The notes beneath the pieces were generated by a model. The model was not told the origin of the DNA. It did no database searches and worked only from the letters and a program-made list of their open reading frames with translations. Positions 1-64,000 of a stretch of 64,000 bases of DNA are shown here, in pieces. This DNA comes from Neoroseomonas eburnea. GTDB lineage: Bacteria; Pseudomonadota; Alphaproteobacteria; Acetobacterales; Acetobacteraceae. The translations under genes were made by a program, and so were the position numbers. Within the stretch, counting starts at the first letter, position 1; each line of letters opens with the position of its first letter. The DNA lies in the NCBI RefSeq assembly GCF_018129005.1, contig NZ_JAAEDL010000015.1:62001-126000 (forward strand). The letters run 5' to 3'.

Positions 1-440
1 CGTCGCTGTCCCTGCCGCGCGATCAGCGCGCGCAGCAGGTCCTTGATCGCGCCGGCATCGGGGTGGCGCGCCACCACCTCCGCCTCATGCGCCCGCGCGG
101 CGGCCAGGAGGTCGCCCACCAGCGCCTCCCCCCGCGCCGCCAGGTGCACCCGCACCAGGCGGCGGTCCCGCGTGTCCTGCCGACGCGTCACCAGGCCCTC
201 GCGCTCCATGCGGTCGAGAACCTTGGTCATGGTCGGCTGCTGCAGCAGGCAGGCCTCGGCGAGCGCGGTCACCGTCTCCGCCCCGCCCGAAAGTGTGGCG
301 AGCACGCGCCACACCGGCACCGAAACCCCGCGCGCGCGCAACCTGTCGTGGAACTCCGAGGAGACGACGTAGGACGCGCGCGCGAGGAGCGAGAGCAAGT
401 AGTCGTCGACAAAGCGAGGCGCAGCATTCTGCGTGTCCAT
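1..440 (-). CDS. MarR-family transcriptional regulator (3' end cut by window)
   Basis: Reading down from an ATG at 440 gives a 146-residue MarR-type protein that runs off the left edge. The winged helix-turn-helix is at about residues 45-100. It includes ETVTALAEACLLQQPTMTKV as the recognition region and the wing signature DTRDRRLVRVHLAARGEALV. MarR proteins are usually 140-160 aa, so little is missing. The family binds DNA as a dimer and commonly represses stress, efflux or aromatic-degradation genes. The target here is unknown. The nearest gene, at 548-1492, lies on the same strand upstream of it, separated by 107 bp. The ATG at 440 was chosen because the MarR N-terminal helix starts right after it. 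Confidence 0.85.
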   Translation of the reverse strand, partial: MDTQNAAPRFVDDYLLSLLARASYVVSSEFHDRLRARGVSVPVWRVLATLSGGAETVTALAEACLLQQPTMTKVLDRMEREGLVTRRQDTRDRRLVRVHLAARGEALVGDLLAAARAHEAEVVARHPDAGAIKDLLRALIARQGQR

Positions 441-547
441 GGCCGGCCACCCGACAGGAGACCGCAACATTAGACGCGCGGAACGTCGTGAGTCTTGCTT
501 TGCGTGCAATCTACCTCACACAACACGATGCTGCACTGCAGCGATGC

Positions 548-1492
548 TCAACACGCGGGCAGCCGTCCGGCGTCGCGCCGCTGCTCATAGGCTTTCGCGT
601 GCAAATACGCGGCTTCATGCAACTCATCCGGCAGTCCCGCGCGCCGCGCCCGTTCGAGCAGGAAGCCGAGGATATGGTCGGCCTCGATCCTCGCGCCGGA
701 TTCGAGGTCGCGCAGCATCGAGGTGGCGTAGGCGCTTCGCGGATCGCCGAAAACCGCGCGGTACTCATCGAGGAAGCCGTCGCGCACCGGATGCCCCGCT
801 GCCGCCGCGATGGCCAGGTTGCGTTCGAGCAGGCGCAGCAGGAAGGCGCCGCCGCCGGGGCTGCGCACGATCTCCCCGACATTGGCGCGCATCAGCACCG
901 TGCCGATGGCACTGGTGCCGAGATGCACGAGCTTCTCCCACATGCGCGCCATCACGTCCGGCACCGCCTGCGCGACCACGCCCCTGGCCGGCGCGAAGGC
1001 AGCCTCCAGCGCGCGCACCCGGTCCGACATCGCGCCGTCGCGCTCGCCGAAGGTCAACCAGCGCCAGTCATTGAGCTGCCGCACCGTGCCGTCGGGCGCG
1101 AGCGTCGCCTGGATCTTCGCCAAGCCCCCGAGAAGGCGCGCCGCGCCGAATTCCGCCGCAAGGCGGTCGAGATGCGACAACCCGTTCAGCACCGGCAGGA
1201 CCGCCGTGCGCGCATCCACCGCCGGGCGGATCGCACCGATCGCATCCTCCAGGTCGTAGGCCTTGCAGGACAGCAGGATCACGTCCCAGCCGGGCTTCGC
1301 CTCCGCCGCCGTGAGGGTCGCGACCCGGCCTTCCCAGGCGCCGAAGGGGCTTTCGATGCGCAGGCCGTCACGGTGCAGCACGGCGCGGCGCGCGGGGCGG
1401 ACCATGAAGGCGACCTCCGCCGTCCCGGCCTCGGCCAGCCTTCCGCCGAAATAGCCGCCGAGGGCACCGGCACCCAGCACCAGCACGCGCAT
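548..1492 (-). CDS. Ketopantoate reductase family (ApbA/PanE-like) oxidoreductase
   Basis: A 314-aa NAD(P)-dependent 2-dehydropantoate 2-reductase-type protein. The N-terminal Rossmann motif GAGALGGYFGGRL is at residues 7-19. The C-terminal ApbA helical domain carries WEKLVHLGTSAIGTVLMR and the conserved LESGARIEADHILGFLLERA segment. The family reduces 2-dehydropantoate to pantoate (CoA biosynthesis), but many paralogues act on other 2-keto acids, so the substrate is not certain. Starts exist at 1501 and 1492. The 1492 ATG is preferred because a GAAGGGGGG Shine-Dalgarno lies about 9 nt upstream, whereas it would directly abut the 1501 ATG. It stands alone, with 464 bp of non-coding sequence upstream. 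Confidence 0.85.
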   Translation of the reverse strand: MRVLVLGAGALGGYFGGRLAEAGTAEVAFMVRPARRAVLHRDGLRIESPFGAWEGRVATLTAAEAKPGWDVILLSCKAYDLEDAIGAIRPAVDARTAVLPVLNGLSHLDRLAAEFGAARLLGGLAKIQATLAPDGTVRQLNDWRWLTFGERDGAMSDRVRALEAAFAPARGVVAQAVPDVMARMWEKLVHLGTSAIGTVLMRANVGEIVRSPGGGAFLLRLLERNLAIAAAAGHPVRDGFLDEYRAVFGDPRSAYATSMLRDLESGARIEADHILGFLLERARRAGLPDELHEAAYLHAKAYEQRRDAGRLPAC

Positions 1493-1956
1493 GGATCGCA
1501 TCCCCCCTTCGATTGGCGCCGCCTGGCCGCGCAGTTCGGCTGCGTCGGCGGCAAACGGAGCGGACAGGCAGGACACCGCAAGCGATGCCCTGTGCCCTCG
1601 TCCCGAAGTCCGCAGCGCTTCGGAATCGGAAGACTAGGTGGCGATCGCGCCACGCGGAAGAGAGCGGGTGAGGAGCACCTCCTCCGCCCATCCCCTCCCT
1701 TGTCGCTTGGGGAATGACCGGGGAAGGCCGTTCGGGATGACAGGAGGTCGAGGGGGTGGGAGCCCATGCGAATCCACGACTTCCCAAGACTTCCTGAAGG
1801 CGGTCTCCAAGCCGCCTCCGCAGCGGCTGCGTAGGGTCCCGGTCACGTCCTCGAGGCAGCCCGGGCATCGCGCCACGGCCCAGCAGCAGGACGCGAACAC
1901 CGGCTGCAACCCGCCGCATGGCCGCGCGCCGTACGGCCAACCCCAGGAGGCCCATC
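1493..1956. other. Intergenic stretch, no gene recognised
   Basis: 464 bp between the divergent reductase gene and the OsmC gene. Short frames on both strands have no family resemblance and no ribosome-binding site. It must hold both promoters, but no confident -35/-10 pair could be picked out. A GGAGG at about 1945-1950 is the ribosome-binding site of the OsmC gene. Confidence 0.5.
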
Positions 1957-2559
1957 ATGAACGTCGTCACCGCCCCCGCCGAAATGGCCGCTCCCGTCGC
2001 GAAGAAGGAGAAGCCACCCCTCAACGGCGTCAACACCCCCGCCCTGCTCGCCACCATCGGCGTCGTCGCCGGCCAGCCGCAGCTCGCCAAGTTCCAGTTC
2101 CGCGCCCACGGGCAATGGAAGGCCGGCACCCACATGCAGGGCACCATGCTCGGCTTCTCCGGCGCCGGCGGGGAGCACGCCCACAAGGCCGCCACCATGG
2201 CGCACAGCGACCATCCGGCCGTGCTCTGCGGCGAGGACGAAGGCCCGACCCCCGTCGAATGGATCCTGCACGGCCTGGCCGGCTGCCTGACCGCCGGCAT
2301 CGCCAACATCGCCGCCGTGCGCGGCGTGAAGCTCCATTCCATCGAAGCCGAGGTCGAGGGCGACATCGACCTGCAGGGCATCCTCGGCCTGTCCGACAAG
2401 GTACGGAACGGCTTCGACGACGTGCGCGTGACCTTCAGGATCGCCGGCGACGCGCCGCCCGAGACGTTGAAGGCACTGGTCGCCCAGTCGCAGGCCCGCT
2501 CCGCGGTCTTCGACATCCTGACCAACGGCGTGCCGGTCTCGATCGCCGTGGAGGCCTGA
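1957..2559 (+). CDS. OsmC family protein
   Basis: 200 aa. The OsmC/Ohr-like core is visible as GEDEGPTPVEWILHGLAGC followed by LTAGIANIAAVRGVKL, and ends in the typical SPVxDILTNGVPVSI-like strand. OsmC-family proteins reduce hydroperoxides using a Cys pair; the AGC cysteine (C110) is present and another Cys is at 91. Many members of this longer subgroup lack proven peroxidase activity, so the function is provisional. ATG 1957 follows AGGAGG with 6 nt spacing. It is first in a same-strand run with two flavoproteins and a MaoC hydratase; the gap to the next gene is 56 bp. A role in oxidative or electrophile defence within that run is inference. Confidence 0.85.
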   Translation: MNVVTAPAEMAAPVAKKEKPPLNGVNTPALLATIGVVAGQPQLAKFQFRAHGQWKAGTHMQGTMLGFSGAGGEHAHKAATMAHSDHPAVLCGEDEGPTPVEWILHGLAGCLTAGIANIAAVRGVKLHSIEAEVEGDIDLQGILGLSDKVRNGFDDVRVTFRIAGDAPPETLKALVAQSQARSAVFDILTNGVPVSIAVEA

Positions 2560-2615
2560 TCGGACCCTGCCGGCGGCGCGCCCCCGCCGCCGGCCCCCGC
2601 CCAGCGGAGGACATC

Positions 2616-3848
2616 ATGCGGACCACCGACGCCATCGTCATCGGCGCCGGCCAGGCCGGGCTTGCCATGAGCCATTGCCTCGCCGCGCGCGACATCGACC
2701 ACGTCGTGCTCGAGCGCGGCCGTGTCGCCGAACGCTGGCGCCGCGAACGCTGGGACAGCCTCCGCCTGCTCACCCCGAACTGGATGAGCCGCCTGCCCGG
2801 CTGGTCCTACCGCGGCCCCGATCCGGAGGGCTTCATGACCATGCCCGAGGTGATCGCCCATCTCGAAGGCTATGCGTCCGCGGCACCCGTGGAGGCCGGC
2901 GTCGCCGTCCACGCCCTGCGCCGCGGCCCCTTCGGTTACCTGGTCGAGACCGGCGCCGGCGCCTGGGCGGCGCGCGCCGTGGTCGTCGCCACCGGGCAAT
3001 GCGACCTGCCCCATATCCCTGCCATCGCCGCTACGCTGCCGAAGGCGGTCCGCCAGGTCACGCCCGCCTCCTACCGCAACCCGGGGCAGCTTCCACCGGG
3101 CGGCGTGCTGGTGGTCGGCGCCTCTGCCTCCGGCGTGCAGCTCGCCGAGGAGATCCATCGCTCCGGCCGGCCCGTCACCCTCGCCGTCGGCCGCCACACG
3201 CGACTGCCGCGGCGCTGGCGCGGGCGCGACATCCTCGACTGGATGGACCGCGCCGGCGTGCTGGCGGAGCGCGCGGAGGAGGTGCGCGACCTCACCGCCG
3301 CGCGGGCACAGCCCTCCCTGCAACTGGTCGGCCGGCCGGACCATGCGAGCCTCGACCTCGGCGTGCTGCGCGGCATCGGCGTGCGCGTCGTCGGCCGGGT
3401 GGAGACCGTCTCGCAGGGCCGCGTGCTGCTGCGCGACGACCTGCCGGACACGACCGCGGCCGCGCAGCGCACGCTGGACCGGCTGCTCGCGAGGCTGGAC
3501 GCGGTGGCGGATGCGGCCGGCGCGCCGCGCGAGCGGCGTCCGGCGCCGCTGCCGCCCTTCGCCCCCTCCCCGCCGGAGATCGACCTGGCGGCCGAGGGCA
3601 TCCGCACCGTGCTCTGGGCCACCGGCTTCCGGCGCAACTATGCCTGGCTCCAGGTGCCCGTGCTCGATGCGGCGGGCGAGATCCGCCACCAGGGCGGCGT
3701 CACCCCCTCGCCCGGGCTCTACGTGCTTGGGCTGCGCTTCCTGCGTCGGCGCAATTCCAATTTCCTCGATGGCGTCGGCGCCGATGCCGAGGCGCTCGCC
3801 GACCATGTCCTCGCCCACCTCGTCGCACGCGGCCGTGCCGCGGCCTGA
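2616..3848 (+). CDS. FAD/NAD(P)-dependent flavin monooxygenase-like oxidoreductase (CzcO type)
   Basis: 410 aa. Two dinucleotide folds are visible: FAD-binding VIGAGQAGLAMSHCL at residues 8-22 and NAD(P)-binding VVGASASGVQLAEEI near residue 167. The late motif VLWATGFRRNY is typical of flavin monooxygenase-like proteins annotated as CzcO or as putative flavoproteins of K+ transport. The first part also has the family's ERWRRERWDSLRLLTPNW segment. Such enzymes oxygenate or oxidise small organic substrates; the substrate here is unknown. ATG 2616 sits 5 nt after GGAGG. It is 16 bp ahead of another FAD enzyme, so the two are probably co-transcribed. Confidence 0.85.
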   Translation: MRTTDAIVIGAGQAGLAMSHCLAARDIDHVVLERGRVAERWRRERWDSLRLLTPNWMSRLPGWSYRGPDPEGFMTMPEVIAHLEGYASAAPVEAGVAVHALRRGPFGYLVETGAGAWAARAVVVATGQCDLPHIPAIAATLPKAVRQVTPASYRNPGQLPPGGVLVVGASASGVQLAEEIHRSGRPVTLAVGRHTRLPRRWRGRDILDWMDRAGVLAERAEEVRDLTAARAQPSLQLVGRPDHASLDLGVLRGIGVRVVGRVETVSQGRVLLRDDLPDTTAAAQRTLDRLLARLDAVADAAGAPRERRPAPLPPFAPSPPEIDLAAEGIRTVLWATGFRRNYAWLQVPVLDAAGEIRHQGGVTPSPGLYVLGLRFLRRRNSNFLDGVGADAEALADHVLAHLVARGRAAA

Positions 3849-3864
3849 AGGAAGGAACCCGGCC

Positions 3865-5001
3865 ATGCAACGCTTCGATGTGCTGGTCGTCGGCGGCCGC
3901 TGCGCCGGCGCCGCCGCCGCCATGCTGATGGCGCGGCGCGGCCTGCGCGTGCTCGCGGTGGACCGCGGCGGCTACGGCACGGACACGCTCTCGACCCATG
4001 CGCTGATGCGCGGGGCGGTCATGCTGCTGCACCGCTGGGGCGTGCTGCCGCGGCTGATCGAGGCCGGCACGCCGCCGATCCGCCGCACCACCTTCCACTA
4101 CGGGACGGAAGCGGTCGCTGTCGATCTGCGCCCTGGCGACGGCGTCGATGCGCTGATCGCGCCACGGCGGACGCTGCTCGACAGCGTGCTGGTGGATGCG
4201 GCGTGGGAGGCCGGCGCGGAGCTGCGCCACCACCACAGCGTCACTGGCCTGCTGCGCGACGCCGGCGGCCGCGTCACCGGCGCCATGGTGGTGGACGAGG
4301 CGGGGCAGGAATACGCCGTCGCCGCCGGGCTGGTGGTCGGCGCGGACGGCGTCGGCTCGACCGTCGCGCGGCTGGCGGGCGCGCCGGTGATGGAGACGGC
4401 GCGCCATGCCGCGGCCGTCGTTTACGGCTACTGGCCCGGCCTCGCGGACACCGGCACGCATTGGCACTACGGAATCGGCGCCAGCGCCGGGCGTATCCCG
4501 ACCAATGCCGGGCGCCACTGCGTCTTCGCTTCGGTGTCGGCGGACCACGCCCGCGTGGAGATGCGCGGCAACCGCCTCCACGCGATGCACCGGATCCTGC
4601 GCGAGGTCTCCCCCTCGCTCGCCGAGGAGGTCGCCGCCAGCGCCCCCGACGATGCGCTGGTGGCTTTCGCCGGCCGCCGGGGCTTCCTGCGCCAGGCTGC
4701 CGGTCCGGGCTGGGCGCTGATCGGCGATGCCGGCTACTTCAAGGATCCCATCACGGCGCACGGCATCACCGATGCGCTGCGCGACGCGGCCCTGCTCGCC
4801 GAGGCCGCCACCGAGGGCACCGACGCCGCCTTCGCCCGCTTCGCCGCGCGACGCGACGATCTCTCCCTGCCCCTCTTTCGCGTGACGGACGAGATCGCCA
4901 GCTATCGCTGGACGTTGGAGGAGGCGAAGGCGATGCATCTCGCCCTCAATACGGCGATGAAGCGGGAAGTGGCGGCGCTGGCGGCGGAGCCGGTGCCGTG
5001 A
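3865..5001 (+). CDS. FAD-dependent oxidoreductase (PHBH / geranylgeranyl-reductase-like fold)
   Basis: 378 aa. It opens with the FAD-binding motif VVGGRCAGAAAAMLMARRG (residues 8-26), has the internal GADGVGSTVARLAG (the DG motif of p-hydroxybenzoate-hydroxylase-fold enzymes) and the third FAD motif LIGDAGYFKDPITAHG. These are aromatic hydroxylases or isoprenoid/lipid reductases; a choice cannot be made from motifs alone. ATG 3865 follows GGAAGGAA. Its stop overlaps the GTG start of the downstream MaoC gene by 4 bases (GTGA), which indicates translational coupling and a shared substrate path, probably on an acyl or aromatic-CoA compound (inference). Confidence 0.8.
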   Translation: MQRFDVLVVGGRCAGAAAAMLMARRGLRVLAVDRGGYGTDTLSTHALMRGAVMLLHRWGVLPRLIEAGTPPIRRTTFHYGTEAVAVDLRPGDGVDALIAPRRTLLDSVLVDAAWEAGAELRHHHSVTGLLRDAGGRVTGAMVVDEAGQEYAVAAGLVVGADGVGSTVARLAGAPVMETARHAAAVVYGYWPGLADTGTHWHYGIGASAGRIPTNAGRHCVFASVSADHARVEMRGNRLHAMHRILREVSPSLAEEVAASAPDDALVAFAGRRGFLRQAAGPGWALIGDAGYFKDPITAHGITDALRDAALLAEAATEGTDAAFARFAARRDDLSLPLFRVTDEIASYRWTLEEAKAMHLALNTAMKREVAALAAEPVP

Positions 5002-5441
5002 GCGATCCCTGGGCGCGCACCATCGCCGGCCGCCCGCAGGCCGGCCAGACGGTCGAGCGCACGCGACGCACCTCCATGGCCGATGTCGAGGCCTTCACCG
5101 CCATCACCGGCGACCGCAACCCGCTGCACTACGACGCGGCGCTCGCGACGGCCTCGCCCTTCGGCGGGCTGATCGTGCAGGGCGGCGTCACCTCCGGCCT
5201 GCTCAACGCCGTGGTGGCGGAGGACCTCCCCGGTCCCGGCACGGTCTTCCTCGGCGTCGAATGGCGCTTCGTGAAGGCGGTGCGCGTGGGCGAGGAGATC
5301 ACCGCGCGCGTCGAGATCGTCTCGGTGCGCGACGACAAGCCGATCTGCACCCTCGCCACCACCATCCGCAATGCCGAGGGCGACGCCTGCCTGACGGGCA
5401 CCGCCGTGACCTGGACCGCGCCGCTGCGCGCCCCGGCCTGA
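4998..5441 (+). CDS. MaoC-like (R)-specific enoyl hydratase/dehydratase
   Basis: 147 aa hot-dog fold protein. The hydratase signature is visible as TGDRNPLHYD (catalytic Asp and His) followed by PFGGLIVQGGVTSGLL and the C-terminal EWRFVKAVRVGEEITARVEI. MaoC/PhaJ-type enzymes hydrate trans-2-enoyl-CoA to (R)-3-hydroxyacyl-CoA, feeding polyhydroxyalkanoate or fatty-acid routes. The GTG at 4998 is chosen because it overlaps the upstream stop as GTGA and extends to the usual hot-dog N-terminus; the internal ATG at 5076 would remove the first strand. It is last in the 1957-5441 run. Confidence 0.85.
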   Translation: MSDPWARTIAGRPQAGQTVERTRRTSMADVEAFTAITGDRNPLHYDAALATASPFGGLIVQGGVTSGLLNAVVAEDLPGPGTVFLGVEWRFVKAVRVGEEITARVEIVSVRDDKPICTLATTIRNAEGDACLTGTAVTWTAPLRAPA

Positions 5442-5458
5442 TCTCCAGGACATCTCCA
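5441..5458 (+). promoter_or_regulatory. Tandem ATCTCCA direct repeat (site 1)
   Basis: ATCTCCA occurs at 5441-5447 and 5452-5458, an 11-bp period. The site is 97 bp ahead of the small gene at 5556. The same arrangement with the same period recurs at 7442-7459, ahead of the other small gene. OmpR-type winged-helix proteins bind tandem half-sites with a 10-11 bp period, and such a regulator is encoded between the two sites. It overlaps the stop of the MaoC gene. Function is inferred. Confidence 0.45.
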
Positions 5459-5555
5459 CGCCGCCGCAACGCTGCCTCCAAGCGCCGCATAGCGGCGGTG
5501 GGGAGACTGCGCCACCCCGCCCATCCTGGCCGGGGCCGCAGCGAGGAGAGCCGCC

Positions 5556-5711
5556 ATGGCCGAGTTCACCGCAGAGAAGATCCCGGGCGACCGCTGGAGC
5601 GGGCCCGAATGGTTCCGTCACATCGCCGGCAAGCCCTTGGCGGAACGCCGCGCCAGGCCCACGGCGCTGTCCTGGAAGGACGAGCTCGCGCTGCTCTATC
5701 CGCCGGGCTGA
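5556..5711 (+). CDS. Small hypothetical protein (51 aa)
   Basis: Starts at ATG 5556 after GCGAGGAGA and encodes MAEFTAEKIPGDRWSGPEWF and onward to a LALLYPPG end. It is charged and soluble, with no signal peptide or membrane helix. No family was recognised. Support comes from the ribosome-binding site, coding-like third positions and a regulator-like direct repeat 97 bp upstream that it shares with the DUF1127 gene at 7563. Its 3' end overlaps the 3' end of the convergent TPR regulator by 16 bp. Confidence 0.5.
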   Translation: MAEFTAEKIPGDRWSGPEWFRHIAGKPLAERRARPTALSWKDELALLYPPG

Positions 5712-7312
5712 ACCTCGACCCCGGCGGGCGACGGCGCCTTCAGCCCCGCCCGCCGAAGCCCTTCGAGGCAAAGCTCGACGAGCGCCTCATCCGCGCAGAA
5801 GAAGAAGTCCGAACGCGCGTCGGCGAGCGTGTAGGCCGGCGCCTTCTCGAGCAGCGCGGGCAGGGCGCGGCGCGCCTCCTCGATGCGCCCCATCAGGCCG
5901 AGCGCGGCGACCAGCATCATGTGCGGCCACAGCTTGGCGTTCGGCACGCGCGTCGCGCGGCGCGCGCATTCCACCGCCTCCGCGAAGTCGCGCAGCTGGA
6001 TGTGCGCGAGGGCGCGCGCGGCGTGGAAGCTCGACAGGTGCGGGTCGCGCGGGCTGAGCTCGATCGCCCGGCCGAGATGCGCGATGCCGTCCCGCGAACG
6101 ACCGCTCCAGACCATGGTGCAGCCCAGCGCGAAATGCGCCTGCGCGAAGCTGGGGTTCAACACGACCGCCTGCTCGAGCAGCGCGATCGCCTCCTCGTAG
6201 TCGTGGCGGAAGGCATGCACGCGGCCGAGCACGCAGAGGTTCATGCAGTCCTGGGCGTCGAGCGCGACCGCGCTGCGGCTGAGGCGCAGGGCTTCGTCGA
6301 GCAGGGCCTCGCGGCTCTCGTGCTCGCCGACCACGGTTTCCTGCAGCAGCACATAGGCGAGGGCGCCGTGCGCGCGCGCGAAGCCCGGGTCGAGCTCGAT
6401 GGCGCGGCGGAACATCGCCTCCGCCTCCGCCATGCCGGGGGAGGTGAAGCCCCAGAGGTGGAACAGCCCGCGCTGGTAGCAGTCCCACGCGCCGAGGTTC
6501 ACCGGAGGGCGCCGCACCGCCGCTTCCCGTTCGAGCCGCGCGAGCTCGGGCTCGATCGCTGCCGCGATCTGCTCGGCCATCGCGCGCTGCACGTCGAGCA
6601 CGTCCGCCAGCGCGAGGTCGTAGGTCTCCGACCAGAGCTGGTTGCCGGTCTCCGCGCTGACCAGGTCGGCGGCCAGACGCACGCGATCGCCGCGCTTGGC
6701 GACGCTGCCATGCACCAGGTAGCGGACGCCGAAGGCCGCGCCGATCTCGCGCGCGTCCACCTCCTTCCCGCGGAAGGCGACGGCGGTGTGGCGGCTCAGC
6801 ACGTCCATCCAGCGATGGCGCGCGAGCAGGCGGATCACGTCCTCGGTCAGGCCGTAGCTGAAGTAGTCGGTATCGGGTTCGGTGCTGAGGTTGGCGAAGG
6901 GCAGCACGACGACCGAAGGACGGCTGGAGCGTTCGGCGAGCGGCGCTTCGGCCGGCGTCGCGGCGGATGCTTCCGGCGCCCGCGCCTGCGCCTGCGCCTC
7001 CGGCAGCTCGGTGACGTCGGCGATGAACCGGAAGCCGCGCTTGTGGATGGTCTTGATCAGCGCCTGGCGATCGCCGTCGTCGCCCACCGCCTTGCGCGCG
7101 GCGTTGATGCGGCTGCTCAGCGCCGCCTCGGAGACGATGCGGCCGTTCCACACCACATCGAGCAGTTCATCCTTGCTGACGACGCGATCCCGGTTGCGCA
7201 CCAGATGCAGCAGCAGGTCGAAGACCTGCGGCTCCACATGCACGCGCGACCCGTCGCGCCGCAGCTCCTGGCGGCGCAAATCCACCTCGTGCCCTGAGAA
7301 GGCGAGGGACAT
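5696..7312 (-). CDS. OmpR-type winged-helix / TPR transcriptional regulator
   Basis: 538 aa. Residues 1-97 form an OmpR/CadC-type DNA-binding domain (EPQVFDLLLHLVRNRDRVVS, then ALSSRINAARKAVGDD and IKTIHKRGFRFIADV). Residues about 125-255 are the TolB/FlgO-like segment common in adenylate-cyclase-associated regulators (VVVLPFANLSTEPDTDYFSY, then YLVHGSVAKRGDRVRL). Residues about 280-510 are tetratricopeptide repeats (AEAMFRRAIELDPGFARAHG, EEAIALLEQAVVLNPSFAQAHF). No membrane segment is seen, unlike CadC. The start at 7312 has GGAGG 6 nt upstream; an in-frame ATG at 7318 is the alternative. It is divergent from the DUF1127 gene, with a tandem ATCTCCA site between them, so it may regulate that gene and itself (inference). 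Confidence 0.85.
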   Translation of the reverse strand: MSLAFSGHEVDLRRQELRRDGSRVHVEPQVFDLLLHLVRNRDRVVSKDELLDVVWNGRIVSEAALSSRINAARKAVGDDGDRQALIKTIHKRGFRFIADVTELPEAQAQARAPEASAATPAEAPLAERSSRPSVVVLPFANLSTEPDTDYFSYGLTEDVIRLLARHRWMDVLSRHTAVAFRGKEVDAREIGAAFGVRYLVHGSVAKRGDRVRLAADLVSAETGNQLWSETYDLALADVLDVQRAMAEQIAAAIEPELARLEREAAVRRPPVNLGAWDCYQRGLFHLWGFTSPGMAEAEAMFRRAIELDPGFARAHGALAYVLLQETVVGEHESREALLDEALRLSRSAVALDAQDCMNLCVLGRVHAFRHDYEEAIALLEQAVVLNPSFAQAHFALGCTMVWSGRSRDGIAHLGRAIELSPRDPHLSSFHAARALAHIQLRDFAEAVECARRATRVPNAKLWPHMMLVAALGLMGRIEEARRALPALLEKAPAYTLADARSDFFFCADEALVELCLEGLRRAGLKAPSPAGVEVQPGG

Positions 7313-7441
7313 CGACATCCTCCCTGGCCATGCATGAACCCGCATTGGGTTGATCTCTGCGCCATCCGGCGCGGTGCGCGGATTATCCGCGCCTCGTGCC
7401 CCTGGCTCAACCTTTCAGAAGACCTCGCGGCGCGCGGAGTG

Positions 7442-7459
7442 ATCTCCAGCAAATCTCCA
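7442..7459 (+). promoter_or_regulatory. Tandem ATCTCCA direct repeat (site 2)
   Basis: ATCTCCA at 7442-7448 and 7453-7459, again an 11-bp period, lying 103 bp before the DUF1127 start and 129 bp from the divergent regulator start. It matches the site at 5441-5458 in half-site sequence, spacing and distance to a small gene. It is a likely operator for the OmpR-type regulator at 5696-7312; binding is inferred. Confidence 0.5.
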
Positions 7460-7562
7460 TGCATCGGCCAGTTCTCCGCCAAGCGCGCGCACCGGCACGC
7501 GCGGCACAAGAGACGCGCCGCGGCGATGGCGACGGCGGCAGCAACGGAGAGGAGATCGGACC

Positions 7563-7724
7563 ATGACCACCATCGGCGACCTGTTCGGCAACCTTGCGAT
7601 GTGGCGCGAACGCGCTCGCGGCCGTCGGCTGTTGATCGAGATGGATGCGCGGCTGCTGAAGGACATCGGCATGACGCAGGACGCAGCGGCGGCGGAGGCC
7701 GCGAAGCCCTGGTGGCGGGACTGA
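7563..7724 (+). CDS. DUF1127 small protein
   Basis: 53 aa, starting MTTIGDLFGNLAMWRERARG. It has the DUF1127 signature: an aromatic/basic N-terminal part, then RRLLIEMDARLLKDIGMTQD, where L-x-D-I-G is the family hallmark. DUF1127 proteins (YjiS-like) are small basic RNA-related proteins; several alphaproteobacterial members affect phosphate, carbon or sRNA-based regulation. ATG 7563 follows GGAGAGGAG. It is preceded by the tandem ATCTCCA site and is divergent from the TPR regulator. The EamA transporter starts 45 bp downstream and may share the transcript. Confidence 0.8.
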   Translation: MTTIGDLFGNLAMWRERARGRRLLIEMDARLLKDIGMTQDAAAAEAAKPWWRD

Positions 7725-7769
7725 CGCGAAGGCGTCGCCCGCCGCCGGGCAAGCCCGGAGTGGCAAATC

Positions 7770-8675
7770 ATGCCCACCACGTCCACCGCGCTCGGCATTG
7801 CGGCCGGGCTGACGGCGGCCGCCACCTGGGGCGGTGCGCTGGCGATGACGAGGCTCGGCGTGGCCGGCCCGTCTTCCCTCGGTCCGGCGGACATCGCCAT
7901 GCTGCGCTTCCTCGGGCCGGCGATCCTGCTGCTGCCGGTCCTGCTGCGCGCCATGCCGCGGTTGCGCAACACCGGCGCGCTGCTGCTTGCGACGCTTCTC
8001 CTCGGCGGCGGAGCGCCCTTCGTGTTGGTGGCAGGCAGCGGGCTGCGCATCGCCGGTGCGGCGGAGGCCGGCGCATTGCTGCCCGGCACCATGCCGCTCT
8101 GCGTCGCGGCCATGTCGGTCGCGCTGGGGGAACGCATCCATGCCGCGCGGCGGGCCGGCCTCGCATTGCTCGCCGCCGCGGCGGCGGCCGTCGCCGGTCC
8201 GTCCCTTGCCGAGGGGGAGGATGGCGAATCCGCGGGGCACCTCCTTCTCCTCGCGGCGGCGGCGCTCTCGGCAGCCTACACCGTCGCGCTGCGGCGGAGC
8301 GGCCTCGGCGCATGGGAAGCGGCGGCCTTCGTCAGCGCGGGGTCGGTGCTGTGCCTCGGGCCTGTCCATGTCCTGGCGATGGAACCGTGCCTGGAGCGGG
8401 CGAGCTGGGGCGACATCGCCGCGCAGGCGGCCTTCCAGGGGCTTGGGCCGGGCCTCCTGGCGCCGGTCGCCTTCGCGATGGCGGTGGCACGGCTGGGCGC
8501 ATCCCGCGCCGCCGCCTTCGGCAGCCTCAGCCCGGCGGCGGCGACACTCGCGGGCATGGGCCTGCTGGGGGAGGTCCCGGATGCCACCACCTTCGTCGCG
8601 GTGCTCGCTTCGGGTGTCGGCGTCGTGCTCGCGACGCGTGCTCCGGCCGGGCAGGGCATTCAGACCGGACGATGA
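7770..8675 (+). CDS. DMT-superfamily (EamA) permease
   Basis: 301 aa, about ten hydrophobic helices in two EamA repeats, with the opening GLTAAATWGGALAMTRLGVA and a second repeat from about residue 157. These 10-TM carriers export amino acids, nucleotides or other metabolites, or import them in some cases; the substrate is unknown. It lies 45 bp after the DUF1127 gene on the same strand and is convergent with the antiporter at 8738. Confidence 0.85.
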   Translation: MPTTSTALGIAAGLTAAATWGGALAMTRLGVAGPSSLGPADIAMLRFLGPAILLLPVLLRAMPRLRNTGALLLATLLLGGGAPFVLVAGSGLRIAGAAEAGALLPGTMPLCVAAMSVALGERIHAARRAGLALLAAAAAAVAGPSLAEGEDGESAGHLLLLAAAALSAAYTVALRRSGLGAWEAAAFVSAGSVLCLGPVHVLAMEPCLERASWGDIAAQAAFQGLGPGLLAPVAFAMAVARLGASRAAAFGSLSPAAATLAGMGLLGEVPDATTFVAVLASGVGVVLATRAPAGQGIQTGR

Positions 8676-8737
8676 CGGCGGAGAACCGATCGACTGCCTG
8701 GCCGGCCAGGCGGGTTGCGGGCGACATTGGCTTCCGC

Positions 8738-10450
8738 CTACCGGCCCGCCCGCAGTTCCTCGACCGTCCGCGCCGCCGCCGCGGGGTCCACGCCGAGCCG
8801 CGTCATCGCGAAATCGGCCATGCCGAGTGCTATCTCCCGCTCGCCCATCACGACCACGCCCATGCCCTTCTCACGTTCGAGGAAGGCGGCTTCCTCCTCG
8901 TCATGCGCGCGGGCGGCGGCCGTGATCGTCGGGTTCATGGCGCGCGCCATGGCGAGAACCCGCCGGCATCCCGCGCCATCCGGCATGCCAAGGACGATCA
9001 GCCTGGCCGTCTCCGGCCGCGCGGCCTTCAGCACCTCGATCCGTGTCGCGTCGCCCCAGACCACCGGTACGCCTTCGGCGCGCAGCGCTTCGGCGACCGC
9101 GTGGCTGGCCTCCACCACGACATAGGGCTGGCGGTGGCGGCGCAGCGCGGCGGCGACCACACGGCCGACGCGGCCATGCCCGACCAGGATCGCATGGTCC
9201 ACGAGCCCCTGCGGCGGGACATGCGACAGCCGCGCCCGGCCGCGCCGCATCAGCCAGACGCGCATCCGCCGGGTGCCTTCGATCCGTACCGCGAGCCGAT
9301 CCGCCAGCGCCTGCATCAGCGGCGTGGCCAGGATGGTCAGCGTCGCCGCCACCAGGATGGGCCCACGCACCGTCCCCGGCAGCACGCCCGAACCGATGGC
9401 GAGCGCGCCGAGCAGGAAGGAGAACTCGCCGATCTGCGTCATCGCCCCGGCCACCGTCGCCGCCGCGGGCACCGGCACGCGCATCAGGATCAGCAGGCCG
9501 AAGGTGACGCCGCCGGTGCCGAGCAGCACCGCGAGCAGCGTCGCCAGCGAGGCGACGGGCATGGCGAGCATCGCCGCCGGATCCACCAGCATGCCGACCG
9601 AAACGAAGAACAGCGCGACGAAAACGCGCTGCAGCGGCACGGTTTCCGCCGCCGCCTGGTGGCCGAGCGGGCTTTCCCCCAGCAGCACGCCGGCGAAGAA
9701 GGCCCCGAGCGCCGGGGAGACGCCGAACAGCGCCGACGCGCCGAAGGCGGTGCCGAGCGCGATGGCGATCACCGCCAGGGTGAAGAGCTCACGCGAGCCG
9801 GTCTGCGCCACCAGATCGAGCAGCCGCGGCAGGAGCACGCGCCCCCCGAAGGCCATGGCGACAAGGAAGGCGGCGAGTTCGATCGCCGTGCCGAGCAGCC
9901 GTTCGCCGAGCGAATCCTGCGCGCCGGTACCGGCGAGGACCGGCAGCAGGACCAGGGCGAGGACCACCACCAGGTCCTGCATCACGAGCCATCCAAGCGC
10001 GATGCGCCCGGCTTCCCCGGAGAGCCGCCCCTTCTCCTCCAGCGCACGCGTGGCGACGGCGGTGGAGGAAATGGCGAGCGCCAGGCCGAAGACCGGCGCC
10101 GCGCTCCAGCCGAGGCCGAGCACCAACGCCCCCGCCGCGGCGCCGATCGCCGTGCCGGCGGCGATCTGCGCGAGCGCCCCGGGCAGCGCGACCTGCCAGA
10201 CCGCGACGAGGTCCCGCGCGCGGAAATGCAGGCCGACGGTGAAGAGCAGCAGCGCCACGCCGATATCCGCCAGCGCCCCAGCAATGTCCGGGTCAGCAAC
10301 GAAGCCCGGCGTATATGGCCCGACCGCGACGCCTGCCGCGATGTAGCCAAGAAGCGGCGGCAACCGCAGCAGCCTCGTCGCGAAGCCAAGGGCAAAGGCG
10401 AGGGCAAGCGCGACCACGAGGGTCGCGACCAGGGGGCCGGCATGGGTCAT
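8738..10450 (-). CDS. Monovalent cation:proton antiporter, YbaL/Kef-like
   Basis: 570 aa. Residues 1-385 are a CPA2 Na+/H+-exchanger-type membrane domain with about 12 helices (LRLPPLLGYIAAGVAVGPYT, FGLALAISSTAVATRALEE, ALFGVSPALGAFFAGVLLGE). Residues about 415-530 are a cytosolic TrkA-N/RCK domain (HAILVGHGRVGRVVAAALRR). This is the E. coli YbaL architecture; KefB/KefC are close relatives with glutathione gating. A role in K+ or Na+ efflux and pH homeostasis is likely. Length agrees with YbaL (about 560 aa). No ancillary KefF/KefG flavoprotein gene is adjacent. Confidence 0.88.
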   Translation of the reverse strand: MTHAGPLVATLVVALALAFALGFATRLLRLPPLLGYIAAGVAVGPYTPGFVADPDIAGALADIGVALLLFTVGLHFRARDLVAVWQVALPGALAQIAAGTAIGAAAGALVLGLGWSAAPVFGLALAISSTAVATRALEEKGRLSGEAGRIALGWLVMQDLVVVLALVLLPVLAGTGAQDSLGERLLGTAIELAAFLVAMAFGGRVLLPRLLDLVAQTGSRELFTLAVIAIALGTAFGASALFGVSPALGAFFAGVLLGESPLGHQAAAETVPLQRVFVALFFVSVGMLVDPAAMLAMPVASLATLLAVLLGTGGVTFGLLILMRVPVPAAATVAGAMTQIGEFSFLLGALAIGSGVLPGTVRGPILVAATLTILATPLMQALADRLAVRIEGTRRMRVWLMRRGRARLSHVPPQGLVDHAILVGHGRVGRVVAAALRRHRQPYVVVEASHAVAEALRAEGVPVVWGDATRIEVLKAARPETARLIVLGMPDGAGCRRVLAMARAMNPTITAAARAHDEEEAAFLEREKGMGVVVMGEREIALGMADFAMTRLGVDPAAAARTVEELRAGR

Positions 10451-10481
10451 TGCCGGCAGGATAGACGGTTGCGCGGCTGCG

Positions 10482-11012
10482 TCAGCCGTGCGGCGGAGTC
10501 GTCGCGCCTTCGCCGAGCGGACGCGTCATCAATATGCTGTCCACCCAACGCCCGTGCTTCCAGCCGACCGCCGGCAAGAGGCCGGCGCGGGCGAAGCCGG
10601 CACGTTCATGCAAGCCGACCGAGGCATAGTTGGCGGAATCGCCGATAACCGCGATCATCAGCCGGAAGCCCTTCGCGGTGCAGGCGGCGATCAGAGAGTC
10701 GAGCAGCGTCGCGCCCGTACCGCCTCGCGTCGCGCCCGGTGCGACATAGACGGAATTCTCCACGGCGAAGCGGTAGGCGGGCCTCGGCCGGTAGGCGGAG
10801 GCGTAGGTGTAGCCGACGATCCGGCCGTCGCGTTCGGCCACCATATGGGGGTAGCCGGCGGCCAGCACGGCGGTACGGCGGCGAGCCATTTCGGCGGCGT
10901 CGGGGGGCTCCAGCTCGAAGCTGGCGAGGCCGTGGGTCACCCAATGGCCGTAGATCGCGGTGATGGCGGGGATATCGTCGTCGCGACTGTCGCGGATCAG
11001 CAGAGCGGTCAT
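10482..11012 (-). CDS. GNAT N-acetyltransferase (phosphinothricin acetyltransferase-like)
   Basis: 176 aa with the pattern of the PAT/YncA branch of GNAT enzymes: IRDSRDDDIPAITAIYGHWV at the N-terminus, GYTYASAYRPRPAYRFAVENSVYV in the core, RGGTGATLLDSLIAAC as the acetyl-CoA pyrophosphate loop, and the tail GFARAGLLPAVGWKHGRWVD. The family acetylates phosphinothricin, methionine sulfone/sulfoximine or related amino acids; YncA-type paralogues also act as methionine-derivative detoxifiers. ATG 11012 is chosen because a longer frame upstream would cover the tRNA. It is 111 bp from the oppositely oriented tRNA-Arg. Confidence 0.85.
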   Translation of the reverse strand: MTALLIRDSRDDDIPAITAIYGHWVTHGLASFELEPPDAAEMARRRTAVLAAGYPHMVAERDGRIVGYTYASAYRPRPAYRFAVENSVYVAPGATRGGTGATLLDSLIAACTAKGFRLMIAVIGDSANYASVGLHERAGFARAGLLPAVGWKHGRWVDSILMTRPLGEGATTPPHG

Positions 11013-11122
11013 GGCGCCAGGGTCGCCGGTCCTCGCCCGGGCGGGAAGATGGACGACCACCGGGCTGGTACGTCGGCGCGGGGCTTCCTTCGCCGGCCGG
11101 GCTGGGCTATGGGAGCGGGGCC

Positions 11123-11199
<77 letters not shown>

Positions 11200-11401
11200 G
11201 TCTTTTCAAGCACATGGCAAGTTTGCCGCCGAAGCCCGAAACAGCCAAGGTAGCAGGTAGGTAGCGACGGGGCGCGGATCGGTTCGCCCCGCTACCACTC
11301 AGGCGCCCGCCTCGGCTGCCGCGTCCTCCGCCATCCGCGCCGCACCAGTTCGGCCAGGTCAATCCGCCCGCCGGTCGTCAGAGGAAGGCTGCCCTCGGCC
11401 T

Positions 11402-11813
11402 TCACCGTCGCAACCCGCACTCCATCGCCGCGTGATGCAGCGCCACCGCCTGCGCGGCCATCATCCCCTCAACCTCATCGCGCGGATTGAAGCCGCGCAC
11501 CGCGGTGAGCGCCGCGCCGACAAGGTCGGTTCGGCGTTCTTCGGTCAGGCCGAATGGCACCCAGAGCGTTTGCGCAACGGCATTGAGCAGCACGTTGTTG
11601 AAGCGGGGATCGTCCAAGCCGGCCACAGGCTTGAGCGGGCTTCCGCGCGGCTTCACCAGTTCGTCGCCGTTGATCCGCACATCCGGCGGTGTCGGCGCAC
11701 CGCACCACCTGTTGCGGGTGGAACGCCGGCTGGCGGCGCAACTCGGGCAGAGCTTCGTCCGCGAAGGCGCCGATCGGATCGATGGCACAGGCAGTCGTTG
11801 AATCCATGGTCAT
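11402..11813 (-). pseudogene. Frameshifted remnant of an unknown conserved gene
   Basis: Coding-like sequence is split between two frames. From ATG 11813 one frame reads MTMDSTTACAIDPIGAFADE and continues to about RCADTAG. The sense then jumps to another frame reading DVRINGDELVKPRGSPLKPV, LDDPRFNNVLLNAVAQTLWV and FNPRDEVEGMMAAQAVALHH, ending at a stop at 11402. The second part resembles conserved hypothetical proteins that I recall from accessory regions of Acetobacteraceae; this is recollection, not a search. Below the stop another coding-like scrap (VATVKAEGSLPLTTGGRIDL, about 11300-11390) continues on the same strand. Loss of frame and position just after tRNA-Arg suggest a decayed mobile segment. 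Confidence 0.5.
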
Positions 11814-12227
11814 GAAGTTATTCTTATCGTCATCAAGCCGACGAAATGCCGTATTCGGCAAGCGTCCTGACCGTGGCCCGACTTAGGCGGCGGCCGGGAA
11901 CCCGCAACAGGATACCGGCAGGAAGCGCAATCCGCCCCTGCATGAAGCCGCCGCTCGTGGCCCGCGTCCTGAAGGCGCCGATAAAGCTCCGGCGGAAGAC
12001 CAGGCGACTCGGGCGCCGGCAACAGGTGCATCATCGACCGCGACGGGCAGACCATCGCCGCGCGGTCGGAGGACCCCCGTGGTGCTGGGCAAGGATGACC
12101 CGATTCTGCTCTCCTGCGGTGGCGATGGCGATCCCGTACGGTGTGGTGCAGCAGATGCCGCGCGGTCGCCGGCGGGCGCTCGCCCCCGCATGGTGGCGCG
12201 GTCCCCGCGCCACATCCCGCAAGTGGA

Positions 12228-12473
12228 TCATTCGCATCCGGACCACGAATGGCGCCCGATCGGGAGAATTATCCCCAGAGAGGACTTGACTCCCAGTATG
12301 GCCGCCGCGACGAGGCCGATGCCTTGACACGAATCAGCAAGGTCCAGCCATTTCAAGCCTTTGAATTGCATGCGACGGCACCATTCAACCGGTAGACCAC
12401 TCCGAGATTCCAGATACTTACGGTACAAGACGCGGGGCTTTTCCGCAGGCTTATCCACAGATTCGGTGGACAT
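12228..12473 (-). CDS. Candidate small gene with atypical codon use (81 aa)
   Basis: The open frame from ATG 12473 starts MSTESVDKPAEKPRVLYRKY and holds VEWCRRMQFKGLKWLDLADS, then a hydrophobic stretch of about 20 residues (IGLVAAAILG, SLGIILPIG). Third positions are visibly less GC-rich (AAG, GAA, TCT, ATA, TTG, GAT) than in every neighbouring gene, as expected for recently acquired or plasmid DNA. No family was recognised, and no good ribosome-binding site precedes the ATG. It may be a fragment of a larger lost gene. A single membrane helix is possible. Confidence 0.3.
   Translation of the reverse strand: MSTESVDKPAEKPRVLYRKYLESRSGLPVEWCRRMQFKGLKWLDLADSCQGIGLVAAAILGVKSSLGIILPIGRHSWSGCE
12451..12459 (+). 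promoter_or_regulatory. DnaA-box-like 9-mer
   Basis: TTATCCACA matches the E. coli DnaA box exactly. A one-mismatch copy, TTATCCCCA, is at 12269-12277. Both lie in the AT-richer part of the decayed segment after tRNA-Arg, which would fit an integrated plasmid origin. The 9-mer also falls inside the candidate ORF at 12228-12473, and two boxes are too few to define an origin. Confidence 0.25.
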
Positions 12474-12665
12474 CCTGGAAACCGCGGCATTGGCACGCAC
12501 CGCATCCTTCCGGTGCCCCCGGGCCGTCGGTGCGGGGTTGGCCAAGGCCGGCTCGGCTCAGAAGCTGTCTGAGAATGCCGGCACCGTGGCCCACACCGCC
12601 ACCCGAATACCCATCCAGGATGCTGTCGTCGGGCGGCCGGGTGGGATGCCGCCGGTGCCGGCATC

Positions 12666-12691
12666 GAGAATGCGCCACTCGGCGCATTCTC
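12666..12691 (-). terminator. Hairpin terminator of the phosphonate/ABC operon
   Basis: A perfect 11-bp stem, GAGAATGCGCC (12666-12676) with GGCGCATTCTC (12681-12691), around a 4-nt loop. It is 9 bp after the stop of the last gene of the minus-strand operon. No T-run follows, so it may be a Rho-independent-like hairpin of weak type or an mRNA 3'-end stabiliser. Confidence 0.6.
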
Positions 12692-12700
12692 AAGCGGCTC

Positions 12701-14305
12701 TCACACCGGGACCGCGATGCGATCCGCCTGCGGAAGCCTCGGCATGGCCGCCACCAGTTCCCGCGTGTAGCCCTCGAGCGGCGCCCCCAGCACCTGCCCC
12801 GTCGGCCCGGCCTCCACCACCCGGCCCCGCCGCATCACGACCACCTCCTGGGCCAGGTGCGCGAGCACTTCGAGGTCATGCGTGATGAACAGCATGGCGA
12901 GCCGCCGCCGCGCCTGCACCTCGCGCAGCAGGCGCAGCACCTGGAGCTGCGTCGCCATGTCGAGGGCGGACACCACCTCGTCGCAGATCAGCACGCTGGG
13001 CTCGGCGAGCAGCGCGCGCGCGATGGCGATGCGCTGCCTCTGCCCGCCGGAGAGCTGGTGCGGGAAGCGCGCCAGATGCCCGGCCGGCAGCCCGACCTCC
13101 TGCAGGGCCACGGCGGCGCGGTCCTTCCGCTCCGCCGCGGGCACCCCAAGCAGTTCGAGCGGTTCGGCCAGGGTGGCGGCGATCGTCCGGCGCGGGCTGA
13201 GCGAGCCGTAGGGGTTCTGGAACACGATCTGCACGCGCTGCGCCAGGGGCTGGCGCCGCCCGCCAAGGCCAGTCGGCAGGGGTTGGCCGTCGAGGGTGAT
13301 CCGCCCCGCCGCCGGCCGCACCAGCCCCACCAGCGCCTTCGCGACCGTCGTCTTGCCGCTGCCCGATTCGCCGACCAGGCCGAGCACCCGCCCCGGCGCC
13401 ACCGCCAGCGACACGCCGCTGACCGTGCGGACCGGCCGGGCGAACGGCCCCGCACCCGGATAGTCCACCGCCAGTTCCTCGACGCGCAGGATCGCCTCCG
13501 GCGCCGGCGGCAGCGGGGCGGCACAGCCAAGCCCACGCCGGGCGGCGAGCAGCGCGCGCGTCTCCTCCGCCTGCGGCGAGCCGAGCACCTGCCCAACCGG
13601 CCCCTGCTCCACCAGCCGCCCGCCCTGCATGACGGCGACCCGGCGCGCCATGCGCGCAACCACGGCAAGGTCGTGCGAGACGAAGAGCATGGAAAGCCCG
13701 CGGCGGCGCACCAGCCCGTCCAGCAGGTCGAGGACCTGCGCCTGCACCGTGGCGTCGAGCGCCGTGGTGGGTTCGTCGGCCAGCAGCAGGGCGGGGTCCC
13801 CCGCCAGCGCCGAGGCGATCATCACCCGCTGCTGCTGCCCGCCGGACAGCTGGTGCGGGTAGCGCCCCGCCAGCGCGGGATCCAGGCCGACTTCCGTGAA
13901 CAGCTCCGCCACCCGCGCGCGCACCCCGGCACGCGGCAGCCGGCGGTGCTGGCGCACCGCCTCGGCCACCTGCGCGCCGGCGCGCAGCGTGGGCGTCAGC
14001 GACACCATCGGGTCCTGGAACACCATGGCGATGCGCGCTCCACGCAGCGGCCGCAGCGCGGCGTCGGACAGGCCCACGAGTTCCCGCCCCTCGAAGCGGA
14101 TCGAGCTGCCTTCGAGGACGCGCGCCCCGGGCGGCAGCAGGCCGAGCACGGCGAAGGCCGACAGCGACTTCCCGCTGCCCGATTCCCCCACCACGCCGAA
14201 GGTCTCGCCGAGGCCGATGCGGAAGGAGACATCCTGGACCACGGGCGGCGCCGTGCCGAAGGCGATGGCGAGGTTCTCGATCTCGAGCAGGGGCGTGTCC
14301 TTCAT
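12701..14305 (-). CDS. Peptide-type ABC transporter ATP-binding protein, two fused NBDs
   Basis: 534 aa holding two complete ABC ATPase domains in one chain, equivalent to DppD plus DppF. The first domain has Walker A GESGSGKS (near residue 39), signature LSGGQQQR and Walker B LLLADEPT. The second starts near residue 270 and has GESGSGKTT, LSGGQRQR and VLICDEVVSALD. It energises the importer formed with the two permeases immediately upstream. Its ATG overlaps the stop of the permease gene as ATGA. It is last in the six-gene operon that begins at 20188 and is followed by a hairpin. Confidence 0.92.
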   Translation of the reverse strand: MKDTPLLEIENLAIAFGTAPPVVQDVSFRIGLGETFGVVGESGSGKSLSAFAVLGLLPPGARVLEGSSIRFEGRELVGLSDAALRPLRGARIAMVFQDPMVSLTPTLRAGAQVAEAVRQHRRLPRAGVRARVAELFTEVGLDPALAGRYPHQLSGGQQQRVMIASALAGDPALLLADEPTTALDATVQAQVLDLLDGLVRRRGLSMLFVSHDLAVVARMARRVAVMQGGRLVEQGPVGQVLGSPQAEETRALLAARRGLGCAAPLPPAPEAILRVEELAVDYPGAGPFARPVRTVSGVSLAVAPGRVLGLVGESGSGKTTVAKALVGLVRPAAGRITLDGQPLPTGLGGRRQPLAQRVQIVFQNPYGSLSPRRTIAATLAEPLELLGVPAAERKDRAAVALQEVGLPAGHLARFPHQLSGGQRQRIAIARALLAEPSVLICDEVVSALDMATQLQVLRLLREVQARRRLAMLFITHDLEVLAHLAQEVVVMRRGRVVEAGPTGQVLGAPLEGYTRELVAAMPRLPQADRIAVPV

Positions 14306-15213
14306 CGGCGCGGCCTCGGATCCACCAGGCGATGCAGCAGGTCGGCCAGCGCGTTGATCAGCACCACGCCGGTCGCGAGCAGCACCACCACCGCCTGCAG
14401 CAGCGGCCAGTCGCGCCCATGCACGGCGTTGAGCGTCAGGCTGCCGATGCCCGGCAGGCCGAACAGCACCTCCATGGTGAGCGAGCCGCCCAGCAGCCCG
14501 GCGAGGCCCACGGAGGAAAGCGCCAGCAGCACCGGCACCGCGCCCGGCAACACATGCACGACGCCGATGCGCCAGGCCGAAAGCCCCTTGGCGCGCGCCG
14601 CCCGCACATGCGGCGCGCCCTGCTGTTCCTTCAGCTCGTCATAGAGCGGCTTCACCAATTCGCCGGCCCTGTCGATCGCCAGAATGAGCGCTGGCACCCA
14701 GAGATTGCCGATCACCGGCAGCCATCCCAGCCAGATCGAGAACACCAGGATGGCCGCGATGCCGACGCAGAAGGTGGGCACCGCGACGGACCAGATGTTC
14801 ACCGCCTGCACCAGCGCCGGCAGCGCCGAGCGCGGCCGCGCGATCGCGCCGACGGCGACGACAAAGGCGAGCAGCAGCCCGATCCCGAAGGACAGCCCCG
14901 CCAGCTTCAGCGTGGTGGGCAACGCGTTCCACATCAGCTCCGACACCGGCAGGCCGAAGCGCAGCGACTGGCCGAACTCGCCCCGCAGCGCGGGGCCGAG
15001 CCAGGCGAGGAAGCGCTCGTGCAGCGGCCGGCCGACGCCCATCTCCTCGCGCAGCGCGGCCTGCTGGTCCGCCGTCAGGTCTCCCTGCAGCGCCAGCACA
15101 TCCACCACGTCGCCGGGAACGGCGCCGATGCAGAGGAAGGCCAGCACGGTGATGGCCGCGACCAGCCCCAGCGCGCGCAGCGTCGGCAGGGCGAGGCCGA
15201 GCGCGCCGCTCAC
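14302..15213 (-). CDS. ABC transporter permease, DppB type
   Basis: 303 aa, six membrane helices, with the BPD transport loop EQQGAPHVRAARAKGLSAWR followed by LPGAVPVLLALSSVGLAGLL and the end segment VLINALADLLHRLVDPRPRR. This is the B-type permease of dipeptide/oligopeptide/nickel importers. The GTG at 15213 is the start because it overlaps the previous stop as GTGA and gives the normal length. It lies after the C-type permease, the reverse of the usual dppABCDF order. Confidence 0.9.
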   Translation of the reverse strand: MSGALGLALPTLRALGLVAAITVLAFLCIGAVPGDVVDVLALQGDLTADQQAALREEMGVGRPLHERFLAWLGPALRGEFGQSLRFGLPVSELMWNALPTTLKLAGLSFGIGLLLAFVVAVGAIARPRSALPALVQAVNIWSVAVPTFCVGIAAILVFSIWLGWLPVIGNLWVPALILAIDRAGELVKPLYDELKEQQGAPHVRAARAKGLSAWRIGVVHVLPGAVPVLLALSSVGLAGLLGGSLTMEVLFGLPGIGSLTLNAVHGRDWPLLQAVVVLLATGVVLINALADLLHRLVDPRPRR

Positions 15214-16058
15214 CGCGCACCCCCCGCCCGCTGCAGCGGATCGGCCAGGCTGCGGATGCGCGCGCCGACCAGCGAGAGCGACAGCGTGAACAGCGACAGC
15301 GCGAGCACCGGGACGGCGACCGCATGCGGCGCCTCCTCGGCGAATTCCGCGGCATCGGCGATCATCCGCCCCCAGGAGGGGATGTCGGGCGCGCCGCCGA
15401 GGCCGAGGAAGGACAGCACGCTCTCGGTCACGATGCAGCGCGGCAGGATGATCGCCGCCATGGTGAGCAGCGTGCCCGCGATGTTGGGCAGGATGTGCCG
15501 CCAGGTGACCGCGAGGCGCGACAGCCCGAAGACGCGCGCCGCCGCGACGTAGTCCGCCGCCGTCTCGCGCGCGAAGGAGCCGCGGACCACCTCCGCCACC
15601 ATCGGCGCGAAGGTCAGGCCGAGGGCGAGCATCACCGCCCCCGGCCCGGGCGACAGCGCGGCGACCAGCAGGATGGCCACCAGGATGCCCGGCAGCGCGC
15701 GGAGCAGGTCGAAGAAGCCGAGGACCAGGCTGCGCAGGGGATCGCCCAGCGCCAACGCCACCAGCCCGAGGCCGGCGCCGAGCCCGAAGGCGATCAGCGC
15801 GCCTCCGACCCCGGTCAGCAGCGTGAGCCGCGCGCCCGCCGCCAGCCGCGCCAGCACGTCCCGCCCGAGATGGTCGGTGCCGAGCCAATGGACCGCGTCA
15901 GGTTCCTGGTTGATCGACAGCAGGTCCTGCGCCAGCGGATCGAAGGGCGTCAGCCACCGCCCGAACACCGCCAGCAGCAGGACGAGGCCGACGAGCCCAG
16001 CCGCCGCCAGGCTGCCGAGCGGCCAGCGTGGCGGCGGGGCGGCAAGGCTCGCCGACAT
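15210..16058 (-). CDS. ABC transporter permease, DppC type
   Basis: 282 aa. The N-terminal periplasmic motif VHWLGTDHLGRDVLARLAAG is diagnostic of the DppC/OppC side. The EAA-like loop is DYVAAARVFGLSRLAVTWRH, followed by LPNIAGTLLTMAAIILPRC. Six membrane helices. It starts 4 bp after the binding-protein gene and overlaps the next permease by 4 bp, so it is co-translated. Together with 14302-15213 it forms the membrane channel. Confidence 0.9.
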   Translation of the reverse strand: MSASLAAPPPRWPLGSLAAAGLVGLVLLLAVFGRWLTPFDPLAQDLLSINQEPDAVHWLGTDHLGRDVLARLAAGARLTLLTGVGGALIAFGLGAGLGLVALALGDPLRSLVLGFFDLLRALPGILVAILLVAALSPGPGAVMLALGLTFAPMVAEVVRGSFARETAADYVAAARVFGLSRLAVTWRHILPNIAGTLLTMAAIILPRCIVTESVLSFLGLGGAPDIPSWGRMIADAAEFAEEAPHAVAVPVLALSLFTLSLSLVGARIRSLADPLQRAGGAR

Positions 16059-16062
16059 CGTC

Positions 16063-17604
16063 TCAGCCCCGCGCGCGCGAGCCGAGGCTCACCTGCGCGA
16101 TGCCGCCCGACGCCCAGTGCGGCGACCAAGTGAAGCCCGGATCCCAGCCCTGCACCTCGGCGCGCTGCGCGATCAGGTTCTGGCTGTGGCCGAGCACGAC
16201 GAAGTAGTGGCGTTCGAGCACCCGGCGATAGGCGGTGTTGTAGAGCGCCGCGCGCCGCGCCTGGTCGGGCTCCGCCACCGCGGCGCGGATCATCGCATCG
16301 AGCTCGGCATCCTGGATGCCGCCCCACAGCACCGGGTTCGGCCCGTTGCTCATCAGCCGCACGTAGCGGAGGAACACGTCGGGCCGCGGACCGGAGGAGA
16401 ACACCGCGAGATCCCAGTCGTACTGCCCCGCGCGGCGCTGCGCGCCGATGTCGTCGAGCGGCACGTGATTCACCTGGAAGCCGAGGCGCGAGACCATCTG
16501 CGCCGCGACCTGCGCGTAGGAATTCTGCCAGGAGATCATCTCGACACGGATGCGCGCCGGATCGACGCCGGCCTCGCGCAGCAGGGCACGCGCGCGGTCC
16601 ATGTCGGGACGGGCATAGGGATCGGCCTCGTGCAGCGCGCGGTCGAAATTCGCGTTGCCTGGGATCACCATCTGGTTGGTGACGATGCCGTCCGTGCCGG
16701 CGACGAAGCGCATGAAGCCCGGCTTGTCGAGCGCATGCGCGACGGCGCGGCGCACCCGGATGTCATCGAAGGGCGCGCGCGGGTTGCGGTTGTTGAAGGC
16801 GACGAAGAACCACTGGATGTCCTTCAGCTTGCCGATGCGGATGTTCGGATCGCGCGACAGCGTCGTGAGCCGGTCGCGCCCGACCGAGGCGATGTGCAGG
16901 TCGCCGGCGCGCAGCGCGAGCGACGGGTCGCCGCTCTCGCGCAGGTCGAACTCGACGGCGGCGAGCTGCGGCTTGCCGGGCTGCCAGTACTGCTCGAAGG
17001 CCGGCGCGTGGAAGCGGGCATTCGGCACCCAGGTGCCGAAGGTGAAGGGGCCGGTGCCGATCGGGCGGGTGATCGTCGCATCCCAGCCCGGGGAGTTGGG
17101 CGAGACCACCCAGAACTCGGAGCAGAGGTGCAGGAAGGGCGCGTAGGGGTCCTTCAGCCGCACCACGATGGTACGCGCGTCCGGTGCCTCGACCGCCTCG
17201 GCCTGGCGCATCGGCTCGGCAAGCATGCCGCCGCGGATGCGGGTGCGGTAGCGCTCGAAATTCGCCAGCACCTCGGCGGAGGTCATCGCGCTGCCGTCGT
17301 GGAAGCGCACGCCCTCGCGCAGGCGCAGGGTGATGACGCGGCCGCCATGGGTGGTCTCGAAGGCCTCGGCGAGAAAGGGTTCGACGGAGCCGTCGGCGGC
17401 GATGCTGGTGAGGCCCTCGACATAGGCCTGCTGCACGGCGATCGAGCCGGTGTGGCGGTGAGGATCGGCGGTGTCGAGGCCGAGCGTGCTGATCTTCAGC
17501 GTGCCGCTGCGCGGCGCCGCCGGCTGGGCCAGCGCGCCGCGGGGCGCCGCGAGCGCGGCACCGCCAAGCAGCAGGCCGCGGCGGGAGAGGTCAGGAATCA
17601 TCAT
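16063..17604 (-). CDS. ABC transporter periplasmic solute-binding protein (family 5, peptide/nickel type)
   Basis: 513 aa. A Tat-like leader (SRRGLLLGGAALAAPRGALA) ends near residue 27. The SBP_bac_5 core has VEPFLAEAFETTHGGRVITL, RLREGVRFHDGSAMTSAEVL, then RPIGTGPFTFGTW and VRRAVAHALDKPGF. This family binds peptides, Ni, opines or glycoside-like solutes in the periplasm; the ligand here is unknown. ATG 17604 overlaps the stop of the phosphodiesterase gene. Co-transcription with two phosphoryl-ester or C-P hydrolases suggests a phosphonate- or phosphate-ester-containing ligand (inference). Confidence 0.9.
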   Translation of the reverse strand: MMIPDLSRRGLLLGGAALAAPRGALAQPAAPRSGTLKISTLGLDTADPHRHTGSIAVQQAYVEGLTSIAADGSVEPFLAEAFETTHGGRVITLRLREGVRFHDGSAMTSAEVLANFERYRTRIRGGMLAEPMRQAEAVEAPDARTIVVRLKDPYAPFLHLCSEFWVVSPNSPGWDATITRPIGTGPFTFGTWVPNARFHAPAFEQYWQPGKPQLAAVEFDLRESGDPSLALRAGDLHIASVGRDRLTTLSRDPNIRIGKLKDIQWFFVAFNNRNPRAPFDDIRVRRAVAHALDKPGFMRFVAGTDGIVTNQMVIPGNANFDRALHEADPYARPDMDRARALLREAGVDPARIRVEMISWQNSYAQVAAQMVSRLGFQVNHVPLDDIGAQRRAGQYDWDLAVFSSGPRPDVFLRYVRLMSNGPNPVLWGGIQDAELDAMIRAAVAEPDQARRAALYNTAYRRVLERHYFVVLGHSQNLIAQRAEVQGWDPGFTWSPHWASGGIAQVSLGSRARG

Positions 17605-18902
17605 CGGTCGCTGGCTCCTGGTGCGGAAGACTGCAGGGGCTTCCCGTCGCAACCTTCGGCCGGCAGGCCGAGGTGGCGCAGGAAGGTGGGGGCAAGGTCG
17701 ACGGGGCTGGTCGGCGCCGCCTGCGTGGCGCCAGGCGCGAAGCCGTCGCCCTCGATCATCAGGAAGGGGGCCTGCTCGGCCTCGCCGAGCCCGCCATGCT
17801 GGCCGCAGCCCAGCCGGTCCGGCTTTCCGGCGGCGGGCTTGGCGGCGAAGGCGGAGCCCGGCACGCCATGGCCGTTGACCGCATCGTCGCTCGCCATGGA
17901 GACGGCGCAGAGCAGGCCATCGGCCGCCGCCTGCCCGACTTCCGCGAGCGCCGCACCGGCCAGCACGCGCCCCGCCCAGGGGCGCGACGCGAGGAAGCGC
18001 AGCACGGCGGGCGCATCGGCCGCGCGATCGGGGTGCAGGTAGACCAGCGCGGAGGTGCCGTTCGACACCGAGACCAGCGTGTCGTCCCCGGAGCCGCGCT
18101 TGAGCCCGGCGGCGACGAACTCCGCCTCGATGTCCACCACCTCGCGCACGGTCTGGTGCCCATGGTCGGAACAGGCGACGAGCAGGATGTCCTCGCCGGC
18201 CGCGCGGCGTTCCGCCACCGCGGCACGCACCCGGGCGAAGCAGGCATCGGCGGCGGCGATCGCCGCCCGCACCGGCGGCGAGCCGAGCGCATGGGCGTGC
18301 TGCGAGGCATCGGGCTCGCCGAGCCAGAGCACGGCGAGCGCGGCCTTTCGCCCGTCCAGGGCACGCGCCAGGAACGCATCGGTCAGCCGCACGTCGCCGG
18401 CGGCATCGAGCGTGACGTCGGCCACCGCCTCGGCGCCGGAGAGCGGGCGCAGCCCGGGCCCGTGCGCCCAGGCGCGGTGCAGCACCCAGCCATGGCCATC
18501 CGGGTCATGGGCACGGGCGGCGCCCGGCGAGACATTGCTGAACACCATCGCCTCACGGCCCGCCGCCGCGAGGCGCTCGGCGAGCGTCGGCACCAGCAGC
18601 GTACGCCCGCGCACCGCCCGCAGCCGATCCATGAAGTCCGGCCGGCCGACATCATGCGGCACCAGCCGTCCCTGTTCCATGAGGGCCACGCCATTGCCGG
18701 CGAGGCCATGCCGCGCCGGCCAGCAGCCCGTCGCGAAGCAGGCGGAGACGACCCGCGTGGCGGACGGGAACACCGAACGATGCGCGGCGTAGCGCGTGGC
18801 CGCCTGGGCGAAGCCGGCCAGCGCGGGGGTGTCGGCGGGCAGCACCTGGTCCCGCCGCAGCCCGTCGAGCACCACGGCGACGACGCGACGCACGCCGCTC
18901 AT
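17601..18902 (-). CDS. Alkaline-phosphatase-superfamily phosphodiesterase / nucleotide pyrophosphatase-like enzyme
   Basis: 433 aa with the type I phosphodiesterase fold. Metal ligand D13 is in VVLDGLRRD; the nucleophile Thr is in FPSATRVVSA (T49). The second metal site comes from EPDASQHAHA (Asp, His) and CSDHGH (Asp-His), and the late His is in CGQHGGLG. All catalytic positions appear present. Relatives hydrolyse phosphodiesters, phosphonate monoesters or, like PhnA, the C-P bond. No signal peptide is seen, so it should act in the cytoplasm after uptake. Its start overlaps the PhnA-like stop by 4 bp (ATGA). A sequential action with that enzyme is inferred. Confidence 0.82.
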   Translation of the reverse strand: MSGVRRVVAVVLDGLRRDQVLPADTPALAGFAQAATRYAAHRSVFPSATRVVSACFATGCWPARHGLAGNGVALMEQGRLVPHDVGRPDFMDRLRAVRGRTLLVPTLAERLAAAGREAMVFSNVSPGAARAHDPDGHGWVLHRAWAHGPGLRPLSGAEAVADVTLDAAGDVRLTDAFLARALDGRKAALAVLWLGEPDASQHAHALGSPPVRAAIAAADACFARVRAAVAERRAAGEDILLVACSDHGHQTVREVVDIEAEFVAAGLKRGSGDDTLVSVSNGTSALVYLHPDRAADAPAVLRFLASRPWAGRVLAGAALAEVGQAAADGLLCAVSMASDDAVNGHGVPGSAFAAKPAAGKPDRLGCGQHGGLGEAEQAPFLMIEGDGFAPGATQAAPTSPVDLAPTFLRHLGLPAEGCDGKPLQSSAPGASDR

Positions 18903-20188
18903 GCCGCTTCTCCCGCCGTGCCGTTCAGCACCGCGTCGAAGATGTCGTAGTTGCGCAACGCCGGGTGATCCGCGAGCCAGCCCGGCGCAAGCGGCGCGGA
19001 GACGAGGAAAGGCACCGGCTGCTCGAAGCTGCTGCCGTGCGAGCGCAGACGCTCCCCCGCGAGCTTCGACAGGTCGTGCTCCGCCGCGCGCGCGCCGAGC
19101 GCCACGCCACGCGCGCCGAGCACCGTCACGTCGCCTTCCATCTCCGGCGCGAGATCGAAGCGCGCGCAGGCCTCGGCGCCGGGAAGCGCCAGATGGACGC
19201 CGGGGACGCCGCGCAGGAAGTCGGTCACCTCGGCCGCATCGGCCACGCCCGGGGCGAGGTGCACGCGCACGAAGCCACCCAGCGCGCCGTGGTGGCGCAC
19301 GAAGGGGTCGGTGATCGGGCAGATCACCCGCGCCGCCTCAGCACCGAAGCGCGCATCGAGCAGATCGCCGAGGAAGACGACATTGGGCGTGCCGTCCGGC
19401 CGCGCCATGTCGGTCATGCCGTGGTCGGCGGTGGCGGCGACCACCGCGCCGGCGGCGACCAGCGCGCCGATGCGCGCGTCGACCGCGCGCAGGAAGGCCC
19501 GCGCCTCCGCGGCCTCCGGTGCATAGCGGTGCTGCACGTAGTCGGAGAGCGAGAGATACAGCAGCCGCGCGGCCCCGGCGCGCAGCAGCGCCAGCCCCGC
19601 ATCGAGCACGAAGAGGGAGAGCTCCGCCGAATACTGGTCCGGCACCGGCGCGCCGACCAGCGCCGGCAGGTCGCCCACGCCATGCGTCGCGGCCTGCGCC
19701 TGGTCCGCCTTCTCGGCCGAGACGGCGATGCCGCAGGGGCCGATCGGCAGGCCCTTCGCCAGCGCGCGGCGCAGCTTGTCCTTGGCCGTGACCACCGCCG
19801 TCGGCACGCCCGCCCCGGCCATGGCGGCAAGGATGGTCGGCGCCCGCAGCTCCTCGTCGCCGGTGACCATGACGGTCTCGCCGGTCCGGCGATCCAGGTA
19901 GAAATTGCCCGAGACGCCATGCACTGCGGGCGGCGCCCCGGTGACGATCGACAGGTTGTTCGGATTGGTGAAGCTCGGCATGGCCGAGGTGGCGCCGCCG
20001 AGGAATCCCCTGGCCGCGCAGCGCGCGATCGCCGGCATTTCCCCCGCCGCCAGCGAGAGGTCGAGATAGGCGGGATCCCAGCCGTCGAGGCAGATCACCG
20101 CGACCGGCGCCTGCGGAGCGCGGTAGCTGCGCCCGTTCACGACCAGCGCTTCCGCGGCGCTGCCGTATCGATCCATCGCCGCGTCCAT
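18899..20188 (-). CDS. Phosphonoacetate hydrolase-like enzyme (PhnA of the alkaline phosphatase superfamily)
   Basis: 429 aa. The sequence closely follows phosphonoacetate hydrolase: metal ligand D35 in ICLDGWDP, nucleophile T74 in PSFTNPNNLSIVTG, then GVSGNFYLDRRTGETVMV. Further ligands are in LSLSDYVQHRY (Asp, His) and TADHGMTD (Asp-His), and the last His is in RSHGSSFEQPVPF. The known reaction is hydrolysis of phosphonoacetate to acetate and phosphate, with two Zn ions. All expected ligands are present, and length agrees with the family (about 410-420 aa). ATG 20188 was preferred to 20176 because GAGAAG lies upstream. First gene of the operon; in Pseudomonas a LysR regulator (PhnR) accompanies phnA, and a LysR gene is divergent here. 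Confidence 0.85.
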   Translation of the reverse strand: MDAAMDRYGSAAEALVVNGRSYRAPQAPVAVICLDGWDPAYLDLSLAAGEMPAIARCAARGFLGGATSAMPSFTNPNNLSIVTGAPPAVHGVSGNFYLDRRTGETVMVTGDEELRAPTILAAMAGAGVPTAVVTAKDKLRRALAKGLPIGPCGIAVSAEKADQAQAATHGVGDLPALVGAPVPDQYSAELSLFVLDAGLALLRAGAARLLYLSLSDYVQHRYAPEAAEARAFLRAVDARIGALVAAGAVVAATADHGMTDMARPDGTPNVVFLGDLLDARFGAEAARVICPITDPFVRHHGALGGFVRVHLAPGVADAAEVTDFLRGVPGVHLALPGAEACARFDLAPEMEGDVTVLGARGVALGARAAEHDLSKLAGERLRSHGSSFEQPVPFLVSAPLAPGWLADHPALRNYDIFDAVLNGTAGEAA

Positions 20189-20275
20189 GCCGTGCTTCTC
20201 GACCTCAGCCTTGCGGGTGAGTTCTCGTCGAATCGCGGCTATGAGGCGAATGAAGAATAGTCGGCATTCCGGGGA

Positions 20276-20293
20276 TTGCGCGGCGCCGCGCAA
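20276..20293. promoter_or_regulatory. Perfect 18-bp palindrome, probable LysR operator
   Basis: TTGCGCGGCGCCGCGCAA is self-complementary over all 18 bases. It lies 35 bp before the LysR start and 87 bp before the divergent PhnA-like start. LysR-type regulators bind interrupted dyads of T-N11-A type in exactly this position. It is the obvious site for control of the phosphonate/ABC operon and for autoregulation. Confidence 0.6.
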
Positions 20294-20328
20294 CTGAACT
20301 GCAACAGAACCGCCACCTGGAGTTCATC

Positions 20329-21255
20329 ATGTCATCGGCACCGGTCCGGACTCCTCCGCTGAGGATGGTGGAAGCCTTCGAGGCATTGGCCCGGCTCGGC
20401 TCGCGCAGCGCGGCGGCCGCGGAGTTGAACGTGACGCCGGGCGCGATCAGTAAGCAGCTTCGCGCGCTGGAACGCTGGGTTGGCCAGCCGCTCCTCGAGG
20501 AGGACGGGCGCGATGGCGCCTTCACCGCCGAAGGGCGCGGGCTGGCGCAATCGGTGACGGCCGGCCTGGCGCAGATCCGTGACGGGCTCGACGCGTTGCG
20601 CCCGCGCGATACCGGCCGCGTGCCGCTCAACATCCTGGCGCCGGCGACCTTCGCGATGAAGTGGCTGGTGCCGCGCCTGCATCGGGTCGATCGCGCGGCG
20701 CCGCAATTGCAGGTCACGCTGCGCCCGACGAACACGGGCGACGACTGGCTCAGCTTTCCCCACCACGCGGCGATCCGGCGCGACGGCTTCGTGCCGCAGG
20801 GCTACGACACCATGCCGCTGCTGCGCGAGACACTGACCGCCTATGTGGCGCCGTCGCTGGCACGGGCCGCGTCATCACCCGAGGCGGTGCCGCTCTGCGA
20901 AAGCGAAACCCGCCCGGGCGACCTCGACCGATGGCTGGCGGCCGCCGGCGTCGGCCGGATCGGACAGGCGCGGCGGCGCCATGCGCATTTCTACATCGCC
21001 TATGAGGCCGCGCTCGCCGGCGCCGGGCTGATCGTCGCCCCGACCCTGCTCGCCGCCAACGACGTGGCCGCCGGGCGGCTCGTCGCACCCTGGCCGTACG
21101 TCGCGATTCCGGGAACGGCCTATGCCTTCGTCCATCCGGCGACCGCCGCCATGCGAAAGCGCGTGGCGCCGTTCCTCACCTGGCTGAAGGCGGAGCTCGA
21201 ACAGCTCGATGAAGGCCCTGGCGGCGGCGCGCCGAAGGATCCCGCGCCGGCATGA
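20329..21255 (+). CDS. LysR-family transcriptional regulator (GcvA-like)
   Basis: 308 aa. The N-terminal helix-turn-helix is RMVEAFEALARLGSRSAAAA then ELNVTPGAISKQLRALERWV (residues 13-52). The effector domain has GcvA-like features (LNILAPATFAMKWLVPRLHR, DRWLAAAGV, YEAALAGAGLIVAPTLLA). ATG 20329 follows CTGGAG. It is divergent from the phosphonoacetate-hydrolase operon with the 18-bp palindrome between, and the formate dehydrogenase genes start 100 bp downstream on its own strand. It could regulate either; the palindrome position favours the former. Confidence 0.88.
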   Translation: MSSAPVRTPPLRMVEAFEALARLGSRSAAAAELNVTPGAISKQLRALERWVGQPLLEEDGRDGAFTAEGRGLAQSVTAGLAQIRDGLDALRPRDTGRVPLNILAPATFAMKWLVPRLHRVDRAAPQLQVTLRPTNTGDDWLSFPHHAAIRRDGFVPQGYDTMPLLRETLTAYVAPSLARAASSPEAVPLCESETRPGDLDRWLAAAGVGRIGQARRRHAHFYIAYEAALAGAGLIVAPTLLAANDVAAGRLVAPWPYVAIPGTAYAFVHPATAAMRKRVAPFLTWLKAELEQLDEGPGGGAPKDPAPA

Positions 21256-21355
21256 CCGGCAGGGCGGTGCCGGTCGTCCTTCCCGCCTGCGCCGACCTTC
21301 ATGCGCTCTCGCGCCCCGCCCGCATTCCGGCTGTAATGCCGGGAGAGGAAACGGA

Positions 21356-23071
21356 GTGCGCCCGGGGATGGCACCCAGACGGCCGGCAGGCGATGCCGCA
21401 ATGGCCGCACCGCGTCCGCGGACCGGCCCACGCGGTCGAACGGCGACAGTCGCCGCACGGGAAGCGGTCGCCGCGACGCTGGGCAAGCTGCCGCTCCGCC
21501 GTGACCTGCTGGTCGAACATCTCCACGCGCTGCAGGACCGCCATGGCGCGTTGCACACGGACCATCTCGTCGCCCTCGCGGAGCTGCTCCGCCTCGCTCC
21601 TGTCGAGGTCTTCGAGGTCGCGACCTTCTACGCGCATTTCGACGTGCTGGCGGATGGCGAGGCCGCGCCGCCGCCGGTGACGATCCGCGTCTGCGAGGGC
21701 CTGCCCTGCGCCATGCGGGGCGCCCATGCGCTGCTGACCGAGCTGCGCGCGGCCCCGCCGGGCGGCGCGCGCATCCTCGCCGCGCCCTGCATGGGCGCCT
21801 GCCATGAAGGCCCGGCCTGCATGGCCACCCAGGGCTGGGCGCAGGACCGCCTCGCCGTCGCCACGCCCGCGCGCGTCGCTGCCGCCTGGCCGCAGGGCGT
21901 GCGCCTGCCGCCGCCGGCGCCGCCCTATCCCGCGCCGCCCTGGCCCGACGACTGGCCGGTGCTTGCCGCCGCGCATGACGGCCACCTGACACCGGAGGCT
22001 ATGCTCGCCGCGCTGGAGGAATCCGGCCTGCGCGGCCTCGGCGGTGCCGGCTTCCCGGTGGTGCGGAAATGGCGCGCGGTGATGACGCAGCCGGGGCCCC
22101 GCCACCTGGTGGTGAACGCGGACGAAGGGGAACCCGGCACCTTCAAGGACCGCTGGTGCCTGGAACTCGAACCCTACCGCTTCCTCGAGGGCATGTTCCT
22201 CGCCGCGCGGGCGATCGAGGCGGAGGCCTGCTGGATCTACATCCGTGACGAATACCCGAAGGCGCGGCGGGAGGTGGAGACCGCGCTCGCCATGCTGCGC
22301 CAGGCCAGCGTACCGGGCCCGCCCGTCCATCTGCGCCGCGGCGCGGGCGCCTATATCTGCGGCGAGGAGACGGCGTTGCTCGAAAGCCTCGAAGGCCGCC
22401 GCGGCTATCCGCGCCACAAGCCCCCCTATCCGGGCGAGCACGGTCTCTTCGGCGCGCCGACGCTGATCCACAATGTCGAGACGCTGTGGTGGCTGCCGGA
22501 GATCCTGCGCGACCCCGACGCCGCGGCGCGCTTTGCCGCATCCGGCCGGCGCGGGCACATGGGACGTCGGCTGTTCAGCCTGTCGGGCCGCATCCGGACG
22601 CCGGGCGTCTACGAAGCCCCCCTCGGCATCACCGCGCGCGAGCTGATCGAGGAACATGGCGGCGGCATGCAGGAAGGCCACCGTTTCGCCGCCTACCTGC
22701 CCGGCGGTGCGTCCGGCGGCATCCTGCCGGCCGCCATGGCCGACCTGCCGCTGGCCTTCGGCGCGCTGGAACATCTCGGCTGCTTCGTCGGGTCCGGCGC
22801 GGTGGTGGTGCTGTCGGACCAGGATGACCTGCCCGAGGCGGCGCGCAACCTGGTGCGTTTCTTCCGCGACGAATCCTGCGGGCAATGCACGCCCTGCCGC
22901 CTCGGCACGCAGAAGGCCGCACGGCTGCTGGAAGCGCCGCGCTGGGACCGCGCGCTGCTGACGGAGCTTGCGCAGGCGATGGCGGATGGGTCGATCTGCG
23001 GCCTCGGCCAGGCGGCGATGAATCCCGTGCTCACCCTGCTGCGCCACTTCCCGGCGGAGGCGGTGCCATGA
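21356..23071 (+). CDS. NAD-dependent formate dehydrogenase beta subunit, NuoE-NuoF fusion
   Basis: 571 aa. Residues about 30-165 are a NuoE/FdsG-like thioredoxin-fold module with the 2Fe-2S ligands in VCEGLPCAMRG and APCMGACHEG. Residues about 190-570 are a NuoF/FdsB-like module with the FMN/NADH glycine motif RGLGGAGFPVVRKW, VVNADEGEPGTFKDR, GAGAYICGEETALLESLEG and the 4Fe-4S ligands SCGQCTPCRLG with ICGLG. It passes electrons from formate to NAD+. The GTG at 21356 is chosen for GGGAGAGGA about 7 nt upstream; ATG 21368 is the alternative. Its stop overlaps the alpha-subunit start as ATGA. Separate fdsG and fdsB genes are usual; here they are one gene. Confidence 0.88.
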   Translation: MRPGMAPRRPAGDAAMAAPRPRTGPRGRTATVAAREAVAATLGKLPLRRDLLVEHLHALQDRHGALHTDHLVALAELLRLAPVEVFEVATFYAHFDVLADGEAAPPPVTIRVCEGLPCAMRGAHALLTELRAAPPGGARILAAPCMGACHEGPACMATQGWAQDRLAVATPARVAAAWPQGVRLPPPAPPYPAPPWPDDWPVLAAAHDGHLTPEAMLAALEESGLRGLGGAGFPVVRKWRAVMTQPGPRHLVVNADEGEPGTFKDRWCLELEPYRFLEGMFLAARAIEAEACWIYIRDEYPKARREVETALAMLRQASVPGPPVHLRRGAGAYICGEETALLESLEGRRGYPRHKPPYPGEHGLFGAPTLIHNVETLWWLPEILRDPDAAARFAASGRRGHMGRRLFSLSGRIRTPGVYEAPLGITARELIEEHGGGMQEGHRFAAYLPGGASGGILPAAMADLPLAFGALEHLGCFVGSGAVVVLSDQDDLPEAARNLVRFFRDESCGQCTPCRLGTQKAARLLEAPRWDRALLTELAQAMADGSICGLGQAAMNPVLTLLRHFPAEAVP

Positions 23072-25803
23072 CGCGCTTCACCCTCGACGGGCGCGAGGTC
23101 GAGGCCGCGCCGGGCGAGACGATCTGGACCGTCGCGCAGCGCGCAGGCACGGAGATCCCGCATCTCTGCCACCGCCCCGCGCCTGGCTACCGCCCCGACG
23201 GCAATTGCCGCGCCTGCCTGGTGGAAGTGGAGGGCGAGCGCGCGCTCGTCGCCTCCTGCATCCGCGCGCCGCGCGAAGGGATGGTGGTGCGCACCGCCAC
23301 CGCCCGCGCGGAGTCCGCGCGGCGCATGGTGTTCGAACTGCTGCTCGCCGACATGCCCGGGCCGGAAGGGCGCGACGCGACGGCGCCCTTCGCTCGCTGG
23401 GCGGCGAGGCTTGGCGTCACGCGGTCCCGCTTCGCGCCGGATGCACGGCCGGCGCCGGATCTCTCGCACCCGGCCATGGCCGTCGCGCTCGATGCCTGCA
23501 TCGCCTGCGGATTGTGCGAGCGCGCCTGCCGGGAGGTGCAGCACAACGACGTCATCGGCCTCGCGCGGCGCGGCGCGGCGGTGACGGTGGCCTTCGATCT
23601 GCTCGACCCGATGGGCGCCTCCTCCTGCGTCGCCTGCGGGGAATGCGTGCAGGCCTGCCCGACCGGAGCGCTGCTGGCGACATCGGTGCTGGACGATCGC
23701 GGCCACCGGAGCGCCGAACCCGCGCGCGAGATCGCCAGCGTCTGCCCCTATTGCGGCGTCGGCTGCCAGGTCGGCTTCCGCGTGCGCAACGGCCGCATCG
23801 AGGAGGTGGTCGGCCGCGACGGCCCCGCCAATCGCGGGCGCCTCTGCGTGAAGGGTCGCTTCGGCTTCGACTTCCTGGTGCATCCCGACCGGCTGACGCG
23901 GCCGCTCATCCGCATCGCGGGCGCCGCCAAGGACCCGGCCGATTGCCTCGACCCGTCCCGCATTCGCGGAAAATTCCGCGAGGCGAGCTGGGAGGAAGCG
24001 ATGGAGCGCGCCGCCGCCGGCCTGCGCGCCATCCGCGACGGCGCCGGCCCGAACGCCCTCGCCGGTTTCGGCAGCGCCAAGGGGTCGAACGAGGAGGCCT
24101 ATCTCTTCCAGAAGCTGGTGCGCACCGGCTTCGGCACCAACAACGTCGACCACTGCACACGGCTCTGCCACGCGGCCTCCGTCGCGGCGCTGCTGGAAGG
24201 CATCGGCAGCGGCGCCGTCACCGCGCCATTCACCGCCGTGCGCGACGCCGACCTCATCTTCGTCATCGGCGCGCGGCCGACCGAGAACCACCCCGTCGCC
24301 GCCACCTTCATCAAGGACGCCGCGGCGCGCGGCGCGACGCTGGTCACCGCCGACCCGCGCGGCAGCTCGCTCGACCGCTTCGCGACCGAGGTGCTGCGCT
24401 TCACACCCGGCGAGGACGTCGCTCTGCTCAACGCGATGCTGCACGTCATCCTCGCCGAGGATCTGCACGACGCGGCCTTCCTCGCCGCGCGGGTGGACGG
24501 CATCGGCGCCCTGCGCACCCACCTCGCCGCCTACGCGCCGGAGGCGATGGCCGAGCGCTGCGGCATTTCCGCCGAGCAGATCCGCCGCGTGGCGCGACTC
24601 TACGCGCGCTCGCCGGCGGCGCTGACGCTGTGGGGCATGGGCATCTCCCAATCCATCCACGGCACGGACAATGCGCGGGCGCTGATCGCCCTCGCCCTGG
24701 CCTGCGGCCATGTCGGCCGGCCGGGCACGGGGCTGCATCCCCTGCGCGGGCAGAACAACGTCCAGGGCGCCTCGGATGCCGGGCTGATCCCGATGATGCT
24801 GCCCGACTACCACCACACGGATGACGATGACGCGCGCGCGGCGATGGAGGCGCTATGGGGCGCGGCGCTCGACCCGCGCCCTGGCCTGACCGTCGTCGAG
24901 ATCCTGCAGGCGGCCGAACGCCGCGAGATCCGCGGCATGTACATCATGGGCGAGAACCCGGCGATGTCGGACCCCGACCTCGCCCATGCGCGCGCGGCGC
25001 TGGCGCGGCTGGATCACCTGGTGGTGCAGGACCTTTTCCTGACCGAGACGGCGGTGCTTGCCGATGTCGTGCTGCCCGCCTCCGCCTGGCCGGAGAAGGA
25101 TGGCACCGTCACCAACACCAACCGCCAGGTCCAGATGGGCCGCACCGCCGTGGCACCGCCCGGACAGGCGCGGCAGGACCTCGCCATCATCGTCGACATG
25201 GCGCGCCGCCTCGGCCTGGACTGGCGCTACGACCACCCGCGCGAGGTCTTCGCCGAAATGGCGCAGGCCATGCCGAGCCACGCCAACATCACCTGGGACA
25301 GGCTGGAGCGGGAGAACAGCGTCACCTACCCCTGCCCCGCCCCCGACGCCCCGGGCGAGGACATCGTCTTCCACGACCGCTTCCCGACCCCGGACGGCCG
25401 CGCGCTGCTGGTGCCCGCCGGCCTCTCCCACCCCGAGGAGACGCCGGACGCCGCCTTCCCCTTCGTGCTCACGACGGGACGGGAGCTGGAGCACTGGCAC
25501 ACCGGCACCATGACACGGCGCGCCGGCGTGCTCGACGCGCTGGAACCCTCGGCGACCGTCTCCCTCGCGCCGGAGGAGCTGTGGCGCCTCGGTGTCGAAG
25601 CGGGCGCGCGGCTGCGCGTCACGACGCGGCGCGGCAGCCTGGAATGCGCCGCCCGCGCCGACCCCGAGGTGCCGGAAGGCGTCGTCTTCCTGCCCTTCGC
25701 CTTCCGCGAGGCGGCGGCGAACCTGCTGACGGACCCGCGCCTCGATCCGCACGGGAAGATCCCGGGCTACAAGCTGTGCGCGGCGAGGGTCGAGGTGGCT
25801 TGA
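23068..25803 (+). CDS. fdsA: Formate dehydrogenase catalytic alpha subunit (FdsA type)
   Basis: 911 aa. A 2Fe-2S ferredoxin module (C34, C47, C50, C64) is followed by a His/Cys region and two 4Fe-4S clusters (C144/147/150/154 and C187/190/193/197). The bis-MGD molybdopterin domain has its own 4Fe-4S set (C226, C229, C233, C260). The expected Mo ligand is C367, in HCTRLCHAASV, so this is a Cys rather than a Sec enzyme. The C-terminal MoCo-dinucleotide domain includes TTGRELEHWHTGTMTRR. With the NuoEF fusion it oxidises formate to CO2 with NAD+, in the cytoplasm. The sulfurtransferase FdsC/FdhD and small FdsD needed by such enzymes are not next to it and must be elsewhere. Confidence 0.9.
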   Translation: MTRFTLDGREVEAAPGETIWTVAQRAGTEIPHLCHRPAPGYRPDGNCRACLVEVEGERALVASCIRAPREGMVVRTATARAESARRMVFELLLADMPGPEGRDATAPFARWAARLGVTRSRFAPDARPAPDLSHPAMAVALDACIACGLCERACREVQHNDVIGLARRGAAVTVAFDLLDPMGASSCVACGECVQACPTGALLATSVLDDRGHRSAEPAREIASVCPYCGVGCQVGFRVRNGRIEEVVGRDGPANRGRLCVKGRFGFDFLVHPDRLTRPLIRIAGAAKDPADCLDPSRIRGKFREASWEEAMERAAAGLRAIRDGAGPNALAGFGSAKGSNEEAYLFQKLVRTGFGTNNVDHCTRLCHAASVAALLEGIGSGAVTAPFTAVRDADLIFVIGARPTENHPVAATFIKDAAARGATLVTADPRGSSLDRFATEVLRFTPGEDVALLNAMLHVILAEDLHDAAFLAARVDGIGALRTHLAAYAPEAMAERCGISAEQIRRVARLYARSPAALTLWGMGISQSIHGTDNARALIALALACGHVGRPGTGLHPLRGQNNVQGASDAGLIPMMLPDYHHTDDDDARAAMEALWGAALDPRPGLTVVEILQAAERREIRGMYIMGENPAMSDPDLAHARAALARLDHLVVQDLFLTETAVLADVVLPASAWPEKDGTVTNTNRQVQMGRTAVAPPGQARQDLAIIVDMARRLGLDWRYDHPREVFAEMAQAMPSHANITWDRLERENSVTYPCPAPDAPGEDIVFHDRFPTPDGRALLVPAGLSHPEETPDAAFPFVLTTGRELEHWHTGTMTRRAGVLDALEPSATVSLAPEELWRLGVEAGARLRVTTRRGSLECAARADPEVPEGVVFLPFAFREAAANLLTDPRLDPHGKIPGYKLCAARVEVA

Positions 25804-25849
25804 GCGTGAGAAGACTTGTCCGATCGGGGTGAAGGTTGGTGTGTGAAGG

Positions 25850-26077
25850 CCGGAGGGGCGTCGCCCCTCCGGACCACCCCACCAAAGGCCGAAAGGCCTT
25901 TGGAAGCCATCATTGGGTGTCGGGCATCGCAGGCATTGCCGGGTCCTCGCCGCGCGCGTCGCGCGCAGGCGCCAGCATCGGCACCAATCCTGACCGTCGC
26001 ACGCGGTGCCAAGCTCCGGTTCCCAAAGGCCTTTCGGCCTTTGGCGGGGAGAGTTTGAGAGGGGCAGCGCCCCTCTC
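25850..26077. repeat. Family A palindromic repeats, two inverted copies (bidirectional terminator)
   Basis: Left copy: an 11-bp G-rich/C-rich hairpin at 25850-25872, then stem CCAAAGGCC, loop GAAA, stem GGCCTTTGG at 25882-25903. Right copy, inverted: the same stems with loop TTTC at 26023-26044, then a GAGAGGGGC/GCCCCTCTC hairpin at 26057-26077. The 119 bp between hold no gene. The pair sits between the convergent fdsA and lipoprotein genes, one copy pointing each way, so it should terminate both. Further copies are at 29033 and 45955. Confidence 0.8.
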
Positions 26078-26087
26078 AACCCTTCGC

Positions 26088-27827
26088 CTACCTCGGCGCC
26101 GCCGGCGGCGCGCCCGGCACCACCACCGTCATCGGATCGCTGCCACCGGCCGCTTCGCGCGCGCGGCGGACCCGGGCTTCCAGATCGGTCAACTCCGTCC
26201 TCCGCTCGGTCAGCCGCGCCTCGGTCGCCGCGATCTGGCCGGCGATCTCCGCCCTCCGCCGCTCCGCCGTGGCGACTTCCTGGCGCATCGCATCCAGCTG
26301 GCGCGCGACCTCGGCGCGGCGCTGCTCGGCGGCGGCCACCGCGGCGCGCACGGTCTCGGCCTCGCCCGCCGCCGCAGCCCGCCGTTGATCGGCCGTCGCG
26401 ACCTCCCCGCGCAGGCGTTCCACCTGCGCCGCGAACTCCGCTCGCCGGCGATCGGCCGCCGCGACCTCTCCGCGCAGGCTCTCGATCTGCGCCGCGAGCT
26501 CCGCGCGCTGCCGAGCGGCGCTGGCGACATCGCCGCGCAGCCCCTCGGCTTGGCGGGCGAGGTCCTGCCGCTGCCGTTCGGAAGCGGTAAGTTCCTGCCG
26601 CAGCGCCTCGGACTGCCGTTGCAATGCCTCCGCCTCCCCGCGCGAGGCCTGCACGGCGCCGGCCGCGCGGCGCGCCTCCTCGACCTGGGCGCGGGCACGG
26701 TCGGTCTCCTGCGCCGCGGTGCGGGCGGCCTCGGTCGCCTGGCGCTCGGCCTCGGCGGCGGCGGCACGGCGTTCGGCGAGGGTCCGCTCGGCGGCGGAGG
26801 CCTCGCCGCGCAATGCCGAAAGCCGGCGCTCCTCGGCCCCCGCGGTATCGCGCAATTCCGCCAGGCGGCGCTCGGCGGCGGCGACCTCGCCGCGAAGTTC
26901 CGCGACGCGGCTCTGCAGGCCCCGCAGCTCAGCCGCGGTCTGGTCACGTGTCGCGGTCAGGCGGGAGACCTCGCCTTCGAGCTGCGTCACGGCCTGGCGG
27001 CGCGCGGCGGCCTCGCCCTGGGCGATGTTCATCGCCTCCCGCACGGCCGCGAGGCGTGTCTCCTGCTCCTGCAGGCGCACGGTCTGCTCGTTGGCACGCA
27101 TCTGCAGGTCGTTGAGCCGCTGCTGCTCGGCGGTGGCGCGCGTGGTCAGGCCGGTCAGGCGCTGCTCGGTCGCCGCGGCCTCGCCGCGCAGCGTGTCGCG
27201 GCGGCGTTCCTCGGCGGCGGCGGCCTCGCGCAGGCCGGCAAGCCGCCGGTCCTCCGCGACGCTGCGTTCGCCGAGGCCGGCCAAGCGGCGTTCCTCCTCC
27301 GCCGCGCGGGCGTTGAGGGCGGCGAGCCTCGCATCGGCCGTCGCGGCATCGCCGCGCAGCGTACCGAGGCGCTGCTGCTGCGCCGCCGTCTCGTCACGCA
27401 GGGCCGCGAGCCGACGATCGGCCTCGGCCACTGCGGCGCGGCGCTGTTCGAGCTGCACCTGGGACTGGCCGGCCTCCCCCTGCAGGGCGGCGAGGCGGCG
27501 GTTCTCCTCCTCCAGCCGCCGGGCGAGCTGGACCGCGTCCTGTTCAGCGGCACTTCGGCCCTGCTGCGCGGTGCCGAGATCCCGGCGCGCGGCGGCGAGC
27601 CTGCGCTCCACGGCGGTGAGGTCGCCGCGCGCGCGGCGCTCGGCCTCCAGCGTGCGCTCGAGGTCGCCGACGCGGGCCGTCAGTTCCTGCCCGCGCGCCT
27701 CGGAGGCGGCGAGGTTGCGTTCGAGTCCCTGCACGCGATCCGTGCGCTCGACGGTGAGGCCGCAGGCCGGCAGCACGCTGACCGAGGCGAGCAGGGCCGC
27801 CTTCGCGAAAGCACGAAGTCGCAACAT
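26088..27827 (-). CDS. Large coiled-coil lipoprotein of unknown function
   Basis: 579 aa. A lipoprotein signal (LLASVSVLPAC, lipidated C22) is followed by an almost continuous coiled coil from about residue 30 to 560, rich in Arg, Ala, Glu and Gln. Loose repeats of the type RLAxLRGExAxAERRLAxL recur throughout, and the tail is Pro-rich (VVVPGAPPAAPR). Predicted location is the inner or outer membrane face of the periplasm, where such rods act as spacers or scaffolds. No enzyme motif is seen. Long rod-like lipoproteins of this composition occur in Acetobacteraceae as unnamed proteins (recollection). ATG 27827 gives a complete signal peptide. The base bias that makes Ala/Arg/Glu codons also makes long antisense frames here. 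Confidence 0.75.
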   Translation of the reverse strand: MLRLRAFAKAALLASVSVLPACGLTVERTDRVQGLERNLAASEARGQELTARVGDLERTLEAERRARGDLTAVERRLAAARRDLGTAQQGRSAAEQDAVQLARRLEEENRRLAALQGEAGQSQVQLEQRRAAVAEADRRLAALRDETAAQQQRLGTLRGDAATADARLAALNARAAEEERRLAGLGERSVAEDRRLAGLREAAAAEERRRDTLRGEAAATEQRLTGLTTRATAEQQRLNDLQMRANEQTVRLQEQETRLAAVREAMNIAQGEAAARRQAVTQLEGEVSRLTATRDQTAAELRGLQSRVAELRGEVAAAERRLAELRDTAGAEERRLSALRGEASAAERTLAERRAAAAEAERQATEAARTAAQETDRARAQVEEARRAAGAVQASRGEAEALQRQSEALRQELTASERQRQDLARQAEGLRGDVASAARQRAELAAQIESLRGEVAAADRRRAEFAAQVERLRGEVATADQRRAAAAGEAETVRAAVAAAEQRRAEVARQLDAMRQEVATAERRRAEIAGQIAATEARLTERRTELTDLEARVRRAREAAGGSDPMTVVVPGAPPAAPR

Positions 27828-28135
27828 GGCTGCACGCCTCTCCTCTCCTCGGGTCCCGGGCAGGGCGGATCCAGCCGGCGCCGTCAGGGATATAGTGGGA
27901 GGCGGGACGGGCTGGCGAGTCCAGCGCGCGGCGGTTGCATTCGCGCGGCGCCGACGGGGCGGCCGCGCGCGAGACCAGGACCCGGATACCGAGTCAGCCG
28001 ACAGGCCGGCCGGCGTCATACCAACGCCACGGGTCGTTCGACTCGGGCCGAGGCCGCGACGGGCACCCGGAATGCGGCCGGCCGGCGGGCCGCATTCGCG
28101 GCCTCGGCACGCGTCAGTGACTCGTGCCGCCGGTG
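27828..28135. other. Intergenic stretch with family C palindromes
   Basis: 308 bp. It holds the promoter of the coiled-coil lipoprotein gene, not resolvable by eye, and two nested hairpins near the NUDIX stop, described separately. No coding sequence is recognised. Confidence 0.5.
28048..28128. repeat. Family C bipartite palindrome, probable terminator of the NUDIX gene
   Basis: The outer arms CCGAGGCCGCG (28048-28058) and CGCGGCCTCGG (28097-28107) enclose the inner arms GAATGCGGCC (28070-28079) and GGCCGCATTC (28088-28097). A second hairpin, GGCACGCGTCA with TGACTCGTGCC (one mismatch), covers 28106-28128. The NUDIX stop is 8 bp beyond. A relative with the same final hairpin lies at 35696-35770, in the same place relative to another minus-strand gene. 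Confidence 0.7.
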
Positions 28136-28990
28136 TCAGTCGGGCCCCTGGTCCAGCCCGGCGCGCAGGCTGCCATCCGGATCCTCGACCAGCCCCTCGC
28201 GCAGGAAGAGGTCGATCAGCACCAGGTTGACGTTGAACTTCACGCTGTCGGTGCCGCGCACGGCATCCAGCACGCGGCCGGCGGGCCAGAGCTCGAAGCG
28301 CTCCACCTCGTCGTCGCCGGGGCGGGGAATGACGTCTTCGGGGATCTCGAGATCGTAGCAGTGCAGAACGTCGCGCCGCAGTCCCTCGGCATTCGCCATG
28401 ACATAGGAGACGCGGCCGGCGCGGCGCGCGGTGGCGGCGAGGCCGGGCGGCAGGCAGGCCTCCTCGGCCGCTTCCTTCACCAGCGTCTCCTCCGGCGTCA
28501 GCCCGGCCGGGATGCCGCCGGCGACGATGTTGTCGAGCTGACCGGGCGCCACCGCCTTGTCCTTCGCCCGGATGCCGACCCAAAGGTGCAGCCCGTCCGC
28601 CCGCCGCACGATGCCGTTCACGTGCACGCCCTGCGACATCACGCCGAAGGCCGGCAGCGCGCCGCGGTCCAGCGTCGCGAGTGTCGGGCCGGTGCTGGTC
28701 TCCCGCACGTCGAAGGCCTCGCCGCGGATGCGGAGGAACCCGCCGGCGGCCAGGGACGGCAGCGCCTGGGCCAGCGCCTCGCTGCGCATGCCCGCACTGC
28801 GCAGCCGGGCGGCGAGCGCCACGCCATCGGCGTCGAAGTGGAAGTCGCGCGGGCGGAAGGTCAGCGCCTGCGCCAGCTCGGCCGACACCCAGCCGACCTG
28901 CGCCGCGCCGATCCGAAAGGGGATCAGCCCGGCAGGAGAGGCGAGGTTGTTGCAGGCGGCGATGTGGCGCTGAAGGGTGGGGTCGGGCAT
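28136..28990 (-). CDS. DUF4743-containing NUDIX hydrolase
   Basis: 284 aa. The N-terminal DUF4743 part (residues 1-115, with IPFRIGAAQVGWVSAELAQA) precedes a NUDIX domain. The Nudix box is GGIPAGLTPEETLVKEAAEE, just after VAPGQLDN. The late motif GDDEVERFELWPAGRVLDAV is typical. Fungal relatives (Tnr3/YJR142W type) hydrolyse oxidised thiamine diphosphates, so a housecleaning role on thiamine-diphosphate analogues is plausible but unproven here. ATG 28990 is used; the longer upstream frame would run through a family A repeat. Confidence 0.82.
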   Translation of the reverse strand: MPDPTLQRHIAACNNLASPAGLIPFRIGAAQVGWVSAELAQALTFRPRDFHFDADGVALAARLRSAGMRSEALAQALPSLAAGGFLRIRGEAFDVRETSTGPTLATLDRGALPAFGVMSQGVHVNGIVRRADGLHLWVGIRAKDKAVAPGQLDNIVAGGIPAGLTPEETLVKEAAEEACLPPGLAATARRAGRVSYVMANAEGLRRDVLHCYDLEIPEDVIPRPGDDEVERFELWPAGRVLDAVRGTDSVKFNVNLVLIDLFLREGLVEDPDGSLRAGLDQGPD

Positions 28991-29032
28991 GCCATTGCTG
29001 TAGCGGTCATGGGCGGCGGCGGCCAGACAGCC

Positions 29033-29089
29033 CCGGGGAGGGCGCCGCCCTCCCCGGACCCCTCCCGCCAAAGGCCGAAAGGCCTTTGG
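29033..29089. repeat. Family A palindromic repeat copy
   Basis: The hairpin CCGGGGAGGGCG/CGCCCTCCCCGG (29033-29057, 1-nt loop) is followed by CCAAAGGCC, loop GAAA, GGCCTTTGG (29068-29089). It lies between the 3' end of the oxygenase gene and the start of the NUDIX gene, both minus-strand, so it probably terminates the oxygenase transcript. Confidence 0.8.
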
Positions 29090-29148
29090 AAACCATGACT
29101 CCAGGGTGCCCGCCCCGAGGGGAGGCAAAGCTGCCCGGCAAGCGCCCT

Positions 29149-30141
29149 TCAGGCGCCCTGCAGCTCGACCTTCTCGCCCGCGGCCTCCGCCGCATGGTGG
29201 AAGTTCGCGCGCTGATAGCCGGTCATGAAGTCCGGATAGGTGATCGGCTGCATCCGCCCCGGCGAGCCGTCCGCCGTGATCGGCGCCATCACTGCGCGAT
29301 AGCTGGCGTCCATGAAGAACGGGATGGCGTAACGCTCCTCGCCGGAACGGTTGATGACGCGGTGCGGCGTCGCGAGGAAGCGGTTGTCGGTCCAGCGGCG
29401 CAGCATCATCCCGCCGTTGATCAGCAGCGCGCCTTCCGGCGCCGGCGCATCGATCCAGTCGCCGTCCTGCGTGCGCAGCGACAGGCCCGGGATGCGGTTC
29501 TGCGCGAGGATGGTCATGAACGAGGTGTCGACATGCGGCGCGATGCCGTACTCGTTCTCAGGCGCCGCCGGTTCCTGCTGCGGGTAGTGGGACATGCGCA
29601 GCGTGTACATCGGTTCGGCGAAGAAGGGCGCGAAGTGGTCCGCCGGCAGGCCGAGCGCGCGGGCGTAGATCGGCAGCAGCCGCAGGCCGAGCCCCTCGAA
29701 GGCGTCGCAGGCCGCCAGCACCTGTTCCCTGAAGCCCGGCAGGCCGGCAGGCCATTGGTTCCGCCCGCGGAAGCGGACATTCGCCACCACGTCCGGATGG
29801 TCGGCCGGCAGGTTGCGCTTGAAGAACACCGCCTCATTGGCGTTGGGCCGCGCCACCTCGCCCACCGCGTTCACGCGCGTGGTGGCGCCACGCATCGGCA
29901 TGTAGCCGATGTTGTGCTCGTTGATCCTCAGCGCAAGCTTGGCCTCCAACGGCTGGGCGTGGAAGCGCTCGGCGGCGGCGAAGGTGTCGTCCAGCAGGGA
30001 TTGCGGGATGCCGTGGTTGCGCACGAAGTAGAAGCCGACCTCGGTGAAGGCACGGCGGAGTTCTTCGCCGAGCCTGTCCAGCGCGCCGGGGGCGCCATCC
30101 TGCAATGGGCCGAGGTCGAGGACGGGGATGCTCTGGCTCAT
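29149..30141 (-). CDS. Isopenicillin N synthase-like Fe(II)/2-oxoglutarate-type oxygenase
   Basis: 330 aa. The N-terminal DIOX_N part (VLDLGPLQ, AFTEVGFYFVRNHGIP) is followed by the jelly-roll core. The facial triad is visible as HVDTSF (His, Asp) and the distal His in ATPHRVINRSGEERYAIPFF. Family members oxidise amino-acid-derived or plant-hormone-like small molecules, and some bacterial ones are nucleobase or ethylene-forming type oxygenases. The substrate is unknown. ATG 30141 opens at the canonical N-terminal strand; the longer frame upstream has no homology-like sequence. It is divergent from the Atm1-like exporter (182 bp between). Confidence 0.85.
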   Translation of the reverse strand: MSQSIPVLDLGPLQDGAPGALDRLGEELRRAFTEVGFYFVRNHGIPQSLLDDTFAAAERFHAQPLEAKLALRINEHNIGYMPMRGATTRVNAVGEVARPNANEAVFFKRNLPADHPDVVANVRFRGRNQWPAGLPGFREQVLAACDAFEGLGLRLLPIYARALGLPADHFAPFFAEPMYTLRMSHYPQQEPAAPENEYGIAPHVDTSFMTILAQNRIPGLSLRTQDGDWIDAPAPEGALLINGGMMLRRWTDNRFLATPHRVINRSGEERYAIPFFMDASYRAVMAPITADGSPGRMQPITYPDFMTGYQRANFHHAAEAAGEKVELQGA

Positions 30142-30323
30142 GGCATTGCTCCGGCTGGGACGGGGAATGCTTGCGCCGCCCCCCCGGGGCGGCAAGGGGC
30201 AAAGTTGCGCAGGCCGGCGACCGGGGCTTGCATCCGGCGCCGGGATGGCGCCCATGCGTCGCCGACGCTTCCCCTTCGCGCCCGTCCGCCCCATGTCGCG
30301 AGGCCTGACCGGAGTTCTCCTGC

Positions 30324-32195
30324 GTGCCCTCTTCCTCTCCCCGCGCCGATGGCGGGCATTTCCGTGCCCTGCTCCGTATCGCCCCCTATCTCTGGCCGAA
30401 GGGGGAGGTGGAACTTCGCGCCCGCGTCGTCGGCGCGCTGGTGCTGCTGGCCGCGGCCAAGGCGGCGAACGTGCTGGTGCCCATCGCCTATGCCCGCGCC
30501 GTCGATGCGCTGGCGCCGAAGGAGGGCGTCGGCGCCATGGTCACGGTGCCGGTGGCGCTGCTGCTCGGCTACGGGCTGCTGCGCGTCATGGCTTCGGTCT
30601 TCGGGGAACTGCGCAACGCCGTCTTCGCCAAGGTGCAGGCGCGCGCCGGGCGCCGCGTGGCGCTGCGGGTCTTCGAGCACCTGCACGCGCTGTCGATGCG
30701 CTTCCACATGGACCGCGCGACGGGCGGGCTGTCGCGCGTGGTCGAGCGCGGCGTGCGCGGCATCGCCACCTCGCTGAACTTCCTGCTGTTCAACATCATC
30801 CCGACCGTCATCGAGATCCTGTTCGTCGCCGTCATCCTGTGGTGGGTCTTCGCCGCATCCTTCGCGCTGACGATGCTCGGCACCATCGTCGCCTACGTGG
30901 CGTTCACGCTGGCCTTCACCAACTGGCGCCTGCGCTTCCGCCGCACGATGAACGCGGTCGACGAGGAGGCCAACACCAAGGCGGTGGACAGCCTGCTCAA
31001 CTACGAGACGGTCAAGTATTTCGGCAACGAGACGCATGAGGCCCGCCGCTACGAGGAAAGCCTGACACGCTACGAGCGTGCCTACGTCCGGTCCGAGACG
31101 ACGCTGAACATGCTGAACGCCGGCCAGGCGCTGATCATGGCGATCGGCCTGACGGTGACGATGCTGCTGGCGGGGTCCGGCATCGCCAGGGGCACGATGA
31201 CGGTGGGCGACCTGGTGATGGTCAATACCTACCTGATCCAGCTCTATCTGCCGCTGAACATCCTCGGTTTCGCCTATCGCGAGATCAAGCAGGGGCTGAC
31301 GGACATGGAGCAGATGTTCGAACTGCTCGAAGTCCCGGCCGAGGTCCGCGACGCCCCCGGCGCGCCGGCGCTGGCAAGGGGCGCGGGCGAGATCCGCTTC
31401 GAGGATGTCCGCTTCGGCTACCGCCCGGACCGGGAGATCCTGAAGGGCGTCTCCTTCACCGTGCCGCCGGGCAGGATGCTGGCGATCGTCGGGCCGACAG
31501 GGGCGGGCAAGTCCACCATCTCCCGCCTGCTGTTCCGCTTCTACGACGCCACCGGCGGGCGCGTGACGGTCGACGGCCAGGACGTGCGCGACGTGACCCA
31601 GGCCAGCCTGCGCGCGGCGATCGGCGTGGTGCCGCAGGACACCGTGCTGTTCAACGACACCATCCGCTACAACATCGCCTATGGCCGGCCTGGCGCGAGC
31701 GACGCGGAGGTCGAGGCCGCCGCCCGACATGCCCAGGTGCACGACTTCGTGCTCCGCCTGCCGGAAGGCTATGCGACACGGGTCGGCGAGCGCGGGCTGA
31801 AGCTCTCGGGCGGGGAGAAGCAGCGCGTCGCGATCGCGCGCACCATCCTCAAGGACCCGCGCATCCTGATCCTGGACGAGGCTACCAGCGCGCTCGACAC
31901 GCGCACGGAACAGGAAATCCAGGCCGCGCTGCGCGACGTCTCCCGCAACCGCACCACGCTGGTCATCGCCCACCGCCTGTCCACCGTGGTCGAGGCGGAT
32001 GAGATCATCGTCCTGCAGGATGGCCGCATCGCCGAACGCGGCACCCATGCCAGCCTGATCGCCGCGGACGGCCTCTATGCCGAGATGTGGCGCCGCCAGG
32101 CCCAGGCCGTGGCGGCCGCCGAGGCCGCCGCCCGCGCCCAGGCCGAGGCCGATCTCGACCGCCCCCGCGGCCGCGCCGCCGAGGCGCTTGCCTGA
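30324..32195 (+). CDS. Atm1/HMT1-family ABC exporter
   Basis: 623 aa half-transporter with six membrane helices (residues about 35-320), then one ATPase domain. Walker A is GPTGAGKST, Q-loop VPQDTVLFND, signature LSGGEKQR, Walker B ILILDEATSALD. The membrane-domain sequence VDSLLNYETVKYFGNETHEA is diagnostic of the Atm1/ABCB7/HMT1 group. Bacterial members export glutathione-linked sulfur or metal conjugates and are tied to Fe-S or heavy-metal homeostasis. The start is GTG 30324 with GGAG upstream; no ATG fits the frame better. The C-terminal extension after about 590 is Ala-rich. A small unknown gene follows 72 bp later. Confidence 0.9.
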   Translation: MPSSSPRADGGHFRALLRIAPYLWPKGEVELRARVVGALVLLAAAKAANVLVPIAYARAVDALAPKEGVGAMVTVPVALLLGYGLLRVMASVFGELRNAVFAKVQARAGRRVALRVFEHLHALSMRFHMDRATGGLSRVVERGVRGIATSLNFLLFNIIPTVIEILFVAVILWWVFAASFALTMLGTIVAYVAFTLAFTNWRLRFRRTMNAVDEEANTKAVDSLLNYETVKYFGNETHEARRYEESLTRYERAYVRSETTLNMLNAGQALIMAIGLTVTMLLAGSGIARGTMTVGDLVMVNTYLIQLYLPLNILGFAYREIKQGLTDMEQMFELLEVPAEVRDAPGAPALARGAGEIRFEDVRFGYRPDREILKGVSFTVPPGRMLAIVGPTGAGKSTISRLLFRFYDATGGRVTVDGQDVRDVTQASLRAAIGVVPQDTVLFNDTIRYNIAYGRPGASDAEVEAAARHAQVHDFVLRLPEGYATRVGERGLKLSGGEKQRVAIARTILKDPRILILDEATSALDTRTEQEIQAALRDVSRNRTTLVIAHRLSTVVEADEIIVLQDGRIAERGTHASLIAADGLYAEMWRRQAQAVAAAEAAARAQAEADLDRPRGRAAEALA

Positions 32196-32267
32196 CCCTG
32201 GCCCAACGGGGGTTCCGCCGCGCCGCGGCAGGCCCCATCTGCTCTCGACGAAGAAGGAGAACGCCGC

Positions 32268-32534
32268 ATGCAGCACGACCCCGCGGGCATGGCCCCCGAG
32301 GATCTGAGCCACGCCGGCTCGGTCGTGGACAAGGCGATCGAGTACATGATGGAGCAGCGCATCGCGCCGATCTCCATCGCCTCCGCCCTGCTCGGCGGCG
32401 CCCTGGGGCTGCTGGCCCGGACCATGGACGACCGGGCGGTCGCGGCGGTGCTGCGCAACGCCCTGGCCTCGGTCGAGAGCGGGGAACTCTCCGACGCCCG
32501 CCGCGCCCCGCCGCCCGGCTCGCCGCAGATGTGA
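32268..32534 (+). CDS. Hypothetical protein (88 aa)
   Basis: Starts [20 protein letters not shown] at ATG 32268 with GAAGGAG ahead. A central segment, [20 protein letters not shown], could be one membrane-associated helix. Residues 50-80 are a charged amphipathic helix ([20 protein letters not shown]). No family recognised. It sits between the Atm1-like exporter and rpmB on the same strand, so co-transcription with the exporter is likely. Confidence 0.65.
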
Positions 32535-32655
32535 CGCGGCGGCCCGCGCGCCGGACTTGACGTTCCGGCCCGGCTGGGCCACACACCGCGCCTTCCTGGC
32601 TTCCACCCGCGCGCGGGTCCTGTCCGCGCGCCTTCAGCATTTCGGGATTTTCGCC

Positions 32656-32949
32656 ATGGCCCGCCGCTGCGGCATCACCGGCAAGGGCGTCCTGACGGGC
32701 AACAACGTCAGCCACGCCAACAACAAGACCCGCCGGCGCTTCCTGCCCAACCTGCAGGAAACCTCCTTCTGGTCCGACGTGCTCGGCACCCAGGTGAAGA
32801 TCCGCCTGTCCACCACCGGCATCCGCACGGTGGAGCACAATGGCGGGCTCGATGCCTTCCTGCTCGGCACGCCCGACCGGAAGCTGGCCGAGGAAGCCAT
32901 CAGCCTGAAGCGCCGGATCGTGCGCGCCCAGGCCAAGAAGGCGGCCTGA
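32656..32949 (+). CDS. rpmB: Large ribosomal subunit protein bL28
   Basis: 97 aa. [20 protein letters not shown] followed by [13 protein letters not shown] is the L28 signature, and the C-terminal extension [15 protein letters not shown] with a Lys/Arg tail is the alphaproteobacterial form. It is a component of the 50S subunit. A classic terminator follows at 32980. rpmG is not adjacent. Confidence 0.96.
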
Positions 32950-32979
32950 GCCCGGCTTTCCCCGGCGGGGGTCGGAAAC

Positions 32980-33011
32980 AGGGCGGCACCCGGTCGGGCG
33001 GCCGCCCTTTT
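32980..33011 (+). terminator. Rho-independent terminator after rpmB
   Basis: Stem AGGGCGGC (32980-32987) with GCCGCCCT (33001-33008), followed directly by TTTC. It begins 30 bp after the rpmB stop. Confidence 0.75.
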
Positions 33012-33060
33012 CATTGCCCACCCCCCGCTTCATTTGACGCTTGCGAGGGCGAGGTTCATG

Positions 33061-33080
33061 TCCCGCCCATGAGGGCGGGA
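33061..33080 (-). terminator. Hairpin downstream of the MerR gene
   Basis: TCCCGCCC, loop ATGA, GGGCGGGA: an 8-bp perfect stem 50 bp beyond the MerR stop on the minus strand. No T-run follows, so confidence is moderate. Confidence 0.45.
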
Positions 33081-33130
33081 CCCGCCGCCTGCCGCCGCCT
33101 CGCGCTGGGGCCGCGCGGCCGGCGCGCCCG

Positions 33131-33571
33131 TCATGGCTTGCCGTGCGTCGGGTCCTCGCAATGGCCGTGCGCGAAATCCGCCAGCGTCTCGATGATGCGG
33201 CAATCGCCGGCCACCCCGCCGGCGCAGCTTGCGGCCATCCGCTGCAACTCCCCCCGCAGTGCCTCGAGCCGCCGCAGGCGGGCGTCGATCTCGCGGATCT
33301 GCGCCAGCGCAATGGCATGCACCGCACCGCAATCAGCCTCCGGATGGTCGGCGAGGTCGAGCAGCGCCCGGATCGCCTCGCTGCCGAATCCGAGTTCCCG
33401 CGCGTGGCGGATGAAGCCCAGCCGGCGCAGATGCGCCACCCCATAGGCGCGATGCCCGCCGGCGGTGCGCGCCGGCGGCGGCAGCCAGCCCTCCTGCTCA
33501 TACCAGCGGATCGTCGTCGGCTTCACGCCGGTTTCCCGGGCCAGTTCGCCGATCGACCAGATGGCGCTCAT
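33131..33571 (-). CDS. MerR-family metal-responsive regulator (ZntR/CadR/PbrR-like)
   Basis: 146 aa. The helix-turn-helix WSIGELARETGVKPTTIRWYEQEGWL is followed by the second wing (GGHRAYGVAHLRRLGFIRHA) and a long dimerisation helix. Cysteines C81, C116 and C124 fall where ZntR, CadR and PbrR place their metal ligands, and a fourth Cys (C138) is in a His/Cys tail (HGHCEDPTHG). It should therefore sense Zn, Cd or Pb rather than Cu or redox. Its ATG overlaps the mntR stop as ATGA, putting a second metalloregulator in the mntR transcript. Confidence 0.85.
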   Translation of the reverse strand: MSAIWSIGELARETGVKPTTIRWYEQEGWLPPPARTAGGHRAYGVAHLRRLGFIRHARELGFGSEAIRALLDLADHPEADCGAVHAIALAQIREIDARLRRLEALRGELQRMAASCAGGVAGDCRIIETLADFAHGHCEDPTHGKP

Positions 33572-34023
33572 CCGGCGTCGTCCTCGCGCATGGCCAGGAA
33601 ACGGGCGAAGGCGGCCAGGGCCTTCTCGCTGGCATGGTGTTCCAGCCCCTCGGCATCCTCCTCCGCCGTTTCCGCATCGAGGCCGATGGCGATCAGGAAG
33701 CGCACCACCAGCTCGTGCCGCGCCTTGGCGATCGCCGCCATCTCCTGCCCCGCCGCCGTGAGGAACAGGCCGCGATAGGGCTTGGTCTCGACCAGCCCGT
33801 CGCGCTGCAGCCGGCCGATCGTCGCGGTGACCGTGGCCTGGGAAACGCCCATGCGCCGGGCGAGGTCCACCGCCCGCGCCTCCCCTTCCTCCCGCAGCAG
33901 GTCGGCGATCAGCTCGACATAGTCCTCGGCGGTGGCGCTGCGGTCGGCCTCGCGCTGGCGGGCGAAGCGGGCGGCGTGCTCATCCGCGGGGGGCAGGGTC
34001 CGCTCGGCGGCACGGGATCGCAT
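33568..34023 (-). CDS. mntR: Manganese transport regulator MntR
   Basis: 151 aa DtxR-family regulator. The winged helix is DYVELIADLLREEGEARAVD then RRMGVSQATVTATIGRLQRD, followed by GLVETKPYRGLFLTAAGQEM. The metal-binding/dimerisation part is RHELVVRFLIAIGLDAETAE then EDAEGLEHHASEKALAAF. It matches the E. coli MntR layout closely (about 155 aa). ATG 34023 gives the usual N-terminus; a GTG at 34068 would add 15 residues. Mn-MntR represses mntH; the divergent mntH and the 14-bp palindrome between fit this. Confidence 0.92.
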   Translation of the reverse strand: MRSRAAERTLPPADEHAARFARQREADRSATAEDYVELIADLLREEGEARAVDLARRMGVSQATVTATIGRLQRDGLVETKPYRGLFLTAAGQEMAAIAKARHELVVRFLIAIGLDAETAEEDAEGLEHHASEKALAAFARFLAMREDDAG

Positions 34024-34075
34024 CGGGCTGGTTCGGGCTCCGGCTTGAAAGGCTTGATAGCCAGCCACACGTAAC

Positions 34076-34089
34076 TTAGCCTAGGCTAA
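34076..34089. promoter_or_regulatory. MntR operator (14-bp palindrome)
   Basis: TTAGCCTAGGCTAA is a perfect inverted repeat 16 bp before the mntH start and 52 bp before the mntR start. It lies in an AT-rich island in otherwise GC-rich DNA. Position and symmetry make it the probable binding site for MntR controlling both directions. Confidence 0.7.
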
Positions 34090-34105
34090 ATTTCAGAGGC
34101 TTGGC

Positions 34106-35437
34106 ATGACCCCACCTTCGGATGCCGCCGTAGCGTCGCCCGCCGGCCCCCCGAGCCTGCCGGAGGTCCATCGCAGCGTGCATGTCCCCAATGCGGGCGG
34201 CTTTCTGCGCAAGCTCTTCGCCTTCATGGGGCCGGGCTACCTGGTCGCCGTCGGCTACATGGACCCCGGCAACTGGGCGACCTCGCTCGCCGGCGGCTCG
34301 GCCTTCGGCTACACGCTGCTCGCCGTCGCGCTGGTCTCCTCGCTGATGGCGATCCTGCTGCAGGCGCTTTGCGCGCGCATCGGCATCGCCACGGGGCGGG
34401 ATCTCGCGCAGCTCTGCCGCGAACGGTTCCCGAAGCCCGTCGCCTATCCGCTCTGGGCGCTCGCCGAGGTGGCGATCTGCGCCACCGACCTCGCCGAGCT
34501 GATCGGCACCGCCATCGCGCTCGAGCTGCTGTTCGGCATCCCCCTGCTCTACGGCGTGATGCTGACGGCCTTCGACGCCTTCCTGATCCTCTGGCTGCAG
34601 AACAAGGGCGTGCGCTGGCTGGAGGCGCTGGTCTTCGGCTTCATCCTGCTGATCTTCGGCTGCTTCGCGGTGCAGATCGCATTGTCCCACCCGGTCTGGG
34701 GCGACGTCCTGCGGGGCTACATCCCGGCCGCCTCGATCGTGACGGATGAGAGGCAGCTCTTCATCGCCATGGGCATCCTCGGTGCCACGGTGATGCCGCA
34801 CAACCTCTACCTCCATACCGCGGTGGTGCAGTCCCGCGCCTGGCGCATGGACGAGGCGGGAAAGAAGGAGGCGATCCGCTTCGCCACCATCGACAGCACC
34901 ATCGCGCTCGCGCTCGCGCTGCTGATCAACTCCGCCATCCTGATCACGGCGGCGGCCACCTTCCACACCACCGGCAACACGGAAGTCGCCGAGATCGGCG
35001 ATGCCTATCAGCTCATGTCGCCGCTGCTCGGCAGCGGGATGGCGGCGACGCTCTTCGCCGTGGCGCTGCTGCTCTGCGGTCTGAACGCCACGGTGACGGC
35101 GACGCTTTCGGGCCAGGTGGTGATGGAAGGCTTCCTGCGCTTCCGCCTGCCGGCCGTGACGCGCCGGCTGGTGACGCGGCTGATCGCCATCGTGCCGGCG
35201 GTGGTGGTCACCTGGATGCAGGGCGCCTCGGGCACGGCGCACCTGCTGATCCTGTCTCAGGTGATCCTGTCCCTGCAGCTCCCCTTCGCGGTCATCCCGC
35301 TGATGATGTTCGCGCGGGACAGGCGGCTCGGCGCGCTCGGCGCACCGCGCTGGCAGCTCGTGCTCGGCTGGGCCTGCGCGGCGGTGATCGTGGCCCTGAA
35401 CGTGAAGCTGCTGGCGGACTTCTTCCTCGGCGGGTGA
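34106..35437 (+). CDS. mntH: Nramp-family Mn2+/H+ symporter MntH
   Basis: 443 aa with 11 membrane helices. The metal-site motif DPGN is at residues 53-56 (GYMDPGNWATS) and the second, in helix 6, is VMPHNLYLHTAVVQ. The E-I/D-L-A segment is ATDLAELIGTAIAL. It imports Mn2+ (and Fe2+) across the inner membrane, driven by protons. It starts just after the MntR palindrome, so it should be repressed when Mn is ample. Confidence 0.95.
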   Translation: MTPPSDAAVASPAGPPSLPEVHRSVHVPNAGGFLRKLFAFMGPGYLVAVGYMDPGNWATSLAGGSAFGYTLLAVALVSSLMAILLQALCARIGIATGRDLAQLCRERFPKPVAYPLWALAEVAICATDLAELIGTAIALELLFGIPLLYGVMLTAFDAFLILWLQNKGVRWLEALVFGFILLIFGCFAVQIALSHPVWGDVLRGYIPAASIVTDERQLFIAMGILGATVMPHNLYLHTAVVQSRAWRMDEAGKKEAIRFATIDSTIALALALLINSAILITAAATFHTTGNTEVAEIGDAYQLMSPLLGSGMAATLFAVALLLCGLNATVTATLSGQVVMEGFLRFRLPAVTRRLVTRLIAIVPAVVVTWMQGASGTAHLLILSQVILSLQLPFAVIPLMMFARDRRLGALGAPRWQLVLGWACAAVIVALNVKLLADFFLGG

Positions 35438-35777
35438 TGGGCGGCCCCCGGAGCAGCCGCATGCCCGGGGGACCCGACCCGCCTTACCGCCGAAGCTCCT
35501 CCGGCGGAGGTTGGCGCAGGCCGCCTCGCCCAGCTATGCGGCGCCCCGCCTCGCGGGGGGCGGTCCGGAGGGCGCCCGACTCATGCCAGCGGCCGCTATT
35601 CGTGACCGTTGGCGTGATGCTTTTCGTGCCCTCAGACGCCGGGCGCAAACCTCCGGTTTGCTTGGCTTCGCCGGACCACCGGCGGGCCGCATTCCGGATC
35701 CCCGGTCACCTTGCAAGGCAAGGTGACCGGGGATCCGTCGCGGCCTCGGCACGAGTCAAGAACTCGTGCCGCTCGTA
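35438..35777. other. Intergenic stretch with hairpins
   Basis: 340 bp between the convergent mntH and lipoprotein genes. Besides the family C element at 35696-35770 there is GC-rich sequence without recognisable genes. Confidence 0.5.
35696..35770. repeat. Family C bipartite palindrome with an 18-bp stem
   Basis: A perfect 18-bp inverted repeat starting GGATCCCCGGTCACC (35696-35713) pairs with 35719-35736 around a 5-nt loop. A second hairpin, GGCACGAGT (35748-35756) with ACTCGTGCC (35762-35770), follows 7 bp before the stop of the minus-strand lipoprotein gene. The GCGGCCTCGGCACG link and the ACTCGTGCC arm are shared with 28048-28128. Confidence 0.75.
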
Positions 35778-36761
35778 TCACTCCTGCGCTGGCCGCGGCT
35801 GCGGCAGGCTGCCCGGCTGCCGGGGCATGGCCAGGCCCTGCCCCTGCTGCGGCGCCTGCCCGCGCGGTGCGGCCCCGGGTTGCGCCGGGAAACCGCCGGC
35901 ATTGGCCACCACCGTCCGCACGCCGCCCGCCGCCTCGGTCGCCGCGGCGAAGGCGACATCGCCCCAGAAGCGCTCCAGCACGCCCTGCGGCACCTCGTTA
36001 AGCTGGAGCACGCGGCCGAGATCCTCCCCATCCTGGCGGGAGACGGTCCAGAGAAGCTCGACACGCTGGGTCCGGGTCTGCGGCTGCGGCACCACGCTGA
36101 CCTGCCCGGTCACCGCGAAGCGGGCGCCCTCGGCGACATCCTGCACCACCATGCCATGCTGGCCGAGCGCCTCCCGCAGCCTTGCGGTCAGCGCCTGGTT
36201 GCCGTCGCCCGGCGCGCCGCGCACGGCAGGCACATAGATGCGCGGCGGGCCGGCGACGGCCAGGGCGGCCGGGTCCATGCCCTTCGCCGCCGCCTCGGCG
36301 CGCAGCAGCAGGTCGGCGATGCGCGGGGCGGCATCGCGGGCGGCCCGGCGCAGCACTTCCGGATTCGCATCGGACCAGTCGCGCGCCGGAATGCGAGCGC
36401 CCTCGACCTGCCCCTGCGGGCGGCCATCCGGGTCGGTCAGGCTGTAGCGCGGCACCACCGCACCACCCTGGAGGCGTGCCTCCACCGTCAGGCGCCAGTC
36501 GAGCGGCAAGGGGGCGTTGTCCACCGCCGCCGGCACCTCGGCGGCCAGCAGGGCGGTGGACAGCGCCTCGGCGAAGCCCGTGGCCTGGGCCCCGGTCAGC
36601 AGCGCCTCGGCAGGGATGGGAATGGCCAAGCGATAGGCCGGCGGGGCCGCGAGCGCCCCGGCTTGGCCGCCGGGATTGCCCCGGAAGGGCTGCGGCAGGT
36701 CGCCACAGGCCGGGAGAAGCGCGACCAGGAGCAGGACGCCGAGGCGGAAGAAGGAACGCAT
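35778..36761 (-). CDS. Hypothetical lipoprotein
   Basis: 327 aa. The lipoprotein signal ends at LLLVALLPAC (C19). The mature part is mixed alpha/beta with PRIYVPAVRGAPGDGNQALT at about 165-185 and GARFAVTGQVSVVPQPQTRT further on, and ends in a Pro/Gln-rich tail. The central pattern of small-molecule-lipoprotein type (LREALGQHGMVVQDVAEGAR, FAVTGQV) resembles TolB-N/FlgO-like assembly lipoproteins, but the match is weak and no name is given. The likely place is the periplasmic face of the outer membrane. ATG 36761. Confidence 0.7.
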   Translation of the reverse strand: MRSFFRLGVLLLVALLPACGDLPQPFRGNPGGQAGALAAPPAYRLAIPIPAEALLTGAQATGFAEALSTALLAAEVPAAVDNAPLPLDWRLTVEARLQGGAVVPRYSLTDPDGRPQGQVEGARIPARDWSDANPEVLRRAARDAAPRIADLLLRAEAAAKGMDPAALAVAGPPRIYVPAVRGAPGDGNQALTARLREALGQHGMVVQDVAEGARFAVTGQVSVVPQPQTRTQRVELLWTVSRQDGEDLGRVLQLNEVPQGVLERFWGDVAFAAATEAAGGVRTVVANAGGFPAQPGAAPRGQAPQQGQGLAMPRQPGSLPQPRPAQE

Positions 36762-36789
36762 CGTCAGCGAGAACTCCTGCTTGGAATGG

Positions 36790-36839
36790 CCAGGGGGCGC
36801 CGCCCCCTGGACCCCCGCCGGGGGCGTGCGCGCCCCCGG
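36790..36839 (-). terminator. Two adjacent GC-rich hairpins
   Basis: CCAGGGGGCG/CGCCCCCTGG (36790-36810, 1-nt loop) and CCGGGGGCG/CGCCCCCGG (36818-36839, loop TGCG). They lie between the 23-aa candidate gene and the lipoprotein gene, both minus-strand, and would end transcription of the former. Confidence 0.5.
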
Positions 36840-36858
36840 ACCCGCGATCACGGGCACG

Positions 36859-36930
36859 TCAGATGAGGGCGACGCAGGTCGCCAGGAGGGTGAGAAGCGC
36901 CAGGGCGCAGAACATGACCACATAGGGCAT
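36859..36930 (-). CDS. Candidate 23-aa single-helix membrane peptide
   Basis: The ATG at 36930, with AAGGA 4 nt upstream, encodes MPYVVMFCALALLTLLATCV followed by ALI and a stop. It is nearly all hydrophobic, so it would be one membrane helix. It has its own ribosome-binding site and is followed by two strong hairpins. No family recognised; chance cannot be excluded at this length. Confidence 0.35.
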   Translation of the reverse strand: MPYVVMFCALALLTLLATCVALI

Positions 36931-36972
36931 GGCGTCCTTATTGGCGCGGCAGGGGCGCTTGCAAGGGGGCGA

Positions 36973-37746
36973 TCAGCCGGTCAGGGCGATGGCGGAGAGC
37001 TGGTGGCCGATCGGGCCGCCGCCGGCCAGGGTGTTGCGGCGATGGCTGAAGAAGGCCGCTTCGTCGGGCAGGGTGTCGTGCGGCGTCACCTCCACCGCGG
37101 CGCCGGCGGCGACCAGCCTCGCGGCGCAATAGCCGGCGAGGTCGAACTGCCAGCGGTCCTCGCGCAGGCCCTCCGCGAAGAAGCGCGCATCGGCGGCGTC
37201 GCGCGCCAGCACGGCATCGCGCAGGTCGGCGGCGACCTCATACGAAGGCTGGCGGATGCAGGGGCCGACCACCGCCAGGATGCGGGCGCGCCGGGCGCCG
37301 ATGGCGAGCATCGCCTCGATCGTCGCCTCCAGCACGCCGCCGACGGCACCACGCCAGCCGGCATGGGCGGCACCGATCACCCCCGCCGCCGGGTCGGCGA
37401 AGAGCACCGGTGCGCAATCCGCCGTCACGATGCCGAGAGCGAGACCGGGCCGCCGCGTCACCAGGGCATCGGCCTTCGGGCGCCGATCCTCCGGCCAGGG
37501 GGTTTCGAGCACCGCCACCGCATCGCCATGCACCTGCGTCAGCCCGACCAGCGCGGCACCGGGCAGGCCGAGCGCATCGGCCGCGCGGCGGCGGTTCTCG
37601 CGCACCGCATCCGGGTCGTCCCTGCCCGAGAGCGAGCAGTTCAGCGCGGCGAAGGACCCGCCGGAGACGCCTCCCCGGCGGGTGAAGAAACCATGCGCCA
37701 GGCCGGGCTGGGCGCTGAGAGTCGCGGCGGCAACCTTCTCGGCCAT
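36973..37746 (-). CDS. pgeF: Peptidoglycan editing factor PgeF (laccase-domain, YfiH/YlmD family)
   Basis: 257 aa. Family motifs: HGFFTRRGGVSGGSFAALNC at the start, LTQVHGDAV, VTADCAPVLF, then GAAHAGWRGAVGGVLEATI, and SYEVAADLRDAV. The Zn ligands (His in QVHGD, Cys in TADCAP, His in AAHAGW) are present. PgeF clears mis-incorporated residues from UDP-MurNAc precursors; older annotation calls it polyphenol oxidase. The start shares one base with the midA stop (TGATG), so it is translated with midA and lgt. Confidence 0.9.
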   Translation of the reverse strand: MAEKVAAATLSAQPGLAHGFFTRRGGVSGGSFAALNCSLSGRDDPDAVRENRRRAADALGLPGAALVGLTQVHGDAVAVLETPWPEDRRPKADALVTRRPGLALGIVTADCAPVLFADPAAGVIGAAHAGWRGAVGGVLEATIEAMLAIGARRARILAVVGPCIRQPSYEVAADLRDAVLARDAADARFFAEGLREDRWQFDLAGYCAARLVAAGAAVEVTPHDTLPDEAAFFSHRRNTLAGGGPIGHQLSAIALTG

Positions 37747-38795
37747 CAGGTGTCCTCGAATCCGGGCAGGGTCGGCAGACCCGGATGACAGAGACAGACC
37801 ACCTTGAACAGCCGCCCCATGTGTTCCGGCGCGGCAAGGCGCTGCGCGGCGGCCAGGTGGCGGGTCGCGTGCCGCGGGTCCATGCGGGCGAGCATGGCCG
37901 CCCGGCTGAACAGCCCGAGCCTGCCGAGAAAGACGCCCTGCGGCAGCGGTCCCTGCACCGCGGCGCCTGCCGCCCGGGCAGCGGCGGCGAGCGCGGCGAA
38001 ATCGACATGGGCCGTGATGTCGGCCGCCCCCGGAACCCCGAGCGGGTCGGCCGGCCCGTGCCCCGCCATGGCCTGCAGGCTGTCGCCCAGGCCACCCTTC
38101 TCCGGCCCGTAGTCGAGGAACAGCGCCACCCCGCCCTGCGCCGCCAGCCGTGCCCCGAGCGCGGCCGCGATGGCGCGGGCGGCTTCGTTCACCTCCTGCA
38201 CCGCGCCCTCCTCGGCTTCCGCCGGCAGGGGCGGCGGGTCGAGGGCGGGGCGCTCGACGAAGGCGCCATCGGCGACGAAGCGTTCCATCCAGCCCTCGCC
38301 GCGGCGGACGAACTGCCGGATCGGCAGGGCGTCGAGGAATTCATTGCCGAGGATGATGGCCGGACCGGAGGGCAGCCAGCCGATCCCGTCGTGCCAGGCG
38401 GTGACCGTGCCGGCCAGTCGCGCCGCCTGCATCTCGCGCAGCCGGGGAGAGGTCTCGACCAGATGGACGCGCAGCGCCGCTCGGAAGCCGGGCGCCATTT
38501 CCGCGATCGCGCGCAACGCGTCGGCCATCAGCGTGCCGCGGCCGGGGCCGAGTTCCGCCAGGACCACCGGATCGGGCCGGCCCATCGCCTCCCAGGCGAT
38601 CGCCGCCCAGAGGCCGAGGCATTCGCCGAAGGCCTGGGTGATCTCCGGCGCGGTGGTGAAATCGCCCCCGCTGCCGAAGGGCTCGCGCCCCGCGTAGTAG
38701 GCCGCCGCGGCGCGAGCCATGAAGCGGTCGAGCCGCTCCGCCTCGCGCCCCGTCGTCGCGCCGTCGCGCCCGGCCGGGGGCGCGGGGTCAGGCAT
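37746..38795 (-). CDS. SAM-dependent methyltransferase, MidA/NDUFAF7 family (DUF185)
   Basis: 349 aa. Motifs: GDFTTAPEITQAFGECLGLW, the SAM-binding ELGPGRGTLMADALRA, VETSPRLREMQ, and LGNEFLDALPIRQFVRR. The eukaryotic relative NDUFAF7 dimethylates an arginine of complex I subunit NDUFS2; the bacterial target is presumably NuoD or another protein. It overlaps lgt by 8 bp upstream and pgeF by one base downstream. The lgt-midA-pgeF order is widely conserved in alphaproteobacteria. Confidence 0.88.
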   Translation of the reverse strand: MPDPAPPAGRDGATTGREAERLDRFMARAAAAYYAGREPFGSGGDFTTAPEITQAFGECLGLWAAIAWEAMGRPDPVVLAELGPGRGTLMADALRAIAEMAPGFRAALRVHLVETSPRLREMQAARLAGTVTAWHDGIGWLPSGPAIILGNEFLDALPIRQFVRRGEGWMERFVADGAFVERPALDPPPLPAEAEEGAVQEVNEAARAIAAALGARLAAQGGVALFLDYGPEKGGLGDSLQAMAGHGPADPLGVPGAADITAHVDFAALAAAARAAGAAVQGPLPQGVFLGRLGLFSRAAMLARMDPRHATRHLAAAQRLAAPEHMGRLFKVVCLCHPGLPTLPGFEDT

Positions 38796-39588
38796 GGCGT
38801 TCCTTGGCGCGGAGGATCAGCCAGGCGCCGACCAGGATCATCGGCAGCGACAGCAACTGCCCCATGGTCGCGCCGGCGAAGAGGAAGCCGAGATGCGCGT
38901 CGGGCTGGCGGAAGAACTCGCCGATGATGCGCGCGACCCCGTACCCCGCCAGGAAGACGCCGGAAAGCACGCCGGGCCGCGACCGGATGCGTTCGCTGCG
39001 CGCCAGGATCATCAGCAGGGCGAAGAGGCAGATCCCCTCCAGGAAGGCCTGGTAGAGCTGGGAGGGATGACGCGGCTCCGGCCCGCCGGTCGGGAAGACC
39101 ATGGCCCAGGGCACCTCCGGCGCGACGCGGCCCCACAGCTCCCCATTGATGAAATTGGCGCAGCGGCCGAGGAACAGCCCGATCGGCACCACGCAGACCA
39201 CCCGGTCCGCGAAGGCCACCCAGTCGAGCCCGTTGCGGCGCGCGAAGAGGAACATCGCGACAATGACGCCGAGCGCCCCGCCGTGGAACGACATGCCGCC
39301 GTGCCACAGGTACAGCGCCTCCCACGGCGCGGTGACGTAGTAGCCCGGCCGGTAGAACAGCACGTAGCCGAACCGCCCGCCGAGGATGATGCCGAGCGTC
39401 ACCCAGGTGATGAACTCGTCCACCTGCTCGGGCGTCGCGACCTGCGGCGTGCGCTGCACCAGCACGCGCGCCAGCCGCCAGCCGAGCAGGATGCCGGTGA
39501 TGTAGGCGAGCGCGTACCAGCGGATGGCGAAGGGGCCGATCTCGACCAGCACCGGGTCGATCACGGGGAAGGGAATGGCGAACATCAT
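38788..39588 (-). CDS. lgt: Prolipoprotein diacylglyceryl transferase Lgt
   Basis: 266 aa, seven membrane helices. Signature regions: RWYALAYITGILLGWRLAR, HGGMSFHGGALGVI and GRCANFINGELWGRV (usually GRIGNFINGELYGR). The conserved RHPSQLYQAFLEG is also there. It transfers diacylglycerol from phosphatidylglycerol to the lipobox cysteine of prolipoproteins, of which several are encoded here. ATG 39588 overlaps the hldD stop by one base; ATG 39585 is an alternative. Confidence 0.94.
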   Translation of the reverse strand: MMFAIPFPVIDPVLVEIGPFAIRWYALAYITGILLGWRLARVLVQRTPQVATPEQVDEFITWVTLGIILGGRFGYVLFYRPGYYVTAPWEALYLWHGGMSFHGGALGVIVAMFLFARRNGLDWVAFADRVVCVVPIGLFLGRCANFINGELWGRVAPEVPWAMVFPTGGPEPRHPSQLYQAFLEGICLFALLMILARSERIRSRPGVLSGVFLAGYGVARIIGEFFRQPDAHLGFLFAGATMGQLLSLPMILVGAWLILRAKERHA

Positions 39589-40571
39589 CAGGCGAAGGGG
39601 TCCTCGGCGTTCGTCAGCACGTCTCGGACATAGGAGCGCACGCCGTCCTCGAGCGTCGTCGGCGGCTGCGTGAAACCTGCCGCGCGCAGGCGCTCCATGC
39701 GGGCCTCGGTGAAGTACTGGTACTTGCCCTTGAGGTCGTCCGGCATCGGGATGAAGCGGATATCCGCGTTGCGGCCGAGCGCCGCATAGATCGCCCGCGT
39801 CAGGTCGAGGAAGGTCCGCGCCTGCCCCGAACCGATGTTGTAGAGGCCCGAGGCCTGCGGATTGCCCTCCAGCCACAGCATCGCAGCGACGCAGTCCCGC
39901 ACATGGACGAAGTCGCGCTTCTGCTCCCCGTCCGCGATGCCTTCGCGGTCCGAGGCGAACAGCGTCGCCGCCTCGCCCTTCATGATCTGGTTGAACTTGT
40001 GCAGCACTACCGAGGCCATGCGGCCCTTGTGGTGCTCGTTCGGGCCATAGACGTTGAAGAAGCGCAGCCCCGCCCAGTGCGGCGGCCGCTTGTGGCCGAG
40101 TGCCAGCATCTGCGCCACCCGCCGGTCGAAGGCGAGCTTCGACCAGCCATACAGGTTCAGCGGCCGCAGCCGGGCGAGTGCCTCGGGCCGCAGGTCGTCC
40201 TCGAAGCCGAGGTTGCCGTCGCCATAGGTCGCGGCGGACGACGCATAGATGAATGGCACCCCCGCATCCGCGCACCAGTCCCACAGGCGCTGCGGCAACG
40301 AGATGTTGGTCGCCGCCACCAGGTCGCCATCCGTCTCGGTGGTCGCGCTGATCGCGCCCATGTGGAACAGCGCCTTCACCGGCGGCTTCCTCGCCAGGAA
40401 GGCGTGCAGTTCCTCCGGCGTGACGATCGCGGCGATCGGGTGCTTCGCCAGGTTGCGCCATTTCAGGCCCTGGCGCAGGCGGTCCACCACCACCACCTCC
40501 TCACCGCGGGCGCAGAGCGCCGCGACCAGGTTGGAGCCGATGAATCCGGCCCCGCCGGTGACGATGTGCAT
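39588..40571 (-). CDS. hldD: ADP-L-glycero-D-manno-heptose 6-epimerase
   Basis: 327 aa SDR-type epimerase. NADP-binding VTGGAGFIGSNLVAALCARG is at residues 4-23. The catalytic Tyr-x3-Lys is in NLYGWSKLAFDRRVA. HldD-specific parts are RGEEVVVVDRLRQGLKWRNL, FFNVYGPNEHHKGRMASVV and the end LKGKYQYFTEARMERLRAAG. It epimerises the C6'' of ADP-heptose for the lipopolysaccharide inner core. First gene of the hldD-lgt-midA-pgeF series. UbiK is divergent. Confidence 0.94.
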   Translation of the reverse strand: MHIVTGGAGFIGSNLVAALCARGEEVVVVDRLRQGLKWRNLAKHPIAAIVTPEELHAFLARKPPVKALFHMGAISATTETDGDLVAATNISLPQRLWDWCADAGVPFIYASSAATYGDGNLGFEDDLRPEALARLRPLNLYGWSKLAFDRRVAQMLALGHKRPPHWAGLRFFNVYGPNEHHKGRMASVVLHKFNQIMKGEAATLFASDREGIADGEQKRDFVHVRDCVAAMLWLEGNPQASGLYNIGSGQARTFLDLTRAIYAALGRNADIRFIPMPDDLKGKYQYFTEARMERLRAAGFTQPPTTLEDGVRSYVRDVLTNAEDPFA

Positions 40572-40689
40572 GATCCGGTCGTTCCGCAGCGCGGCCTTGT
40601 TAGGGCGAAACCCTTGAGGACAGGGCGCCGGGGGTATAGGCCCCGGCAGGATGGCCCGGCAAGGCGAACGGGCGCAACAGGAGGGCAGC

Positions 40690-40980
40690 ATGGCTGGCGA
40701 AGGCGGTCGCGCGAAATTCATGGACGACCTGGCCGGCGTGGCCGGCGGCGCCTTCTCGGTGCTGGCGGGCCTGCGCAACGAGGCCGAGGCGATGGCGAAA
40801 TCCCAGGCGGAGGCCGTGGTCCGCCGCCTGGACCTGGTGAAGCGGGAGGAACTCGACGCCGCCATGGAGGTCGCCCGCCGGGCCCGCGAACAGGCCGAGG
40901 CGCTGGAGGCGCGGGTGGCCGCCCTGGAGCACCGCCTTGCGGAGCTTGAGGCTGGCGCGGAATCCTCACCCGAATCCTGA
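40690..40980 (+). CDS. ubiK: Ubiquinone biosynthesis accessory factor UbiK (BMFP)
   Basis: 96 aa. FMDDLAGVAGGAFSVLAGLR at the front and a C-terminal coiled coil (KREELDAAMEVARRAREQAE through ALEHRLAELEA) define the membrane fusogenic BMFP/UbiK family. The E. coli protein binds the UbiJ lipid carrier and helps ubiquinone ring hydroxylation under air. ATG 40690 is preceded by AGGAGGG; a longer start at 40651 is possible. Confidence 0.88.
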   Translation: MAGEGGRAKFMDDLAGVAGGAFSVLAGLRNEAEAMAKSQAEAVVRRLDLVKREELDAAMEVARRAREQAEALEARVAALEHRLAELEAGAESSPES

Positions 40981-41114
40981 AGACAAGTTTGCAACTTCAG
41001 CGGGCTTGCGGCGCCTTTTCGCGTCTGCGTAGTCTCCCGTTGTATCTGGCCGCCCGATTCGCACCACCATATGTTGTGGTGCCCGGGCGGTGACCTCGGG
41101 CAAGGAGGTGCCGC

Positions 41115-41618
41115 ATGTCCGCCTCACTCGGTCTGGACCGCGACCGTTCCTCGAACCCCCTCGATATCCTCGAACAGATCATCGCTGCCAATGAATGGGC
41201 CTTCGAGCGCCGTTCGGACGGGGAGATGGCCGCCGAGGCTCCGGGGAAGTGGTGCGACTACGGTCTGCACTTTTCCTGGTCGCATGAGATCAGCGCCATG
41301 GCCTTCACCTGCGCCTTCGACATGAAGGTGCCGCCGGAACGGCGCGAGAAGCTCTATGAACTGCTCGCCCTGGCGAACGACCGGCTGTGGATCGGCCATT
41401 TCGGCATCGAGGCGGAGGACGGCGTGCCGGTCTTCCGCCACTCGGTCCTGCTGCGCGGATCGCCGAGCGCCAGCGCGGAAAGCCTCGAGGACATGGTGGA
41501 TATCGCCATCACCGAGTGCGAGCGCTTCTTCCCCGCCTTCCAGTTCGTGCTCTGGGGCGGGAAACCGCCGGCGGAAGCGCTGGCGGCGTCGATGCTGGAT
41601 TGCGTGGGCGAAGCCTGA
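41115..41618 (+). CDS. YbjN-domain protein
   Basis: 167 aa, YbjN/TY3-like fold of the type III-chaperone class. Recognised from SSNPLDILEQIIAANEWAFE, then GKWCDYGLHFSWSHEISAMA and YELLALANDRLWIGHFGIEA, which are typical of the alphaproteobacterial YbjN group found near proC. Such proteins are bacterial sensory-transduction regulators of unknown target. ATG 41115 follows AAGGAGG. proC lies 171 bp downstream across a family B repeat. Confidence 0.82.
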   Translation: MSASLGLDRDRSSNPLDILEQIIAANEWAFERRSDGEMAAEAPGKWCDYGLHFSWSHEISAMAFTCAFDMKVPPERREKLYELLALANDRLWIGHFGIEAEDGVPVFRHSVLLRGSPSASAESLEDMVDIAITECERFFPAFQFVLWGGKPPAEALAASMLDCVGEA

Positions 41619-41623
41619 GAAGC

Positions 41624-41752
41624 CGGGGGGAGAAGGGAACTTCTCCCCCCGAACCCCCCTCAACCTTCTTTGGCACCTGGGGACTGACCTCCAATGTCAG
41701 TTCCCAGGTGCCAAAGAAGGGAGGGGGATCGGGGGAGGTTCCCCTCCCCCGA
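41624..41752. repeat. Family B composite palindromic repeat
   Basis: Three hairpins in a row: CGGGGGGAGAA/TTCTCCCCCCG (41624-41651); two 25-bp arms beginning CCTTCTTTGGCACCTGG (41664-41688) and its complement (41696-41720), with one mismatch and a 7-nt loop; TCGGGGGAGG/CCTCCCCCGA (41729-41752). It lies between the YbjN and proC genes. A mosaic copy, inverted, is at 52168-52296. Confidence 0.8.
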
Positions 41753-41789
41753 CCTTGCGGCCCGCCGCGCCCGGCGCCACCGTGCGCCC

Positions 41790-42602
41790 ATGACGAGCAC
41801 CCTCCCAGACCTCCTTCTCATCGGCTGCGGCAAGATGGGCGGCGCCATGCTGTCCGGCTGGCTGGAGCGTGGCCTCTCCCGCGCCGTGGTCGTCGAGCCC
41901 CATGCCCAGGCCGCCGCCGCCTTCGCCGGCCGCGCCACCATCGTCCCCGACGCTGCCGCCATCCCGGCGGATTTCCGCCCGGGCGCGGTGGTGCTGGCGA
42001 TCAAGCCGCAGGAAGCGCCCACGACATTGCCGGCCTATGCTCGTTTCGCAACCGGGGAGACCTTGTTCGTCTCGATCATGGCCGGACGGTCGGTGGCCTC
42101 GATGCGCGAGGCGCTGGGCGCGCAGGCCGCCGTGGTGCGCGCCATGCCGAACACCCCGGCCGCCGTGCGGCAGGGCTTCACCGTGGGCTACGCCGCGCCG
42201 GGCGTGACCGCGGCGCAGAAGGCGCTCGCCGATGCGCTGCTCCGGGCGGTGGGCGAGGTCGCCTGGGTGGAGGAGGAGGACCAGATCAACCCGGTCACGG
42301 CGGTGTCCGGCGGCGGTCCGGCCTATGTGTTCCTGCTCGCCGAGGTGATGGAGAAGGCGGCGATCGAACAGGGCCTGCCCCCCGACCTCGCCCGCCGCAT
42401 GGCGCGTGCGACGGTGGCGGGGTCCGGCGCGCTGCTCGCCGCCAGCACGCAGGACGCGGCGGACCTTCGCAAGGCCGTCACCAGCCCCAAGGGCACCACC
42501 GAACGGGCGCTGAACGTGCTGATGGCGCCCGATGCCTGGCCCGGGCTGATGTCGCAGGCGATCAAGGCAGCGACGGACCGCGCGCGCGAACTGGCGGGCT
42601 GA
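41790..42602 (+). CDS. proC: Pyrroline-5-carboxylate reductase
   Basis: 270 aa. NADP-binding LLLIGCGKMGGAMLSGWLER at residues 8-27. The P5C reductase signature is at AGSGALLAASTQDAADLRKA followed by VTSPKGTTERALNVL, and the dimer domain carries INPVTAVSGGGPAYVFLLAE. It reduces 1-pyrroline-5-carboxylate to proline in the cytoplasm. Length agrees with the family. The gene at 42628 follows 25 bp later. Confidence 0.94.
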   Translation: MTSTLPDLLLIGCGKMGGAMLSGWLERGLSRAVVVEPHAQAAAAFAGRATIVPDAAAIPADFRPGAVVLAIKPQEAPTTLPAYARFATGETLFVSIMAGRSVASMREALGAQAAVVRAMPNTPAAVRQGFTVGYAAPGVTAAQKALADALLRAVGEVAWVEEEDQINPVTAVSGGGPAYVFLLAEVMEKAAIEQGLPPDLARRMARATVAGSGALLAASTQDAADLRKAVTSPKGTTERALNVLMAPDAWPGLMSQAIKAATDRARELAG

Positions 42603-42627
42603 CCCCGTCGCCCCCTATCCTGCGCCG

Positions 42628-43236
42628 ATGAGCGAGACCGAAGACGACGCCCTGATCGCCGCCCTCTGGCGGGTGGTGGCCGCGCATGGCTGGCCGGGCC
42701 TGACGATGGGGCGGCTCGCCGCCGAATCCGGCCTGCCGGCGGCTGACCTGCGGGCCCGCTTCGCCACCCGCTTCGACCTGCTGCTCCTCCACGGCCGGCT
42801 GATGGACCGCGCGGTGCTGGCCGGCACCGTGCCCGGGCAGGGCGGCTTGGCGCGGGACCGGCTGTTCGACGTGCTGATGCGGCGGCTGGATGCGATGCAG
42901 CCGCACCGCGACGGCATTCTGCGCCTGCTGGCCGACATGCGGCGGGACCCGGGGCTCGCGATGCTGCTCGCGCCGCATGTCGGGGTGTCGATGCGCTGGA
43001 TGCTGGATGCCGCGGAGATCGGCGGCGAAGGCTGCCAGCGCCGCGCCTTCGCGCTTGGCCTGACCGGCGTGTGGCTCGCCACCGTGCGCGCCTGGGCGGC
43101 GGACGGGACCGAGGATCTCGGCCCGACCATGGCGGCGCTCGACCGCGCGCTCGACCGCGCCGAACAGGTGGCGCGCAGCCTGCGCCTGATGCCGAGGGAC
43201 GCACCCGCGCCTGTGCCGCCGAACGCCGAGGCTTGA
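42628..43236 (+). CDS. TetR/COQ9-like protein
   Basis: 202 aa. The N-terminal TetR-type helix-turn-helix is AALWRVVAAHGWPGLTMGRL then AAESGLPAADLRARFATRFD. The rest (DRLFDVLMRRLDAMQPHRDG, ILRLLADMRRDPGLAMLLAP) follows the COQ9/RpsU-divergently-transcribed type seen in alphaproteobacteria. It may be a DNA-binding regulator or, like COQ9, a lipid-binding ubiquinone factor; ubiK lies 2 kb away. It is 25 bp after proC and likely co-transcribed. Confidence 0.78.
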   Translation: MSETEDDALIAALWRVVAAHGWPGLTMGRLAAESGLPAADLRARFATRFDLLLLHGRLMDRAVLAGTVPGQGGLARDRLFDVLMRRLDAMQPHRDGILRLLADMRRDPGLAMLLAPHVGVSMRWMLDAAEIGGEGCQRRAFALGLTGVWLATVRAWAADGTEDLGPTMAALDRALDRAEQVARSLRLMPRDAPAPVPPNAEA

Positions 43237-43328
43237 CGCTGCGTCTCCTAATTCCGGCGTCACGCATCATTCCGATTACACGGGCGCGTCGATGATCTAG
43301 GCTGCCGAGAGGCCAGGAGGAGTGCACG

Positions 43329-43772
43329 ATGTCTGACCGTTTCGGCTTCAAGCCCGACATGGACGTCTTCAAGATGCTGTCCGACTTCAAGATGCCGTCG
43401 ATCCCGGCGATGCCGGACATGGAGGCTCTGGCGGCCGCGCAGCGGAAGAACATCGAGGCGTTCTCGGCCGCCAACCGCGTCGCCCTCGAAGGCGCCCAGG
43501 CGGTCGCCCGCCGCCACATGGAGATCCTTCAGCAGTCGGTCGCCGAAATGACCGAGGCGATGAAGGCGCTGTCCGCCACCGATGCGCCGCAGGACAAGGC
43601 CGCGAAGCAGGCCGAGCTCGCCAAATCCACCTACGAGAAAGCGGTCGCCAACCTCCAGGAGCTGGCCGAACTGATCCAACGCTCGAACAGCGAGGCGCTC
43701 GGTCTGCTCAACAAGCGCTTCGCCGAGGCGATGGACGAGGTGAAGGGCCTGGTCGGCAAGCAGGCCAAGTAG
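43329..43772 (+). CDS. Phasin-family protein
   Basis: 147 aa, almost all amphipathic helix. The phasin_2 pattern is MEALAAAQRKNIEAFSAANR then VALEGAQAVARRHMEILQQS, with a helical tail TYEKAVANLQELAELIQRSN. Phasins coat polyhydroxyalkanoate granules and control their number and size. ATG 43329 follows CAGGAGGAG. No PHA synthase is near; the MaoC hydratase at 4998 could feed PHA but is far off. Confidence 0.88.
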   Translation: MSDRFGFKPDMDVFKMLSDFKMPSIPAMPDMEALAAAQRKNIEAFSAANRVALEGAQAVARRHMEILQQSVAEMTEAMKALSATDAPQDKAAKQAELAKSTYEKAVANLQELAELIQRSNSEALGLLNKRFAEAMDEVKGLVGKQAK

Positions 43773-43791
43773 CCGCCACGCGATGCGGGGC

Positions 43792-44217
43792 CTACTGCGC
43801 CGGCGGCGTGCCGGTGCCCCGCCCGACCAGCCTGCCCTGCGCGTCGTAGCGCCGCCAGCCGTCGCCGCTGCGCTCGATGCGCCCCTGGCTGCGGCCCGAG
43901 GAATCGTAGATCCGGGCTGTGTCGCCGCGCCATTCGGTGCGGCCGACCGAGCGGCCGGAAGAATCATAGTGCCGCACCGTGTCGCCGCGCTGCTCGCTTC
44001 GCCCCTGCAGCCGGCCGGACGAATCGTAGCGGCGGGTGGTGTCGCCCCGCGACTCCGAACGCCCGACCAGGCGACCCGCGGCATCGTAGTGGCGCTGGCT
44101 GGTGCTGCCCTCGGTCCGGCCGACCGTTCGGCCGGCGGAATCGTAGTGCCGCCCCGTCTGCGCCGCGGCCGGCAGCGCAAGGAGCGTCAAACCCAGCAGA
44201 CCGGCGGCCAATCGCAT
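43792..44217 (-). CDS. Secreted YD-like tandem-repeat protein
   Basis: 141 aa. A signal peptide (residues 1-19, ending LPAAAQ) is followed by six tandem repeats of about 20 residues: RHYDSSGRSVGRTEWRGDTA and variants, running to the C-terminus. The repeat resembles the YD/Rhs unit (Y-D-x-x-G-R-x-x-G-R), but without any toxin or Rhs core domain. It would be periplasmic or exported, probably binding sugar or cell-wall material (inference). It is convergent with the phasin gene (19 bp apart) and divergent from prs. Confidence 0.75.
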   Translation of the reverse strand: MRLAAGLLGLTLLALPAAAQTGRHYDSAGRTVGRTEGSTSQRHYDAAGRLVGRSESRGDTTRRYDSSGRLQGRSEQRGDTVRHYDSSGRSVGRTEWRGDTARIYDSSGRSQGRIERSGDGWRRYDAQGRLVGRGTGTPPAQ

Positions 44218-44362
44218 GCAGTGTCCCGTCCCTTCCGGCGCATAGCGTGGCGCTGACCTGCGGCGAGGGTATGGCGGGCTGATTTACACATCATCGTCAC
44301 GTTGCTACGAACCGGCCGCCCCCCGACCCCGCCCGCGCCACGGCGCCCGGAGCCCCTCGGCC

Positions 44363-45295
44363 ATGAAGATCGTCGCCTGCAACAGCAACCGGCCGCTTGC
44401 CGAGGCCGTCGCCGCCGCCTGCGGCCTGCCGCTGACCAATGCCTCGGTCCGCCGCTTCGCGGACATGGAGGTGTTCGTGGAGATCCACGAGAACGTCCGC
44501 GGCGAGGACGTGTTCGTGGTGCAGTCCACAAGCTACCCGGCGAATGACAACCTGATGGAGCTGCTGATCACGCTCGATGCGCTGCGCCGCGCCAGCGCGC
44601 GCCGCATCACCGCGGTGATCCCCTATTTCGGCTATGCGCGGCAGGACCGGAAGAGCGGCAGCCGCACGCCGATCAGCGCCAAGCTGGTGGCGAACCTGAT
44701 CACCGAGGCCGGTGCGGACCGCGTGCTGACGATGGACCTGCACGCCGCGCAGATCCAGGGCTTCTTCGACATCCCCGTGGACAACCTGTTCGCCGCGCCG
44801 CTGTTCTCGCGCGACATCCAGGACCGCTATAACGGGCGGGAGCTGATGATCGTCTCCCCCGACGTCGGCGGCGTGGTGCGCGCCCGCGCGATCGCTGCGC
44901 GGCTCGGCGTCGATCTCGCCATCATCGACAAGCGCCGCCCGCGCGCCGGCGTGTCGGAAGTGATGAACGTGATCGGCGAGGTCGAGGGCCGCCACTGCCT
45001 GCTGGTGGACGACATCGTCGATTCCGGCGGCACCCTCTGCAACGCGGCCGAAGCCCTGCTGAAGAACGGCGCCAAGTCGGCCGGCGTCTACGTCACGCAC
45101 GGCGTCTTCTCGGGTGGCGCGGTCGCGCGCATCGGCGCTGCGCCGATCGAGATGATGACCGTCACGGATTCCATCCAGGCGACCGAGGCGGTGCGTGTCT
45201 CGCGCAACATCCGCCAGCTCACCATCGCGCCGCTGCTCGCCGAGGCGATGAAGCGCATCAGCGAGGAATCCTCGGTCTCCTCCCTGTTCAATTGA
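44363..45295 (+). CDS. prs: Ribose-phosphate pyrophosphokinase
   Basis: 310 aa. It starts [20 protein letters not shown] and holds the PRPP synthetase signatures [19 protein letters not shown] and [14 protein letters not shown] (the PRPP-binding loop), plus the flexible-loop KRRPRAG and the ATP site [18 protein letters not shown]. It makes 5-phosphoribosyl diphosphate from ribose 5-phosphate and ATP for nucleotides, His and Trp. Its stop overlaps a TTG start of the next gene (TTGA). Confidence 0.95.
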
Positions 45296-45897
45296 GCGAG
45301 GCGGAGGCAGCGCGGATCGTCGGCCTCTACCGCCGCCACGCCCGCGCCTGGGCCGCGGATCGCGGCACCACGCTGATGGAGGGCGCCTGGCTCGCCCGCT
45401 TCCTGGCGCTGATCCCGGCGCCGGCCGGCATCCTCGACATCGGCTGCGGCGCCGGCGAACCGATCGCCGGCCACCTGGTCCGCCAGGGCCATGACGTCAC
45501 CGGCATCGATTCCTCGCCGGAAATGATCGCCATGTGCCGGGAACGATTCCCGGACGGGGACTGGCAGGTCGCGGACATGCGCGGCCTGGCGCTGGGCAGG
45601 GCCTTCGACGGGCTGCTCGCCTGGGACAGCTTCTTCCACCTGGACCATGAGGACCAGCGCGCCATGTTCCCGGTCTTCCGCGCCCATGCGGCGCCCGGCG
45701 CGGCGCTGATGTTCACCTCCGGCCCGGCGCATGGCGTGGCGATGGGAAGCTATGGCGGGGAGCCGCTCTATCACGCCAGCCTCGACCCGGCGGAATACCG
45801 GGCGCTGCTGGCGGCCCACGGCTTCGAGGTCGCGGCGCACGCCGTCGAAGACCCGGACTGCGGTGGCCACACGGTCTGGCTGGCACGGCGGCGCTGA
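45292..45897 (+). CDS. Class I SAM-dependent methyltransferase
   Basis: 201 aa. Motif I is [20 protein letters not shown] with the acidic loop [16 protein letters not shown]. Motif II follows in [20 protein letters not shown]. Substrate unknown. The likely start is TTG 45292, overlapping the prs stop, since no ATG gives the N-terminal helix ([20 protein letters not shown]). It depends on the prs transcript for expression. Confidence 0.8.
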
Positions 45898-46368
45898 ACG
45901 GGCTGCGCAGGCGCGTCGAGAGGGGCGGCGCCCGATGGGCGCGAGGATGGCAACCGGAGAGGGGCTTTGCCCCTCTCCGAACCTCACCCCACCAAAGGCC
46001 GAAAGGCCTTTGGAAACCATCACCTGGCGCCGGCCACGAGGTTGGGCCCGACGTATCCGGGCGCATCCTGTCGCGCCATGCAGGGCGCCAACTCGCCGCG
46101 GTCCAGGGGCCCGCCGGCCCCTGGCGGGGTGGCTCGGAGGGGCAGCGCCCCTCCGATCTTCGCGCCCATGGGGCAGAGCCCCTCTCAAACTCCCCCGCCC
46201 ACGCTTTCCCATGGCCAACCGGCCCTTCGGAAACCACTGGTCTGAGTTCCCGCAGCTACGGGGCGGCGTCAGCCGCGGCGCCCCCCACCACGCCTTGCCA
46301 AGCCCCGGCGCCCGCCCGATCCTCCCGCCCGGCCGCCATCGGGCGGCGAAACGGCGAGGACGTCGCGC
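45898..46368. other. Intergenic stretch rich in palindromes, no gene
   Basis: 471 bp. Besides the family A copy at 45955-46013 it has CCAGGGGCC/GGCCCCTGG at 46103-46124 and CGGAGGGGC/GCCCCTCCG at 46135-46155, then a worn inverted family A-like tail up to about 46250. The promoter of the GST operon should lie in the last 120 bp. Confidence 0.6.
45955..46013. repeat. Family A palindromic repeat copy
   Basis: Hairpin CGGAGAGGGGC/GCCCCTCTCCG (45955-45979, loop TTT), then CCAAAGGCC, loop GAAA, GGCCTTTGG (45992-46013). It starts 58 bp after the methyltransferase stop and probably terminates the prs transcript. Confidence 0.8.
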
Positions 46369-46986
46369 ATGAAGCTCTACTACTCTCCCGGTGCCTGCTC
46401 GGTCGGCATCCACGTGCTGCTCGAGGAAATCGGCGCGCCCTATGAGGCGGTGCTGGTCAACCTGCGGGAGGGTGCGCAGTTCAAGCCCGACTTCACCGGC
46501 ATCAACCCCAAGTCCAAGGTGCCGACGCTGGAGCGCGACGACGGCTCCGTGCTGACCGAATTCCCCGCCATCGCCTTCTGGCTGGCCTCGCGCTTCCCGA
46601 CCGCGTCGCTGATGCCCTCCGGCATGGACGCGCAGGCGCGCGCGCTGGAATGCACCGACTACTGCGTCGCGACGATGCACATGCAGGGCTTCTCCCGCAT
46701 CTTCCGCCCGGCGAACTTCGCGCCGAACGAGGCCGACCACGCCGCGGTGAAGGCGCGCGGGGAGGAGATCTTCGCCAAGGGCCTCGCGCTGATGGACAAG
46801 GTGCTGGACGGCAAGGAATGGCTGGTCGGCACCTATTCCTTTGCCGACGCCGCGCTGTTCTACCTCTCCTTCTGGTGGAACGGCCGCCTCGGCAGGGAAC
46901 TGCCGGCCAATGTCGCGGCACACTACGCGCGGATGAAGGCGCGGCCGGCGGTGCAGCGCGTGCTCGCCGCCGAAGGCCTGGCGTGA
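46369..46986 (+). CDS. Glutathione S-transferase family protein
   Basis: 205 aa. The N-terminal thioredoxin-like domain begins MKLYYSPGACSVGIHVLLEE (the SPGACS motif is of beta-class type with its Cys) and includes INPKSKVPTLERDDGSVLTE. The C-terminal helical domain carries EWLVGTYSFADAALFYLSFW. It conjugates or reduces electrophiles with glutathione; substrate unknown. First gene of four that overlap stop-to-start (GST, RidA, GST, histidine phosphatase). Confidence 0.9.
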   Translation: MKLYYSPGACSVGIHVLLEEIGAPYEAVLVNLREGAQFKPDFTGINPKSKVPTLERDDGSVLTEFPAIAFWLASRFPTASLMPSGMDAQARALECTDYCVATMHMQGFSRIFRPANFAPNEADHAAVKARGEEIFAKGLALMDKVLDGKEWLVGTYSFADAALFYLSFWWNGRLGRELPANVAAHYARMKARPAVQRVLAAEGLA

Positions 46987-47384
46987 GCGCCGCGCCCTTC
47001 GACATCTTCGGCCACCCCGCCCCCGGCGAGCGCCGCCCGTTCAGCCGGGCGACGCGCGCGGGCGGCCTGGTCTTCGTCTCCGGCCATTCCGCCCCGCATG
47101 ACCCGTCCCGCGGCATCGACCGCGGGGCGACGGCGGCGGAGCAGACGCGCAACGCCCTCGCCATGGTGGACAGCATCCTGCGCGAGGCCTGCAGCAGCCT
47201 CGGCCGCGCGGTGCAGGTGACCATGCTGATCACGGACCCGGCCGATTACGCCGAATGCAACGCGGAATACGTGAAGCACTTCCCGAACGGACTGCCGGCG
47301 CGCCACACCGCGCGCTTCGGCGTGCCGACCGAGGCGAAGGTCGCCTTCGCCTGCATCGCCCTGGCTGGAGACCAGGCGCAATGA
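46983..47384 (+). CDS. RidA-family protein
   Basis: 133 aa. The YjgF/YER057c/UK114 fold is shown by FSRATRAGGLVFVSGHSAPH, NALAMVDSILREACSSLGRA and KHFPNGLPARHTARFGVP. RidA hydrolyses reactive enamines and imines; the catalytic Arg is expected in the last segment (PARHTAR). The GTG at 46983 overlaps the GST stop as GTGA, and its own stop overlaps the next ATG. Lying between two GST genes suggests a joint role in detoxifying an electrophile or imine (inference). Confidence 0.85.
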   Translation: MSAAPFDIFGHPAPGERRPFSRATRAGGLVFVSGHSAPHDPSRGIDRGATAAEQTRNALAMVDSILREACSSLGRAVQVTMLITDPADYAECNAEYVKHFPNGLPARHTARFGVPTEAKVAFACIALAGDQAQ

Positions 47385-48025
47385 AGCCGATCCTCTGGAC
47401 CTCCACCCGCACCAGCGGGACGATCGTGCACCAGATGGCGGCGGCATCGGGGCTCGACCTCGACATCCGCTTCATCAGCCTGCGCAAGGGCGAGCACAGG
47501 ACGCCGGACTACCTCGCCATCAACCCGAAGGGCGAGGTCGCGGCGATCCAGCTGCCGGACGCCGGCGTGACCATCACCGAGATCCCGGCCATGGCGCTGT
47601 GGCTCGCCGAAGCGGCGCCGCAATCGGGCCTGCTGCCGGCGGACCCGATCGGCCGGGCGAAGGGGATGGAATGGCTCGCCTGGTGCCATTTCCGCCTGGC
47701 CAACACCTTCAGCCTGGCCTTCCAGGCGAAGCGCCTGGTGGGCGGCGACGAAGCCGCGGCCGCGGCGCTGCGCGCGACCGCCGTGACCCGTGCGCGGGAA
47801 GCGCTCGCCTTCGCCGATGCGCAGCTCGCCAAGCAGGCGAGCGGCACGCTGCTCGGCACGGCGCGGGTGTCGGCGCCGGACATCTTCCTCGCCGCCCTGC
47901 TCGGCTTCGCAGGCTTCCTCGGCGTCGCGACCGACGACCTGCCCCATCTCAGGGCCCTCGGCGCCAAGGTCGCCGCGGTGCCGGCCATCGCCGCGGCGCT
48001 CGCCCGCGAACAGGAGATCGGATGA
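47381..48025 (+). CDS. Glutathione S-transferase family protein (second)
   Basis: 214 aa. N-terminal domain KPILWTSTRTSGTIVHQMAA, then INPKGEVAAIQLPDAGVTIT and EIPAMALWLAEAAP; C-terminal helical domain with GTARVSAPDIFLAALLGFAG. It is only distantly similar to the first GST, so not a recent duplication. It has Ser/Thr in place of the SPGACS Cys, so a different catalytic class. Start ATG 47381 overlaps the RidA stop by 4 bp. Confidence 0.85.
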   Translation: MKPILWTSTRTSGTIVHQMAAASGLDLDIRFISLRKGEHRTPDYLAINPKGEVAAIQLPDAGVTITEIPAMALWLAEAAPQSGLLPADPIGRAKGMEWLAWCHFRLANTFSLAFQAKRLVGGDEAAAAALRATAVTRAREALAFADAQLAKQASGTLLGTARVSAPDIFLAALLGFAGFLGVATDDLPHLRALGAKVAAVPAIAAALAREQEIG

Positions 48026-48603
48026 CCGTCACGCTCAACCCCGTCCCCTTCTGGTTCCTCCGCCACGGCGAGACGGACTGGAACGCCGAAGGCCGCAGCC
48101 AGGGCCGCACCGACATCCCGCTGAACACGGTGGGGCTAGCGCAGGCGCGCCGCGCGGCGATGGCCATGGTCGACCAGGGCATCGTCACCATCGTCGCCTC
48201 GCCGCTCAGCCGCGCGCTGAAGACGGCGGAGATCGTGGCCGAGGCCCTGAACCTGCCGGTCGCGACCGATCCCGGCCTGATGGAGGTCGCCTTCGGGACG
48301 GAAGAAGGCAAGCCGATGGGCGACTGGTACGACGACTGGATCGAGGGCAACTACACCCCGGACGGCGCCGAGACCTTCCGGGCCCTGCTCGCCCGCGGCG
48401 TGGAGGCGGTGAACCGCGCCACCACGCTGCCCGGCCCGGTGCTGGTGGTGGCGCATGGCGCGCTGTTCCGCGCCTTGCGGCTCGCCCTCGGCCATGAGCC
48501 GAACGTCCGCACGCCGAATGCGCTGCCGATCCTCTGCACCCCGCCGGCGAGCGGCACGGCGTGGGAGATCACGCCGGCGGCGCTGCCCCACCTGCCGGCG
48601 TGA
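48022..48603 (+). CDS. Histidine phosphatase (phosphoglycerate mutase-like) family protein
   Basis: 193 aa. The phosphohistidine motif is FLRHGETDWNAEGRSQGRTD, with the second His in VVAHGALFRALRLALG and the acid Glu region MEVAFGTEEGKPMGDW. Members dephosphorylate small metabolites or, in part, 2-carboxy sugars. The gene starts at ATG 48022 overlapping the GST stop. Its 3' end overlaps the convergent DUF2339 gene by 35 bp. Confidence 0.85.
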   Translation: MTVTLNPVPFWFLRHGETDWNAEGRSQGRTDIPLNTVGLAQARRAAMAMVDQGIVTIVASPLSRALKTAEIVAEALNLPVATDPGLMEVAFGTEEGKPMGDWYDDWIEGNYTPDGAETFRALLARGVEAVNRATTLPGPVLVVAHGALFRALRLALGHEPNVRTPNALPILCTPPASGTAWEITPAALPHLPA

Positions 48604-51283
48604 CGGGCCTGGTCACCACGAAGCGGCGGTAGATCGCGCCCAGCGCGATCAGCGCCAGCCCCAGCCCGAGGAAGGACAGCACCCGCCACAGGCCGACCAG
48701 GGCTTCCATGTCCCACAGGAAGACCTTGAAGGTGGTCAGCGCGATGACGGCGAGCGCGGCGAGGCGGATCTCCTTCCGTCCGCTGCGGATGCCGATGGCG
48801 ACGAGCGCGGCGCCGAAGACCAGCCAGGCACCGGAATAGGCGTACATCTCCGCCTCCTCCACCGGCGCCGTGCCGAACTTCACCGGATGGAAGGCGCGCC
48901 GCACCTCCAGCGTCACCCAGGCGAAAGCCGCGACCAGCGTATAGGCGGAAAGCAGATGCGCCATGCCCGGCGGCTGCCGCGCCTGCGGCGCCCGCATCAC
49001 CGCGAGCGCGACGAGCAAAGCCGGCAGCCCATAGGCCGGCAGCAGCGCGTTCAGCAGCGGGACCGGGCCGATTTCCTCGTTGGCCTGCCAGGGGTTGGCG
49101 ACGAGCAGGATCAGCCCGAGCACCAGCCCGGCCATGCAGGCCGCGCGCGCCGACCACAGCATGGCGATGCGCCCCAGCCGCCAATGCAGCAGCAGCGCCA
49201 CCCAGGCGCAGGCGAACAGCGCCGTGAGCTGCAGCCCGGCCTCGAGGAAGCCCCAGTACTCCGCCAGCATGTCCCCGCCATGCGTGGCGTGGCGGATCTC
49301 GAGCAGCACCAGCAGCGTCCCGAACAGCGCGGCGCCGCATTCCAGCAGCCGCACCACGAAGCCGTCCCGCATGCGCAGGAATTCCCGCGCCGCCCACCAG
49401 AAGCCGAGCGCCGGCACGCCATAGCCGAGCAGCAGCCCGTTCAGCACCGGCGTGGTGCCCCAGTCGTAGCCGAGCACGAAGCGGTTCAGCACCAGCCGCA
49501 CCAGCACCACCGCCGCGACCGCGGCGGCGACCCGGCGCAGCGCCTCGAGCCCCGCGCGCCGCGCGATCATGGCGAGCGGCGGCAGGAACAATGCGACGGC
49601 GAGCGTCAGCCACTGCTCCCGCAGCACCATGGCGGCGCCGAGGGCGAGCGCCGCCGTGGCCCCCGCCGCATGCAGCCCGGCGCGCCCCGCATCCCCCGCC
49701 CGCATGCCGCGCGCCACGGCGCCGACATGCACCGCCGCCACGGCGCAGGCGGCGAGGCCCCAGTTCGGATCGGTCGCGAAGCCGCGCACGCGGGCATAGG
49801 CGACCAGCAGCGTCAGCACCGGCACCGAGGCCGCGAGCCCGGCCCAGGCCAGGCCGCCGCGCGCCTCGATCGCCAGCCCGGCGAGCAGGTGCAGCAGCGC
49901 GAAGACGATCGCCAGCGTCAGGTAGCGCGTCAGCGCCTCGGGCACCCAGGCGCCGGGGATGACGGCTTGCACCGCACCCTCGATGGTCACCGGCTCGCCG
50001 GTCGGGCTCCAGCTCGGCACCAGCCAGACGAGCAGGAGCAGCAACCCGAGCCCGGCGGCGATCCACGGCAGCCGGGCGAGCCGCGCATCCCGCAGCCCCG
50101 CCGCGATGGCAACCGGGGAGAGCAGCAGCATGCCGACCGCCGGGGCGAGGTCCGTCTCGAGCACGGCCAGGGGCAGCAGCGCGGCGGCGAGCAGCGCCGG
50201 CGGCACGTGCGCAAGGCGCCGGCCAAGCACGCTCCCCAGCGCCTCCCGCGGCAGGAGGAAGAGGAAGCAGGCGGCGGCCAGCGGCACGAAAAGCGCCGGC
50301 GCCCAGAGGTCCAGCCCCTGCCCCACCGCCGTCCCGGCCAGCACCCAGACCGCGCCGGCCGCGGTCGCGCACCAGCCGAGCCAGCCCCAGGCGGTCATCC
50401 GCACCACCGCCATCGCGGCGGCCGTCACCACCAACAGGTAGGCGAAGAGGCCCGGCAGCGAGGGGTCCTCGGTCTGCACCAGCGCCGGGGTCAGGAAGGC
50501 GCCCGCCAGGCCGACCACGGCGACCAGCGGGCCGCGCCGCAGCGACAGCAGCAGGCCGAAGACGCCGGCCGCCGCCATCGCCGCGAAGCCCACCAGCGGC
50601 GGCAGCAGCGCGTACATGGCGGTGGCGGCATAGGCGGCACCGAACAGCGCCGCGACGCCGCCGGCCGCCAGCGCCGGCGGCGCATAGTCCGGCAGCGCGC
50701 CGGCCCGCTCGGGCACCGGCCGCCGGGCCAGCCATTCCCCGCCCAGGATCAGCGCCGCGCCGAGCAGCGCCGCCAGCGCGCAGCGCGCCCCCGGGCCAAG
50801 CCAGCCTTCCTCCACAGCGAAGCGGATCAGGAAGACGGCGGCGAGCAGCAGCGCCCCGGCGCCGAGCCAGACACCCCAGCGCTGGGTCAGCAGTTCCTCG
50901 ATGTTGCGTTCCGGCTTCGGACCGGCCGGGCGCGCCCAGGGCGGCAGCGGACCGGCGGCCTGTGGTGCTTCCGGCGCCGCGGCGGGTGCGGCCATGCCGG
51001 GGGCCCCGGCGGGCGCAGCCTCCGGCACGGGCCCGGGGGCAGGCGCCTGCGCGGCCCCTTCCTCCTGCTCCGCGACCGAGACGGGCCCGGCCGCACCCGG
51101 CGGGCGGAAGCCGGCCGCGATCAGGGCCGCGGCCATGCCGGCGACTTCGGCGCGCAGGCCGGCGACCTCGGCGCGCAGCAACTCCGCCTGGCGGCGCGCC
51201 CCCCCGGCGCGGGCGAAGCCGGCTATGCCGAAGATCCAGCCGCCGAGGAGGAACAGCAGGACGACGAGAATGAAGGCATCCAT
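48569..51283 (-). CDS. DUF2339 polytopic membrane protein
   Basis: 904 aa. A first membrane helix (FILVVLLFLLGGWIFGIAGF) is followed by a short coiled coil (LRAEVAGLRAEVAGMAAALI) and a Pro/Ala-rich linker. Then comes the DUF2339 signature KPERNIEELLTQRWGVWLGA near residue 125 and more than 20 membrane helices to the end (LRVLSFLGLGLALIALGAIY-like final helix). The family is of unknown function; long size and the R-W-G-V-W motif are typical. It is monocistronic and lies opposite to the GST operon and rplY. Confidence 0.85.
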   Translation of the reverse strand: MDAFILVVLLFLLGGWIFGIAGFARAGGARRQAELLRAEVAGLRAEVAGMAAALIAAGFRPPGAAGPVSVAEQEEGAAQAPAPGPVPEAAPAGAPGMAAPAAAPEAPQAAGPLPPWARPAGPKPERNIEELLTQRWGVWLGAGALLLAAVFLIRFAVEEGWLGPGARCALAALLGAALILGGEWLARRPVPERAGALPDYAPPALAAGGVAALFGAAYAATAMYALLPPLVGFAAMAAAGVFGLLLSLRRGPLVAVVGLAGAFLTPALVQTEDPSLPGLFAYLLVVTAAAMAVVRMTAWGWLGWCATAAGAVWVLAGTAVGQGLDLWAPALFVPLAAACFLFLLPREALGSVLGRRLAHVPPALLAAALLPLAVLETDLAPAVGMLLLSPVAIAAGLRDARLARLPWIAAGLGLLLLLVWLVPSWSPTGEPVTIEGAVQAVIPGAWVPEALTRYLTLAIVFALLHLLAGLAIEARGGLAWAGLAASVPVLTLLVAYARVRGFATDPNWGLAACAVAAVHVGAVARGMRAGDAGRAGLHAAGATAALALGAAMVLREQWLTLAVALFLPPLAMIARRAGLEALRRVAAAVAAVVLVRLVLNRFVLGYDWGTTPVLNGLLLGYGVPALGFWWAAREFLRMRDGFVVRLLECGAALFGTLLVLLEIRHATHGGDMLAEYWGFLEAGLQLTALFACAWVALLLHWRLGRIAMLWSARAACMAGLVLGLILLVANPWQANEEIGPVPLLNALLPAYGLPALLVALAVMRAPQARQPPGMAHLLSAYTLVAAFAWVTLEVRRAFHPVKFGTAPVEEAEMYAYSGAWLVFGAALVAIGIRSGRKEIRLAALAVIALTTFKVFLWDMEALVGLWRVLSFLGLGLALIALGAIYRRFVVTRPVTPAGGAAPPA

Positions 51284-51489
51284 TCCGGACGAAGCTCGGC
51301 CGGGCGCCCGCGCCGCGTCAAGCGCCGCGCGGGCGGCACCGTGAAATGCTGCGGAGCGTCGCGCTTGCGCCTCGTCCCCCCTTCCCCTAGAAGCCCCCTG
51401 CGCCGGCACCCCTGGAGGCCGGCGCTTGTCGTTGCGGCATGCCCATCGCGGCCCGGAACGGCGACCAAACCAATGCAAGGAGCACGACC

Positions 51490-52164
51490 ATGGTCCAGAC
51501 CATCCGGATCGAGGCCGAGGCGCGCGAGCAGGCAGGTAAGGGGGCAGCCCGCGCAACCCGGCGTCAGGGGCTTGTCCCCGCTGTCATCTATGGCGCGAAG
51601 AAGGATGCGACCCTCGTCGCCCTCGACCCCCGCGACGTGATGAAGGAACTGCAGAAGGGCGGCTGGCAGTCGCACCTGTACGAAGTCGCGGTGAAGGATG
51701 GCGGTGCCGAGCGCTGCCTGCTGCGCGACGTGCAGTTCCACCCGGTCACCGACCGCCCGATCCACGTGGACTTCCAGCGGCTCGCCCCGGGCGCCCGCAT
51801 CCGCGTGAAGGTCGCCGTGCAGTTCCTGAACGAAGACACCTGCCCGGGCATCAAGGCCGGCGGCGTGCTGAACGTCGTGCGCCGCGATATCGAGGTGCTG
51901 GCCGAGCCCGAGAACGTGCCGGAAGCCTTCCAGATCGACCTCGCCGAGGCGCAGATCGGCGCTGGCCTGCGCTGGTCCGCGGTGAAGGACCAGTTCGGCG
52001 CGAAGCCGGTCATCGTCGGCCGCGACTTCATGGTGGCCTCCATCGCCGCGCCGACCGTGGTGGACGAGACCGCCCCCGCCGCGGCCCCGGGCCCGGTCGA
52101 GGCGATCAAGCAGAAGGCCCCGGCCGCCGCCGCCGCCGCGGCACCGGCGAAGAAGAAGAAGTAA
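51490..52164 (+). CDS. rplY: Large ribosomal subunit protein bL25 (CTC form)
   Basis: 224 aa. N-terminal L25 domain (EAEAREQAGKGAARATRRQG, VPAVIYGAKK) and C-terminal TL5/CTC beta domain (FQRLAPGARIRVKVAVQFLN). It binds 5S rRNA in the 50S subunit. The tail is Ala-rich and ends in five residues of Ala/Lys type (APAKKKK). ATG 51490 has AAGGAG upstream. The rplY-pth-ychF order is widely conserved. Confidence 0.94.
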   Translation: MVQTIRIEAEAREQAGKGAARATRRQGLVPAVIYGAKKDATLVALDPRDVMKELQKGGWQSHLYEVAVKDGGAERCLLRDVQFHPVTDRPIHVDFQRLAPGARIRVKVAVQFLNEDTCPGIKAGGVLNVVRRDIEVLAEPENVPEAFQIDLAEAQIGAGLRWSAVKDQFGAKPVIVGRDFMVASIAAPTVVDETAPAAAPGPVEAIKQKAPAAAAAAAPAKKKK

Positions 52165-52167
52165 GAC

Positions 52168-52296
52168 GCGGGGGAGGGTGAACCTCCCCCGCACCCCCTC
52201 CCTTCTTTGTCCTTTGGCGCCGGCCCCGGCTGTCAGTTCCCAGGTGCCAAAGAAGGTTGAGGGGGGTTCGGGGGGAGAAGTTCCCTTCTCCCCCCG
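52168..52296. repeat. Family B composite palindromic repeat, mosaic copy
   Basis: Left hairpin GCGGGGGAGG/CCTCCCCCGC (52168-52192); a core whose right arm, from GTCAGTTCCCAGGTGCC to 52256, is identical to the copy at 41696-41720 but whose left arm (from 52201) has diverged; and a right hairpin CGGGGGGAGAAG/CTTCTCCCCCCG (52269-52296). Relative to 41624-41752 the G-rich hairpins are exchanged, as in an inverted copy. It lies between rplY and pth. Confidence 0.75.
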
Positions 52297-52305
52297 GCTT
52301 TCCTC

Positions 52306-52899
52306 ATGGCGCATCCCGACACCCCGCTGCTCTGGGTCGGCCTCGGCAATCCGGGCTCCGAGCACGCGCGCCAGCGTCACAACATCGGCTTCATGGCGCT
52401 CGACGAGATCGCGCGCCGGCATCGCTTCTCCCCCTGGCGCAAGCGCTTCAAGGGCGAGGCCTGCGAGGGCGTGATCGCCGGCCGCAAGATATGGGCGCTG
52501 AAGCCCATGACCTACATGAACGCGAGCGGCGATTCCGTGCAGCAGGCCGCTGCCTTCCTCAAGATCCCCCTGGACTCCATCACCGCCTTCCATGACGAGC
52601 TCGACCTCGCCCCCGGCAAGGTGCGCGTGAAGAAGGGCGGCGGCGTCGCCGGCCACAACGGGCTGCGCGACATGCGCCGCGCCTTCTCGAGCGCCGAATT
52701 CTGGCGCGTGCGCCTCGGCATCGGCCATCCCGGCCACAAGGATGCGGTGACCGGGCACGTGCTCGGCAATTTCGCGAAGCAGGACCAGGCTTGGCTGTCC
52801 AGGCTGCTCGACGCGGTGGCCGATTGCGCGCCGCTGCTCGCGGAAGGCAAGCCGGAGGACTTCATGACGCGCGTCGCGCTGCTGACGCAGGAGGGGTGA
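52306..52899 (+). CDS. pth: Peptidyl-tRNA hydrolase
   Basis: 197 aa. WVGLGNPGSEHARQRHNIGF carries the catalytic His and Asn region. KPMTYMNASGDSVQ, FHDELDLAPGKVRVKKGGGV and AGHNGLRDM are the other family blocks. It hydrolyses peptidyl-tRNAs released by stalled ribosomes. The stop shares one base with the start of the next gene (TGATG). Confidence 0.95.
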   Translation: MAHPDTPLLWVGLGNPGSEHARQRHNIGFMALDEIARRHRFSPWRKRFKGEACEGVIAGRKIWALKPMTYMNASGDSVQQAAAFLKIPLDSITAFHDELDLAPGKVRVKKGGGVAGHNGLRDMRRAFSSAEFWRVRLGIGHPGHKDAVTGHVLGNFAKQDQAWLSRLLDAVADCAPLLAEGKPEDFMTRVALLTQEG

Positions 52900-53405
52900 T
52901 GGAAGACGAGCACCCGATGGAAGGCGCCTTCACCGGCCCCGGTCCGCAGGATGTCGCCAACGGCACCGCCATCCTCGCCTCCGCCCTGACGCGGGAGGCG
53001 GAGAGCCTCGCCATCGCCGCCGCCGGGCTGCGGTCCACGCTCGACCTCTTCGTCATCGACGGCTTCTCGCCCGAGGCCGAGGACCGGCGCGTGATGCGCG
53101 AAGGCACGCGGGAAGCGGCGGCGCTGGCCGGCGCGCTGCTGCTCACCGCGCGGCAATTGCTGCGTTTCACGGGCGAGCCGGCGCGCGCGGCGCACGAGAC
53201 GATCGGACGGTTGCCGCGCGGCTCGCTCTCGGTCGGCGAGCTGATCGGCCATCTGCGCGCGGCGGCGCTGGCGCCCGTCACGGATGACGGCGCAGCGCGC
53301 ATCGCGGCAGCCACCATCGCCGAGACATTCGCCGAGGAATTCGAGGCGGCGTGGCGCAAGGCCGCGCCGCCGGCCGCCGGCACGGGGGACAATCATGGGC
53401 TTTAA
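52899..53405 (+). CDS. Hypothetical helical protein between pth and ychF
   Basis: 168 aa, mostly helical, Ala/Arg/Glu-rich, with no signal or membrane segment. It begins MEDEHPMEGAFTGPGPQDVA and holds REGTREAAALAGALLLTARQ and GRLPRGSLSVGELIGHLRAA. No family recognised. It shares one base with the pth stop and overlaps the ychF start by 11 bp, so translation of all three is coupled. Confidence 0.7.
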   Translation: MEDEHPMEGAFTGPGPQDVANGTAILASALTREAESLAIAAAGLRSTLDLFVIDGFSPEAEDRRVMREGTREAAALAGALLLTARQLLRFTGEPARAAHETIGRLPRGSLSVGELIGHLRAAALAPVTDDGAARIAAATIAETFAEEFEAAWRKAAPPAAGTGDNHGL

Positions 53406-54489
53406 CTGCGGCATCGTCGGCCTGCCGAACGTCGGCAAATCCACGCTGTTCAACGCGCTGACGCAGACCGCGGCCGCGCAGGCGGCGAACTACCCCTTCT
53501 GCACCATCGAGCCGAATGTCGGCCGCGTCGCCGTGCCCGACAAGCGGCTCGACATGCTGACGAAGATCGGCAGGAGCCAGAAGACGGTGCCGACCAGCCT
53601 GGAATTCGTCGACATCGCCGGGCTGGTGCGCGGCGCATCGAAAGGCGAGGGCCTCGGCAACCAGTTCCTCGCCAACATCCGGGAAGTGGACGCCATCGTC
53701 CACGTGCTGCGCTGCTTCGAGGACACCGACGTCACCCATGTCGAGGGCAATGTCGACCCGATCCGCGACGCGGAGACGGTCGAGACGGAGTTGATGCTCG
53801 CCGACCTCGACAGCCTCGAGAAGCGCGCCCAGGGCCTGGTGAAGCGCGCGCGCGGCGGCGACAAGGAAGCGATCGCGCAGATGGCGCTGATCGACCCGAT
53901 CAGGGCCGCGCTCGAAGCCGGCAGGCCCGCGCGCACCGCGGTGCCGAAGGGCGAGGAAGCGGCGGCCGCGCGGCTGCAGCTGATGACCACCAAGCCGGTG
54001 CTCTACGTCGCCAATGTGGACGAGGGCAGCGCTGCGACCGGCAACGCGCAGTCCGAACGCGTCTTCGCCAAGGCCAAGGCCGAAGGCGCGCAGGCGGTGG
54101 TGGTCTCGGCGGCGATCGAAGCCGAGATCAGCCAGATGCCGGAAGCCGACCGGGCGGAGTTCCTCGCCTCGCTCGGGCTTGAGGATTCCGGCCTCGACCG
54201 CATCATCCGCGCCGGCTACGCGCTGCTCGGCCTGATCACCTATTTCACGGTCGGGCCGAAGGAAGCGCGCGCCTGGACCATCGTCCAGGGCACCAAGGCC
54301 CCGCAGGCCGCGGGTGTCATCCATGGCGACTTCGAGCGCGGCTTCATCGCCGCCGAGACCATCGCCTATGACGACTACGTGGCCCTCGGCGGCGAGCAGG
54401 GCGCCAAGGAAGCCGGCAAGATGCGCGTGGAAGGCAAGGAGTACGTCGTGAAGGACGGCGACGTGATGCTGTTCCGATTCAACGTGTGA
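53395..54489 (+). CDS. ychF: Redox-regulated ATPase/GTPase YchF
   Basis: 364 aa Obg-like P-loop protein. G1 is GIVGLPNVGKST at residues 6-17, G3 FVDIAGLVRGASKGEGLGNQ, and the ATP-specific NxxE-like G4 region is LYVANVDEG. The C-terminal TGS domain is in TYFTVGPKEARAWTIVQGTK. YchF (OLA1) prefers ATP and binds ribosomes, with a role in oxidative-stress translation. Length and organisation are standard. Confidence 0.95.
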   Translation: MGFNCGIVGLPNVGKSTLFNALTQTAAAQAANYPFCTIEPNVGRVAVPDKRLDMLTKIGRSQKTVPTSLEFVDIAGLVRGASKGEGLGNQFLANIREVDAIVHVLRCFEDTDVTHVEGNVDPIRDAETVETELMLADLDSLEKRAQGLVKRARGGDKEAIAQMALIDPIRAALEAGRPARTAVPKGEEAAAARLQLMTTKPVLYVANVDEGSAATGNAQSERVFAKAKAEGAQAVVVSAAIEAEISQMPEADRAEFLASLGLEDSGLDRIIRAGYALLGLITYFTVGPKEARAWTIVQGTKAPQAAGVIHGDFERGFIAAETIAYDDYVALGGEQGAKEAGKMRVEGKEYVVKDGDVMLFRFNV

Positions 54490-54635
54490 ATGCCTCGCTC
54501 GATGCCTGGCTGAACGGGCTGGGGCCGCAGCCCGGCGCGGCGCCGGTGCCGCTCGCCGCCGTCGCGGTCGGCGTGGGGCGGCTCGGCGGGGTGGCGCAGA
54601 CGGCCGGTGTCCCGGCGAACCGCGCGTTGCGCTGA
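54486..54635 (+). CDS. Candidate small gene overlapping the ychF stop
   Basis: GTG 54486 overlaps the ychF stop (GTGA-type) and opens a 49-aa frame: NASLDAWLNGLGPQPGAAPV, then LAAVAVGVGRLGGVAQTAGV and a short basic end. G/C in third position is as in true genes, but no family is known and the sequence could be a 3' remnant. Low confidence. Confidence 0.3.
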   Translation: MNASLDAWLNGLGPQPGAAPVPLAAVAVGVGRLGGVAQTAGVPANRALR

Positions 54636-54698
54636 CCGCGGCCGCGGCGTCCCGGAGACAATGGTCGCGCTCCGCATCGCGCGACGCCTGGCGCGCCC

Positions 54699-54875
54699 CT
54701 ATCGTCCCGCCGGCAGTTCCGTCCGCGCCTGCCCGGTCACCGGATCCGGCGGCGGCAGCGCGGTCCCGCGCGGCCCCAGCCCATCGCGTTCCTGCGCCCG
54801 GTCCCCGCAGGCGGCGAGCGCCATCACCAGCAGCAGGACGGGCGCAAGGACTCGAAGCGTTGCGAAGCGTGTCAT
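54699..54875 (-). CDS. Small lipoprotein (58 aa)
   Basis: From ATG 54875: MTRFATLRVLAPVLLLVMAL followed by AACGDRAQERDG. A lipobox (ALAAC) gives lipidated C23. The mature part is about 36 residues, Gly/Pro-rich (PPPDPVTGQARTELPAGR). Such tiny lipoproteins anchor or plug envelope structures. It is divergent from mtnP. Confidence 0.6.
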   Translation of the reverse strand: MTRFATLRVLAPVLLLVMALAACGDRAQERDGLGPRGTALPPPDPVTGQARTELPAGR

Positions 54876-54940
54876 CCCGACCGCTTAGCACACGCCGCGT
54901 CCCGCGCTAAACGGTCGCGCCGCAGCCCCGGAGACCTCGC

Positions 54941-55831
54941 ATGCCCGACACCGCCACCATCACCCCCATGATCGGCTTCATCGGCGGTTCGGGTGTCTAC
55001 GACCTCGACGGTCTCGAGGATCGCGAATGGGTGAAGGTCCGCACCCCCTGGGGCGATCCCTCGGACGAGATCCTGACCGGCCGCCTCGCCGGGGTGCGCG
55101 TCGCCTTCCTGCCGCGCCACGGGCGCGGACATCCGGCGCCGCCCTCCGCGCTCAACTACCGTGCCAATATCGACGCCATGAAGCGGATCGGCTGCACGGA
55201 GCTGATCTCGCTCTCCGCCGTGGGGTCGCTGAAGGAGGAGCTGCCGCCGGGCCATTTCGTCATCGTCGACCAGTTCATCGACCGCACCTTCGCGCGGGAG
55301 AAGTCCTTCTTCGGCACCGGCTGCGTCGCGCATGTCTCGGTCGCGCACCCGGTCTGCCCACGGCTCGGCGACGCGCTGGAAGACGCGGCGCGGCAACTCG
55401 CCCTGCCCTACACCCGCGGCGGCACCTACCTTGTGATGGAAGGCCCGCAGTTCTCGACGAAGGCGGAAAGCCTGCTGTACCGCCAATGGGGCTGCGACGT
55501 GATCGGCATGACCAACATGCCGGAGGCCAAGCTCGCCCGCGAGGCGGAGCTCTGCTACGCGACCGTCGCCATGGTCACCGACTTCGACTGCTGGCACCCC
55601 GATCACGACCACGTCACGGTGGAACAGGTGGTGAAGGTCCTGTTCGGCAATGCGGAGAGGGCGCGCGCCCTGGTCCGGACGGTGGTGCCGAAGCTCGGGG
55701 CGCGGCGCGGCCCCTGCCCGGCGGGCTGCGACCGCGCGCTCGACCATGCGCTCGTCACCGCGCCGGAGAAGCGCGACCCGGACCTGCTCGCGAAGCTCGA
55801 CATCGTCGCGGCGCGCGTCCTGGGGTCGTAG
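54941..55831 (+). CDS. mtnP: S-methyl-5'-thioadenosine phosphorylase
   Basis: 296 aa. Phosphate-binding GGSGVYDLDG at the N-terminus; FLPRHGRGHPAPPSALNYRA; purine site MEGPQFSTKAESLLYRQWGC; and NMPEAKLAREAELCYATVAM followed by VTDFDCWH. These identify MTAP rather than PNP. It cleaves methylthioadenosine to adenine and methylthioribose 1-phosphate in methionine salvage. ATG 54941; no other mtn gene is adjacent. Confidence 0.94.
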   Translation: MPDTATITPMIGFIGGSGVYDLDGLEDREWVKVRTPWGDPSDEILTGRLAGVRVAFLPRHGRGHPAPPSALNYRANIDAMKRIGCTELISLSAVGSLKEELPPGHFVIVDQFIDRTFAREKSFFGTGCVAHVSVAHPVCPRLGDALEDAARQLALPYTRGGTYLVMEGPQFSTKAESLLYRQWGCDVIGMTNMPEAKLAREAELCYATVAMVTDFDCWHPDHDHVTVEQVVKVLFGNAERARALVRTVVPKLGARRGPCPAGCDRALDHALVTAPEKRDPDLLAKLDIVAARVLGS

Positions 55832-55868
55832 GCTTGGCGAGGCTCGGCCGGCGCGACGCGGGCCGTCT

Positions 55869-56547
55869 TCAGTCCGCCGCGGCGAAACCTCCGTGCGCCC
55901 GGGCGACAGTGGCTGACGGCAGTTCCCCGAACAGTCTGCGGTAGTCGCGCGAGAAGCGGCCGAGGTGCCAGAAGCTGAAGCTCAGGGCAGCCGCCTTCAC
56001 CTGCCGCGGTCCTGGCGGGCGCGCGCAGCGCCTCGCGCGCCAGGTTGAGCCGCCGCAGGCGGAGATGGCGCTGCGGCGACAGGCCATGTCCGGCGAACTG
56101 CCCCGCACATGTGGGCTCCCCCCACCCACCCGCGGCACGGAAGGCGTCGGTCTCGATCGTCAGCCCCGACCAGCGGAGCGGTCACCGGACGCGCGCGAAG
56201 AACTCGGTCGAGGGCCCGAGCACCATCGCCTCGGCCGAGGCCATCGCATGGCCGTTGAGCAGGGTGCGCGGCGGCAATTCCTCCGGCGCGAAGAGCATCA
56301 GCATGCGGTCCGGCGCGACGGCGCCGCGGCCGATATGCGCATCGTCCAAGGCGTCCTGGAAGCGCATCGCCCCAAGGTCGACGGATGTCAGGCGTGCGGC
56401 GAATGGCCCAGGCGCAAGAGAGAGATATTCGACGGCGACGTCGCGGAGGGCCGCCGCGACGACAGCGGGGTCGTCGAACACCATCACCGCGACCGGGGCC
56501 GGTCCAACCGCCATGCCGGTGCCTCCGCCTGCGTCCCCGCCCGCCAC
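55869..56547 (-). pseudogene. Degraded AraC-family regulator gene
   Basis: Three coding-like pieces in different frames. The N-terminal part is in one frame (VVAAALRDVAVEYLSLAPGP through VLGPSTEFFARVR) and ends at a stop at 56182. The second frame has the AraC-type segment HGLSPQRHLRLRRLNLAREA. The third frame has the last helix-turn-helix, ALSFSFWHLGRFSRDYRRLF then GELPSATV, to the stop at 55869. At least two frameshifts and some loss separate them, so no functional regulator is expected. It may be a recently lost regulator of a neighbour such as the patatin gene. Confidence 0.7.
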
Positions 56548-56606
56548 CGAGGATTCCGCGGCGGCTGACGGCCCGGTCCAAGCCGACCGCTAAGGCTCAC
56601 CCTCTA

Positions 56607-56654
56607 AGAGCCCGTTTGCAAGCCCGCCTCGCGGCGCGTTTCCAAGCGGGCTCT
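56607..56654. repeat. Imperfect inverted repeat
   Basis: Arms begin AGAGCCCG (56607-56614) and end CGGGCTCT (56647-56654), with partial pairing inward (TTTGCAAGC against TTTCCAAGC). It is upstream of the AraC remnant. It could be the end of a lost small mobile element or a hairpin; no target-site duplication was found. Confidence 0.35.
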
Positions 56655-57189
56655 GGCGACCGAGCATCGCCCATCGGGCTGCCAGGACAGCCAGGCGCGA
56701 TAGACGCGGATACCGCCTCCACGTCGTCCGGCGCTCCCTGGTTCCCGTATCCGTACATTTCACCGCCGGAAGACGCAGGGCGAATCAATCGCCGAAAATG
56801 GACAGGGATTTCGTCCGCCGGTCGAACGGCCGGGGGGCCAGTCTCGGCTCGGGCCCTGCGGGGCGGCGATGCCGTGGCGCTTGGCGTGAGGGGGAGACAG
56901 GTGATGCGGCTCGGATGGCTCGCGCCCGCGGCTCTGGCGGCGGCGCTGGCAGCACCCGGAGCCTCGGCCTCGCCGCGATGGTCCGGGTGCTCGACGGCGC
57001 GCAGGGTTCGCTCGACTTCGGCGCGGGCATCCGGCCGTGGTGGGTGGACACGACGCTGCGGCTGCATGCGGACGCGCCCCCGGACGACAGCCGCGAGCCG
57101 CAGAACCGGCGCGCGGACATGCTACCGCGGTGATACGCTACCGTATCGGCGTCGCGCGCCCGCGGCGGCGCCCGAAGGAGCCTGACGCC
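56655..57189. other. Intergenic stretch before the patatin gene
   Basis: 535 bp. The first 130 bp are less GC-rich than the surroundings. From 56904 there is a possible frameshifted gene, listed separately. The patatin promoter and ribosome-binding site (GAAGGAG near 57174) are at the end. Confidence 0.4.
56904..57133 (+). pseudogene. Possible frameshifted secreted-protein gene
   Basis: GGGGGAGACAG precedes ATG 56904, and the first frame reads MRLGWLAPAALAAALAAPGA, a good signal peptide. Coding sense then seems to pass to another frame: MVRVLDGAQGSLDFGAGIRP, WWVDTTLRLHADAPPDD, ending at 57133. No family was recognised; both frames are short and GC bias could mislead. Confidence 0.25.
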
Positions 57190-58683
57190 ATGGCATTCCG
57201 CTTGCGCACCGCGATCCTGCCCTTCTGCACGCTGCTGGTGCTCGTCGCCTGCAGCAGCGTGGAGGTGCCGATGAACCGGCCGCTGCCGCGCAACGCCGCC
57301 GGCGAGCCGGACTTTGCCGCCAACTACGGCTTCGGGAGCTTCGGCACCCTCGCGCTCGGCGCCGAGACGGCGACGCCCGCGGCGCGCAGCGACCTGCTCG
57401 TCTTCGTCGCCTTCTCGGGCGGCGGGAAGCGGTCGGCGGCCTTCGCCCACGGGGCGCTGCGCGGGCTGCGGGGCATCCCGGTGCAACCGGCGGGCCAACC
57501 CGGATGGAGCATGCTCGACGACGTGGACTACATCTCGGGCGTTTCGGGCGGCAGCTTCCCCGCCGCGCATTACGGCCTGTATCGCGAACGGCATTTCGAG
57601 ACCTTCGGGCAGGATTTCCTCAAGCGGGACGTCAACGCCTACATCTACGGGATCTACCTGCTGCCCTGGCGCTGGGACTGGGTGGTGAACCCGATGGTCG
57701 GCACCAACGACTACATGGCGCAGGTCTATGACCGGCTGATGTTCCACGGCGCGACCTATGCGGACCTGCTCCGGCGCGGCCCGCCTATCATCTCAGTCAA
57801 CGCGACGGACATCACCAACGAGGTCTCCTTCCCCTTCATCGGCGGCATCTTCGGGCTGCTCTGCTCCGACCTGAACAGCTTCCCCATCGCGCGCGCCGTG
57901 GCGGCGAGCAACGGCTTCCCAGTGCTCTTCACGCCGATCACGATCGAAAGCCACGCGGAGCACTGCCAGGGGCGCCGGCCGCCGACGATGCCGCCCGCCT
58001 CATGGGCGACACCTGCCTCGGCCTCCTCCCGCAGGGCAGAACTCGGCAGGATCCTGAACGTCTACGCCGACCCCGAGCAGACCCGCTACGTCCACCTGAT
58101 GGATGGCGGGATCATCGACAACCTGGCGCTGCGCGCCCTGCTGAACGTCTTCGTGGCACTCGGCGGGAACCAGGAGGTCTTCCGCGCCACCGCCCGGGAC
58201 ACACGCCGCGTCCTGATCCTGAGCGTGGACGGGGAAGCCGCGCCGGACCGCAGCCTCGGCCGGCAGCGCGTGGTCACCGGGCTCGGCCAGATCTTCAGCG
58301 CGGTCTCCGGCGCGCAGATCGACGCCTTCAACTTCGAGACGCTGGCGCTGGCCCGCGACGAGGTGGCCGCCCTCGTGCAGGGGCTGCGGGAATACCGCTG
58401 CCGCGAAGCGCGCACGATCAACGGCCATCGCTGCGACGACGTGCAGGGGACGGTGGTGCACGTCTCCCTCCAGGGCATCGACGACCCCGCGGAACGCGCC
58501 AGGCTGCAATCGATCCCGACCGGCCTCACCATCCCCGACGCGGATGTGGACGCGCTGGTCGAGTACGGCGAGCGGCTGGTGAGCCAGCATCCGGAGATCC
58601 GCGCCGTCGCGGCGGCGGCGGGCACCAACCTTCCGCCCGGCACCGTGACGGTGGCGCGGGCACCGAGACGCAACGGGAGGTAG
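57190..58683 (+). CDS. Patatin-like phospholipase, lipoprotein
   Basis: 497 aa. The signal peptide ends in a lipobox (VLVACSS, C21). The patatin fold shows the oxyanion loop AFSGGGKRSAAFAHGALRGL near residue 73, the nucleophile elbow ISGVSGGSFPAAHYG near residue 119, and the catalytic Asp in LMDGGIIDNLALRA. Ser-Asp dyad complete. It should be a periplasmic or outer-membrane-anchored acyl hydrolase, acting on phospholipids. Many relatives are secreted toxins or type VI effectors; no secretion genes are near. ATG 57190 follows GAAGGAG. Confidence 0.88.
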   Translation: MAFRLRTAILPFCTLLVLVACSSVEVPMNRPLPRNAAGEPDFAANYGFGSFGTLALGAETATPAARSDLLVFVAFSGGGKRSAAFAHGALRGLRGIPVQPAGQPGWSMLDDVDYISGVSGGSFPAAHYGLYRERHFETFGQDFLKRDVNAYIYGIYLLPWRWDWVVNPMVGTNDYMAQVYDRLMFHGATYADLLRRGPPIISVNATDITNEVSFPFIGGIFGLLCSDLNSFPIARAVAASNGFPVLFTPITIESHAEHCQGRRPPTMPPASWATPASASSRRAELGRILNVYADPEQTRYVHLMDGGIIDNLALRALLNVFVALGGNQEVFRATARDTRRVLILSVDGEAAPDRSLGRQRVVTGLGQIFSAVSGAQIDAFNFETLALARDEVAALVQGLREYRCREARTINGHRCDDVQGTVVHVSLQGIDDPAERARLQSIPTGLTIPDADVDALVEYGERLVSQHPEIRAVAAAAGTNLPPGTVTVARAPRRNGR

Positions 58684-58687
58684 CGCG

Positions 58688-59215
58688 ATGCCCAGAACCG
58701 ACATGAGGGCCGTGGCCCGTGATATCGCTTTCAACCGCGGCACGGCCCCACGGAGCGTCGGCAGCGCGGTCCTGTCCCGCACGCTCGCAGCCCGCGGCGA
58801 GGATGGACGGCTCGGCCCCGACCCGATCTGCGGCCGCCACTCCGACGGGACCGTCGAACCGAGCATGGTGCAGGCCGCCTGCTGCTGCGGCGCCGCGACA
58901 GGCAGTGGCGTGCTGGATTTCCGCGGCCGCCGCCACCGCTCCCGCATCAGCGGCACGGGGCACGGCGGCATCGACGTGGCGAGCGCCGAGGCGGGAGGCG
59001 AAATCCACAACCTGCGCGAATCGCCGCGCTTCCCCGGCGCGCGCGCCGGCGGCACCGGCATGACCGGCCGCCGCCAGCGGCCGGCTGGAGAACCGGGCCG
59101 GCGTGGCCATGCGCCTCGCCGCCCGGCGGAAGGGGCTGGCGCTGTCGCCCGGCGCCGGTGCGCAGGCGATGGGGCCGGAACGGCAGGGCGGGCGGAAGCC
59201 TAGGCGCGGTCCTGA
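58688..59215 (+). pseudogene. Probable frameshifted hypothetical gene
   Basis: From ATG 58688 the frame reads MPRTDMRAVARDIAFNRGTA and later ATGSGVLDFRGRRHRSRISG, VASAEAGGEIHNLRESPRFP and GARAGGTGMTG. After about 59060 coding sense moves to the next frame (SGRLENRAGVAMRLAARRKG, LALSPGAG). Together they resemble a conserved periplasmic pattern of the form G-x-G-x-L-x-F-x-G ... A-x-G-x-x-x-N-L ... N-x-x-G-V-x-x-x-L that I recall from alphaproteobacterial hypothetical proteins. A single frameshift would explain it; sequencing error is also possible. Confidence 0.4.
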
Positions 59216-59218
59216 ATC

Positions 59219-59971
59219 ATGGCGATCGCGGTTGCCGTCGTGGTGCTGGCGCTGACCTTCGGGGCCGGCATGCTTGGCCTGTACCTGAACGGCCTGCTGG
59301 GTTCCGCGCATCTCACCGAACAGTCGCGCGACGTCGTGCGACTGCTCCAGGCGCTGGTGGCATCCATTGCCGCGCTGGTGCTGGGACTGCTGATCGCTTC
59401 CGCGAGCAGCTACCACAGGGCGCAGGAGGAGGAGGTGGTCCGCCTCTCCGCCGACCTGGTGGTGCTCGACAGCCTGCTCGAGCAATACGGGCCGGCGGCG
59501 GCGGGGGTCCGCGCCTCGCTGCATCACACCCTCGCCGTGGCGCTCGCCCAACGCGACGCCCAGCCGGCATCGGCGCGGCTGGCGCAGCGCCCCGCCACCC
59601 CGGGCGCACCCTTCACCCAGGCTCTGCTGGCGCTGGAACCGAGGACAGCGGCCGAGCACGCCGTGCAGGCGCGCGCGCTGGATCTGGTCGGGCGCCTCGC
59701 GCAGTCGCGCGCCATGATCATCGCGCGCGAGGCAATCGGGGCCACGCAATGGCCCGTCATCACCACCGTCGGCGCATGGCTCGGGCTGCTCTTCCTGGCG
59801 ATGGGGCTGTTCGCGCGGACCAGCGAGCTGGTCGTCGCCGCTTTGCTGATTGGGGCCGTCGCGGTGGCGGCGGCGATGTTCCTCATCCTCGAGCTGCAGG
59901 ACGGGCAGGGCGGGCTGCTGCGGGTCTCCGACGCGCCACTGCGCCATGCGCTGGAACGGATGTCGCCCTGA
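59219..59971 (+). CDS. DUF4239-like membrane protein
   Basis: 250 aa. Membrane helices at about residues 3-27 and 42-63 enclose the first turn; two more lie at 178-200 and 205-225. The middle (EEEVVRLSADLVVLDSLLEQ, YGPAAAGVRASLHHTLAVAL) is the bestrophin-like DUF4239 region. Family function is unknown; a channel is possible. ATG 59219. Confidence 0.75.
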   Translation: MAIAVAVVVLALTFGAGMLGLYLNGLLGSAHLTEQSRDVVRLLQALVASIAALVLGLLIASASSYHRAQEEEVVRLSADLVVLDSLLEQYGPAAAGVRASLHHTLAVALAQRDAQPASARLAQRPATPGAPFTQALLALEPRTAAEHAVQARALDLVGRLAQSRAMIIAREAIGATQWPVITTVGAWLGLLFLAMGLFARTSELVVAALLIGAVAVAAAMFLILELQDGQGGLLRVSDAPLRHALERMSP

Positions 59972-60120
59972 CCGCGCCCGCAGCCGGCAGGCGCGGCGGT
60001 TGCGCCGCACGGGCCCCGTGCCGCCCCGGCCACGGCTTCCCTCCGTGAAGCCCGCCCGGCAGGTCCGGCCCGGCGCGCCCGGCGGGGGCAGGGGCCGTCC
60101 GGGCACTCTCCATCGGACCC

Positions 60121-60813
60121 TCAGCTTCCCCGCGCCGCCGCCAGCCGCCCGATGAACAGCACCGGTCCGGTCGGCCGCCCGGTGGGGGACCCGCCCGGCG
60201 GTTCGAGCGTGATCTCGATCAGCATCCCCGGCTCCGGCCGGATGGACGAGGGCGTCACCGTCAACCGGCCCTGCTGCGCCGGGATCAGCCCGAGCGAGGT
60301 CGGCGCCGTCGCACCCTGCGGCAGCGCCCAGAGCTGCATCACGCGATCGGACGGTACCGGCTGTGGGTTCAGCGCCGCGAGACGCAGCGCGCCGCCTTCG
60401 GCTTCCACCAGCCAGGCGGGCTGCTCGCCCTGGGTCAGCAGCACGGTCATCAGCCGCGGCTCGGGCGCCGGGCGCAGGATCACAAGCGCGGCGAGGCCCG
60501 CGGCAACCGCCGTGGCGCCGAAAGCCCAGGACCGCCAGAGGCCCCGGGCCCGCGCCACCGGCGCCGGCGCGGCGGCAGGGCGGTCCGCGTCCAGCGCGGC
60601 GTCGATGCGGTCCCACAGGCCCGGCGGCGGCGCCTCCGGCAGCGCGAGTTCGGTGAGCGGCGCGAGACGCGCCTCCCAGGCCGCCACCGCCTCGCGCAGC
60701 GCCTCGTCCGTCTCCATGGCCCGCTCCACCGCGCGCGCCTGGCGCGCATCGAGCGTGCCGAGCACGTATTCGCCGGCCAACGCCTCGCGCTCGGCGGGGT
60801 CAGTCGGGATCAT
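60121..60813 (-). CDS. Anti-sigma factor (RskA-like)
   Basis: 230 aa. The N-terminal anti-sigma domain is EREALAGEYVLGTLDARQAR followed by AWEARLAPLTELALPEAPPP. One membrane helix at about 92-115 (WAFGATAVAAGLAALVIL) places a C-terminal RskA domain (MQLWALPQGATAPTSLGLIP, IEITLEPPGGSPTGRPTGPV) in the periplasm. It holds its ECF sigma factor at the membrane until a signal triggers release. ATG 60813 overlaps the sigma stop as ATGA. Confidence 0.88.
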   Translation of the reverse strand: MIPTDPAEREALAGEYVLGTLDARQARAVERAMETDEALREAVAAWEARLAPLTELALPEAPPPGLWDRIDAALDADRPAAAPAPVARARGLWRSWAFGATAVAAGLAALVILRPAPEPRLMTVLLTQGEQPAWLVEAEGGALRLAALNPQPVPSDRVMQLWALPQGATAPTSLGLIPAQQGRLTVTPSSIRPEPGMLIEITLEPPGGSPTGRPTGPVLFIGRLAAARGS

Positions 60814-61355
60814 GACAGGCACTCCCGCAGCGCGAGCAGCCCGCGCCGGATCCAGGACTTCACCGTGCCGAGCGGCGTGCCGAGGTGCTCGGCGATCTGC
60901 GGATGGGACAGGCCGTGGACGAAGGCGAGCACGATGCCCGCGCGGCTCCTCGTCTCGAGCAGGGCGAGGCAGGCACGCAGCCGCCGTCCCTCGACGGTGG
61001 AGATCAGCCGCGCCTCGGCCTCCGCCGCCTCGGCCTCGTCGCCGAGCATCGGGTCGTCGGTCGGCATCTCCCGCCCGCGGGCACGCAGGATGTCGAGCGC
61101 GGCATGTCGCACGATGGCGGCGAGCCAGGCCTCGGCGCTGCCGCGCGCGGGGTCGAACTGCCCGGCGCGGCGACTGACGCGCAGGAAGGCGTCCTGCAGC
61201 GCGTCGGCGGCGATGTCGCGGTCGCGCAGGATGGCGTTGGCCACGCCGAAGAGGCGCGCCGACTGCCGCTCGTAGACCGCGCGCAGGGCCGCCCGGTCGC
61301 CGCCGGCGACGGCGGCGAGCAGGCCAGGGAGGTCGAGCGTGGCGGTCATGTCCAT
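60810..61355 (-). CDS. ECF RNA polymerase sigma factor (SigK/RpoE-like)
   Basis: 181 aa. Region 2 is VYERQSARLFGVANAILRDR, then DIAADALQDAFLRVSRRAGQ. Region 4 is ACLALLETRSRAGIVLAFVH followed by GLSHPQIAEHLGTPLGTVKS with WIRRGLLALRECL. It pairs with the overlapping anti-sigma gene. Targets unknown; no recognisable -35/-10 of its own type was found. ATG 61355 was chosen from several N-terminal Met codons because the N-terminus is then of family length. Confidence 0.88.
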   Translation of the reverse strand: MDMTATLDLPGLLAAVAGGDRAALRAVYERQSARLFGVANAILRDRDIAADALQDAFLRVSRRAGQFDPARGSAEAWLAAIVRHAALDILRARGREMPTDDPMLGDEAEAAEAEARLISTVEGRRLRACLALLETRSRAGIVLAFVHGLSHPQIAEHLGTPLGTVKSWIRRGLLALRECLS

Positions 61356-61459
61356 ACCGGCATCTTCATGTGGCTCCGAAACCGACCCGACGCAACGAGG
61401 CCATTGCGCCCCGCGCCGTGCCCCATGATCATCCACGTGACAAGACAGGAGGCCTCACG

Positions 61460-62674
61460 ATGCCGCGCTTCTCCCTCTCCCGCCGTGCCCTCGGCGCCAC
61501 GGGTCTTGCCCTGCTCGCCCGGCCCGGCCTGGCCCAGCCGGCGCCCATCCGCATCGGCGAGCTCAATTCCTATGCCCGCATGGCGGCCTTCGCGGTGCCT
61601 TACCGCAACGCCATGCAGCTCGCGCAGGACGCGGTCAACGCCGCCGGCGGCGTGATGGGCGGGCGGCGCATCGAATTCGTGTTCCGCGACGACGGCTCGA
61701 CCCCCGGCGACGCTGTGCGCGTGGCGGAGGAGCTGCTGACACGCGAGAACGTCGCGTTCATCGCCGGCACCTTCCTGTCCAATGTCGGCCTCGCCGTCGC
61801 CGACTTCGCCAACCAGCGCAAGCGCCTGTTCCTGGCGACCGAGCCGCTGACCGACGCGATCACCATGGCGCAGGGCAACCGCTACACCTGGCGCGTGCGG
61901 CCCAGCACATTCATGCAGACCAAGATGCTGGTGGAGGCGATCCGCGGCCGCAACGTGAAGCGCTGGGCGATCGTCGCGCCGAACTACGAATACGGCCAGT
62001 CGGCGGCTGCCAACTTCAAGCGCCTGCTGCCCGGCGCGATCCCGGGCGCGGAGATCGTGGCGGAGCAGTTCCCCGCGCTCGGCCGCGTGGACGCGGGGGC
62101 GACAGTCGGCGCGCTCGGCGCATCCCGGCCGGACGGCATCTTCAACGTGCTGTTCGGCGCCGACCTGACCGCCTTCGTGCGGGAGGGCAACACCCGCGGC
62201 CTGTTCGAGCGCCGCACCGTCGTCTCCCTGCTGACCGGCGAGCCGGAATACATGATCCCGCTCGGCGAGGAGACGCCGGAAGGCTGGATCGTCACCGGCT
62301 ACCCGTGGGAGCAGGTGGAGACCCCGCCGGCCCACAAGGCCTATGTCGACGCCTATCGCGCGCGCTTCAACGACACGCCGCGCAAGGGTTCGCTGCTCGG
62401 CTACGTGACCGTGCAGATCATCGCCAACCTGCTGAACAAGGCGAACTCGCTGGACAACGAGGCGCTGATCGACGCGCTGGCCGACCTGCGCACGGACACC
62501 GTCGTCGGGCCGGTGACGATGCGCGGGCTCGACCACCAGGGCACGCTCGGCACCTGGGTCGGCGAGACCACGCTGCGCGGCCGCCAGGGCACGATGAAGA
62601 ACGCCCGCTACGCCGACGGCGCAGACTACCTCTTCCCCGAGGACGAGGTCCGCGCCGCGCGCCGGTCGGCCTGA
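61460..62674 (+). CDS. Branched-chain amino acid-type ABC transporter substrate-binding protein (LivK-like)
   Basis: 404 aa. A Tat-like signal (LSRRALGATGLALLARPGLA) is followed by the type 1 periplasmic-binding fold: IRIGELNSYARMAAFAVPYR, LAQDAVNAAGGVMGGRRIEF, then FIAGTFLSNVGLAVADFANQ and WAIVAPNYEYGQSAAANFKR. Peripla_BP_6 family; ligands range from branched-chain amino acids to amides and urea. ATG 61460 follows ACAGGAGG. The permease fusion begins 6 bp after its stop. Confidence 0.9.
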   Translation: MPRFSLSRRALGATGLALLARPGLAQPAPIRIGELNSYARMAAFAVPYRNAMQLAQDAVNAAGGVMGGRRIEFVFRDDGSTPGDAVRVAEELLTRENVAFIAGTFLSNVGLAVADFANQRKRLFLATEPLTDAITMAQGNRYTWRVRPSTFMQTKMLVEAIRGRNVKRWAIVAPNYEYGQSAAANFKRLLPGAIPGAEIVAEQFPALGRVDAGATVGALGASRPDGIFNVLFGADLTAFVREGNTRGLFERRTVVSLLTGEPEYMIPLGEETPEGWIVTGYPWEQVETPPAHKAYVDAYRARFNDTPRKGSLLGYVTVQIIANLLNKANSLDNEALIDALADLRTDTVVGPVTMRGLDHQGTLGTWVGETTLRGRQGTMKNARYADGADYLFPEDEVRAARRSA

Positions 62675-62680
62675 CGCTTC

Positions 62681-64000
62681 GTGGAGTGGAGCTTCCTGCT
62701 GGTCCAGGCCCTGTCGGGCCTGGCCAGCGCGTCATCGCTGTTCGTGATCGCCTCCGGCCTGACCATCGTCTTCGGCGTCACCAGGATCGTGAACTTCGCC
62801 CACGGCTCCTTCTACATGCTGGGGGCCTATGTCGCGGTCACGCTGGTGCCGTGGCTGCTGGAATTCGACCGTTCGCCCTGGCTGTTCTTCGCCGGCGTGC
62901 TGGTTTCGGCGGTCGTGGTCGGGCTGTTCGGCGTGCTGATGGAAGTCACGCTGCTGCGGCGCATCTACCGCGTGCCGGAATTGTTCCAGCTGCTGGCGAC
63001 CTTCGGCGTGGTGCTGATCGTGCAGGACCTGGTGCTGCTGGCCTGGGGGCCGGTGGACATTCCCGGGCCGCGCGCGCCGGGGCTGCGGCATGGGGTGTAC
63101 ATCCTCGACCAGCGCTTCCCGGCCTATGAGCTGTTCCTGATCTTCGTCGGGCCGGCGGTGCTGGCGCTGCTGTGGCTGCTGATGCACCGCACGCGCTTCG
63201 GCGTGCTGATCCGCGCCGCGACGCAGGATCGGGAGATGGTCGGCGCGCTCGGCGTCAACCAGGCGATGCTGTTCACCGGCACGCTGTTCCTCGGCGCCGC
63301 GCTGGCGGGGTTGGGAGGCGCGCTGCAGATCCCGCGCGTATCGGCGAACCCGCAGATGGACCTTTCCGTCATCACCGAGGCCTTCGTCGTCACGGTGATC
63401 GGCGGCATGGGATCGGTGCCGGGGGCCTTCCTGGCGGCGCTGCTGATCGGGCAGTTGCAGGCCTTCGGCGTTCTGGTCTTCCCCAAGATCACGCTGGTGC
63501 TGGTCTTCCTGCTGATGGCGGCGGTGCTGGTGGTGAAGCCCTGGGGGCTGCTCGGCCGGCCGGAAGCCGCCGCCGGGCGCGCGGTGCTGCCGGAGGGCAT
63601 CCTCGATCCGCGCCCGCTCGATCTCGCCGGCAAGCTGCTGGCGGCGGTGGCGCTGCTCGGCGTGCTGGCGCTGCCGCTGCTCGACGCCTATGCGGTGAAG
63701 GTGGGGACGGAGGTGCTGGTGCTCGCGCTGGCCGCCTTCTCGCTGAACTTCCTGGTGGGCAATGGGGGCATCGTCTCCTTCGGGCATGCGGCCTATTTCG
63801 GCCTCGGTGCCTATGGCGCGGGGCTGCTGGTCACCAGGGCCGGGCTGCCGATGGAACCGGCGCTGGTCGCCGCGCCGATCGTCGGTGGCGCCTCCGCGGC
63901 GCTGTTCGGCTTCTTCGTCGTGCGGCTGTCGGGCATCTACCTGGCGATGCTGACGCTCGCCTTCGCGCAGATCGCCTATGCCGTCGTGTTCCAGTGGGTG
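62681..64000 (+). CDS. LivH-LivM fusion permease (3' end cut by window)
   Basis: 440 codons to the edge, no stop. Residues 1-295 are a complete LivH-type permease (SGLTIVFGVTRIVNFAHGSF, YVAVTLVPWLLEF, then TEAFVVTVIGGMGSVPGAFL). The protein then continues in frame with a LivM-type permease (LALAAFSLNFLVGNGGIVSF, GHAAYFGLGAYGAGLL). The start is GTG 62681, 6 bp after the LivK-like stop. Fused H-M permeases are found in part of this family, often with a further fused ATPase. The rest of LivM and the ATPases LivG/LivF should follow beyond 64000. Confidence 0.88.
   Translation, partial: MEWSFLLVQALSGLASASSLFVIASGLTIVFGVTRIVNFAHGSFYMLGAYVAVTLVPWLLEFDRSPWLFFAGVLVSAVVVGLFGVLMEVTLLRRIYRVPELFQLLATFGVVLIVQDLVLLAWGPVDIPGPRAPGLRHGVYILDQRFPAYELFLIFVGPAVLALLWLLMHRTRFGVLIRAATQDREMVGALGVNQAMLFTGTLFLGAALAGLGGALQIPRVSANPQMDLSVITEAFVVTVIGGMGSVPGAFLAALLIGQLQAFGVLVFPKITLVLVFLLMAAVLVVKPWGLLGRPEAAAGRAVLPEGILDPRPLDLAGKLLAAVALLGVLALPLLDAYAVKVGTEVLVLALAAFSLNFLVGNGGIVSFGHAAYFGLGAYGAGLLVTRAGLPMEPALVAAPIVGGASAALFGFFVVRLSGIYLAMLTLAFAQIAYAVVFQWV

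Follow-up and report, generated by a model that had tools for sequence, protein, structure and literature searches.

The DNA analysed here, a 64,000-nucleotide window of the Neoroseomonas eburnea genome, carries an OmpR-type regulator gene between two very small genes, each preceded by a tandem repeat of ATCTCCA. What is the full form of this repeat, which protein would read it, and which genes would it control?

Four-half-site arrays around a TPR-type regulator

The pattern ATCTCCA-N4-ATCTCCA, with its exact 11-bp period, is present without mismatch at 5441–5458 and 7442–7459, and the ATGs of the two small genes (5556 and 7563) lie 97 and 103 bp downstream of the respective pairs, as a sequence-only reading of this DNA had reported. 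With up to three mismatches allowed, the sole further match in the window carries three. As a single word, ATCTCCA is just mildly in excess (10 in the window, 4.6 expected), so the spaced pair is the signal. Across the whole 5.86-Mb genome these two are the only exact pairs; allowing up to two mismatches gave 14 matches, against 5 with a reversed control pattern. Two of the 199 other family genomes searched contain an exact pair: at L009 it occupies the orthologous position, and at L010 the exact 18-mer falls within a coding-looking stretch and was dropped as chance.

Comparison of orthologous loci revealed a longer array at each place, of which the exact pair is just the conspicuous half: four 7-bp half-sites at 11-bp spacing (consensus about nTCTCMA, spacers strictly 4 bp), ending in CAAGC. 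The tandem sites described earlier are real, and the reading of them as pairs is rejected because relatives retain four half-sites, the first often the weakest. All four repeats hold the 11-bp period, at which half-sites score +1.7, against −10.9 to −18.3 at other periods. The least variable part is CAAGC, which closes repeat four in register. The last half-site is followed after 22 bp (23 bp for the 7442 array) by a −10-like hexamer whose second position is A in 46 of 48 arrays; the target promoters show no good −35 element. The features are as follows.

1770–1813, forward strand: array 0, upstream of the OsmC operon; 11-bp direct repeats GAATCCA, TTCCCAA, TTCCTGA, GTCTCCA
1832–1837, forward strand: TAGGGT, hexamer of array 0, 22 bp after the last half-site; position conserved in relatives
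1957–2559, forward strand: OsmC-like gene, first of the operon behind array 0; Pfam OsmC (PF02566), 70.1 bits, cut-off 27.5
2616–3848, forward strand: NAD(P)/FAD-dependent oxidoreductase; Pyr_redox_3, 62.7 bits
3865–5001, forward strand: FAD_binding_3 flavoprotein, 82.1 bits
4998–5441, forward strand: MaoC-like dehydratase, GTG start, 72.7 bits
5441–5484, forward strand: array 1; ATCTCCA, ATCTCCA, GCCGCAA, GCCTCCA at 11-bp steps; profile R1 E=2.9e-13; conserved in orthologous loci
5503–5508, forward strand: GAGACT, hexamer of array 1
5556–5711, forward strand: gene of the 51-aa protein
5696–7345, reverse strand: regulator, 549 aa; N-terminal OmpR-type winged helix, alpha/beta segment, TPRs
7382–7410, reverse strand: sigma-70-like promoter of the regulator, TTGAGC-17-GATAAT; sole promoter-like match in 7300–7620
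7442–7485, forward strand: array 2; ATCTCCA, ATCTCCA, TCGGCCA, TCCGCCA at 11-bp steps; R1 E=2.0e-9; conserved in orthologous loci
7505–7510, forward strand: CACAAG, hexamer of array 2; weak and one base off, 23 bp past the last half-site
7563–7724, forward strand: DUF1127 protein, 53 aa; PF06568, 28.5 bits, cut-off 23.3
7770–8675, forward strand: EamA transporter, 69.0 bits; gene order common to relatives

Profile R1 finds four clear arrays in this genome, three of them around the regulator. The fourth lies on a different contig, ahead of the gene for a 104-aa protein that appears to be secreted, and the fifth-best match reaches just E=0.045. With the window kept out of the matrix, array 0 (matrix score 31; R1 E=1.2e-10 in its own genome) ranks second there, and when L041–L048 are also left out of the matrix the three window arrays still come top by a wide gap. 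Rarity across the genome and held-out scoring rule out a chance origin of the arrays. The sequence-only reading had overlooked the two extra half-sites per site, the hexamer, the array at 1770 and the one on another contig. Its proposed regulon of one regulator and two tiny proteins is supported for both small genes and is too narrow, as the OsmC operon and the secreted-looking protein would also be in the set.

Pfam confirmed the 53-aa protein as DUF1127 and the intervening gene as Trans_reg_C with TPRs. The 51-aa protein has no family match in Pfam or NCBIfam, and its gene shows pN/pS below 1 in 10 of 10 orthologue pairs compared; it overlaps the 3′ end of the regulator gene by 16 bp. The last base of the MaoC-like gene's stop codon is the first base of array 1. 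Against NCBIfam OsmC_like_Se the OsmC-like gene scores 68.1, under the cut-off of 95. The EamA transporter is likely cotranscribed with the DUF1127 gene. The regulator matches Trans_reg_C (PF00486) at 52.8 bits (gathering cut-off 26.2), as expected of an OmpR/PhoB-type winged helix. A receiver domain is absent from its Pfam matches at E≤0.001, which sets it apart from response regulators, and no membrane helix is predicted (highest 19-residue hydropathy 1.15). Its VIA-align rows are TPR or TPR-like proteins over residues 281–549 and are uninformative on the winged helix.

Arrays and regulators in other genomes

The presence of arrays follows that of the regulator. In a set of 39 genomes, arrays occur in 7/7 with a close regulator orthologue against 1/32 others, in a larger family count in 10/11 with a TPR orthologue against 2/189, and among class genomes in 7/28 with the winged-helix class against 1/309; several of the genomes counted also supplied training sites. 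Under strict filters, the other 21 of these 28 class genomes have no array at E≤1e-4. Together with genome-wide rarity and conservation, this co-occurrence supports the earlier proposal that the tandem operators are linked to the OmpR-type regulator and both small genes.

A profile trained on loci whose regulators are 55–86% identical also detects arrays beside distant regulators, immediately upstream and in divergent orientation. These regulators have mainly the winged helix in common, several of them with an alpha/beta-hydrolase domain in place of TPRs. For distant winged-helix genes the array lies 34–136 bp upstream, divergent, in 19 of 58 loci, and 14 of the 33 profile matches at distant loci do not adjoin the regulator. 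A wider profile recovers the same layout in more genomes of the class. Three loci with a regulator identity of 41–52% (L063, L064, L101) show no convincing array near the regulator; L065 has a possible array variant. In G197 three arrays persist though the regulator is a broken remnant, and in G177 the regulator is present with a degraded site (two good half-sites, score 12.6). Profile matches in G226 (7.2e-4) and in G165, G087, G137 and G031 (1.5e-4 to 1e-3) have matrix scores of at most 9.5 and fall beyond the stricter count cut-offs; the G445 match (8.3e-5), also at most 9.5, enters the counts among genomes that have an array and lack the winged helix. These low-scoring matches are loci L157, L183–L186 and L264.

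In other genomes MetY-, SBP56- and cysteine-synthase-like genes stand behind the arrays. Pfam assigned SBP56 at L084/L087, and likewise the MetY-type protein (Cys_Met_Meta_PP) and a globin; at L258 and L260 the genes are what we take, from their sequences, to be SBP56, MetY and cysteine synthase.

A candidate activator and its alternatives

These sequence comparisons make it probable, at roughly three chances in four, that the TPR regulator is a one-component activator that acts on four-half-site arrays and recruits sigma-70 RNA polymerase. The OmpR-type winged helix of this putatively cytoplasmic protein would bind head-to-tail across the four 7-bp half-sites. The fourth would abut the −35 region with its conserved CAAGC, the −10-like hexamer lying 22 bp on, so that the row of regulators could substitute for a good −35 element and recruit the polymerase. 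Four promoters would be controlled in this genome: those of the OsmC/flavoprotein/MaoC operon, the 51-aa gene, the DUF1127 gene (with EamA) and the 104-aa secreted-looking protein. An additional role of array 2 may be to adjust the divergent promoter from which the regulator itself is transcribed. Signal sensing would fall to the TPR part, whose place is taken by an alpha/beta-hydrolase in relatives that share the winged helix.

The main binder could instead be another OmpR-type protein, either a wHTH-alpha/beta-hydrolase paralogue or a response regulator, the TPR regulator being a mere neighbour or site-sharer. G208 has arrays, one of them an OsmC array, and no close TPR orthologue, the wHTH-hydrolase paralogue being its sole close winged helix; G218 carries both proteins, and the two winged helices are alike over their full length. 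However, arrays track the TPR orthologue in the 7/7 and 10/11 counts above, and the TPR regulator has a window array on each side (two of the three), which leaves this explanation unlikely. Somewhat less likely still is that the regulator represses at these sites: the sigma-70-like promoter of the regulator itself has array 2 upstream of it, so negative autoregulation is possible there, whereas arrays placed upstream of a −10-like hexamer, at targets that show no good −35, have the layout of activator sites. It is least probable that CAAGC and the hexamer form a promoter for an alternative sigma factor (e.g. RpoH type), with the upstream repeats of little weight, since the constancy of CAAGC and a sequence-based call of the RSP_7527 promoter as RpoHII-dependent in PMC8625941 (one of two small proteins of this kind tested for kinship with RSP_7527/UdsC gave a weak 24 bits against a cut-off of 26) are set against a period kept by all four repeats, a CAAGC in register with repeat four, and arrays that follow a winged-helix gene, which is unexpected of a sigma-factor promoter.

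If the TPR regulator is the activator, its signal is a guess: thiol/organosulphur compounds or oxidative stress, judging by the types of gene that follow the arrays and by published H2O2 and singlet-oxygen effects on RSP_7527/UdsC, to which the small proteins here are at best weakly similar. The Ruegeria mtoX gene adjoins an IclR-type regulator, which speaks against a plain methanethiol link.

A possible shared code and its relation to known systems

Similar arrays next to related regulators in other bacteria suggest a common control code. More tentatively, and with the odds somewhat against it, a winged-helix class (signature about HVEPQVFDLL) with interchangeable TPR or alpha/beta-hydrolase sensors may read one code of four 11-bp direct repeats at a fixed distance from the −10, across Alphaproteobacteria and perhaps in Gemmatimonadota and Undibacterium. 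In that case a one-component system without earlier description would be at work, most of its outputs being very small proteins and enzymes of the thiol/sulphur or redox kind (OsmC, MetY, cysteine synthase, SBP56). A literature search over titles and abstract openings of open-licence papers found no published description of the operator or the regulator. If true, a wide range of winged-helix regulators that are still uncharacterised would gain a readable operator code, so that their targets could be listed from sequence alone; a likely regulator would be named for the 51-aa family, this DUF1127 protein and the Rhodobacteraceae 'DGSIDTAYYM' proteins; and varied sensors on a single DNA-reading module would offer a clean case for the evolution of one-component regulators.

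PhoB/PhoP-type OmpR domains have the same winged helix and share the 7-bp direct repeats and 4-bp spacers; the regulator described here differs in showing no receiver domain among its Pfam matches, in four repeats being the rule, in its TPR or hydrolase sensor and in its half-site sequence. PMC4832192 reports that OmpR-type domains bind 7-bp repeats with 4-bp spacers and that PhoP binds tri- and tetra-repeats more tightly. CadC and HilA are the regulator's best NCBIfam partial matches, both under the equivalog cut-offs (69.6 bits against 400 for CadC, 78.6 against 589 for HilA/EilA). Among PDB sequences the top match is the winged helix of CadC, and the CadC periplasmic domain (3ly8) is a weak fold match at rank 45; in CadC, unlike this regulator, a transmembrane helix separates the winged helix from the sensor.

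Like SARP proteins, the regulator joins an N-terminal OmpR-type winged helix to helical repeats, and its operators are direct repeats with an 11-bp period at the −35 region, as PMC10936776 and PMC5930380 describe for AfsR and PimR, the position here being relative to a predicted start site. No antibiotic cluster was seen adjoining the regulator. BTAD is not among its 12 Pfam families at E≤0.001, where TPR families appear instead, though structural likeness is possible. The AfsR box spans −40 to −19, whereas the array here would end near −31 and reach upstream. The proposed system is a variant on PhoB/PhoP/SARP-like geometry, which is already known.

Architecture of the ATCTCCA site

The sequence-only reading had placed two ATCTCCA pairs around an OmpR-type regulator, and a pattern scan of the window located both exactly as claimed (5441-5458 and 7442-7459), with correct distances of 97 and 103 bp to the ATGs; the 5.86-Mb genome holds no further exact ATCTCCA-N4-ATCTCCA pair. 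The tandem-operator finding is real, and larger than had been stated. The features concerned are:

1770: array 0, before the OsmC/flavoprotein/MaoC operon
5441: array 1, before the 51-aa gene
5696..7345 (-): regulator, 549 aa, OmpR-type winged helix plus TPRs
7442: array 2, before the DUF1127 gene

The 53-aa protein passed the DUF1127 family cut-off, as proposed; searches with the 51-aa protein gave no match in Pfam (E<=0.001) or NCBIfam (E<=0.1). Both small ORFs look like real genes, since uncorrected pN/pS was below 1 in all homologue pairs compared (10/10 for the 51-aa ORF, 21/21 for the DUF1127 ORF).

We compared regulator-homologue loci from Neoroseomonas, Roseomonas, Roseococcus, Sabulicella, Falsiroseomonas, Elioraea, Caldovatus and others. 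Both regulator-flanking intergenic regions were scored by matrix in 23 loci (the window, L041-L061 and L070), and 14 of them had an array scoring >30 on the small-gene side, 18 on the side of the DUF1127 gene. An ungapped alignment of 45 arrays over 72 columns comprises four heptamers at 11-bp steps, AG(C) directly after the fourth, and a -10-like hexamer 22 bp later. As judged from these sequences, the ATCTCCA site is an array of four repeats, not a pair. A matrix of half-site 2 scored +1.7 on the other three positions at period 11, against -10.9 to -18.3 at other periods from 7 to 16; on 19 later arrays from distant loci it gave +1.5 and -11.0 to -17.7, a score that is not independent because those arrays were picked by a period-containing profile. 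Hexamer position 2 was A in 44/45 aligned and 15/19 distant-locus arrays, and position 6 was T in 31/45 and 17/19. Across all 48 arrays these bases occurred in 46 and 33, the two lacking A being one array of L050 and window array 2, whose hexamer spacing is 23 bp.

Profile R1 of the array gave four clear matches in the N. eburnea genome, at 5441 (2.9e-13), 1770 (1.2e-10), 7442 (2.0e-9) and C12:45145 (2.1e-6), of which only the last lay outside its training set; the fifth match had E=0.045. The three window arrays ranked top, with a wide gap before the fourth site, in window scans using a matrix built without window sites, and again when L041-L048 were also left out. No array was found in the window scan upstream of the adjoining gene for a Kef-like Na+/H+ exchanger with a TrkA_N domain, 8738-10450 (-).

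Co-occurrence of array and regulator

Among 39 relatives, the array (E<=1e-5) was present in 7/7 genomes with a regulator orthologue of at least 80% identity and in 1/32 without (G208); among 200 family genomes (E<=1e-4), it was present in 10/11 with an orthologue of at least 55% and in 2/189 others (G112, G197), counts that are not blind, several of these genomes having also supplied training sites. The arrays of G208, G197, G112, G213 (C54, C7), G127 (C1), G097 (C66), G186 (C79) and N. eburnea C12 lay outside the training alignment. The sole miss, G177, is 78% complete with the regulator's contig present, and its orthologous place holds a degraded site with just two good half-sites, identical in L056. 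In G112 a 38%-identical regulator (winged helix 53%) is directly divergent from the array. G197 has three arrays, one beside an apparent broken remnant of the regulator, and from sequence these look to have outlived it. The remnant is reading frame L253 8184-8528, next to a persisting array and small gene.

Two further arrangements were observed. G213 has the DUF1127-EamA module twice (L229 on C54, L012 on C63), both copies with an array of their own, and G200 has two array matches about 600 bp apart (C24:314867-314935 and 315470-315538) upstream of one OsmC region.

Arrays beside distant winged-helix regulators

In 58 distant-regulator loci, of which L062 and L070 had supplied training sites, 33 array matches were found at E<=0.1. 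Of these, 19 are divergent from the regulator, 34-136 bp upstream of it, and the remaining 14 are located elsewhere; chance would place about 1.7% of matches in that divergent position (binomial 1e-25, phylogeny ignored). Pfam searches on nine such regulators, including two from G208 and G218, returned a winged helix with an alpha/beta-hydrolase in seven (L104, L108, L116, L087, L088, L226, L231), TPRs in L073 and a winged helix alone in L076. Many genes behind these arrays code for short products, some 53-85 aa long, that carry 'DGSIDTAYYM' or a variant of it. Array-like sites also occur in Gemmatimonadota upstream of SBP56-type genes (L084 3718-3789, L087 7438-7509), about 3.5 kb from the winged-helix gene, which in L087 is of the alpha/beta-hydrolase type.

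A wider profile, R2 (65 sequences), was searched across 337 genomes of the taxonomic class (array E<=1e-4, winged-helix class E<=1e-22). Arrays occurred in 8 and the winged-helix class in 28, seven of the array genomes falling within the 28; the remaining one, G445, matches poorly. Without N. eburnea, the array was present in 6/27 genomes with this winged-helix class versus 1/309 without. No array reached E<=1e-4 in 21 of the 28 winged-helix genomes. Divergent winged-helix genes lie 26-114 bp from the array in G246, G275 (twice), G313, G425 and G479.

Proposed regulon, regulator and known operators

Array 0 lies ahead of the genes for OsmC, two flavoproteins and MaoC. Behind the C12 array is a gene whose 104-aa product carries GSGENxSV repeats and an apparent signal sequence and matches no Pfam family; in N. 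terrae a homologue of this gene, together with its array, adjoins the regulator in place of the 51-aa gene. Apparently secreted proteins of 103-104 aa with these repeats and no Pfam match form an array-linked family (L232, 5135-5180 and next gene; L163). Among the array-linked genes of other genomes are those for OsmC, DUF1127-EamA and small proteins, and also for a MetY-type enzyme (Cys_Met_Meta_PP), SBP56, a bacterial globin and a protein resembling cysteine synthase. Our guess is a role connected with thiols/sulphur or oxidative stress. Agrobacterium DUF1127 proteins are reported to act on the sensor kinase PhoR (PMC12501420), which may or may not hold for the N. eburnea protein.

In an AlphaFold2 model of the regulator (36 sequences; mean pLDDT 85.9, pTM 0.58), a linker of low confidence joins the winged helix to an alpha/beta segment, which is followed by helical repeats. 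The protein has no predicted membrane helix. For the C-terminal part, sequence and fold searches return mainly TPR proteins. The top PDB sequence match to the winged helix is the CadC DNA-binding domain, with PhoB and PhoP lower; the CadC periplasmic domain (3ly8) is a weak fold match (rank 45, E 9.6e-6, TM 0.25 by query). The regulator's predicted sigma-70-like promoter lies at 7410-7382, so that about 30 bp separate its -35 from the start of array 2, which is upstream.

In the open-licence literature searched, we found no description of the four-repeat operator, of how widely it occurs or of its association with different sensor parts. In geometry it matches known OmpR-type operators. PhoP is described as binding direct repeats of 7 bp separated by strictly 4 bp, more tightly at three or four repeats than at two (PMC4832192), and SARPs as sharing this spacing, the upstream repeat of AfsR spanning -40 to -30 and its protomer contacting sigma region 4 (PMC10936776). 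If the hexamer is a -10 element, the fourth 11-bp repeat would lie at about -41 to -31. Because of the PhoP/SARP spacing and this AfsR-like position, we favour a model in which four regulators lined up on the array act as activators; we infer binding, the direction of control and the start sites. With the hexamer as -10, the fourth repeat would occupy nearly the same place as the upstream repeat described for AfsR, to which the array adds three repeats upstream.
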